Shown: one piece after another, positions 1 to 32,490 of the stretch
How positions within the stretch are numbered: the stretch's first letter is position 1
How the letters are laid out: each line of letters opens with the position of its first letter
Source of the DNA: Oscillospiraceae bacterium
Lineage (GTDB): Bacteria > Bacillota > Clostridia > Oscillospirales > Oscillospiraceae
Direction: 5' to 3'
DNA: 32,490 nt
Assembly: GCA_017522015.1 (NCBI GenBank)
Contig: JAFXAW010000046.1
Span: 1 to 32,490 of the forward strand
The notes under the pieces: generated by a model
What the model was told of the DNA's origin: nothing
What the model saw: the letters and a program-made list of their open reading frames with translations, nothing else
The model's database searches: none
Translations under genes and position numbers: made by a program

Positions 1-78
1 GAAACGTAGTGACGCTTTATACAGTATAGCCTCAAACGGGCAAAAAAACAAGCCATTATTTTGGGGTGAACCGCAAAA

Positions 79-116
79 CGCCGCTGCGACTTTCGTCGCA
101 GCGGCGTTCTTTTTTC
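79..116. terminator. Bidirectional rho-independent terminator
   Basis: A perfect 12-bp stem (79-90 pairs with 95-106) with a TTTC loop is followed on the + strand by TTCTTTTTT. On the - strand it is followed by TTTT. It sits just past the stop of the SDR gene (- strand) and would also stop any + transcript entering from the left edge. The first 78 bases hold no gene that I can support. Confidence 0.85.
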
Positions 117-119
117 GTT

Positions 120-908
120 TCAGAAGATTCCCAAATTCAGCAAAAACTTGATGATGCCGCACTGCCAGGCTTTGGGCAGTGCGCTCAGCAGCACCAGCCC
201 CGGGTTGCGGTGGATTTTGTAAGTATAGCGCGGGTGCTTCGCCGCCGCGGCTTTGCACAGCAGCGCCCCCAGCTTTTCCGCCTTGATGGGCCTTCCCATA
301 AACTTCGCCGCCAGCCCCGAAAAGCTTTTCGCCTGCTTTTTATAAAGCTCTGTGGAATCGGCCAGGTCGGCCGTGGCGCGCACCGAGCCGCTGCACAGCG
401 GCGTCTCCACCGCGCCGGGACGCACGGTGATCACCTTTTGCCCCAAAAGATTCAGTTCCTGCCGCAAAGCCTGGGCATAGGCATCCAGCGCGGTTTTGGT
501 GACGCTGTAAAGTCCGTTAAAGGGCAGCGGATCCAGCCCCGCCACTTCGCTGGTGACGATGAGGATGCGCCCGTCTTCTTTCAGACAGCGGTGGAACACC
601 CGGTTGACCAGAATCGTTCCCGTCAGGTTCACATCCACCGCGCGTTTCATTTTTTGATGATCGCACTCCACGAGCGATGCCATAATATGGATTCCGGCGA
701 TGTTGATGATGGCATCCAGCGTGATGCCCTCGGCCTCAAGCTCCTCCCGAACTTTCAGCAGCGCCGCCTCATCGGTGATGTCCGCCGTAAAACAAGGAAA
801 CCCCTCCGCCGCACTTCTGTCGATGCCGAATACACGGTGTCCCCGGGCGAGGAAGCACTCCGCCGCCGCGCGGCCGATTCCCGATGCCGCGCCCGTAATC
901 AAAACATT
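120..908 (-). CDS. SDR-family NAD(P)-dependent oxidoreductase
   Basis: A classical short-chain dehydrogenase/reductase of 262 aa, expected to be cytosolic; the substrate is unknown. Seen in the sequence: the Rossmann motif TGAASGIG at residues 6-13, Asp31 at the end of strand 2 (which favours NAD(H) over NADP(H)), NIAG at 70-73, and the tetrad Asn95, Ser121, Tyr135, Lys139 (YSVTK). The C-terminal 60 residues are basic and hydrophobic and may form a membrane-facing or lipid-substrate lid. I chose GTG at 908 because the protein then begins with the Rossmann strand, AAGGA lies 10 nt upstream, and the promoter at 946-974 predicts a transcript start around 939, on top of the in-frame ATG at 941 (which would give 273 aa). 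It is divergent from the Card1-like gene, and I see no functional link between the two. Confidence 0.85.
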   Translation of the reverse strand, partial: NVLITGAASGIGRAAAECFLARGHRVFGIDRSAAEGFPCFTADITDEAALLKVREELEAEGITLDAIINIAGIHIMASLVECDHQKMKRAVDVNLTGTILVNRVFHRCLKEDGRILIVTSEVAGLDPLPFNGLYSVTKTALDAYAQALRQELNLLGQKVITVRPGAVETPLCSGSVRATADLADSTELYKKQAKSFSGLAAKFMGRPIKAEKLGALLCKAAAAKHPRYTYKIHRNPGLVLLSALPKAWQCGIIKFLLNLGIF

Positions 909-945
909 CACAAAAAGCCATTCCTTCTTGTCATTTTTCATCCCG

Positions 946-974
946 ATTATACTAAAGCCGCGCAGAGTTTACAA
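946..974 (-). promoter_or_regulatory. Sigma-A type promoter of the SDR gene
   Basis: On the - strand the -35 box TTGTAA (974-969) and the -10 box TATAAT (951-946) are 17 bp apart. The predicted start near 939 leaves a leader of about 30 nt with a ribosome site before the GTG at 908. Confidence 0.7.
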
Positions 975-1020
975 GCGCATTCTCCCGGCGAAACAGCGCA
1001 CTTGTTCTCACGGCTCGGTG

Positions 1021-1049
1021 TTGAAATCCGCGGCAAAACGCGGTATGAT
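1021..1049 (+). promoter_or_regulatory. Sigma-A promoter of the Card1-like gene with a dyad in its spacer
   Basis: TTGAAA (1021-1026), a 17-bp spacer and TATGAT (1044-1049) make a near-consensus housekeeping promoter. The spacer contains the inverted repeat CCGCG-GCAAAA-CGCGG (1028-1043), which ends flush against the -10 box. It is a candidate operator, but no regulator is known. Confidence 0.7.
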
Positions 1050-1078
1050 TATAAAAAACGGTGAAAGGCGGATGGTGC

Positions 1079-2248
1079 ATGAATACTTTAATCGAAATGT
1101 ATGATGAGCGCGCCATTGAAAACATTTTGGCAGCGGACATGTTCCGTCCCGAGCGCATCATTTATCTGTGTCCGAAAGAAATTGCGCAGGATCGCTCCCG
1201 GCAAGACAAGCTGCGGGCCTTTTTTCAGCGCCGGGGCTGGAAGCCGGAGCTCGTTTTTATAGAAATCAGCCCGTTCAAGGCGGATGCGATTTTCCGGCAG
1301 CTGCTTGCCATCAGCAAGAAATGCCCGGACTGTGCGGTGGATGTCACCGGCGGCAGTGATGCAGCGCTGTTTGCAACCGGCATGTTTGCCGCGCAAACCG
1401 GAGCGCCGGCCTTTACATACTCCCGGAAAAAGAACCGGTTTTACAACATCAGCGGCGCTGATTTTGCAGACAATCTGAACTGCACCCTGTCCTATTCTGT
1501 CGAAGAATTTTTCCTGATGGCAGGCGGAACGCTGCTGCCCGGCCGCGTGAACAACGCAATTTTGGCGAAGTATCTGCCGGATTTTGACCCGTTTTTTGAA
1601 TGTTATCTTCGTTTCCGCCGCAAGTGGCCGGACATCGTTTCCTACATCCAGAAGATTTCCCCGGCGGAAAACCGGCAAAAGCCGCCCTTGTCGATTCAGG
1701 GAAAGTATACGGTAAAAGGTGAACGCGGCTCGCGGAATTCCGCCAACGAAGAGGCGCTGCGATCGCTTGCCGACATCGGCTTTATCCGGAATCTGAAAAT
1801 CGTGTCCGGCGAGTCGGTGGCCTTCCGCTTCCGGGATGCCACCATCCGCACCTGGCTGCGGGATGTGGGCAGCGTATTGGAGCTGTATGCCTACAAGGCC
1901 TGCATCGATTCCGGCATCTTTAACGATGTCATCAGCAGCGCGGTTGTCCGCTGGGATGACAGCAGCCAGGTTTCCAACGAAATTGATGTTATGGCCGCAC
2001 GCGGGGTTATTTCGCTGTTTCTCAGCTGCAAAACCAGCGAAATCCAGACGGAGGCGCTCAACGAGCTGGCGATCCTGCGGGATCGTTTCGGCGGAAAGGG
2101 CGCGAAAGCCGCCATCGTCTCCACGGAGCGCTGCAACGCCGCTGCGCGCCACCGCGCAGCGCAGCTTGACATCGCCGTCATTGATCTGGAAGAACTCAAA
2201 GACGGCCAGTTGCCAAATCGCCTGAAGACGATTATGAAGGTGAAGTGA
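1079..2248 (+). CDS. Card1/Can2-like CARF-nuclease protein (DUF1887 family)
   Basis: A protein of 389 aa with the layout of the DUF1887 family. Members with known function (Card1, Can2) sense cyclic oligoadenylate from type III CRISPR systems through an N-terminal CARF domain and cut DNA and/or RNA with a C-terminal PD-(D/E)xK domain. The CARF-like half (about 1-150) has the glycine-rich loop DVTGGSDAAL at 88-97. After a linker or winged-helix stretch (about 200-260) comes the nuclease core: GSVLELY at 264-270, NEIDV at 300-304 and LSCKT at 315-319. Asp303 and Lys318 are present, but the acidic residue expected two before the lysine is Ser316. The start is ATG 1079, because AAAGGCGG lies 7 nt upstream; GTG at 1061 is less likely. 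The gene stands alone: no cas gene or CRISPR array lies in 32 kb. The family call is confident; nucleotide sensing and defence are inferred. Confidence 0.82.
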   Translation: MNTLIEMYDERAIENILAADMFRPERIIYLCPKEIAQDRSRQDKLRAFFQRRGWKPELVFIEISPFKADAIFRQLLAISKKCPDCAVDVTGGSDAALFATGMFAAQTGAPAFTYSRKKNRFYNISGADFADNLNCTLSYSVEEFFLMAGGTLLPGRVNNAILAKYLPDFDPFFECYLRFRRKWPDIVSYIQKISPAENRQKPPLSIQGKYTVKGERGSRNSANEEALRSLADIGFIRNLKIVSGESVAFRFRDATIRTWLRDVGSVLELYAYKACIDSGIFNDVISSAVVRWDDSSQVSNEIDVMAARGVISLFLSCKTSEIQTEALNELAILRDRFGGKGAKAAIVSTERCNAAARHRAAQLDIAVIDLEELKDGQLPNRLKTIMKVK

Positions 2249-2326
2249 ACTGCGTCTGTTCGGGATTCCGGACGCAAAAAGCGCCGCTTTTCAGGCGCGT
2301 ATCTGAATGGCGCATATCAAAACCAC

Positions 2327-2370
2327 AAAAAAGGGCTCTGCAAACTTCTGTTTGCAGAGCCCCATTTTTA
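2327..2370. terminator. Bidirectional terminator between convergent genes
   Basis: A perfect 13-bp stem (2333-2345 with 2350-2362) and a TTCT loop lie between the stops of the Card1-like gene (+) and the TraB lipoprotein gene (-). ATTTTTA follows on the + strand and a T-rich run on the - strand. A smaller hairpin at 2281-2298 (GCGCC/GGCGC), followed by TTTTT on the - strand, may back it up. Confidence 0.85.
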
Positions 2371-2396
2371 TGATCGGATCATTCCGAAATCCGGAA

Positions 2397-4778
2397 TTAT
2401 TGATAGCTTACCAGCTCCACGGTGTAGCCGTTCGCGCGGAGGGTATCCACCAGACCGTTGGTATTATCGAGCAGATGCGCAAGGCCGACTGCATAGAACA
2501 CCGTCTCGCCGCTTTCAAGGTACTCCATCGCCACTTTCAGCATGCCCTCGTTGCGGTCCGTATCGATGGCCTTTTCGTATTCCTCGATCAGGTGCTTGTT
2601 CTCTTCGTACTCGGCAAGTTCCTCTTCCGTCATATCCTCGTCCGGCTCAAATTCATCGGCAATCAGCTCCCGCAGGGCAGCCTCGTCGCCGGCGCACCAG
2701 AGCTCATACAGCTCCTGCGTGCCCTCCCAGTATTCCTGGAAAGTTGTTTCCACAGAACCCTCCAGCATCAAGAGCTGCAGGTCCAGAGAGAAGTTGGCAA
2801 ACATCTGAATCTGGAACATGCTGGACTCCACCTCCCGGATGGGCTTTTCCAGTTCCTCCGCCCAGGCGGTCAGGCGGCTCTCCACGCCCTGATCGCGGTG
2901 GAGGAACTGCCCCTGGCGGAGATTGAACGCGTCAATGGCATCAGACCACACGTAGGGTTTTGCCTGAAGTATAATCGAGCTGCAGTTACCGGTGGCCTTC
3001 AAAACCTGCAGGGTGCGGGCATACTCCTCTTCTTCCATCAGGCTCTCCACCGTTGTGCCGTCCGCGAAGTAATAGGCTTTGGCAAGCTCCGCCTGAAGGG
3101 CTTCATCCTCCTTCACCTGCTCATCAAACGCCTCCACATCGCACTCGAGCGCCAGCGCATCCGATGCCTCAAAGGCGTCCCGGATTTCCTGCGGCAGATA
3201 GCCGGTGCGCTCGTCGCCCACATGGATGGTGCCAAGCAGCCACATCTCCTGTCCGTCCTCACCGGTGACATGGTAGAACAGGGGCGCAGCCTTGTTTTCG
3301 GGCTCGGTTTCCGGCAGCATCTCGCCGGTGATTTCCTTATATGCCCCCTTGGCGGGCGCCTCGACAGACTGGTCCGTGCGCGCGCTCAGGGAATACTCTA
3401 CGCCCTGAATCGTATGGACGCCCTCATATTCATAACCGATGGCCACAGGCAGTCCGGTAAACTTGTCGACAGACAAATAGCCGATGCCCTTCTTCATTTC
3501 GTAATGCGAGGCTTTGTTATACAGGAAAGCGGGATCGTCCCACAGCGCGGAGCAGATCGTGTTTTGCCTGCTGTTTCCAAATTCCTCACTGAGCTCAAAC
3601 TCCAGCAGGTATACGCTGCCCATGTCGGTCACCGTCGCCTGCGTCCAGAAATCCATCGGCACGATGTCATTGTAGACAGGGGTGTACACATCCCGCATAG
3701 TTTCCCAATCCACACCGGGAATGGTTTCGGGCAGGCCGCCGTTCTCCGTGACGGTATAGCGGCCGCCAATAAAGGTCTCCTCCACCTCATAGCTTTCACT
3801 CTGTCCGTAGCCGGCCATCACAAAATCGCTGGCCACTCTTTTCAGCTGCGTATCCGCTTCGTGACCATGCATGTACAGCTGCTCGGAATAGCTTTCCACG
3901 TAGCCGGCCGCCTCTACCAACAACTCGACCGACATGTTCGTGGCCGTGGTGTTTGCCTGCTCCGTCAGCGCCGGGACACGCAGCGCCAGATAAGGCGCAT
4001 CCGCATCCGCAATGGCCTGATAGCTGTCCGCCTTCTCCGGCGCGGTCACGCTGCCGGACTCAGCCTTGGGCGTAGACTGCACCTCCAGGCGCACTTCCGC
4101 AGGGCCATAGCTGTAAGAAATGCTGTATTCCATCTCCGTGATGGCGCCGCTTGCATCCAGCAGCACCGAGCCGCCGGCCTCCGTCAGCTCCGCCTCCTCG
4201 GGAAGCGCCCAGCTTTCCGCTGCAGTGGGCTGCGCGAACAGCAGCTCGTCTCCGTCCTGCGTGATGTCACCGTAGAGCTCTGCATCCAGCAGCACAACGG
4301 GAATGTAGCGCGCGGCGGCAGCCTCGGCGTCCAGCTCCGCGGAGAATTTGAAAAGCTCCTCCGTCTTTATATAAAGCGTACCGTCCACATAGGTCTCCCG
4401 ATAGGAAATGCTCTCCGCCTCCTCCGGGTCATAATCCTCCAAATGGATGCCATAATAAAGGCTGCTGTCCATATCGGCGCAGAACGAGTCTGTGCCCAGG
4501 CCCTGATAGGTCAGGGTCTGAACGGACTGCTCAGAAAATTCCTCACCGCTCACCGTTGTATAGGTGGTGACCGTCACATCCAGACAAATATCCTCGGCGC
4601 TGTCCAGCGCTGCACGCGCCTGCGCGTAGATTTCGCTCGCGGTTGGAGCCGGCGGCTCTGTGGCAAGACCGGGATCCGGGGTGGCATCGGGCGTCGGCTC
4701 ATTCCCACAACCGGCGAGCAGGGAGCATAGCAGCGCCACGCACAGCAGCAGGGATGCGATTCTTCTGAATTTTTTCAT
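2397..4778 (-). CDS. Secreted lipoprotein with C-terminal TraB/GumN domain
   Basis: A protein of 793 aa exported as a lipoprotein: a basic N-terminus, a hydrophobic core and the lipobox LLAGC with Cys24. A Pro/Thr-rich linker (25-46) follows. Residues 47-490 look like two divergent copies of a beta-rich lipoprotein domain of the LolA/LppX or DUF6612 sort, with alternating aromatic strands near 70-145 and 320-395. The TraB/GumN domain covers about 499-793 and has both hallmark GxxH motifs, GTIH at 516-519 and GLAH at 765-768, plus Glu545. In the related Tiki proteins these motifs belong to a metalloprotease, so a peptidase role outside the membrane is possible but unproven. A very acidic helix lies near 690-725. 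The start is ATG 4778 because AGGAG sits 7 nt upstream; the ATG at 4784 would be only 1 nt from it. Monocistronic. Confidence 0.85.
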   Translation of the reverse strand: MKKFRRIASLLLCVALLCSLLAGCGNEPTPDATPDPGLATEPPAPTASEIYAQARAALDSAEDICLDVTVTTYTTVSGEEFSEQSVQTLTYQGLGTDSFCADMDSSLYYGIHLEDYDPEEAESISYRETYVDGTLYIKTEELFKFSAELDAEAAAARYIPVVLLDAELYGDITQDGDELLFAQPTAAESWALPEEAELTEAGGSVLLDASGAITEMEYSISYSYGPAEVRLEVQSTPKAESGSVTAPEKADSYQAIADADAPYLALRVPALTEQANTTATNMSVELLVEAAGYVESYSEQLYMHGHEADTQLKRVASDFVMAGYGQSESYEVEETFIGGRYTVTENGGLPETIPGVDWETMRDVYTPVYNDIVPMDFWTQATVTDMGSVYLLEFELSEEFGNSRQNTICSALWDDPAFLYNKASHYEMKKGIGYLSVDKFTGLPVAIGYEYEGVHTIQGVEYSLSARTDQSVEAPAKGAYKEITGEMLPETEPENKAAPLFYHVTGEDGQEMWLLGTIHVGDERTGYLPQEIRDAFEASDALALECDVEAFDEQVKEDEALQAELAKAYYFADGTTVESLMEEEEYARTLQVLKATGNCSSIILQAKPYVWSDAIDAFNLRQGQFLHRDQGVESRLTAWAEELEKPIREVESSMFQIQMFANFSLDLQLLMLEGSVETTFQEYWEGTQELYELWCAGDEAALRELIADEFEPDEDMTEEELAEYEENKHLIEEYEKAIDTDRNEGMLKVAMEYLESGETVFYAVGLAHLLDNTNGLVDTLRANGYTVELVSYQ

Positions 4779-4869
4779 ACCCATTCTCCTTTTCTTTTGT
4801 CTTTCTGCTTTCAAACTTCTTACTGACAGCCGGGCACAAGCATTGCGCAGCCCCCGCGGGTGCGCCCGG

Positions 4870-4898
4870 ATTATAACCCGGAGCGCATGCGCAAATAA
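4870..4898 (-). promoter_or_regulatory. Candidate promoter of the TraB lipoprotein gene
   Basis: On the - strand a perfect TATAAT (4875-4870) has TTATTT (4898-4893) 17 bp upstream. The -35 box is weak. The implied leader is about 85 nt. Confidence 0.45.
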
Positions 4899-5367
4899 CC
4901 GAAGCAATCTCATCGGAATATGCGGCAAACAGCCGCCGTTCCCCTCACAAAACGGCCGGTTTTGCGGCCGATCGCCTTGCCGCAGCCCCCGCGCCCGACA
5001 TAACCTATATATTTATCATTTCCCAACACAATTGTTAACGAGTAATATATTCATCATTATATATGCGCGCATAGATCCGGTCAAGTCAAAATAGAGAAAA
5101 AAGGAAAAAACATGGAAAAAGGTCGAAAGTCCGCAAAGCGCATTTTTGCAGCGCGGCCTTGCAAAACCGCGATTCAGGATTTACTTTGTGAAGGATGATT
5201 TCCACAACAAAAACAAGGGGCACACGGTAGAATAATTATTGTGTGCTATTATATTATTTCATAATTATGGACGATTCCACCGCTTGTCACAACCGGTGAC
5301 ATTCATAAGTGTTAGAGCCGTCGTTGTTTTCCAATCCTTAAAGTTTGAGCCACCACATCTTTCTAAA
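4899..5367. other. Non-coding AT-rich intergenic stretch with inverted repeats
   Basis: No gene is supported here. The base composition falls sharply in GC compared with both sides, especially at 5000-5090 and 5225-5275. Small dyads are visible: GCACAC/GTGTGC (5220-5225 with 5241-5246) enclosing the palindrome AATAATTATT, and TGTCAC-AACCG-GTGACA (5285-5301). A 15-base word at 5162-5176 recurs at 5947-5961. An unannotated small RNA or foreign insertion is possible, but nothing here proves it. Confidence 0.5.
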
Positions 5368-5370
5368 TTC

Positions 5371-5412
5371 TAACCTGTTTCAGATTAGAAGTCAATAACC
5401 TGATTTAGGTTA
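5371..5412 (+). promoter_or_regulatory. Twin 17-bp operators over the XRE gene promoter
   Basis: Two related imperfect palindromes lie 25 bp apart, start to start: TAACCTGTTTCAGATTA (5371-5387) and TAACCTGATTTAGGTTA (5396-5412). They match at 14 of 17 positions. The first extends outward into a longer dyad (TTCTAA 5368-5373 with TTAGAA 5385-5390). The second runs into the -10 box TATAAT (5411-5416), so a protein bound there should block RNA polymerase. No good -35 box is visible. Autoregulation by the adjacent XRE protein is the simplest reading. Confidence 0.7.
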
Positions 5413-5453
5413 TAATAGAATAGAGCAAGTTAAACTATGAGGAGGGGGATACT

Positions 5454-5666
5454 GTGTATCCACGCATCCGGGACTTGCGAGAGGATCGTGACTTAAATCA
5501 AACACAGGTGGCATCCATGCTTGGCATGTCGCAAACCGGTTATTCGAAATATGAAACCGGAGAAAATGATATCCCCACTACGATACTAATCAAGCTTGCG
5601 AGATTTTATAATACCAGTATCGATTATCTTTTAGGAGAAACCAGTCAGAAGAAAAGATACAAGTAA
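5454..5666 (+). CDS. Small XRE-family transcriptional regulator
   Basis: A 70-aa protein made almost entirely of one Cro/C1-type helix-turn-helix. The first helix includes IRDLREDRDL, then come QTQVASMLGMSQTGYSKYE (the two DNA-reading helices) and DIPTTILIKLARFYNTSIDYLL, the standard end of the fold. There is no ligand or protease domain. The start is GTG with an AGGAGGGGG ribosome site 5 nt upstream. It is monocistronic and flanked by repeats and non-coding DNA, which is common for regulators left by mobile elements, though no integrase or other phage gene is present. The twin operators just upstream suggest that it represses itself; other targets are unknown. Confidence 0.85.
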   Translation: MYPRIRDLREDRDLNQTQVASMLGMSQTGYSKYETGENDIPTTILIKLARFYNTSIDYLLGETSQKKRYK

Positions 5667-5682
5667 AAGGGGCACGCTCACT

Positions 5683-5945
5683 CACCACCGGCTAAGCCGG
5701 TGGTGTCGTGCTATCCGGGAAAAAAAGAAAAGGCCCCCTTGTATAAAGGGGCCGACGCGTTAAGCAAACATGCCGGTGGCATGTTTGTCGCCAAAGGCGG
5801 GAGCAATCTATGATTGCGACCCGGCCCGGAGGGTGTCCGCGAAGCTGACTGAGGGATTGTCACCCCTCCGAGCCGCCGTTCGGCGGCCCAGCTCTCCCGT
5901 GCAAGAGGAGGCTTTGGTGCGGTGCAACTCGGGAAACCATCCTTT
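5683..5945. repeat. Palindrome-rich non-coding repeat element
   Basis: Several hairpins follow each other closely: CACCACCGGC/GCCGGTGGTG with a 3-base loop (5683-5705); GGCCCC...GGGGCC (5732-5753), which on the - strand ends in a T-run and resembles a terminator; CAAACATGCC-GGT-GGCATGTTTG (5765-5787); GCAATC-TAT-GATTGC (5803-5817); and GCCGCC/GGCGGC near 5872-5887. The pieces GACTGAGGGATTGT and GGCTTTGGTGC resemble, from memory, dispersed MITE-like repeats of Oscillospirales genomes. No protein is encoded. The boundaries are approximate. Confidence 0.55.
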
Positions 5946-5970
5946 ACAAAACCGCGATTCATGGTATGAT
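5943..5970 (+). promoter_or_regulatory. Promoter of the GNAT gene
   Basis: TTTACA (5943-5948) and TATGAT (5965-5970) are 16 bp apart. The spacer holds the 15-base word that also occurs at 5162-5176. The leader to the ATG at 6086 is about 110 nt; no riboswitch fold is evident in it. Confidence 0.6.
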
Positions 5971-6085
5971 ATTTTCGGTATCCCCGGGTTTTGCCGCAGC
6001 GGAATTTCCCCGCGGAACGGGCCGGGAAAGCGCCATACGTCTCAGAAAATGCCATACATCTCAAATTATATAGTGGAGATTGCCC

Positions 6086-6853
6086 ATGACGAATCAAGAG
6101 ATATTACAAATCGCTCTGCAGCAGTCAGCCTATGACTGCAACTGCAGCCCGGAGGATTTTTTGTCCGGCGAAAACAGAATCGTTCTCTCGCAAAAGCACG
6201 AAAAGGCGCGCGCTTACCTCAGCCTGCCCTTTGCGTTTGACCTGGTGTCTTACGGCAGCAACATCGTCGCGCAGGTCAGCCCGGAGATGGAGGAAATCGC
6301 CGCGTGGTACATCGGCAAATACGAAACGGCGCATTGTTTTGAAGCGCCCCACGCGATCGCGCTCAACGAAAAGCTCGCGCCGCTGCAGCACAAGGTCTGC
6401 TTTATGGCGGAGTATTTTCTGCCCGACGTCAATGCGCTGCGGGAGCTGCCCTGCGATTACACGCTGCGCGTACTGACGCCCGCGCAGTTCGCGCCCTATT
6501 ACACCGAGCAGTGGTCAAACGCGCTTTGCGAAAAGCGAAAGCATCTGGATGCGCTGGCCGTCGGCGCCTATGACGGGGACAAACTCGTCGGCCTTGCCGG
6601 CTGCTCTGCCGACTGCGAAGAAATGTATCAGATCGGTGTGGACGTCCTGCCGGAATATCGCAGAAAGGGCATCGCCTCCGCGCTGACGAGCCGGCTTGCT
6701 GCCGAAACCTTCAAGCTCGGCAAAGTGCCGTTTTACTGCGCTGCATGGTCAAACCTCCCCTCCGTGCGAAACGCCATCCGCTGCGGCTTCCGCCCCGCCT
6801 GGGTGGAGCTCACGGCAAGAAGCGGCGCATTCGTGGACGAGCTCAACCGCTAA
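6086..6853 (+). CDS. GNAT-family N-acetyltransferase
   Basis: A protein of 255 aa. The C-terminal part (about 140-245) is a GNAT domain: IGVDVLPEYRRKGIASALTS carries the acetyl-CoA pyrophosphate loop (R-R-K-G-I-A), and the WSNLPSVRNAIRCGFRPAW stretch is the usual beta6/alpha4 end. The N-terminal 110 residues are less typical and probably form an accessory domain that selects the substrate. The substrate is not predictable. The start is ATG 6086, with TGGAG 7 nt upstream; the TTG at 6080 is unlikely. It has its own promoter and a terminator downstream at 7036-7074, so it is monocistronic. Confidence 0.85.
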   Translation: MTNQEILQIALQQSAYDCNCSPEDFLSGENRIVLSQKHEKARAYLSLPFAFDLVSYGSNIVAQVSPEMEEIAAWYIGKYETAHCFEAPHAIALNEKLAPLQHKVCFMAEYFLPDVNALRELPCDYTLRVLTPAQFAPYYTEQWSNALCEKRKHLDALAVGAYDGDKLVGLAGCSADCEEMYQIGVDVLPEYRRKGIASALTSRLAAETFKLGKVPFYCAAWSNLPSVRNAIRCGFRPAWVELTARSGAFVDELNR

Positions 6854-7163
6854 AGCCCCTCCGGAAAGCGCGGACGCCGCGTTTTCCGCGCCTCTGCGCC
6901 CCCGAACACACTCGAGTTCTCTTTCCGCGCCTCTGCGCCCAAAATGCGGACGTGTTCGCTTTCCCCTGTGCCTCTTGCCCCGGAATGCGTACGCGCCCCC
7001 CTCTCCGCACTTCCCCTTTCCAAAATCACCTCTGCACCGGCCGCGGCACTTTGCTCTGCGGCCGGTTTTTCTTTTCCGCGCAGTGCAGAAATCCACCGCT
7101 GTGCAAGCGCAGCGGCAGGGAGTCGGAATTTTCTGTCTTTGCCGCGCTTTTTTCGCAAAGTTC
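6854..7163. other. Intergenic stretch with a short direct repeat
   Basis: No gene is supported here. An exact 18-base word (TTCCGCGCCTCTGCGCCC) occurs at 6884-6901 and again at 6923-6940. The only other structure is the terminator at 7036-7074. Confidence 0.6.
7036..7074 (+). terminator. Rho-independent terminator after the GNAT gene
   Basis: ACCGGCCGC (7036-7044) pairs with GCGGCCGGT (7058-7066) across a 13-base loop and is followed by TTTTCTTTT. It separates the GNAT gene from the CoA-transferase operon. Confidence 0.85.
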
Positions 7164-7192
7164 TTGCAATACGAAGCAAAATGTGCGATAGT
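7164..7192 (+). promoter_or_regulatory. Promoter of the CoA-transferase operon
   Basis: TTGCAA (7164-7169), a 17-bp spacer and GATAGT (7187-7192), with an extended -10 TG two bases upstream. The leader to the ATG at 7248 is about 50 nt. Confidence 0.5.
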
Positions 7193-7247
7193 ACATATGT
7201 ATAAGTATGAATACTCGCAATCTATTGCCGAGGAGGTTTATTATTCT

Positions 7248-8879
7248 ATGGCAAAATTCATCACGGCGGCCGAGGCTGCCGAGCTGATACCGGACGGCGC
7301 TACAATCGGCGTGGCCGGTATGGGCCTTTCCGGTTTCCCGGAGGAAGTTGTCTGCGCGATCCGGGACCGTTTCAAGGCCACGGGCCATCCCTGCAACCTG
7401 GAGCTGCATCAGGGCAGCGCCATGGGTGACTGGGGCGTTGGCAACGAATACGACGGCTGGGATCTGACCAAGCGTGAGACGCCGCTGGACGTTAAGGAAG
7501 CAGGTTCCCGCGGTCTTTCCCGTCTGGGCGAAGCCGGACCGGGTCTTGTGACCAAGTGGTACGGCGCGCATGTGGGCAGCGCCTTTGCGCTGCGCGACCT
7601 GGCCGCAAACAACCAGCTGCAGAGCTGGTGTCTGCCGCAGGGCATTGCCGTGAGCATCTGGCGTGAGATCGCCGCGGGCCGTCCCGGCCTGCTGAGCAAG
7701 GTCGGTCTCGGCACCTTCGTCGACCCGCGCATGGAAGGCGGCCGCATGAACCAGTGCACCGAGGGCAACGTCGCCGAGCTGGTGGAGTTTGACGGCGAAG
7801 AATATCTCTACTACAAATCCTTCCCGCTGCAGGTCGCGCTGCTGCGCGGCACCATTGCGGACGAAAACGGCAACATTTCCTTCATGAACGAGGGCATCCT
7901 CAACGAAGGTCTCGCCGTTGCAGCCGCGGCGCACAACAGCGGCGGCATCGTCATCGTGCAGGTGCAGTACCTCACGAAGAACGACACCATTCCGCCGAAG
8001 GATGTTAAAATCCCCGGCATTCTGGTGGACTACGTGGTCGAGGCGCAGGATCCCATGTCCTGCTGGCAGACCGAGGGCCGCTATTTTGAGCCCGCGTTTT
8101 CCGGCCAGATCCGCCGTCCGATGGGCGCCATCCCCGCCATCCCGCTTTCCGAGCGCAAGGTCATTGCCCGGCGCTGCGCAGCGGAGGTGCAGGAGGGTTA
8201 CGTGCTCAACCTCGGCGTTGGCATGAGCGCCGACGTCGGCAGCATTCTGGCGGAAGAGGGTTACATTGACCGCGTGACCATGTGCTGCGAGAGCGGCATG
8301 ATCGGCGGCGTGCCCTGCGCCCTGCCGAACTTCGGCTCGAGCTACAACCCCGAAGCGGTTGTCGAGCAGAGCAACTCCTTTGACATCATCACCGGCGGCG
8401 GCCTGAACATGACCTGCCTTGGCATGGGCGAGTGCGACGAGGACGGCAACGTCAACGTCTCCAAGTTCGGCCCGCGTCTGACCGGCCCCGGCGGCTTTAT
8501 TGACATCACCAGCGCCACGCCCAAGGTTGTCTTCTGCGGCACCTTCATGGGCAAGGCCAAGTTGCAGATCGGCGACGGCAAGCTCACCATTTTGCAGGAG
8601 GGCAAGGTGCGCAAGCTGCTCAAGTCCGTTGAGCAGATCACCTTCGCCGGAAAGCAGATCCGTCCGGATCAGGACGTGCTCTATGTCACCGAGCGCTGCG
8701 TTATGAAGCCCATTGACGGAAAAATGACGATCATTGAGATCGCTCCGGGCATTGACCTGGAAAAAGACATCCTTGCGCAGATGGACTTCGTGCCCGCTGT
8801 CGCGGAGGATCTGAAAACGATGGATCCCGGCATGTTCTGCGAGCAGTGGGGCGGTCTGGGTAAATATTTTGAAAGATAA
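7248..8879 (+). CDS. Acyl-CoA:acetate/propionate CoA-transferase (family I)
   Basis: A single-chain family I CoA-transferase of 543 aa, a typical size for YdiF/propionate CoA-transferase proteins, with both half-domains fused. It moves CoA between an acyl-CoA and a free acid such as acetate through a glutamyl-CoA intermediate. The first domain covers about 1-285 and the second about 300-520. The catalytic glutamate is Glu348 in MCCESGMIGGVP. The glycine-rich CoA-binding stretches GVAGMGLSGFP (21-31) and NLGVGM (321-326) are present. The start is ATG 7248 with AGGAGG 11 nt upstream. It is the first gene of an operon with acyl-CoA dehydrogenase and EtfBA. Codons are biased as in highly expressed genes. 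The acid partner (butyrate, propionate, lactate or another) cannot be read from the sequence. Confidence 0.88.
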   Translation: MAKFITAAEAAELIPDGATIGVAGMGLSGFPEEVVCAIRDRFKATGHPCNLELHQGSAMGDWGVGNEYDGWDLTKRETPLDVKEAGSRGLSRLGEAGPGLVTKWYGAHVGSAFALRDLAANNQLQSWCLPQGIAVSIWREIAAGRPGLLSKVGLGTFVDPRMEGGRMNQCTEGNVAELVEFDGEEYLYYKSFPLQVALLRGTIADENGNISFMNEGILNEGLAVAAAAHNSGGIVIVQVQYLTKNDTIPPKDVKIPGILVDYVVEAQDPMSCWQTEGRYFEPAFSGQIRRPMGAIPAIPLSERKVIARRCAAEVQEGYVLNLGVGMSADVGSILAEEGYIDRVTMCCESGMIGGVPCALPNFGSSYNPEAVVEQSNSFDIITGGGLNMTCLGMGECDEDGNVNVSKFGPRLTGPGGFIDITSATPKVVFCGTFMGKAKLQIGDGKLTILQEGKVRKLLKSVEQITFAGKQIRPDQDVLYVTERCVMKPIDGKMTIIEIAPGIDLEKDILAQMDFVPAVAEDLKTMDPGMFCEQWGGLGKYFER

Positions 8880-8894
8880 GGCGGGATTATCACT

Positions 8895-10037
8895 ATGATT
8901 TTATCTCAGCAGCATCAGATGATGCAAAAGCTCTACCGGCAGTTTGCGGAAACCGAGTTCACCGACGAGCTGCTTGACAGACTGGAAGAAACCGAAGAGT
9001 TTGACTGGGACATCCACAACAAGATGGCCAAGTACGGCTTCATGGGCGTGAAAATCCCGGTGAAGTACGGCGGTCAGGGTGCGGATTCTCTGGCTTACGC
9101 GCTGATGATCGAAGAGTTCGCGCGCGTATCCCCGGTTTTGTCCATCTATGCCAACACCTCCAACTCTCTGGGCGCAGGCCCGCTGCTCTACTGCGGCACC
9201 GAGGAGCAGAAGCAGAAGTACGTGACCCCCGTTGCCAAGGGCGAGAAGATCCTTGTCTTCGCGCTGACCGAGCCGGAGGCCGGCTCCGACGCGGGCGGCA
9301 CGCTCACCACCGCCGTGCAGGATGGCGACTACTACGTTCTCAACGGCCGCAAGACCTTCATCTCCGGCGCGCCCTTTGCCGACTATGCGGTCATCTACGC
9401 CAAGACGGATCCGACCCAGCGCGGCTCCCGCGGCATTTCCATGTTCATCGTGGACATGAAGCTGCCCGGCGTCACCTGCGGCAAGCCCGAAAAGAAGATG
9501 GGCATCGTGGGCTATCCCACCAGCGACATCATCATGGAAGACGTGCGCGTACATAAGAGCGAGCTGCTCGGACCGCTTCACAAGGGCTTCTCCACCGCGA
9601 TGAAGACGCTGGACGGCGGCCGTCTCGGCATGGCGGCGCAGGCCGTCGGCATGGCGCAGGGCTGCCTTGACGAGTCCGTCAAGTACGCCAAGGAGCGCAA
9701 GCAGTTCGGCCAGCCCATCGCCAAGTTCCAGGCCATCAGCTTCATGCTCGCCGACATGGCCACGGAGATCGAGGCCGCGCGTCAGCTCGTTTACTCCACC
9801 GCCGTGCGCATGGATGCCGGCGATCCCGAAACCAACAAGCTCTGCGCCATGAGCAAGCTCTACGCCGCTGAGATGTGCAACCGCGTGGCTTACAAGGCCG
9901 TGCAGATTCACGGCGGCTACGGCTACATCAAGGACTACAAGGTGGAGCGCTTCTACCGTGACGCCCGCATCGCCAGCATCTACGAGGGCACTTCCCAGGT
10001 CCAGCAGATGGTCATTTCGGGCAATCTGCTCAGATAA
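8895..10037 (+). CDS. Short-chain acyl-CoA dehydrogenase (butyryl-CoA dehydrogenase-like)
   Basis: An FAD enzyme of 380 aa, full length for short-chain acyl-CoA dehydrogenases. In anaerobes it works as an enoyl-CoA reductase, taking electrons from EtfAB. Seen in the sequence: the FAD/substrate loop [14 protein letters not shown] (near 124-137), FISGA, the ERKQFG dimer motif, QIHGGYGYI near the FAD pyrophosphate, and the catalytic base Glu364 in IYEGTSQVQ. The start is ATG 8895 with AAGGCGGG about 9 nt upstream and only 15 nt after the CoA-transferase stop. Gene order (dehydrogenase, etfB, etfA) is that of clostridial butyryl-CoA dehydrogenase/Etf complexes. Crotonyl-CoA is the default substrate guess; acryloyl-CoA or an aryl-acryloyl-CoA are alternatives. 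Confidence 0.9.
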
Positions 10038-10051
10038 GGAGGAAGCTGATA

Positions 10052-10855
10052 ATGAAGTTTATTGTTTGCGTTAAGCAGGTGCCGGATACCTCCGGCGTTG
10101 TGGCGGTGAAGGCGGACGGCACGATGGACCGTTCCCGCATGGCCACCATCACCAACCCCGACGACCTGAACGCGGTTGAGGCCGCGCTCGCGCTGAAGGA
10201 TCAGAATCCGGAAGCGAAGGTCATCGTGGTTTCCATGGGTCCCGCGCCCGCCGAGGGCATGCTGCGTGAGCTGCTGGCCATGGGCTGCGACGAGGCCGTT
10301 CTCGTCTCCGGCCGTGAGTTCGGCGGAAGCGACACCTTTGCCACCTCCCAGATCATCGCCGCGGCCATCGCGCACATCGGTCTGGACGAGGATGACATCA
10401 TCTTCTGCGGCCGTCAGGCCATTGACGGTGACACCGCGCAGGTCGGCCCGCAGATCGCAGAGAAGCTGGATCTGCCCCAGGTCACCTACGCCATCGATCT
10501 GAAGCTGGAGGGTGACAAGCTCATCGTCCGCCGCCAGCTCGAGGACGGCTACATGACCATTGAGACCTCCCTGCCCTGCCTCGTCACCTGCATCAAGGAG
10601 CTCAACGTTCCCCGCTACATGACCGTCAAGGGCATTCTGGAGAGCTTCTCCAAGCCCTACCAGGTCTTCGATTACAACGAGCTCAAGGACGAGCCGCTGA
10701 TCGAGCTGGACACCATCGGTCTGAAGGGCTCCCCCACCAACGTGTACAAGTCCTTCTCGCCTCCGCTCAAGGGCGCCGGCGTGATTCTGGATGGCAGCCC
10801 CGCGGAATCCGTCGAGAAGCTCTTTGCAGCGCTGACGGAAAAACACATCATTTGA
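10052..10855 (+). CDS. etfB: Electron transfer flavoprotein subunit beta
   Basis: The beta subunit of ETF (267 aa). It pairs with EtfA and carries electrons to the acyl-CoA dehydrogenase. Motifs: VKQVPDTSG at 8-16, NPDDLNAVEAAL, VSMGPAPAE, and the nucleotide-binding segment CGRQAIDGDTAQVGPQIAEKL near 122-142. The closeness to clostridial EtfB proteins of electron-bifurcating complexes (second flavin, NADH to ferredoxin) is from memory; bifurcation is plausible but not demonstrable here. Strong ribosome site AAGGAGG 9 nt before the ATG; the gene begins 14 nt after the dehydrogenase stop. Confidence 0.93.
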   Translation: MKFIVCVKQVPDTSGVVAVKADGTMDRSRMATITNPDDLNAVEAALALKDQNPEAKVIVVSMGPAPAEGMLRELLAMGCDEAVLVSGREFGGSDTFATSQIIAAAIAHIGLDEDDIIFCGRQAIDGDTAQVGPQIAEKLDLPQVTYAIDLKLEGDKLIVRRQLEDGYMTIETSLPCLVTCIKELNVPRYMTVKGILESFSKPYQVFDYNELKDEPLIELDTIGLKGSPTNVYKSFSPPLKGAGVILDGSPAESVEKLFAALTEKHII

Positions 10856-10868
10856 GGAGGGCATTGAA

Positions 10869-11960
10869 GTGGTGAAATTTGAGAATACGAATCCCGCCGA
10901 TTTCCACGGCGTTTGGGTCTTCTGCGAGCAGAGAGGCGGCGAGGTTAACCCCACTGCTTACGAGCTGCTCTCCGAGGGACGCAAGCTGGCCGACGACCTG
11001 GGCGTGGAGCTTTGCGGCCTCCTGCTGGGCGACAATGTGAAGGATCTGGCCCCCGCTTTCGGCGGCTACGGTGCCGATCGCGTGCTCGTTTGCGAGGATC
11101 CGCTGCTGAAGGAATATACCACCGACGCTTACGCCAAGGTTCTGTGCGACATGGTTATGGAGCACAAGCCGGAGGTCGTGCTCATCGGCGCAACCAACAT
11201 CGGCCGTGACCTCGGCCCCCGCTGCGCCGCGCGTCTGCACACCGGCCTGACGGCTGACTGCACGCATCTGGACGTGGATGTGGCCAAGTACAAAGAGTTC
11301 CTGAAGAGCACCTCCACCATGGATGTGGAAAAGATGCAGTGGGACATGAGCGACAAGGGTCTGAAGATGACCCGTCCCGCTTTCGGCGGCCACCTGATGG
11401 CCACCATCATCTGCCCCCGCTTCCGTCCCCAGATGTCCACCGTCCGTCCGGGCGTCATGCAGTGCGCCCCCTTCGATCAGGCCAAGGCCGACGCCTGCAA
11501 GGTCGAGCTCTGCCCCGTTACGCTCAGCGAGAGCGACCTGAAGACCAAGGTGCTGGAAGTTGTCAAAGAGGCCAAGTCCGCCGTCGATCTGATCGGCGCG
11601 GAAGTGGTTGTCTGCGTGGGCTTCGGCATCAGCAAGGACGTCAAGACCGGCATCGAGCTCGCGCAGCAGCTTGCTGACGCGCTGGGCGGCGTGGTCGGCG
11701 CTTCCCGCGCCGTCGTGGACGCGGGCTGGCTCGACGCAAGCCACCAGGTCGGCCAGACCGGCAAGACCGTCCGCCCGAAGATCTACATCGCGCTGGGCAT
11801 CTCGGGCGCCATTCAGCACAAGTCCGGCATGCAGGACTCCGAGTGCATCATCGCCGTCAACCAGAACGGCGACGCGCCCATCTTTGAGATTGCAAACTAC
11901 GGCATCGTCGGCGACCTGTTCAAGATCGTGCCCGAGATGATCGAGCAGCTCAAGAAGTAA
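10869..11960 (+). CDS. etfA: Electron transfer flavoprotein subunit alpha
   Basis: The alpha subunit of ETF (363 aa), somewhat longer than the common 320-340. The N-terminal domain (about 10-200) has the ETF alpha/beta fold. The C-terminal FAD-binding domain has VVGASRAVVDAGW, HQVGQTGKTVRPKIYIA and GISGAIQH, the loops that hold the FAD. The start is GTG 10869 with GAGGAGGG 7 nt upstream; the next codon is also GTG (10872). It is the last gene of the operon, and a strong terminator follows 22 nt after the stop. Confidence 0.93.
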   Translation: MVKFENTNPADFHGVWVFCEQRGGEVNPTAYELLSEGRKLADDLGVELCGLLLGDNVKDLAPAFGGYGADRVLVCEDPLLKEYTTDAYAKVLCDMVMEHKPEVVLIGATNIGRDLGPRCAARLHTGLTADCTHLDVDVAKYKEFLKSTSTMDVEKMQWDMSDKGLKMTRPAFGGHLMATIICPRFRPQMSTVRPGVMQCAPFDQAKADACKVELCPVTLSESDLKTKVLEVVKEAKSAVDLIGAEVVVCVGFGISKDVKTGIELAQQLADALGGVVGASRAVVDAGWLDASHQVGQTGKTVRPKIYIALGISGAIQHKSGMQDSECIIAVNQNGDAPIFEIANYGIVGDLFKIVPEMIEQLKK

Positions 11961-11977
11961 AAACACCAAGGCATAAC

Positions 11978-12010
11978 AAAAAGACCGTGACGGCCGTCAC
12001 GGTCTTTTTT
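11978..12010. terminator. Bidirectional terminator after etfA
   Basis: GACCGTGAC (11983-11991) pairs perfectly with GTCACGGTC (11996-12004) around GGCC. The hairpin is flanked by A5 upstream and T6 downstream, so it works on both strands. Confidence 0.9.
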
Positions 12011-12023
12011 GTTGTTTAGTCGC

Positions 12024-12225
12024 CGCGGGCTTGCCGCGGATATGGATTCTTGTTTGACATCCGGTGCAAGGGTTGCCTCGCTTGACATCCGGTGCAACGC
12101 TCGTCCTGTTTGACATCCGCCGCGGATACGGGTTCTTGTTTGACATCCGGTGCAAGGGTCACCTTGTTTGGTATCTGTCGTAAGGGTCACCTTGTCTGAC
12201 ACCCGCCACGGATATGGATTTATGC
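12024..12225. repeat. Hierarchical tandem repeat, 28/30-bp units in an 86-bp super-repeat
   Basis: Seven units in a row. Their starts are 12024, 12054, 12082, 12110, 12140, 12168 and 12196. Units at 12054, 12082, 12140 and 12168 are 28 bp (type A; the best begin TTGACATCCGGTGCAAGGGT). Units at 12024, 12110 and 12196 are 30 bp (type B, containing GCCGCGGATATGGATTC or a close variant). The order is B A A, B A A, B, so the B core recurs exactly every 86 bp (12033, 12119, 12205). The last two units are the most diverged. A 28-bp period does not keep a reading frame, there are no unique spacers and no -10 boxes follow the TTGACA words. The array lies between two convergent operons. Confidence 0.85.
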
Positions 12226-12229
12226 AAAT

Positions 12230-12259
12230 GCAGCGGAAACAGGCATCTGTTTCCGCTGC
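12230..12259. terminator. Strong hairpin, possible terminator of the glycyl radical operon
   Basis: GCAGCGGAAACAG (12230-12242) pairs perfectly with CTGTTTCCGCTGC (12247-12259) around GCAT. It lies 44 nt past the activase stop on the - strand. The T-run is poor on that strand (ATTTGC), so termination is a guess. On the + strand a T6 run comes 10 nt later. Confidence 0.45.
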
Positions 12260-12303
12260 AAAAGCGCGTTCTTTTTTGTGTCCGCTGCAGGTGCAGCCGA
12301 GAC

Positions 12304-13254
12304 TCAGTGAATCGTCACGTTGAGGCCGTATTCCTCCATGATGCCCTTGAGCTGCTGCATCTTTTCGTCGCTGGGGGGCGTTGCCTCCAGCACCGTGCCG
12401 TCGCTGATGCGGGCATACTTGGAAACGCCCATGTTGTGATACGGCAAAAGCTGCACAACCGTCACCGCGTCGCCAAGCTCCTTGCAGAAGGCAGCGGTGG
12501 CGCGGATGTTCTCCTCGGAATCGTTGAACATGGGGATGACAGGGATACGGACCTGGAGCTTTCCGCCCGCAGCGGCAATGCGCCGCGCATTGTCCAGAAT
12601 CCGCTCGTTGGGCACGGCCACGGTGGCCTGATGCCGCTCGCTGTCCATATGCTTGAGGTCATACAGGAACAGGTCGACATAGGGCATTACCGCCTCCACC
12701 GCTTCCCAGGGCGCGAAGCCCGTGGTGTCCAGCGCCGTGTGGATGCCCTCTTCCTTGAGGCGGCGGAGCAGTTCCTTCGTGAACTCCAGCTGGCTGAGCG
12801 CTTCACCGCCCGAAACGGTGGCGCCGCCGCCGGAATGCTCATAAAAGCTCTTGTCCGCGAGCACGCGCTTGACCACATCGTCCACGGTGTAGTCCTCGCC
12901 GCAGATGTACAGCGCATGCGGATGGCAGGCCTTTGCGCATTCGCCGCAGTTGTCGCAAAGCGTGCGATCCACGTGGATGAGCTGCAGCTCCTCCCCGGTC
13001 AGGGAGTCGATGCGCGTGCCCTCCGCCTTGATCGCCTGCTTCGGGCAAGCCTTGATGCAGCGCTCCTGGCAATACTTCGTGCCGACGCAGCGCATGGAAA
13101 TCCAGCTCAGCTGGGGATAAAAAGCCTGGGATTCCGGGCTGTGGCACCAGGGGCAGCGCAGCGGGCAGCCCTTGAGAAACACCGTTGTGCGGATGCCCGG
13201 GCCGTCCTGCACGGAAAAGCCCTGAATGTCATAAATCTTGCCGGTCAGCGGCAT
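12304..13254 (-). CDS. Glycyl-radical enzyme activating protein (radical SAM)
   Basis: A radical-SAM activase of 316 aa that abstracts a hydrogen from the conserved glycine of its partner enzyme to set up the stable radical. The SAM cluster motif CxxxCxxC is Cys30, Cys34, Cys37 (CPLRCPWC). A two-cluster ferredoxin-like insert follows: Cys56/62/66/70 and Cys100/103/106/110. This insert separates the activases of dehydratases, lyases and decarboxylases from the smaller pyruvate formate-lyase activase. SGGEAL (near 149) is the GGE motif that binds SAM. It starts 27 nt after the glycyl radical enzyme stop, with GGGAGA 9 nt before the ATG, and so is cotranscribed with it and presumably dedicated to it. 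Confidence 0.92.
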   Translation of the reverse strand: MPLTGKIYDIQGFSVQDGPGIRTTVFLKGCPLRCPWCHSPESQAFYPQLSWISMRCVGTKYCQERCIKACPKQAIKAEGTRIDSLTGEELQLIHVDRTLCDNCGECAKACHPHALYICGEDYTVDDVVKRVLADKSFYEHSGGGATVSGGEALSQLEFTKELLRRLKEEGIHTALDTTGFAPWEAVEAVMPYVDLFLYDLKHMDSERHQATVAVPNERILDNARRIAAAGGKLQVRIPVIPMFNDSEENIRATAAFCKELGDAVTVVQLLPYHNMGVSKYARISDGTVLEATPPSDEKMQQLKGIMEEYGLNVTIH

Positions 13255-13281
13255 AGTGTTCGTTCTCCCTTCACGCGGGGC

Positions 13282-15705
13282 TTACAGCCCCATCTCGGTT
13301 CTGCGGATCAGGTCGTCCTGGCAGTCCTTAAAGACCTCGACGAAGTAGGCCGAGAAGCCCGCCACGCGCACAACCAGATCACGGAAATCCTCCGGATGCT
13401 CCTGCGCCTCACGCAGAGTGTCGGAGTCGATGATGTTCAGCTGCATCTCCATGCCGCCACGGGCAAAATAGGTCTGCATGAGCGCCTTGAGCTTGAGCAG
13501 GCCCTCCTCACCCTTGAGGGCGGTGGGATGGATTTTCATGTTCAGAAGCGTGCCGTTGCCGAAATCGCTCTGGTCGAAGTTCAGCACGGAGTTGAGCGAG
13601 GCGAGCGGGCCGCTCTTATCCATGCCCTGCACCGGGGAGATACCGTCGGACAGCGGCATGCCGGTTTTGCGGCCGTCGGGCGTTGCCCAGGTGTTCAGGC
13701 CGAAGACCGTGTTGAGCGTGACGGGATAGGAACCGGCGCTCCAGCGGCCGCGCGGACCGTAGGAGGAGTTGATGGAGTCGGCATAGATCTTGGCGATCCA
13801 GCCGATGTAGGCATCCGCCTCCGGAATGTTGTTGCCGAAGTGCGGCGCTTCGTTGACGACGATCTGATGCAGCTCCTCATAGCCCTCCCAGTTGGCCATG
13901 ATCGCATCATAAAACTCACGCGTGGTGCAGAGCTTCTTGTCGTAGCACATATAGCGGATGATGTTGAGGGAGTCGGCCACGTTGCCAAGACCGATGCAGG
14001 AGTTGCCGGTGCTGTTATAGCGCGCGCCGCCGGACATAACGTCCTTGCCGCTCTCCATGCAGCCGCCGAAGGTCGCGGAAACGAGGGGCAGCGGCATAAA
14101 CTGCTCGGCCAGACTCTCCCACATGCACTCGTTGGCAACATGCCAGCGGGTGAAGAACTCCACCTGCTTCTTCACGGCCTCGAGCACCTCGTCAAAGGTC
14201 TCCATCTCGTAGAGGAAGCCGGTGCGCAGACCGCTGTGCTGCTTGACCGTGCCGTCCTTGCCGGGCATGGGGTTCGTGCCGTCATTGATCGCGAGCAGCA
14301 CGGCGTTTGTGAGGTTGATATAGGACTCGCAGCCGTCGCCGCCGGGCTGCGCCCACTCCACGGCCATGCCGGCAGGCTCAACGCAGCCGATCAGGCAGTA
14401 GTTGCGGGCAACCTCAAGCGGCAGACCGCGCTTCATCAGCGCCTTGATGATCACATCGTCGCTCTCGAAGGTGGGCACGCCGCCGGCGCGCTTGGTCACC
14501 TCGATCGCCAGCTCCCACAGCGGATCCGGCGTTCCCTTATGTACGCGCAGCGCAAACGGAGGAGAATGCAGAAGCATACGGCCCGCCGTCTGCAGCATCA
14601 TGTAGGTCACGGGGTTGGATGCATCCACGCCATCGCGGTCCACGCCGCCCATCGTTACCAGGAAGCCGCTGGTGTAGCCGGGGTTGGCGATCGTGACAGG
14701 ATTGTACTGCACCATCTTGTTGGGCTCGGCCAGCTTGAGAATAAAGAGATCCATCAGCTCCTGCGCCTTCTCCGGCGTCAGGCGGCCGGCGGCGATGTCC
14801 GCCTCATAGAACTTGCCGAGGTACTGGTCGACGCGGCCGAGGCTGATGCCGTGCTGCTGACCGTCCAGGCACATGCCGAGATGGTAGATGTAAATGCACT
14901 GCATGGCTTCCCAATAGGTGCGGCAGGGATTCTCCACAATCCAGTTCAGGCTGTCCGCCATCGTGAGCAGCTCTTCCTTGCGCACGGGGTCGGTGCACTC
15001 GGCGGCCTGCCGCGCGCACTCCTGACCGTAACGCTTCGTCCAGGTGATGATGCCGTCGCAGACGATGGAGACCGCGCGATAGAAGTTATACTGCTTGGCC
15101 GTGTCGCCCATGATGCCCATGGCTTCGATCTCGGCCATCTTTTCCTCGGCCTCGCGCTTGATCGCGCCGAAGCCGACGTTGATCGCCTTCTCATGGTCGG
15201 CGCAGAAGTGGCCGACAGGCGTGCGGGCGTTGTTGAACGCGTTATACATCAAAACGCCGTTGCCGACGTGCGGCTTATAGCCCTCCGGCAGGTTGGCGTC
15301 CGTCATCGTGCTGAGGTTGACCTGCAGCCAGAAATCCTTTTCCTGCAGGATATAAGCCTTGTCCTCCTCCGAGACGATGTAAGCGTCCGTCTCGCGGGTG
15401 GCGGGGTCGCCGTTGATGAGCTCGTCCACCAGCCAGCCGAAGTTGAACTCCGGATAGATCGCGCTGGCTCTGTACGAAGTGCCCTGTTCGCCGACGATGA
15501 GCTCGTCCTCATTGACGAGCACCGGGATGTTTTCAAACAGGTTCTTCAGGTTCAGCGCACGCCGCATGATGCCGGCGATGTGCAGGTTGTTCTTGTAGAA
15601 ATCCGTCACGAGACGGAAACGCGCCGTGCAGAGTTTCGGCGTCGTGCTGCGATAGCGCTCACGCATTTTCGCTACGCGCGGGGTGATCTCTTTCCATTCG
15701 ACCAT
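13282..15705 (-). CDS. Glycyl radical enzyme, dehydratase/lyase branch, substrate unknown
   Basis: A full-length glycyl radical enzyme of 807 aa. The radical glycine is Gly783 in RVAGFSAYFVEV. The active-site loop is IGCVEPAG with Cys441 and Glu443; a Glu two after the thiyl Cys is shared with glycerol, propanediol and related dehydratases and choline lyase. Pyruvate formate-lyase has two adjacent cysteines and is excluded. His166 in VGHFCADHEKA aligns, from memory, with the substrate-binding His of glycerol/propanediol dehydratase. Right after GCVEP the sequence (AGMAVEWAQPGG) departs from the diol dehydratase pattern I recall, so the substrate probably differs. No microcompartment shell gene or alcohol/aldehyde dehydrogenase is next to it. 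The start is ATG with AGGAGG 7 nt upstream; a near-consensus promoter precedes it. Confidence 0.9.
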   Translation of the reverse strand: MVEWKEITPRVAKMRERYRSTTPKLCTARFRLVTDFYKNNLHIAGIMRRALNLKNLFENIPVLVNEDELIVGEQGTSYRASAIYPEFNFGWLVDELINGDPATRETDAYIVSEEDKAYILQEKDFWLQVNLSTMTDANLPEGYKPHVGNGVLMYNAFNNARTPVGHFCADHEKAINVGFGAIKREAEEKMAEIEAMGIMGDTAKQYNFYRAVSIVCDGIITWTKRYGQECARQAAECTDPVRKEELLTMADSLNWIVENPCRTYWEAMQCIYIYHLGMCLDGQQHGISLGRVDQYLGKFYEADIAAGRLTPEKAQELMDLFILKLAEPNKMVQYNPVTIANPGYTSGFLVTMGGVDRDGVDASNPVTYMMLQTAGRMLLHSPPFALRVHKGTPDPLWELAIEVTKRAGGVPTFESDDVIIKALMKRGLPLEVARNYCLIGCVEPAGMAVEWAQPGGDGCESYINLTNAVLLAINDGTNPMPGKDGTVKQHSGLRTGFLYEMETFDEVLEAVKKQVEFFTRWHVANECMWESLAEQFMPLPLVSATFGGCMESGKDVMSGGARYNSTGNSCIGLGNVADSLNIIRYMCYDKKLCTTREFYDAIMANWEGYEELHQIVVNEAPHFGNNIPEADAYIGWIAKIYADSINSSYGPRGRWSAGSYPVTLNTVFGLNTWATPDGRKTGMPLSDGISPVQGMDKSGPLASLNSVLNFDQSDFGNGTLLNMKIHPTALKGEEGLLKLKALMQTYFARGGMEMQLNIIDSDTLREAQEHPEDFRDLVVRVAGFSAYFVEVFKDCQDDLIRRTEMGL

Positions 15706-15759
15706 GAGTATTCCTCCTATTTACAAGCTGTTTTTATGTATTTCATTCAAATATAAATA

Positions 15760-15788
15760 ATTATACTCTTTTTTTCGCCGTCATTCAA
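15760..15788 (-). promoter_or_regulatory. Sigma-A promoter of the glycyl radical operon
   Basis: On the - strand TTGAAT (15788-15783), 17 bp, TATAAT (15765-15760). The leader to the ATG is about 50 nt, AT-rich, with no obvious riboswitch fold. Confidence 0.75.
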
Positions 15789-15909
15789 GTACCTGCTGCG
15801 CGAAAAAAGCGAGGCATCTACGAAAAAATTGCGTGCGCTCGGCACATATCCGAAAATCCGGAAACGGCGCTGCCGGGGCATGCCGCACCCTCGCCCTCCG
15901 ATGCGCAGG

Positions 15910-16968
15910 CTACTCCAAAAACTGTTCGGGAAACAGCGCCGGAAGGAACTGGCGAAACGCCGTGGGCAGCGCGTAAACGCTTTTCAGCTCTTCGGCATCT
16001 GCCCAGGTCAAACCCCCGCACTCGGCGTCGCAGAGGATGTGATAGCCCGTCATTTCCCAGCGGATGTGGGTGAAAACGTGGGTTCTTTCAATCCGGCGGC
16101 AGAGCGTTTGCGGCCGGACGCCCAAACCGTTTGCATACAGCAGCGCCTCGCGGTCGGAAAGCTCTTTTTCCTCATTCGGAAACTGCCAGAGCCCCGCCAA
16201 AAGTCCCCGCGCCGCACGGCGGCAGATGGCAAGGCGGTCGCCGCACTGCAGCAGATAAACCGTCACGCGCGCGACCTTCTTCTCCCGCTTCGGCGATCGG
16301 ACGGGATACTGCGCCGCCGTGCCGCTTTGTCCGGCAAGGCAGAAGGCCGCGCAGGGACACGCTGCACATTGGGGCGCGCGCGGCGTGCAGACCGTCGCGC
16401 CGAGCTCCATCATCGCCTGCGTGAAATCTGCAGTATCGTCGGGATAGACCGCCTCTAAGTTTTCCTGCATCTCCCGCTTCACGCGCGGCAAATCCACGCT
16501 CTCCGGGCAGGCCGTCAGGCGCGAGAGCACGCGCAGGACATTGCCGTCCACCGCCGCGCGCTTCTCGCCGAAGCAGATCGAGGCGATCGCGCCGGCCGTA
16601 TAGGGCCCGACGCCGGGCAGGGCGCGAATCTCCTCCCAGCTTTGGGGGAACTTACCGCCGTGTTTGGAGACGATCTGCCGCGCGGCCTTTTGCAGATTGC
16701 GCGCGCGGGTATAATAACCCAGCCCCTCCCAGAGCTTGAGCAGCCTGTCCTCCTCCGCTTCGGCCAGATCGGCAAGCGTCGGCAAGGCCTCTAAAAAGCG
16801 CAGGTAATAGCCGCGCACGGCCTCCACGCGCGTCTGCTGCAGCATAATCTCCGAGATCCAGACATGATACGGCTCGCGGTCGCGCCGCCACGGCAGATCG
16901 CGGGCGTTCTCCCGAAACCACGGCAGCAGCGCCGCGGGCAAAAGGGCATATTGATTTTCCTTGTCCAT
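15910..16968 (-). CDS. mutY: A/G-specific adenine glycosylase MutY
   Basis: Removes adenine paired with 8-oxoguanine in DNA (352 aa). Catalytic Glu40 lies in ISEIMLQQTRV; the helix-hairpin-helix is LPGVGPYTAGAIAS at 117-130; the catalytic Asp is Asp141 in AVDGNV. The [4Fe-4S] ligands are Cys194, Cys201, Cys204 and Cys210 with the standard C-x6-C-x2-C-x5-C spacing. The C-terminal NUDIX-like domain (about 230-345), which reads 8-oxoG, includes FTHIRWEM. It lies 77 nt downstream of the lipoprotein gene on the same strand and may be read from its promoter. No clear terminator is seen in the 121 bases between its stop and the next promoter. Confidence 0.95.
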   Translation of the reverse strand: MDKENQYALLPAALLPWFRENARDLPWRRDREPYHVWISEIMLQQTRVEAVRGYYLRFLEALPTLADLAEAEEDRLLKLWEGLGYYTRARNLQKAARQIVSKHGGKFPQSWEEIRALPGVGPYTAGAIASICFGEKRAAVDGNVLRVLSRLTACPESVDLPRVKREMQENLEAVYPDDTADFTQAMMELGATVCTPRAPQCAACPCAAFCLAGQSGTAAQYPVRSPKREKKVARVTVYLLQCGDRLAICRRAARGLLAGLWQFPNEEKELSDREALLYANGLGVRPQTLCRRIERTHVFTHIRWEMTGYHILCDAECGGLTWADAEELKSVYALPTAFRQFLPALFPEQFLE

Positions 16969-17045
16969 ACAGCGTCACTCCGTTTTCGTCCAAAATTCCG
17001 GCGGGATGCTTTGCGCCCATGATTCAGTTGGGCCATTATAAAACG

Positions 17046-18302
17046 CTATGAAACCTGCCCGTACCGGATGCGGATATACGACAATGGCGTTTCCGGATCG
17101 CTTGTATCAACCTGCGACAGGAACAGCACAAAGCCGTCGCCGACATAGGCCCCGTAATACGCGGTGTTTTCGTTGCTAAGGCGCACGAAGCGGTCATTTT
17201 CTATGTCGTAATACACCGGTTTTTCCGGGTTGGTGATCTCCCAGACCATCACGCTTTCATTTCCCTGAATGTGATAGGTGTAATTCGCTGTCTTCCCCTC
17301 CAAAAGGGGCTGCGCCTCTTCGCCAACATAAATATTCGTTGACGTCACGGACACGGGATCGTAATAATTAAAGAGCGATTTGTATACCGTCTCACCAATG
17401 ACCGTATAGTCTGCCGTATCATCGCCGAATTCCGTGATAAAAGTCTCTTCTCCGTCGATGTTCGCGTATAACAAAGGTTCGTTATTTTCGCCCCGCTTGA
17501 GATAAGAGATCCCATCCAGATACGGGTTTGGCCGTTTGGCCATTTCGGCCACGACGCTGATCTCTTTTTTCTCCGCGTCATAGCAAAGCACATCCATCAC
17601 CATGACGCCTTCGTCATCATATCCCAAAATCGTGTCAAAGAAAACTTTGCTGCCGAGAATCACAACGGGATTGGAATTCTCCGCATAGACGCCGCCTGTT
17701 TCGGGATCGATTGCATCGGAATAAATGACTTCATCCTCCGCGCCGGATTTGTTGCACAAATGCAGCTTGGTAATCATCTGTTCCCCGGAGAGGATCACTT
17801 CTTTCCAGACGATAAAATTTTCTCCAAGGCCAAGCATGTACCCGAGCGAATTGCCGTCATCCAGCGTGATGAGCGGGGTATACTGCTGATCCTCTATGCA
17901 ATACTTCCCGATTTCGCTGAACACGGGCGCGTCATTGGACATCGCGATGGTGTAGAGCGTGCCGTCGGGCTCCATACAGGTAACGCCCGGCGTTTGCCCG
18001 CGAACGGAGGGCAGCGTAAAGATTCCGGTTTCATAGTTGCTATCATCGTAGGCCGTAAACTCCAGCACTTCCCGGTTATAGATATAGTTGTCATCCTCAT
18101 AGGGGGCTGCAGTCTGCGCGGGCGTGCTTTCCGGCGTCGGGCTTTCGTTATTTTCCCCTTCCAGCGTCGGGCTTTCGTTTTCAACAGCTTCCGTCGGTTC
18201 GGAGGATGGACCGCCCGGCGTTTCAAGGTCTCCATTGGAACAGGCGATCAGTGTTGTCAACATTACGAGCGTGAGCAAAATGAATACGAACGTTTTTTTC
18301 AA
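17046..18302 (-). CDS. Secreted lipoprotein, probable beta-propeller, unknown function
   Basis: I do not recognise this protein. It is a lipoprotein of 418 aa: MKK, a hydrophobic stretch and the lipobox LIAC with Cys21. A Pro/Glu/Thr-rich linker (about 25-62) contains the duplicated phrase NESPT. Residues 65-418 consist of repeated strand pairs such as DGTLYTIAMSNDAP, LGENFIVWKEV, GSKVFFDTIL and EPLLYANIDGE, the pattern of six- or seven-bladed propellers like DUF5050 proteins. The start is TTG 18302: GGGAGGG lies 7 nt upstream, and the promoter predicts a transcript start near 18332, which coincides with the alternative ATG there. It is followed by mutY on the same strand, with no functional link evident. 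Confidence 0.75.
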   Translation of the reverse strand: MKKTFVFILLTLVMLTTLIACSNGDLETPGGPSSEPTEAVENESPTLEGENNESPTPESTPAQTAAPYEDDNYIYNREVLEFTAYDDSNYETGIFTLPSVRGQTPGVTCMEPDGTLYTIAMSNDAPVFSEIGKYCIEDQQYTPLITLDDGNSLGYMLGLGENFIVWKEVILSGEQMITKLHLCNKSGAEDEVIYSDAIDPETGGVYAENSNPVVILGSKVFFDTILGYDDEGVMVMDVLCYDAEKKEISVVAEMAKRPNPYLDGISYLKRGENNEPLLYANIDGEETFITEFGDDTADYTVIGETVYKSLFNYYDPVSVTSTNIYVGEEAQPLLEGKTANYTYHIQGNESVMVWEITNPEKPVYYDIENDRFVRLSNENTAYYGAYVGDGFVLFLSQVDTSDPETPLSYIRIRYGQVS

Positions 18303-18338
18303 GCTGATTCCCTCCCAAATGTGATAATTCACTTATAT

Positions 18339-18366
18339 TGTATATCACGCGCGGGAGCTTCGTCAA
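18339..18366 (-). promoter_or_regulatory. Promoter of the propeller lipoprotein gene
   Basis: On the - strand TTGACG (18366-18361), 16 bp, TATACA (18344-18339). The transcript start should fall near 18332. Confidence 0.6.
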
Positions 18367-18391
18367 CTTTCCATGTGGTTTCCGGTGCAGG

Positions 18392-18424
18392 AAAAAAGGT
18401 CCGGATCGCAAACCGATCCGGACC
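18392..18424 (-). terminator. Terminator of the spoIIIA operon
   Basis: A perfect 11-bp stem (18398-18408 with 18414-18424) is followed on the - strand by TTTTTT. It lies 10 nt past the spoIIIAH stop. Confidence 0.88.
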
Positions 18425-18433
18425 CTTTCTTTT

Positions 18434-19102
18434 TCAGGCCTCGCTCTCTTCTTCGGGGACAAGCCATTCCTCCGGCGTCATTTCGCCCTTGACCTCGATG
18501 ACCCGCATGTCGGAGGCGCTCAGACCGGTTTCCGCCAGAACGGTGTCCGTGATGCGCGCGACATCTGCCTGCGAAAGCCCCTCCAGCGGCGCGGGCACCG
18601 CGACCGTCACCGACTCGTCGGTGAGAAACACCACGCAGTCGGCAAAGCCCTTGGCGATGAGCAGGTTTTCAACCTGTGCCTCCTGCATGGAATAGTTCGC
18701 CATATCCGCAAGCCCCGCCATCGCCGCGTCAATGACCTCCTGCGAGGCGTTTTCCGCCGCCGCGGCCTGCGAGAGCAGCTCTAAGGCGCTGTCCCGCGTC
18801 TGCTGCCGCGTCAGACGCGCGGAGGCAAAATAGCCGCCCGTTTCGACGGCCGCATTGCCGGCAGTCTGCGCCTCATCCCCGCCGCCGCTGAGCTCATTGA
18901 GCACGGCGGAGGCATCCTCCCCGCTCAGCGACGCGCCGTAGACCTTTTCCGCCTCCGCGCGCGCCGCGTCCTCGGCCATGACCATATCCGCATCCACCGG
19001 AGCCGGCTGCTCCTTGTTGTTGTAGGACCAGTTGAGCCAGACCGCCGCGCACACGAACAGCACGACCGCCACGACAATCAGACTCCGTTTGCCTTTTTTC
19101 AT
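18434..19102 (-). CDS. spoIIIAH: Stage III sporulation protein AH
   Basis: The mother-cell channel protein that reaches across the intermembrane space and binds SpoIIQ (or its counterpart) of the forespore (222 aa). There is one N-terminal membrane helix at about 7-25 (LIVVAVVLFVCAAVWLNW), a charged Ala/Glu-rich linker, and a C-terminal ring-building domain (about 100-210) ending VAVPAPLEGLSQADVARI. It is the last gene of the operon, separated from spoIIIAG by 160 nt instead of the tight spacing elsewhere. TAGGA lies 6 nt before the ATG. Confidence 0.93.
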   Translation of the reverse strand: MKKGKRSLIVVAVVLFVCAAVWLNWSYNNKEQPAPVDADMVMAEDAARAEAEKVYGASLSGEDASAVLNELSGGGDEAQTAGNAAVETGGYFASARLTRQQTRDSALELLSQAAAAENASQEVIDAAMAGLADMANYSMQEAQVENLLIAKGFADCVVFLTDESVTVAVPAPLEGLSQADVARITDTVLAETGLSASDMRVIEVKGEMTPEEWLVPEEESEA

Positions 19103-19262
19103 TGTTTTCCTAACCTCCCCGCGTCTCTGACGCTGATTTTTACTTATTTTGCAGCTCCGGACGGCGTTCTGCGCCCGGGGCTGTCTTTCCGTCCGGCGGG
19201 ACCGGACGGGAGAATCCCGCCCGCCCGGTCAGGGCAAAGAGCTGTTCTGCTCCCCGCCGCGT
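19103..19262 (-). other. Structured 160-bp gap between spoIIIAG and spoIIIAH
   Basis: CCGGACGG (19157-19164) can pair with CCGTCCGG (19189-19196), and a second GC-rich dyad lies at about 19200-19230. No T-run follows, so these look more like processing or stabilising structures than a terminator. No gene is seen. Confidence 0.4.
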
Positions 19263-19742
19263 TCACGCCAGGCGTGCCACCGTGATTCTGTCCGCGCCGA
19301 GACCGGTCACCGCGCGCAGCGCCTCCGTTACCGCCAGGCGCACCTGCGCCTGATGCGCACCCTCGCACAGCACGAGCGCGCCCTGATACTCCGGATAGGT
19401 GTAGCGCAGCTCCACGGGCGCCTGCGCGCCGCCTCCGGTGGAGACGATGAGCGTCCCGCCCGCCTCGGAGGCAAGCTCGCGCTGCACGCCGCCGCGCACG
19501 GAGAGCACAACCTTTGCCTTGCCCGCGCCGTCGATGAGACTCACCGCCTCGGACAGGCGCGCCTCCTGCTCGGCGAGGTCAAATTCCAGCGCCGAAAGCT
19601 GCGCGGGCGTCTCCTCTGCCTGACTTTCCGCTTCGCCGCCCGAGCAGCGCGGCAGCAGCAGAAGCAGCAGCCCGAACAGCAGCACGAGCAGCGCGTATTT
19701 CCCCTCTTTGAGTTTTGCCGTGAGTTTTTCCAATCCGCGCAT
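19263..19742 (-). CDS. spoIIIAG: Stage III sporulation protein AG
   Basis: A protein of 159 aa that forms the large ring of the SpoIIIA-SpoIIQ complex in the space between mother cell and forespore. The membrane helix is at about 16-31 (ALLVLLFGLLLLLLP). The soluble ring-building domain follows: EARLSEAVSLIDGAGKAKVVLSV, then VELRYTYPEYQGALVLCEGA and the closing VTEALRAVTGLGADRITVARL. Its ATG directly abuts the spoIIIAF stop (TGA-ATG), indicating coupled translation. Confidence 0.93.
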   Translation of the reverse strand: MRGLEKLTAKLKEGKYALLVLLFGLLLLLLPRCSGGEAESQAEETPAQLSALEFDLAEQEARLSEAVSLIDGAGKAKVVLSVRGGVQRELASEAGGTLIVSTGGGAQAPVELRYTYPEYQGALVLCEGAHQAQVRLAVTEALRAVTGLGADRITVARLA

Positions 19743-20261
19743 TCAGCCGCCTCCCGCGTGCGCCGCCTCTCCGGCGGGCGTCTTCCAGTGCTGTCTCTCG
19801 TCGGGGATCCCGAGCTCCGCTTCGATGGCCCCGGCGAGACGCTGCTTTTCCCCGGCATCCGCCGAGACGGTGATCTCCATCTCATACGGATACCAGCACA
19901 GCGCATCTCCCCATTTTGCCGTTACGGTCACCTCCTCCGGCGCAAGGCCGACGAAGCGTGCTTTGTCCAATATATATGCAGCGCACTCCGCCTCTATGAT
20001 TGTCCGGGAGAGCCGGTCGTTGGTTTCCTCCAGCCTTGCCGAGGCCTGCGCCGCCATGTCCCGGTAGGACGCCATGGACATGGAATAGGTTTCAAAATCA
20101 AACTGTCCGAGTGGGCCGAGCAGCGCGATGATGAGCACAACGCCGCACAGCAGCCGCAGCACGCGGCGCGTTCTTCCCTCCGGCGTGACGGTGAGCGCGA
20201 ACGAACACAAAATCGCAGCGCCGGTCAGCGGCAGCAGCCAGCTTCGCAGAAATTCCGTCAC
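19743..20261 (-). CDS. spoIIIAF: Stage III sporulation protein AF
   Basis: A 172-aa membrane protein of the SpoIIIA complex. Two N-terminal membrane helices (about 5-25 and 33-52, with RRVLRLLCGVVLIIALLGP as the second) are followed by a soluble ring-like domain at about 85-155 (LDKARFVGLAPEEVTVTAKW). The start is GTG 20261, overlapping the spoIIIAE stop in the sequence GTGA, so translation is coupled. Confidence 0.92.
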   Translation of the reverse strand: MTEFLRSWLLPLTGAAILCSFALTVTPEGRTRRVLRLLCGVVLIIALLGPLGQFDFETYSMSMASYRDMAAQASARLEETNDRLSRTIIEAECAAYILDKARFVGLAPEEVTVTAKWGDALCWYPYEMEITVSADAGEKQRLAGAIEAELGIPDERQHWKTPAGEAAHAGGG

Positions 20262-21355
20262 AGCCCCGTCACCGTCCTTACGCTGGAGACGATGGAGAAA
20301 AAGAGCATCAGTCCGCCCGCGCCGACGAGCCCCATCACCATGCCGTAAGCACTTCCGACGCCGCTGACAAGCCCCTGCAGCCGCTTCGAGGACACCACGC
20401 CCGCCAACCCCGCAACCGCCTTATAGGTCAGATATTGCACGCCGAGCCGCAAAAAGGGCGTCAGACAAACGCAGAGCACCGCCAGAAGCCCGAACACGCC
20501 CACCGCGTTGCGCAGGATTCCCGCGCCCGTAACCAAGGTTCCCGCCGCGTCGGAGATGATGCTCCCGACCACGGGCAGCGCGGTGGAAATCGCCGTTTTC
20601 GTCAGGCGGGAGGCCGCGGCGTCCGCCGTGCCGCTGATGACGCCCGTCAGGCTCAGGTAACAGGTGAAGCCCAGCATCAGCAGCGTGATGAGTGTGCCGG
20701 CAAGCCATTTGAGAAAGCCCGCAACGCCGGAGAGCGCATCGTTCCCGAGCGCGGCCTTGGCCACTGTCGCGGCCAGATAGGCATACACCGCCGGCATGAC
20801 AACGACGTTTGCCGCCGTGAGCAGCAGGTCGAAAAACAGCGCTGTGGCGGCATATTTCGCCGCGCCGGAAGTAACCGCGCCGCCGGCCGTTGCCGCGGCC
20901 GCCATCGTCGGCAGCAGCGCCTTTGAAAAATCGGAAAGGCTGTGCAGCGTCTGCGTGCCGAGGCCGATGAAGCTGCGCACATCCTCCACCGCCGCGGCAG
21001 CAATGCCGAGCGCGCCGCCGAGCTCCACATAGTGCAGCGCGCTTTCCGGGGCAAAGACCTCGGCGGCCGCGCACAGCAGCACGATGCCCAGAATGACCGC
21101 GGCGCTGCGCAGGCCGCTGCGGAGAAATTCACTCGCCTTCTCCTTCGCCCAATCCAGAATCCGGCTGAGCACGCCTTCCGGCTCGAGTGTCTCCGTCAGG
21201 GAGACGTCCCCGAGAAAGGCCTCCGCCTCCTCCGGGAGCGCGGCACGCAGTTCCTCCGTTCCGAGCGCGGCAGCCTGCTCCTCCTGCACGTTCACGGCAA
21301 AGGCGCTCCCGCTCAGCAGCAGACACAGCAGCAGGCAAAGCAGCGCCGTCTTCAC
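20258..21355 (-). CDS. spoIIIAE: Stage III sporulation protein AE
   Basis: A polytopic membrane protein of the SpoIIIA complex (365 aa), with an N-terminal signal-like helix (LLCLLLCLLLSGSAFA) and about six further membrane segments. Recognisable stretches are GLGTQTLHSLSDFSKALLP, ALPVVGSIISDAAGTLVTG and LTYKAVAGLAGVVSSKRL. The start is GTG 21355: GGAGG lies 6 nt upstream and the GTGA overlaps the spoIIIAD stop. The reading frame stays open much further upstream, but that part is antisense-like and overlaps spoIIIAD. Confidence 0.93.
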   Translation of the reverse strand: MKTALLCLLLCLLLSGSAFAVNVQEEQAAALGTEELRAALPEEAEAFLGDVSLTETLEPEGVLSRILDWAKEKASEFLRSGLRSAAVILGIVLLCAAAEVFAPESALHYVELGGALGIAAAAVEDVRSFIGLGTQTLHSLSDFSKALLPTMAAAATAGGAVTSGAAKYAATALFFDLLLTAANVVVMPAVYAYLAATVAKAALGNDALSGVAGFLKWLAGTLITLLMLGFTCYLSLTGVISGTADAAASRLTKTAISTALPVVGSIISDAAGTLVTGAGILRNAVGVFGLLAVLCVCLTPFLRLGVQYLTYKAVAGLAGVVSSKRLQGLVSGVGSAYGMVMGLVGAGGLMLFFSIVSSVRTVTGL

Positions 21356-21738
21356 AGGAGACCTCCGAGCATCTGCAGCAGCGTGTGCACGAGCGGCAGC
21401 GAGACGCACAGCGCGGCGCCCGCGCCGCAAAGCTCCACGGCGGAGGCGACGCCCGACTGTCCCGCATCCTTGCACAAATCCGCGCACAGGCGCGCCACGA
21501 TGCCAACCGCGACGCATTTGAGCACCGGCATCACCAGCGTGCGCTGCAGGGATGTGAAATCCATGACCAAACGCAGCGTCTCGCGCAGCTCGGAGAGCAT
21601 TGTTAAAGCGAGCGTCAGCACCACGGCGGACGCCGCCATCGCCAAAAGAAGGCTGATCTCCGGATTGGTTTTTTTGATCGCAAGGCCGACCAGCGCGGAC
21701 ACCACACCGAGCGCTGCGGCTTTTATCAGCAGTTCCAT
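21352..21738 (-). CDS. spoIIIAD: Stage III sporulation protein AD
   Basis: A small membrane protein (128 aa, normal length) with four hydrophobic segments, including LLIKAAALGVVSALVGLAI at the start and PEISLLLAMAASAVVLTLAL. The stretch PVLKCVAVGIVARLCADLCKDAGQSGVASAVE is typical of SpoIIIAD. Three nucleotides separate it from the spoIIIAC stop. Confidence 0.93.
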   Translation of the reverse strand: MELLIKAAALGVVSALVGLAIKKTNPEISLLLAMAASAVVLTLALTMLSELRETLRLVMDFTSLQRTLVMPVLKCVAVGIVARLCADLCKDAGQSGVASAVELCGAGAALCVSLPLVHTLLQMLGGLL

Positions 21739-21741
21739 CTC

Positions 21742-21936
21742 TCACAGGCCGAAAAGGCTTTTAATCAGCGTGAACAGGTCGCTGATCTCGCGCACGATGA
21801 TGACCAGCACGACCACAAGCCCCGCAATCGTCGTCATGAGCGCCTGCTCGTCCCGCCCGGAGCGCGACAAAAGCAGATTGAGCACCGCCACAAGGATTCC
21901 GACCGCCGCAATCTTGAATATCAGGTCTACGTCCAT
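21742..21936 (-). CDS. spoIIIAC: Stage III sporulation protein AC
   Basis: A 64-aa protein with two membrane helices (about 5-24 and 36-54), normal for SpoIIIAC: MDVDLIFKIAAVGILVAVLN at the start and REISDLFTLIKSLFGL at the end. The start is ATG 21936 with GGAGGG about 6 nt upstream. It is the first gene of the operon here. The usual leading genes spoIIIAA (the ATPase) and spoIIIAB are absent: upstream lie 467 nt without a gene, then a divergent gene. I could not recognise a convincing sigma-E promoter. Confidence 0.92.
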   Translation of the reverse strand: MDVDLIFKIAAVGILVAVLNLLLSRSGRDEQALMTTIAGLVVVLVIIVREISDLFTLIKSLFGL

Positions 21937-22297
21937 GTTTATCCCTCCGTACAGAAAAAAGCTCGCCGATACCGTCCGGGCGGCAGATTCCAAACTGCGC
22001 CCCACGGGGCACGGTTTCGCCCTGCGCTTCCCTTGCCGATACAGGCTGTCCCACATCACTATATGGCCCGGCGCGCCAAAAAAGACCAGACTCACCGGCG
22101 GCGGGTGGATTCAGGCATCGCGCGGCAAAAAAGACCAGCCCCCCTCCGCTTCGCACCCAGCGAAAAAGCAGCCCGGTTACACCCGCGGCGAAAAAGCGCC
22201 AAAAGTCCCTTTCCGGCAGCGAAAGCCCCCGAAACGGCGCGAAACAAAGCGCCGAAGTCCGGGGTGGATTCAGAAAAGTCCGGCGCTGCGCAAGGAC
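21937..22297. other. Gene-free stretch upstream of spoIIIAC
   Basis: No coding region is supported on either strand, and no remnant of spoIIIAA or spoIIIAB is recognisable. Short direct repeats are present: CAAAAAAGACCAG at 22077-22089 and 22126-22138, and GGGTGGATTCAG at 22103-22114 and 22262-22273. It must contain the spoIIIAC promoter on the - strand, which I cannot place. Confidence 0.5.
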
Positions 22298-22326
22298 TTG
22301 CTTTTATTGGCAAAGCATTGTATAAT
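22298..22326 (+). promoter_or_regulatory. Sigma-A promoter of the PQQ-propeller gene and recN operon
   Basis: TTGCTT (22298-22303), a 17-bp spacer and a perfect TATAAT (22321-22326). The ATG at 22404 is about 70 nt downstream of the expected start. Confidence 0.7.
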
Positions 22327-22403
22327 AGCAAGTTGAAATAAGAATTGCCTGATTTTGCCGGCTGTATTTTACCCGGCCGGCAAGGACATCACGGAGGTTC
22401 AAT

Positions 22404-24197
22404 ATGGACAACAACACGACGAACAAAAACCGACGCAGCAGCACCGGAAAAGGCGTCGGCGCGCTCGTTTTGGTCTGTCTGGTAGTGATTCTGGGTATTC
22501 TGATCGGAAAGAATATCAAAGCCGTCGCACCGGACAAGGCACCGGACGGAAAACCGGGCACGGACGTTTCCGTCTCCGTTCCGCCCGACACGCAGGGCGG
22601 CGAGACAGACAACGGCGAACAGTCCGGAGGCGAGATAACATTTCCGGAGATCATCCTCCCCACCAGGCAGCCGCTTCCGGAATTCACCCCCTACGCGGTG
22701 GAATCCACCCAGCCGGAAAAATACATCGGCGCGACTGCAATTCAGGTAGGCGGCGAGACCCTCGGTAGCATAGCCGACTATGTCTCCGACCAGACGATCG
22801 ATTTCGGCCTCGGCGAGGACTACAGCGATTTCCCCGGCGTACTCACCTTCCGCGGGGACAACTTCCGCGGCGGCGGATCCTATGGCTACGCCGAGCTGCG
22901 GGACGAGGAGTTCGGAACCTACTGGAACGCGCCCACCGGCGCGCTGACCAGCTCGGACGGCTACACCTGGACCGGCAACGGCTGGACGGGTCAGCCCCTG
23001 ATCGCCCAGTGGCCGAAGGAAGTGCGGCAGCACATGAACATGTACGACTGGGCCAAGGAGAAGGAGACGCTCACCGAGGTGATTTACGCCTCTATGGACG
23101 GCTATGTATACTTCTTCGAGCTGACATCCGGCAGCAAGACGCGCGACTCCCTCAATCTTGGCTACACCTTCAAGGGCGCCGGCGCGCTGGATCCGCGCGG
23201 CTATCCGATTCTCTACGTCGGCAGCGGCTACAACAGCACGCGCGGCGGTTCCCACGCTTTCATCATCAGTCTGCTTGACTGCAGCATCCTCTATGAGTTC
23301 GGCCAGTACGACAACTTCGCCCTGCGGGCCTGGCACATGTTTGACGCCTCCGCTCTTGTGGACGCGGAGACGGACACCCTGATCTATCCGGGCGAGAGCG
23401 GCATCCTCTATCTGCTGCGTCTGAACACGAATTACGACGAAAACGCCGGCACGCTGAGCATGGAGCCGGAGGTTGTCAAATGGCGCTACAGCGCCGCGCG
23501 CAGCTTCGGCTGGCTCGGCTTTGAAGCGAGCGCTGCCGTCTGGCGCGGGCATCTGTTCCTGCCGGACAACGGCGGAAACATGATCTGTCTGGATCTGAAC
23601 ACGCTGGAGGTTGTGTGGGCACAGAACATACTGGACGACTCCAACGCAACGCCCATGATCGAGCTGGAGGACGGACATCCCTATCTGTACGTCAGCACCA
23701 GCTTCCATTACGGCTGGCGCGGCACCAACACCGCGGAAATCCCCATCTGGAAAATCGACGCGGAGACCGGCGAGATCGTATGGAAGCGCTCTTACAACTG
23801 CTACACCGTGAAGGACGTTTCCGGCGGCGTGCAGGGCAGCCCCGCCATGGGCAAGCACGAGTTGGAGGATCTGGTCTTCTTCCCGGTCAGCCGCTATCCG
23901 ACGCCCGCTGCCGGCTGGCTCGTCGCGCTCGACAAGAAAACCGGCGAACAGGTGTGGAATGTCGAAACGCAGGTTTACAGCTGGAGCAGTCCGACCGCGT
24001 TTTACACGAAAGATGGCAAGGGCTATCTGATCTACTGCACCTCCGGCGGCTATATGTATCTGCTCGACGGTCTGACCGGCGAGATGCTGGATTTCATGAA
24101 TCTCGGCAGCAACATCGAAGCGAGCCCCGCGATCTTTGAAAACACGGTCGTGGTCGGCACACGCACCAACGGTATATGGGGCGTGAATATGAAATAA
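22404..24197 (+). CDS. Membrane-anchored PQQ-like beta-propeller protein
   Basis: A protein of 597 aa with a short basic cytoplasmic tail, one membrane helix at about 18-36 (VGALVLVCLVVILGILIG), a Pro/Gly/Glu-rich linker (about 40-95) and an extracellular beta-propeller (about 140-597). Blade motifs are visible as repeated strand-turn units such as GNMICLDLNTLEVVWAQN, WKIDAETGEIVWKRSY, LVALDKKTGEQVWNVE and MYLLDGLTGEMLDF, the PQQ-repeat pattern also found in BamB-like scaffold proteins. The RGDNFRGGGSYG stretch near 150 begins the folded part. The propeller probably binds proteins or wall material; a dehydrogenase role is unlikely without catalytic residues. GGAGG lies 7 nt before the ATG. 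It is divergent from spoIIIAC and 34 nt ahead of recN. Confidence 0.82.
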   Translation: MDNNTTNKNRRSSTGKGVGALVLVCLVVILGILIGKNIKAVAPDKAPDGKPGTDVSVSVPPDTQGGETDNGEQSGGEITFPEIILPTRQPLPEFTPYAVESTQPEKYIGATAIQVGGETLGSIADYVSDQTIDFGLGEDYSDFPGVLTFRGDNFRGGGSYGYAELRDEEFGTYWNAPTGALTSSDGYTWTGNGWTGQPLIAQWPKEVRQHMNMYDWAKEKETLTEVIYASMDGYVYFFELTSGSKTRDSLNLGYTFKGAGALDPRGYPILYVGSGYNSTRGGSHAFIISLLDCSILYEFGQYDNFALRAWHMFDASALVDAETDTLIYPGESGILYLLRLNTNYDENAGTLSMEPEVVKWRYSAARSFGWLGFEASAAVWRGHLFLPDNGGNMICLDLNTLEVVWAQNILDDSNATPMIELEDGHPYLYVSTSFHYGWRGTNTAEIPIWKIDAETGEIVWKRSYNCYTVKDVSGGVQGSPAMGKHELEDLVFFPVSRYPTPAAGWLVALDKKTGEQVWNVETQVYSWSSPTAFYTKDGKGYLIYCTSGGYMYLLDGLTGEMLDFMNLGSNIEASPAIFENTVVVGTRTNGIWGVNMK

Positions 24198-24231
24198 AGC
24201 GCCGCTGCGCGTTGCAAAGGAGGCGTTCCCC

Positions 24232-25926
24232 GTGCTGAAAGATCTGCATATCGAAAACATCGCCGTGATCGAGCGCACGGATGTGGAATTCTCTCCGGGT
24301 CTCAACGTGCTCACCGGCGAGACCGGCGCGGGCAAATCCATCGTGATCGACGCGCTGGACGCCGTGCTCGGCGGCCGCACCAGCCGCGCGCTCGTGCGCA
24401 GCGGCGCGGAGAAAGCCGTTGTCACGGCGGTGTTCACATCGGAAAATGCACAGGACTGGTGCCGGGAAAACGACATTGAGCCCGAGGATGACGAGCTGAT
24501 TTTGCAGCGGCGCATCAGCGCCGACGGCAAGAGCAGCTGCCGCGTCTGCGGCGTGCCCGTCACGGTGGCGCAGCTGCGCGAGCTTGGGGCCTTTCTGCTG
24601 GACATCCACGGGCAGAACGACGGGCGTCAGCTCATGGACGAGGCGCGGCACATGGAATATCTCGACCGCTTCGCCGGCCTTTTGCCCGATCTGGAGGCTT
24701 ACGCCGAAGAATATCGCGCCTGGCAGTCCATCGCAGCGGAGATAAAACGGCTGACAATGGACGAGGCGGAAAAGGAATACCGCACGGAACGTCTGCGCGC
24801 AGCGCTTTCCGAACTGGAGAGTGCGGAGCTCGCCGAGGGCGAGGAAGCAGCGCTTGAGGCGCGGCGCGAGCTGCTGAAAAACGCGGGAAGACTCACCGAG
24901 GCGCTGGATGAGAGCTATGCACTGCTCTACGCCGCGGAGGACTCCGCGATCTCCCTGTCCTCCGAGGCATCGGACCTGCTCGATCGGGCGCAGGCCTGGG
25001 CGCCGTCGCTGGGCGAGGCGGCAAGGCTCGTCACGGACGCGCGCTATCTTCTGGAGGACGCGGCCGAGCGCGTGCGCGAGACGCGCGCGGAGCTGGACTT
25101 CTCCCCCGAGGAATACGACCGGCTGGAAAGCCGGCTTTCGACCCTGCGCAGACTGCGCAAAAAATACGGACGCGATGAGGCGGAGTTGCTCGCCTACATG
25201 GAGGAGTGCCGCGCGCAGCTGGACGATTTGGAATATGCCGATGATCGTTTGCTCCGGCTGGAAAAGGATCTTGCCGCAGCGGAAGCGCGCGTGCGAAAAG
25301 CGGCCTCGGCGCTGCGCGAAAAGCGCGCTGCAGCCGGGACAGAGCTGCAAAAGCGCATCCAATCCGAGCTTGCGGCACTGCGCATGCCCTCCGTGCGCTT
25401 TGAAACGGAGATCGTCCCGCTTTCCGGCAAGCCGGGCTTTGACCGGCGCGGAGACTGCGAAGTGCGCTTTCTCATGTCCGCCAACGCGGGCGAGAAGCCC
25501 GGGCGCATCGCGCAGATCGCCTCCGGCGGCGAGCTCAGCCGCATCATGCTGGCGATGAAGAGCGTCTTTGCGCAGAAGGATCCCGTGCCCGCCATGGTTT
25601 TTGACGAGATTGACACGGGCGTTTCCGGCATCGCCGCGCAGCGCGTGGGCGAAAAGCTCGCCGATCTCGCCGCGCACAGGCAGGTGCTGTGCGTGACGCA
25701 TCTGCCGCAAATCGCGGCGATGGCGGATGCGCATTATGCCATTGAAAAATCCGAAACGGGTGGCCGCACCTTCACCAAGGTCTTCCCGCTCGACCGGGAT
25801 GGGCGCGTGTGCGAGATTGCGCGGCTGCAAAGCGGCGAAAACCCCACCTCTGCCATGCTCGAGAGCGCGAAGGAACTGCTGCGCGCATCCGAAACGCGCA
25901 AATCGGGCGGCGCAGCCGAAAAGTAA
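24232..25926 (+). CDS. recN: DNA repair protein RecN
   Basis: An SMC-like ATPase of 564 aa that gathers and holds broken DNA ends during recombination repair. The Walker A is GETGAGKS at 29-36; the Q-loop region HGQNDGRQLMD replaces the usual HGQHEHQxL motif; a long coiled coil fills about 155-385; the ABC signature ASGGELSRIML begins near 430; and Walker B is VFDEIDTGVSG near 457-467, with the switch His in CVTHLPQIAA. The start is GTG 24232 with AGGAGG 8 nt upstream. It is probably cotranscribed with the propeller gene before it and the C_GCAxxG gene after it. Confidence 0.95.
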   Translation: MLKDLHIENIAVIERTDVEFSPGLNVLTGETGAGKSIVIDALDAVLGGRTSRALVRSGAEKAVVTAVFTSENAQDWCRENDIEPEDDELILQRRISADGKSSCRVCGVPVTVAQLRELGAFLLDIHGQNDGRQLMDEARHMEYLDRFAGLLPDLEAYAEEYRAWQSIAAEIKRLTMDEAEKEYRTERLRAALSELESAELAEGEEAALEARRELLKNAGRLTEALDESYALLYAAEDSAISLSSEASDLLDRAQAWAPSLGEAARLVTDARYLLEDAAERVRETRAELDFSPEEYDRLESRLSTLRRLRKKYGRDEAELLAYMEECRAQLDDLEYADDRLLRLEKDLAAAEARVRKAASALREKRAAAGTELQKRIQSELAALRMPSVRFETEIVPLSGKPGFDRRGDCEVRFLMSANAGEKPGRIAQIASGGELSRIMLAMKSVFAQKDPVPAMVFDEIDTGVSGIAAQRVGEKLADLAAHRQVLCVTHLPQIAAMADAHYAIEKSETGGRTFTKVFPLDRDGRVCEIARLQSGENPTSAMLESAKELLRASETRKSGGAAEK

Positions 25927-25939
25927 GGAGCGAATACGG

Positions 25940-26362
25940 ATGGATATGAAAGAACGGACGGCTGTTTGCCGCAAGGCCGGCATGAACTGCTGCCAGAGCG
26001 TTCTGTGCGCGCTGGGGGAATACACCGGTCTGCCGGAAATCACCGGCGTGAAGCTCGGCTACGGCTTCGGCGGCGGCGTGCTGTGCGGCAGCGTCTGCGG
26101 CGCTGTCACCGGCGGCCTGATGGCCATTAGCTACTGCTGCAGTGAGGGGACGAATCCCGCCGAGGAAAAGCCCGCCATGGTGGATCTTGGCCGGGAATTT
26201 GAACAGGCATTTATCGCGGAGTTCGGCACAATGATGTGTGATGAGCTCACGGCCGAATGCGGGCGTGACAACTGCGAGAAATACATTGAGTTCGGCGCGG
26301 AATGCGCGGAAAAATTTATACAAAAGCAAAACAGCTGCGCAAAGCCGCGCAGCGGGGAGTGA
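25940..26362 (+). CDS. C_GCAxxG_C_C family redox-type protein
   Basis: A small Cys-rich protein of 140 aa with the family signature: AGMNCCQSVLCALGEYTG at about 14-31, GFGGGVLCGSVCGAVTGG at about 43-60, and later Cys pairs (YCC near 67, then Cys100 and Cys107-Cys112). Family members are often annotated as putative redox or metal-binding proteins; the function is not established. GGAG lies 9 nt before ATG 25940. The gene begins 13 nt after recN and ends 7 nt before tyrS, so the three are one operon. Confidence 0.82.
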   Translation: MDMKERTAVCRKAGMNCCQSVLCALGEYTGLPEITGVKLGYGFGGGVLCGSVCGAVTGGLMAISYCCSEGTNPAEEKPAMVDLGREFEQAFIAEFGTMMCDELTAECGRDNCEKYIEFGAECAEKFIQKQNSCAKPRSGE

Positions 26363-26369
26363 GAAAAAA

Positions 26370-27593
26370 ATGGGAATTTATGAAGAACTGATTGCGCGCG
26401 GACTGATCGCACAGGTCACAAACGAAGAAGAGATCCGCGAGATGGTCAACGCGGGCAAGGCCACCTTTTACATCGGCTTTGACTGCACGGCCGATTCGCT
26501 GACCGCAGGTCACTTTATGGCGCTGACGCTCATGAAGCGTCTGCAGCAGGCCGGCAACCGCCCCATCGCCCTCATCGGCGGCGGCACCACCATGATCGGC
26601 GACCCCTCCGGCCGCACCGACATGCGCAAGATGCTCACCAAAGAGGACATCGACCACAACGCCGAATGCTTCAAGCGCCAGATGGAGCGCTTCATCGACT
26701 TCGGCGAGGGCAAGGCCATGATGATCAACAACGCCGACTGGCTTCTCGGCCTGAACTATGTCGAGATGCTGCGCGAGGTCGGCGCCTGCTTCTCCGTGAA
26801 CAACATGCTGCGCGCGGAGTGCTACAAGCAGCGCATGGAAAAGGGCCTGAGCTTTTTGGAGTTCAACTACATGATCATGCAGTCCTACGACTTCTATCAC
26901 CTGTTCAAAACCTACGGCTGCAACATGCAGTTCGGCGGCGACGATCAGTGGAGCAACATGCTCGGCGGCACGGAGCTGATCCGCAAAAAGCTCGGCAAGG
27001 ACGCGCACGCGATGACCATCACCCTTTTGACCGATTCTCAGGGCAAGAAGATGGGCAAGACCGCCGGAAACGCCGTCTGGCTGGACGCGAACAAGACCAC
27101 GCCCTTTGAGTTCTATCAGTACTGGCGCAACGTCGGCGACGCGGACGTGATGAAGTGCATCCGCATGCTGACCTTCCTGCCGCTGGAGCAGATCGACGCG
27201 ATGGACGGCTGGGAGGGCAGCGAGCTCAACCGTGCCAAGGAAATTCTCGCTTTCGAGCTGACCAAGATGGTGCACGGCGAAGAGGAGGCCGTTAAGGCCG
27301 AGGCAAGCGCGAAGGCACTCTTCGGTGGCGGCGGTGCCGCTTCCGACATGCCTGTGACCGAGCTGACGGAAGCCGAGCTGACGGACGGCAAGGCCGATGT
27401 GCTTTCCCTGCTCGTCAAGGCCGGACTCTGCCCCAGCCGCGGCGACGCCCGCCGCAATGTCCAGCAGGGCGGCGTGACGGCGAACGACGCGAAAATCACG
27501 GACGCGAACCACGCGTTCTCTGCCGACGAGCTGCGCGAGGGTGTGCTGCTCCGTCGCGGAAAGAAGAACTACGCCCGCATCGTGCTGAAATAA
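26370..27593 (+). CDS. tyrS: Tyrosine--tRNA ligase
   Basis: Charges tRNA-Tyr with tyrosine (407 aa, normal for bacterial TyrRS). The class I signature corresponding to HIGH is A46-G-H-F49 in DSLTAGHFMAL, and the KMSKS counterpart is KMGKT at 227-231. The tyrosine pocket is seen in FYIGFDCTADS, NYMIMQSYDFYHL and QFGGDDQWSN. The C-terminal S4 RNA-binding domain (about 340-405) contains LCPSRGDARRNVQQGGV. The start is ATG 26370 with GGGGAG 10 nt upstream. No T-box leader is possible directly upstream because the previous gene ends only 7 nt away. Confidence 0.95.
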   Translation: MGIYEELIARGLIAQVTNEEEIREMVNAGKATFYIGFDCTADSLTAGHFMALTLMKRLQQAGNRPIALIGGGTTMIGDPSGRTDMRKMLTKEDIDHNAECFKRQMERFIDFGEGKAMMINNADWLLGLNYVEMLREVGACFSVNNMLRAECYKQRMEKGLSFLEFNYMIMQSYDFYHLFKTYGCNMQFGGDDQWSNMLGGTELIRKKLGKDAHAMTITLLTDSQGKKMGKTAGNAVWLDANKTTPFEFYQYWRNVGDADVMKCIRMLTFLPLEQIDAMDGWEGSELNRAKEILAFELTKMVHGEEEAVKAEASAKALFGGGGAASDMPVTELTEAELTDGKADVLSLLVKAGLCPSRGDARRNVQQGGVTANDAKITDANHAFSADELREGVLLRRGKKNYARIVLK

Positions 27594-27619
27594 GCCGGCT
27601 GCGGAAAACCAATATAAAC

Positions 27620-27660
27620 AGAGGGAGACGCCGCAAAATGCAGCGTCTCCCTCTTTCTTT
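27620..27660 (+). terminator. Terminator of the recN-tyrS operon
   Basis: AGAGGGAGACGC (27620-27631) pairs perfectly with GCGTCTCCCTCT (27643-27654) and is followed by TTCTTT, 27 nt after the tyrS stop. Confidence 0.88.
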
Positions 27661-27680
27661 GCGTCCGGCGAAAACAGGGG

Positions 27681-27740
27681 TTTATGCAAAATGGACTTTG
27701 CACAAAAGGCTTGGTGCAACATGGGCTTGATGAAAAAAGG
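27681..27740. repeat. Short degenerate tandem repeat between two terminators
   Basis: Four units of 14-16 bp follow each other: TTTATGCAAAATGGA (27681), CTTTGCACAAAAGG (27696), CTTGGTGCAACATGGG (27710), CTTGATGAAAAAAGG (27726). They share the pattern YTTnrTGCAAnAnGG. The unit length is irregular and no gene is supported. Confidence 0.45.
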
Positions 27741-27761
27741 ATTTGGGCGGGCACGGAGGAC

Positions 27762-27800
27762 AAAAAGAGACACAGCGAAACGCTGCGTCTCCCCTTTTTT
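27762..27800. terminator. Second, bidirectional terminator between tyrS and the glycosylase gene
   Basis: GAGACACAGCG (27767-27777) pairs with CGCTGCGTCTC (27781-27791) with one mismatch. T6 follows on the + strand and T5 on the - strand, the latter directly past the glycosylase stop. The right arm and tail (CTGCGTCTCCC plus T-run) closely copy the first terminator at 27620-27660, which suggests a local duplication. Confidence 0.85.
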
Positions 27801-27802
27801 AT

Positions 27803-28387
27803 TCATTTTGAGACATTTGGGTTGCCGCGCAGGAAGAAGCGCCAGGGATAATCCGCCGCTTCGCCCGCATAGGCAACGCCGATGCGCGCGGAAACGCCGA
27901 TCTGCGCATCCGGAACCGGCTCACCGGGCGTGATGCTGAGTGTGTCGCCCAGCAGATCCAGCCCGTAGCAGCGCTTATCAATCCCCATCGCGGCGCAGAG
28001 CTTGCCCGGGCCGGAGCAGAGCTCCGTTATCTTCTCCCGCTTCCGGCGCGCACGCATCAGCTCGATCCCCTCAAGGGGCTCCAGCGCGCGGATGAGCACG
28101 GCCTGTGGGTTCCCCTCGCCCGCACAGACGACATTCATGCAGCTATGGATGCCGTAAATCAAATACACATAGGCAAAGCCGCCCGGGCCGTACATAACCG
28201 AGGTGCGGCCGTCCGGCGCGCGGCGCTTATAGGAATGGGCCGCGGCATCCGTCTCGCCGCAATAGGCCTCCGTCTCCACGATGCGTCCCGCTGTCACGCC
28301 CTCCGGCGTCACATGGCGCAGCGTGCAGCCGAGCAGACGGCGACTGAGCTCCAGCGCGTCTGATGCGAAAAAGTCCCGCGTGAGCAT
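27803..28387 (-). CDS. DNA-3-methyladenine glycosylase (AAG/MPG family)
   Basis: Removes alkylated purines such as 3-methyladenine from DNA (194 aa). The catalytic glutamate lies in the motif RIVETEAYCGETDAAAHSY at about 35-53. The DNA-intercalating and binding region follows in VMYGPGGFAYVYLIYGIHSCMNVV. CSGPGKLCAAMGI at about 124-136 is the family's second hallmark. The start is ATG 28387, overlapping the rsmI stop by one base (TGATG), so the two are translationally coupled. It is the last gene of a three-gene operon. Confidence 0.93.
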   Translation of the reverse strand: MLTRDFFASDALELSRRLLGCTLRHVTPEGVTAGRIVETEAYCGETDAAAHSYKRRAPDGRTSVMYGPGGFAYVYLIYGIHSCMNVVCAGEGNPQAVLIRALEPLEGIELMRARRKREKITELCSGPGKLCAAMGIDKRCYGLDLLGDTLSITPGEPVPDAQIGVSARIGVAYAGEAADYPWRFFLRGNPNVSK

Positions 28388-29217
28388 CAGTCCTGCTCCA
28401 CCGCCAGACTGTAAAGCTCGTTTTTGGCAAAGCCCGTTTCCGCGGCCGCCATGCGGCAGGCCTCCTTGAGCGGACGGCCCTGCGCGCGATACTGCGAAAC
28501 CAGCCGCAGCGCCTCCTCCTGTGTGACGGCAGGGCCGCTTTCCTCCGGCGCGCCCGCGACGATCAGCACGAACTCGCCCCGCGGCGTCTCCTCCGCGTAG
28601 CGCGCGGCAGCAGCCGCCAGCGTCGTGCGGATGCACTCCTCGTGCAGCTTTGTCATCTCGCGGCAGAGCGCAAGCTGCCGGTCACCAAAGGCCTCGTACA
28701 TATCCTGCAATGTGCGCAGCAGCTTGTGCGGCGCTTCATAAAAAATCATGGTGCGCTTCTCGTCGCGCAAAGACTCCAGATGCGCAAGGCGCTTACCCTT
28801 CGTTACGGAGAGGAAGCCCTCGAAGCAGAAGCGCCCCGTCGGCAGGCCGCTCATGGCCAGCGCTGTGACGGCGGCGCAGGGGCCGGGCACGGACGCAACC
28901 GTCACGCCCGCCTCGGCGCACTGGCGCACCAGATCCTCCCCGGGGTCGGACACGGCGGGCATCCCGGCGTCCGTGACGAGTGCGCAGCTCTCCCCCGCGA
29001 GCAGCCGCTCGAGAATGCGCGCGCCCGCCGAGGCGCGGTTATGCTCGTGATAGCTCACCAGCGGTTTTTTGATTTCAAAATAATTGAGCAGCTTTCCGCT
29101 CACGCGCGTATCCTCCGCGGCGACGAAGTCCACCGTCTGCAAGGTTTCAAGCGCGCGCGGCGATATATCTCCCAAATTCCCGATCGGCGTTCCGACCAGA
29201 TACAGCGTTCCGGACAT
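28387..29217 (-). CDS. rsmI: 16S rRNA (cytidine1402-2'-O)-methyltransferase RsmI
   Basis: Methylates the ribose of C1402 in the decoding centre of 16S rRNA (276 aa). The tetrapyrrole-methylase type fold is shown by LVGTPIGNLGDISPRAL at 7-23, AAEDTRVSGKLL, VTDAGMPAVSDPGEDLV (SAM site), VPGPCAAVTALAMSGLP and FYEAPHKLLRTL. The C-terminal helical domain (about 230-276) ends VAEQD-like, as is usual. It starts 3 nt after the upstream methyltransferase stop. An operon of rRNA/tRNA methyltransferases is common in Firmicutes. Confidence 0.95.
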   Translation of the reverse strand: MSGTLYLVGTPIGNLGDISPRALETLQTVDFVAAEDTRVSGKLLNYFEIKKPLVSYHEHNRASAGARILERLLAGESCALVTDAGMPAVSDPGEDLVRQCAEAGVTVASVPGPCAAVTALAMSGLPTGRFCFEGFLSVTKGKRLAHLESLRDEKRTMIFYEAPHKLLRTLQDMYEAFGDRQLALCREMTKLHEECIRTTLAAAAARYAEETPRGEFVLIVAGAPEESGPAVTQEEALRLVSQYRAQGRPLKEACRMAAAETGFAKNELYSLAVEQD

Positions 29218-29220
29218 ACG

Positions 29221-29964
29221 CTACCTCCTGTGATAAATGCGGTTGATCTCCTCAGAATCCCGCCCCGCCTCGTCCGCGAGCAGCAGCGTCGGCAGAATCT
29301 CCAATCCCGGTTTCCCGCCGCGCCGTCCCTCCACGAGAAACAGGCTCGGCGCTTTGTGCGCCTGATGCTGCACCATGCGCAGGCGCTTCGGTTCAAGCCC
29401 CGATGCGGACATCGCGCAGAGCACTTCGCTCATGCGCTCGGGCCGGTGCACCAGCGCGAACAGGCCGCCCCAGCGCGTTAAGCGCCGCGCGGCGGCGCAA
29501 AGCTCCGAAAGAGAACAGCTGTCCTCGCTGCGCGCGGCGGCGCGGCGATCGTCGGGCGACTGCCGTCCGCTTCCGGAGGCGAAGTAGGGCGGGTTGGAAA
29601 CGACCAGGTCATAGCCGCCGGCAGACGGCAGTATGCTTGCAGCGCGCAGGTCGCCCTCAATGACGCGGCAGCGCGCTTCCAATCCGTTTTCCGCAATATT
29701 CCTCCGGCAGAGCGATGCCGCTTCGGGATTGATCTCCACCCCGTCCAGCATCGCCTTTGGCGCTTTATCGGCCAGCAAAAGCATGAGCGTACCCCCGCCG
29801 CAGCCGAGATCGAGAATGCGCGCGGCATTCCCGGCGGAAGCAAAATCCGCCAGCAAAACGCTGTCCGTGCTCACGCGGAACACGCCCGGGGCATCGAAAA
29901 ACCGCGGCCCGCCCGGATACAGGGCATCCGCTCCGCGATTCGGGGTTTGCCTTTCTCCGTTCAA
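29221..29964 (-). CDS. tRNA1(Val) (adenine37-N6)-methyltransferase-like protein
   Basis: A SAM-dependent N6-adenine methyltransferase of the TrmN6/YfiC type (247 aa), expected to modify A37 next to a tRNA anticodon. Motif I is ILDLGCGGGTLMLLLA at 50-65, the acidic motif II is DGVEINP at 74-80, and the catalytic motif is NPPY at 124-127. The C-terminal KAPSLFLVEGRRGGKPGL is typical of the clostridial family. The start is TTG 29964, because AAAGGGGAG lies 7 nt upstream; a TTG at 29988 is the alternative. No in-frame ATG exists. It is the first gene of the operon with rsmI and the glycosylase, but no clear promoter was found in the 100 nt before it. Confidence 0.85.
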   Translation of the reverse strand: MNGERQTPNRGADALYPGGPRFFDAPGVFRVSTDSVLLADFASAGNAARILDLGCGGGTLMLLLADKAPKAMLDGVEINPEAASLCRRNIAENGLEARCRVIEGDLRAASILPSAGGYDLVVSNPPYFASGSGRQSPDDRRAAARSEDSCSLSELCAAARRLTRWGGLFALVHRPERMSEVLCAMSASGLEPKRLRMVQHQAHKAPSLFLVEGRRGGKPGLEILPTLLLADEAGRDSEEINRIYHRR

Positions 29965-30082
29965 AGCCGCTCTCCCCTTTCCAAACAAATCCGCGCGAAT
30001 CCATCACCCGCGCCCGCAAGGGTCAGTTCCCCTCTCCAACAAGGCGCGCGGAAAACGCAGCGGCGAACAACAAATGATAGTA

Positions 30083-30114
30083 GAAAAGCCCCCGGCAAAG
30101 GCCGGAGGCTTTTC
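30083..30114 (-). terminator. Terminator of the ferredoxin gene
   Basis: A 9-bp stem with one mismatch (30088-30096 with 30101-30109) and an AAAG loop is followed on the - strand by TTTTCT, 13 nt past the ferredoxin stop. Confidence 0.75.
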
Positions 30115-30126
30115 TGGTTCGGAGAT

Positions 30127-30297
30127 TTACTCCTCCTCGATCGCACCGGTGGGGCAAGCGCCAGCGCAGGCGCCGCAGCCAAGGCAGGTGTCCTGATCGA
30201 TGACATAGATGCCGTCGCCCTCGGAGATCGCGCCGGCCGGGCAGGTGCCCGCGCAGGAACCGCAGCAAACGCAGCCGCCCTTGATAACAAATGCCAT
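30127..30297 (-). CDS. 2[4Fe-4S] ferredoxin, clostridial type
   Basis: A 56-aa low-potential electron carrier with two classic cluster motifs: CVCCGSCAGTCPAGAI and CLGCGACAGACPTGAI, each CxxCxxC...CP. It would carry electrons for hydrogenase, pyruvate oxidation or an electron-bifurcating complex such as Bcd/Etf. The start is ATG 30297 (MAFVIKGG), with GGAGG 8 nt upstream; the ATG at 30312 would lack a ribosome site. It is monocistronic, with its own promoter and terminator. Confidence 0.95.
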   Translation of the reverse strand: MAFVIKGGCVCCGSCAGTCPAGAISEGDGIYVIDQDTCLGCGACAGACPTGAIEEE

Positions 30298-30360
30298 TTT
30301 TCTTTCCTCCATATTGATCTTGATGAAAGCCTAACCCTTTCGGGCAAATGTACAGCATGT

Positions 30361-30388
30361 ATTGTAACATAAAGTATAGAAAAAGCAA
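30361..30388 (-). promoter_or_regulatory. Promoter of the ferredoxin gene
   Basis: On the - strand TTGCTT (30388-30383), 16 bp, TACAAT (30366-30361). The leader to the ATG is about 55 nt. Confidence 0.65.
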
Positions 30389-30500
30389 ATGGTATTTTAC
30401 GTATTTCCGAAAAACTGTAAATTAGCGCGAAATTCGTTGTATTCTTTTGAAAAACAGAGCTTTTGCGGCGCTATTTGCACGAGATCGGCTGTAATCGGGA

Positions 30501-30527
30501 TTAGCACTCTCTAACGTCGATTGCTAA
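30501..30527 (+). promoter_or_regulatory. CIRCE element (HrcA operator)
   Basis: TTAGCACTC (30501-30509), nine bases, GATTGCTAA (30519-30527). The CIRCE consensus is TTAGCACTC-N9-GAGTGCTAA, so 17 of 18 arm positions match. It overlaps the -35 box of the ctsR promoter, the right place for repression by HrcA. Confidence 0.85.
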
Positions 30528-30549
30528 TTTGACCATTTCTGACTATTAT
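30521..30549 (+). promoter_or_regulatory. Promoter of the ctsR operon
   Basis: TTGCTA (30521-30526), a 17-bp spacer and TATTAT (30544-30549). The predicted start is near 30556. It lies between the CIRCE element and the CtsR box. Confidence 0.6.
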
Positions 30550-30559
30550 ATAGGCGTAA

Positions 30560-30576
30560 GGTCAAAGTTAGTCAAA
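30560..30576 (+). promoter_or_regulatory. CtsR operator
   Basis: Two direct heptamers, GGTCAAA (30560-30566) and AGTCAAA (30570-30576), are separated by 3 bases, as in the CtsR consensus RGTCAAA-N3-RGTCAAA. They lie just downstream of the predicted transcript start. A reverse copy (TTTGACC) is present at 30528-30534. Confidence 0.85.
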
Positions 30577-30606
30577 GTCAATCAATCGGGAAAGGAAGCG
30601 TTTGGG

Positions 30607-31062
30607 ATGGGCACGAGTGATCTGATCGCGCGATTCATATTGGAGGCGCTGGACAACGAGGAGGGCATTGCGGAGCTGCAGCGGAGCATGATCGCCAGCC
30701 GCTTTGGCTGCGTGCCGAGTCAGATCAACTATGTGATCTCCACCCGCTTCTCGCCGGAGCACGGCTACGTTGTGGAATCCCGGCGCGGCGGCGGCGGTTA
30801 CATCCGCATCAAGCGGGTGCGCAGCAGTCCGACGGAGCTGATCATGCACGCCGTCAACGCCGTGGGCGACACGCTTGACGCGGCGGCGGCCAGAGCCTTC
30901 GTGACGAATCTGCACGAGGCCGCGGCGCTTGACCGCCACAGCGCACGATTGATCCTTGCCGCCGTGAGCGACAGCGCGCTGCGTCCGCTGCGGCAGCCGG
31001 AGCGCGACCGCGCAAGGGCCTCCGTTCTCAAGCATATGCTGGTGACGGCAATCTCAGACTGA
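30607..31062 (+). CDS. ctsR: Transcriptional repressor CtsR
   Basis: The class III heat-shock repressor of clp genes (151 aa, normal length). The N-terminal winged helix-turn-helix (about 1-75) begins MGTSDLIARFILEAL and carries the conserved wing ESRRGGGGYIRIKRV, which contacts the operator and senses heat. The C-terminal dimerisation domain (about 80-151) contains LTELIM-like and DRHSARLILAAV stretches. The start is ATG 30607, matching family N-termini, with AAAGGAAG upstream. It heads ctsR-mcsA-clpC and represses its own operon through the box at 30560-30576. Confidence 0.94.
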   Translation: MGTSDLIARFILEALDNEEGIAELQRSMIASRFGCVPSQINYVISTRFSPEHGYVVESRRGGGGYIRIKRVRSSPTELIMHAVNAVGDTLDAAAARAFVTNLHEAAALDRHSARLILAAVSDSALRPLRQPERDRARASVLKHMLVTAISD

Positions 31063-31108
31063 CAGGGACAAAATCTGTGTAATTTCATCACAAGGAGGAT
31101 ATTACAAT

Positions 31109-31627
31109 ATGAAATGCGAAAAGTGCAACGAAAGAGACGCCAACTTCTTCTATACCGCAACGATCAACGGGGAAACCACGCAGAGGCATCTGTGCAGCGA
31201 ATGCGCAGCCGAGGAGGGGCTGGACAAAGTGTTCCGCCAGCAGCGCGACGATGTGTTTTCGGACTTCTTCGGCCGCCGCAGCCTGTTTGACAGCTTCTTC
31301 GCCGATCCCTTCTCGCTGATGGACGGCTTCTTCCCCCGCCGCAGCCTCTTCGGAAGTCTGCTGCCGACCATGACGCTGCCGCGTCTGCGCGTTGCTCCCC
31401 CGGAGCAGGCAAAGGCGGAGGCCGCCGCACCGAGCGAGACCGCCGCGCCGGCGGAGCAGGCTGCGCAGGAGGAAACCGAGAAGGCCATCCCGCAGGACGC
31501 CGGCGAGGAGATCCGCATGCTGCGCGAGCTGAACGCCCTGAAGCATCAGCTGCGCGAGGCGGTGTACACGGAGGATTTTGAAAAGGCCATTGAGCTGCGG
31601 GATAAAATCCGCGAATTGGAGAAATAA
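31109..31627 (+). CDS. mcsA: McsA-like UvrB/UvrC-motif protein
   Basis: A 172-aa protein of the Clp stress operon; in Bacillus McsA activates the arginine kinase McsB. Here there is one zinc-binding unit: CEKC at 3-6 and CSEC at 29-32. The Bacillus protein, from memory, has four CxxC motifs. The middle (about 50-90) has the twice-repeated RRSLF(D/G)S phrase, followed by an Ala/Glu-rich linker. The C-terminal UVR motif (about 143-172) is LKHQLREAVYTEDFEKAIEL, a helical hairpin that binds partner proteins such as ClpC. AGGAGG lies 8 nt before the ATG. No mcsB follows, so its partner must be ClpC or CtsR, or McsB encoded elsewhere. Confidence 0.88.
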   Translation: MKCEKCNERDANFFYTATINGETTQRHLCSECAAEEGLDKVFRQQRDDVFSDFFGRRSLFDSFFADPFSLMDGFFPRRSLFGSLLPTMTLPRLRVAPPEQAKAEAAAPSETAAPAEQAAQEETEKAIPQDAGEEIRMLRELNALKHQLREAVYTEDFEKAIELRDKIRELEK

Positions 31628-31812
31628 TCTTTCCAGACCAAACTCTGCACAGCGGGCTTTCATGCGGCGGATTCCGCCGCACGGCCTGCGAAAAGACGGA
31701 CGTCGGATCGGGCGATCCGGCGTCCGCATTGCGAAGAGGGGAAAATCCGCCCGGCGCAGGCCGGCACAAAAGAGGATTTCCCGCGCGGAAAGACAAAGGA
31801 GTGAACTGAACT
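31628..31812 (+). other. mcsA-clpC gap with two hairpins
   Basis: This 185-bp stretch is where mcsB normally lies, and no coding region is seen. It holds a perfect 8-bp hairpin TGCGGCGG-ATT-CCGCCGCA (31663-31681) and a 12-bp hairpin with one T-G pair (31698-31709 with 31714-31725). Neither is followed by a T-run, so these are more likely RNA processing or stability elements than terminators. Confidence 0.45.

Positions 31813-32490
<678 letters not shown>

Follow-up and report, generated by a model that had tools for sequence, protein, structure and literature searches.

A stand-alone Can2/Card1-family nuclease with an altered CARF pocket, probably independent of type III CRISPR, in an Oscillospiraceae genome

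RESULTS

The gene and its family

The window, by which we mean the whole 32,490-nt stretch of DNA that was analysed, makes up contig C46 in the assembly of a gut bacterium, which totals 1.87 Mb in 49 contigs and is 91% complete. On its + strand, an open frame at 1079–2248 encodes 389 amino acids from an ATG start to a TGA stop; an alternative GTG start is possible at 1061, and relatives start near the same ATG as the 1079 frame. The dN/dS ratio is 0.10 to 0.13 in seven of nine pairs with relatives (the seven where dS is computable), and for this reason we take the frame to be a real gene; it is under purifying selection.

The encoded protein joins an N-terminal CARF domain and a C-terminal PD-(D/E)xK domain in one chain, which is the arrangement of Can2 and Card1 at their usual length of ~380–400 aa. 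The ligand-binding CARF domain extends over approximately residues 1–148 (1079–1522, + strand), with an edge that is approximate because it comes from a profile alignment to Can2, VC1899 and Card1. The nuclease domain covers about residues 264–375 (1868–2203, + strand), where Pfam Card1_endonuc matches with an E-value of 3.6e-8 and 33.5 bits (cut-off 26.4), and the PADLOC family CARF4--CARF_PDDEXK matches residues 1–383 with an E-value of 5e-40; an NCBIfam search of the 389-aa protein returned no family. A profile built from 33 relatives (alignment A1) was compared with solved chains and matched, over most of its length, Can2 (7bdv, E 4e-16), VC1899 (1xmx, E 9e-15) and Card1 (6wxw, E 8e-6), as well as 8bao, while a search with the single sequence gave weak matches to 8bao (0.005) and 1xmx (0.01) only. 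Together, these matches place the protein in the Can2/Card1 (CARF4) family with high confidence. An earlier note, made from the DNA letters alone, had proposed a CARF-like N-terminal half with a GGSD loop and a DUF1887 nuclease half with the motif NEID...CK; both halves are recovered by the profile searches, with the loop at residues 91–94 and NEID...SCK spanning residues 300–318.

The 33 rows of A1 omit repeat fetches of genomes already included (L004, L014 and L015; genome G039, the source of L014, is represented via L005), a copy split between contigs (L007), one sequence with a flagged TGA (L023) and three long fusions (L038, L039 and L095).

Flanking genes and transcription signals

The nuclease gene lies between a short-chain dehydrogenase gene (120–941, − strand) and a gene for a TraB/PrgY/GumN protein (2397–4928, − strand). 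A promoter-like sequence (TTGAAA-17-TATGAT; 1021–1049, + strand) precedes it, and a bidirectional terminator-like hairpin (2332–2363), common to the convergent TraB-family gene, follows it. The claim that the gene has its own promoter and terminator thus agrees with what is found, in the form of consensus matches only, of a kind that numbers two promoters in the window with 0.9 expected and four terminators with 2.5 expected. By eye, a similar TTGAAA...TATAAT or TATGAT sequence stands just 5′ of the relatives at L003, L006, L012, L013 and the same-genus L007. The first four of these loci have no upstream gene family in common within 8 kb (for L012, within a contig of just 4.6 kb), and because their upstream families differ, the promoter seems to move together with the nuclease gene.

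No cas family is among the PADLOC matches listed for the window (25 of 37 families; 38 window ORFs matched), and no CRISPR-like array is among the direct repeats listed (minimum 22 nt, maximum distance 400), in line with the earlier observation that neither lies nearby. Elsewhere in the window, two tandem 86-nt units that are 78% alike occupy 12033–12204, between + strand frames ending at 11960 and starting at 12214, and they carry shorter repeats containing TTTGACATCC.

The surroundings of the relatives are mostly dissimilar. Among 25 loci of close relatives, 13 of the 300 pairs have one or more flanking gene families in common within 8 kb, by mechanical gene calls, and four pairs have four or more (L009/L011, L072/L075, L073/L074 and L082/L083), the last three of these each within a single genus. 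One downstream family of locus L003 is also present at L006, and two are at L008, so that not every locus is unrelated to the others; two copies from genus g5 (L077 and L079) have zero flanking families in common. For 70 proteins flanking 19 loci, up to two on each side as called by a mechanical ORF finder, the Pfam families listed (the top 25 of 79 by count) include none that occurs in more than two proteins. The PADLOC matches beside relatives comprise 18 families, each found once and scattered, giving no evidence of a defence island. A constant partner gene or a defence island was rejected, as among these flanks no Pfam family listed exceeds two proteins and no PADLOC family recurs. Searches of viral contigs, plasmids and phages, sensitive mainly to close relatives, yielded no relative. 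Overall, the gene looks like a one-gene accessory unit that has no fixed partner. In G088, a second genome from this genus, two contig ends each carry part of the gene (L066 and L067, matching query residues 1–286 and 287–388), and the neighbours of each side are on separate contigs.

A rearranged nuclease site

The nuclease motif of solved Can2/Card1 proteins, NExD...ExK, is kept in its first half and altered in its second. NEID (residues 300–303; 1976–1987, + strand) supplies E301 and D303, which correspond to SthCan2 E276 and D278 when the latter are counted as the acids of NExD. The ExK half reads SCK (residues 316–318; 2024–2032, + strand), with Ser in place of Glu, in 33 of 33 rows, as opposed to ECK in the solved relatives shown. 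Residues E268, N300, E301, D303, S316, C317 and K318 are identical throughout the 33 rows. Eleven residues beyond the ExK lysine stands Glu329 (2063–2065, + strand), a candidate for a migrated metal-binding acid; it is Glu in 31 of the 33 rows, absent in two SCK rows, and Lys in 7bdv, 1xmx, 8bao and 6wxw.

In a wider count, Glu occurs at 329 in 42 of 44 SCK rows and Lys in all six ECK rows (p 2e-6, with rows that are related to each other). That count omits L023 and genome G020 (L038/L092), which have SCK and Glu and would fit, as well as G188 (SAK with Glu), G347 (SCS), G276 (odd), G444 (ECK, with the rest unaligned) and, among solved structures, the Card1 variant 6xl1 and the chain 8z4i, whose alignment was not listed. 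The second carboxylate therefore seems, from aligned positions, to have moved from the ExK strand (Glu to S316) to the following stretch (E329). Such a shift has precedents: a moved carboxylate is reported for the CCGG-family restriction enzymes, with the pattern PDX21-53KX12-13E (PMC4652773), and for NgoMIV (PMC1189080), and the nuclease domain of Can1 is described as superposing on NgoMIV and AgeI (PMC6981274).

Further, SCK with Glu is also present in relatives from type III genomes, as in G344, where the gene stands beside the RAMP genes. The use of SCK as a mark of orphans was dropped, since relatives in type III genomes carry it too. Because those relatives share the Ser/Glu swap, the nuclease is probably active, and with moderate confidence we regard it as an active enzyme with a moved acid.

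An acidic CARF pocket

Four residues of Can2 (S19, T42, K99 and Y118) are reported to contact cA4 and to be conserved in Can1 and Can2 (PMC7969007). In the profile alignment they correspond to D9, P32, D94 and T113 of the window protein, with K99 counted as the K of TGGTK. The loop that carries this position is TGGSD here (residues 90–94; 1346–1360, + strand), so that its GGSD stands against the GGTK of Can2 and D94 occupies the place of the cA4-contacting Lys99 of SthCan2. In Can1, the equivalent K90 is described as forming a salt bridge with a phosphate, and K90E abolished cA4 binding (PMC6981274). The basic residue that follows strand 4 and contacts cA4 in Can2/Card1 is absent from all 33 rows of A1, which have Asp or Glu instead. 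Moreover, E6, D9, R11, E14, N15, D94, T113 and S115 are invariant in 23 of 23 close relatives; these eight residues therefore suggest that a specific pocket is maintained and not lost.

The loop varies with the presence of type III genes. In ten genomes that have both a relative and RAMPs, some of them represented by short or partial CARF matches (G385 and G559), the loop ends in Lys in eight (TGGTK, TCGTK or TGATK); the other two have TTGTT (G364) and TGGEE (G516). In 36 RAMP-less genomes of the family and phylum with a readable site, the residue is Asp or Glu in 30, Pro in 5, Arg in 1 (G557) and Lys in none. Lys at the cA4 position is thus found in 8 of 10 type III genomes and 0 of 36 RAMP-less ones (Fisher p 2e-7, with related rows; G056 and G444, whose site is unreadable, are omitted). 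In a tree of 45 rows, midpoint-rooted for drawing and with several long rows, all 35 acid-pocket rows (the 33 aligned relatives and two others) fall into a single clade, at 100/99 support and in all 200 bootstrap trees. With the acid-pocket rows confined to a single lineage, the association of lysine loss with type III absence, strong in the counts, may rest on few evolutionary events.

A second type of orphan was seen in one family, f87, at L101, L102, L103 and L105 (genomes G484, G331, G386 and G411), with the CARF loop SNG[NH]P, uncharged at the place of the lysine, and a nuclease site with SCK and Glu.

Type III CRISPR and other sources of signal

The earlier note left two possibilities, namely that the protein responds to a type III locus elsewhere in the genome or that it answers a different nucleotide signal as a stand-alone switch. 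A search of the own assembly, 91% complete, gave no match to Cas10 (PF22335), RAMP (PF03787) or Cas1 (PF01867) at E ≤ 0.001, in keeping with an orphan, and a type III locus elsewhere in the genome was rejected within that part; G088 likewise has no Cas10, RAMP or Cas1 match. In a family sample of 200 genomes, own included (of which 129 have a completeness of 90% or more and a contamination of 5% or less), a relative is present in 31, RAMPs in 4 (G063, G091, G134 and G191) and Cas1 in 58. A relative and RAMPs never occur together in one genome, an overlap of zero that is by itself not significant because RAMPs are so rare. Since the gene persists in many family genomes that have no RAMP match, the window nuclease can be regarded with good confidence as independent of type III CRISPR, and the first of the two possibilities loses ground. 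In a phylum-wide sample of 388 genomes, a relative occurs in 18, RAMPs occur in 133 and 10 genomes have both.

Cas10-domain matches were found in 21 of the 200 family genomes, 9 of them above the cut-off. Those in two genomes with a relative (G007 and G057) were set aside, as the frames scanned there are GGDEF proteins. The Cas10 palm family PF22335 also matches a GGDEF protein at L047:1069–1911, with 27.4 bits against a cut-off of 27, and Cas10 counts from PF22335 alone are therefore inflated. The own genome has no mCpol or SMODS match. SMODS occurs in 4 of the 200 family genomes, none with a relative (control positive in 3 of 14), and mCpol in none of the 200 (a weak control, positive in 1 of 14 and never over the cut-off); mCpol and CBASS cyclases were rejected as the signal source, having no co-occurrence with relatives in these 200 genomes.

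A relative within a type III-B operon

One member of the acid clade, from genome G516 (loop TGGEE), is encoded in a type III-B operon at L123:584–10887, apparently as its first gene. The order is CARF, CorA, Cmr1, Cas10, Cmr3, Cmr4, Cmr6 and Cas6 on one strand, with unidentified frames between them and a leucyl-tRNA synthetase gene upstream on the same strand. CorA, present at 53 of 1113 type III loci, or about 5% (PMC11229360), seems to be a signature of SAM-AMP signalling in type III-B systems (PMC10600005, PMC12669027). In the Cas10s of that pathway, the acids D70 and E151 are reported to be retained close to the methionine part of SAM, to suit the net positive charge that the ligand has there (PMC10600005). 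Among solved structures, the G516 Cas10 is best matched by 9lq5_B, which has D70, E151, D328 and D329 at the exact residue numbers of B. fragilis Cas10, and since these numbers agree exactly, it is probably that protein. The G516 Cas10 has D75, E159, E308 and D309 at these four positions, and GGED versus the GGDD of the SAM-AMP synthase. Among the G516 neighbours scanned there is no Pfam match to NrN, DEDD or lyase proteins, the enzymes that usually degrade SAM-AMP, and the G516 CorA has no match to solved structures.

The pairing of CorA with a SAM-AMP-type Cas10, by which a SAM-AMP effector is recognised, is found for G516 only, as the window genome has no Cas10 match. In a replication of the link with CorA, the gene was found in 0 of 20 other relatives of G516, and G516 and the window protein are in different subclades of the 45-row tree. 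The position of the G516 gene beside CorA and a predicted SAM-AMP maker hints at a SAM-derived ligand; SAM-AMP as the ligand of the acid clade is a lead held with low confidence, not a result.

DISCUSSION

Proposed mechanism and alternatives

We consider the window protein to be a stand-alone member of the Can2/Card1 (CARF4) family, a nuclease gated by a ligand, independent of type III CRISPR and no longer tuned to cyclic oligoadenylate, a reading that these alignments and genome counts support with a probability of roughly 0.6. By homology, two CARF domains would pair into one pocket, and a bound ligand would rearrange both PD-(D/E)xK domains, which might then cut DNA and/or RNA without sequence choice; such cutting would slow or kill the cell, most likely under phage attack or another stress. 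A different signal is favoured indirectly by the lost cA4 contacts, and the case draws on the Lys to Asp change in the CARF loop and the Glu to Ser change in the nuclease motif, neither of which the earlier note pointed out. The ligand is thus probably not cyclic oligoadenylate. The earlier interpretation accordingly stands in the orphan identity of the protein and, through the lost cA4-contacting residues, indirectly in its answer to a different signal; its other option, a type III locus elsewhere, is not supported. A nucleotide as the signal and a role in defence or stress are presumed, and confidence in any named ligand is low.

It is very unlikely that the protein still answers cyclic oligoadenylate, with a type III system in the missing part of the genome or on plasmids or phages. 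Its family membership, the ~9% of the genome that is unseen and the one relative inside a type III operon speak for this explanation, and they are outweighed by the zero RAMP overlap in a family sample that includes 129 well-completed genomes, by the negative result in the second genome of the genus, by the change of all four contacts conserved in Can1 and Can2, and by the loss of cA4 binding when the charge at this place is reversed in Can1 (PMC6981274). Improbable too is a dead nuclease, the protein being a ligand sponge, a ligand-degrading enzyme or a regulator: every row has Ser in place of the catalytic Glu of ExK, as such a function would allow, yet E268, E301, D303 and K318 are invariant, Glu329 may stand in for the lost acid, and relatives in type III genomes have the same arrangement. 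Activity may nonetheless be modest, because the orphan VC1899 is reported to have only weak RNase activity that is not regulated by cA4 (PMC7969007), and orphans are thus perhaps poorly active.

Two further explanations concern the ligand. The protein might be a stress-triggered nuclease that, like the divergent CARF domain of RtcR, recognises the ends or fragments of RNA, for instance tRNA halves bearing a 2′,3′-cyclic phosphate. CARF domains of the RtcR type are mostly without the basic residue and free of CRISPR (PMC4012209), and that of RtcR binds tRNA 5′ halves (PMC7790460); however, no RNA-repair partner travels with the gene, no Pfam family listed being present in more than two of the 70 neighbour proteins, and an acidic pocket fits a polyanion poorly, so that we hold this explanation to be rather unlikely. 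Slightly better placed, and still doubtful, is the proposal that acid-pocket CARF proteins bind a SAM-derived, net-positive ligand, SAM-AMP or a relative of it, here from a source other than Cas10. It gains from the G516 gene, apparently in one operon with the SAM-AMP effector CorA and a Cas10 whose D75 and E159 match B. fragilis D70 and E151, from the lack of NrN-, DEDD- or lyase-like Pfam matches among the neighbours scanned there, and from the same charge argument having been made and tested for Cas10 (PMC10600005). It loses by resting on a single locus that none of the 20 other G516 relatives repeats, by the orphan genomes having no known SAM-AMP maker, and by the place of G516 outside the subclade of the window protein with a Cas10 that has GGED in place of GGDD.

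An evolutionary extension of that proposal is equally doubtful. The clade of CARF nucleases might have exchanged the negative cyclic oligoadenylate for a partly positive nucleotide derived from SAM through the change of lysine to acid; the G516 member would still work beside CorA and a SAM-AMP-making Cas10, and the Oscillospiraceae members would serve as one-gene immune switches, fed by a Cas10-free source or by a SAM derivative arising when phages attack the SAM of the host. Phage T3 makes a SAM-destroying enzyme.

Relation to known systems

Like Can2 and Card1 (CARF4, DUF1887; PF09002), the window protein has their domain order, length, NExD and CK motifs and a full-length profile match; unlike them, it was found without a type III partner, has Asp94 for Lys99 and changes at three other cA4 contacts, and carries SCK with Glu329 instead of ECK. 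As a DUF1887 protein found with neither a type III match nor the conserved cA4 contacts, it is an orphan of the VC1899 kind. VC1899 of Vibrio cholerae (1XMX) is likewise an orphan of the same family in which the cA4 site is described as not conserved (PMC7969007), but it retains a basic Arg96 and ECK, whereas the window protein has a different pocket that is conserved across an entire clade. RtcR-type CARF proteins resemble it in mostly lacking the basic residue and in occurring outside CRISPR (PMC4012209, PMC7790460), but the output of RtcR is an AAA+ domain with a helix-turn-helix and not a nuclease domain. With the CorA/SAM-AMP type III-B systems it is connected through the clade member in G516, which adjoins CorA and a SAM-AMP-type Cas10, although the window genome gave neither a Cas10 nor a RAMP match. 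The CCGG-family enzymes NgoMIV, Cfr10I and AgeI share the shift of a carboxylate from the strand to a later position (PMC4652773, PMC1189080); the spacing is K-X10-E in the window protein as against K-X12-13-E, and no sequence specificity is expected of it.

Orphan CARF proteins as such are already known. Makarova 2014 found cas1 and cas10 to be missing from 9 of 145 genomes with CARF genes, listed genes of the VC1899 family that have no link to CRISPR, and suggested that families lacking the basic residue have other ligands (all PMC4012209). The parts of the literature consulted mostly present CARF effectors as sensors of the cyclic oligoadenylate that Cas10 makes. Among the matches listed in the open-licence literature, there is no acid-pocket clade of CARF4, no Ser/Glu swap in the CARF4 family and no CARF protein that reads SAM-AMP.

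A clade that keeps its effector, loses the cA4 contacts and has no detectable Cas10 would point to another alarm molecule and to another maker of it. The signature of the clade (an acid at Can2 K99, with D9, R11, T113 and S115 in the close clade) means that a single purified protein would suffice to test this idea, and a first candidate ligand is suggested by the G516 operon. Moreover, searches that require ExK would score nucleases with the Ser/Glu swap as dead.

Longer frames of ~970–1510 aa with a CARF4/PD-(D/E)xK-like part were also seen, at L092:9515–13753, L095:6069–10247, L093:9308–12196 and L107/L133 (G444). They are in genomes without RAMP matches, and may be larger orphan sensors.
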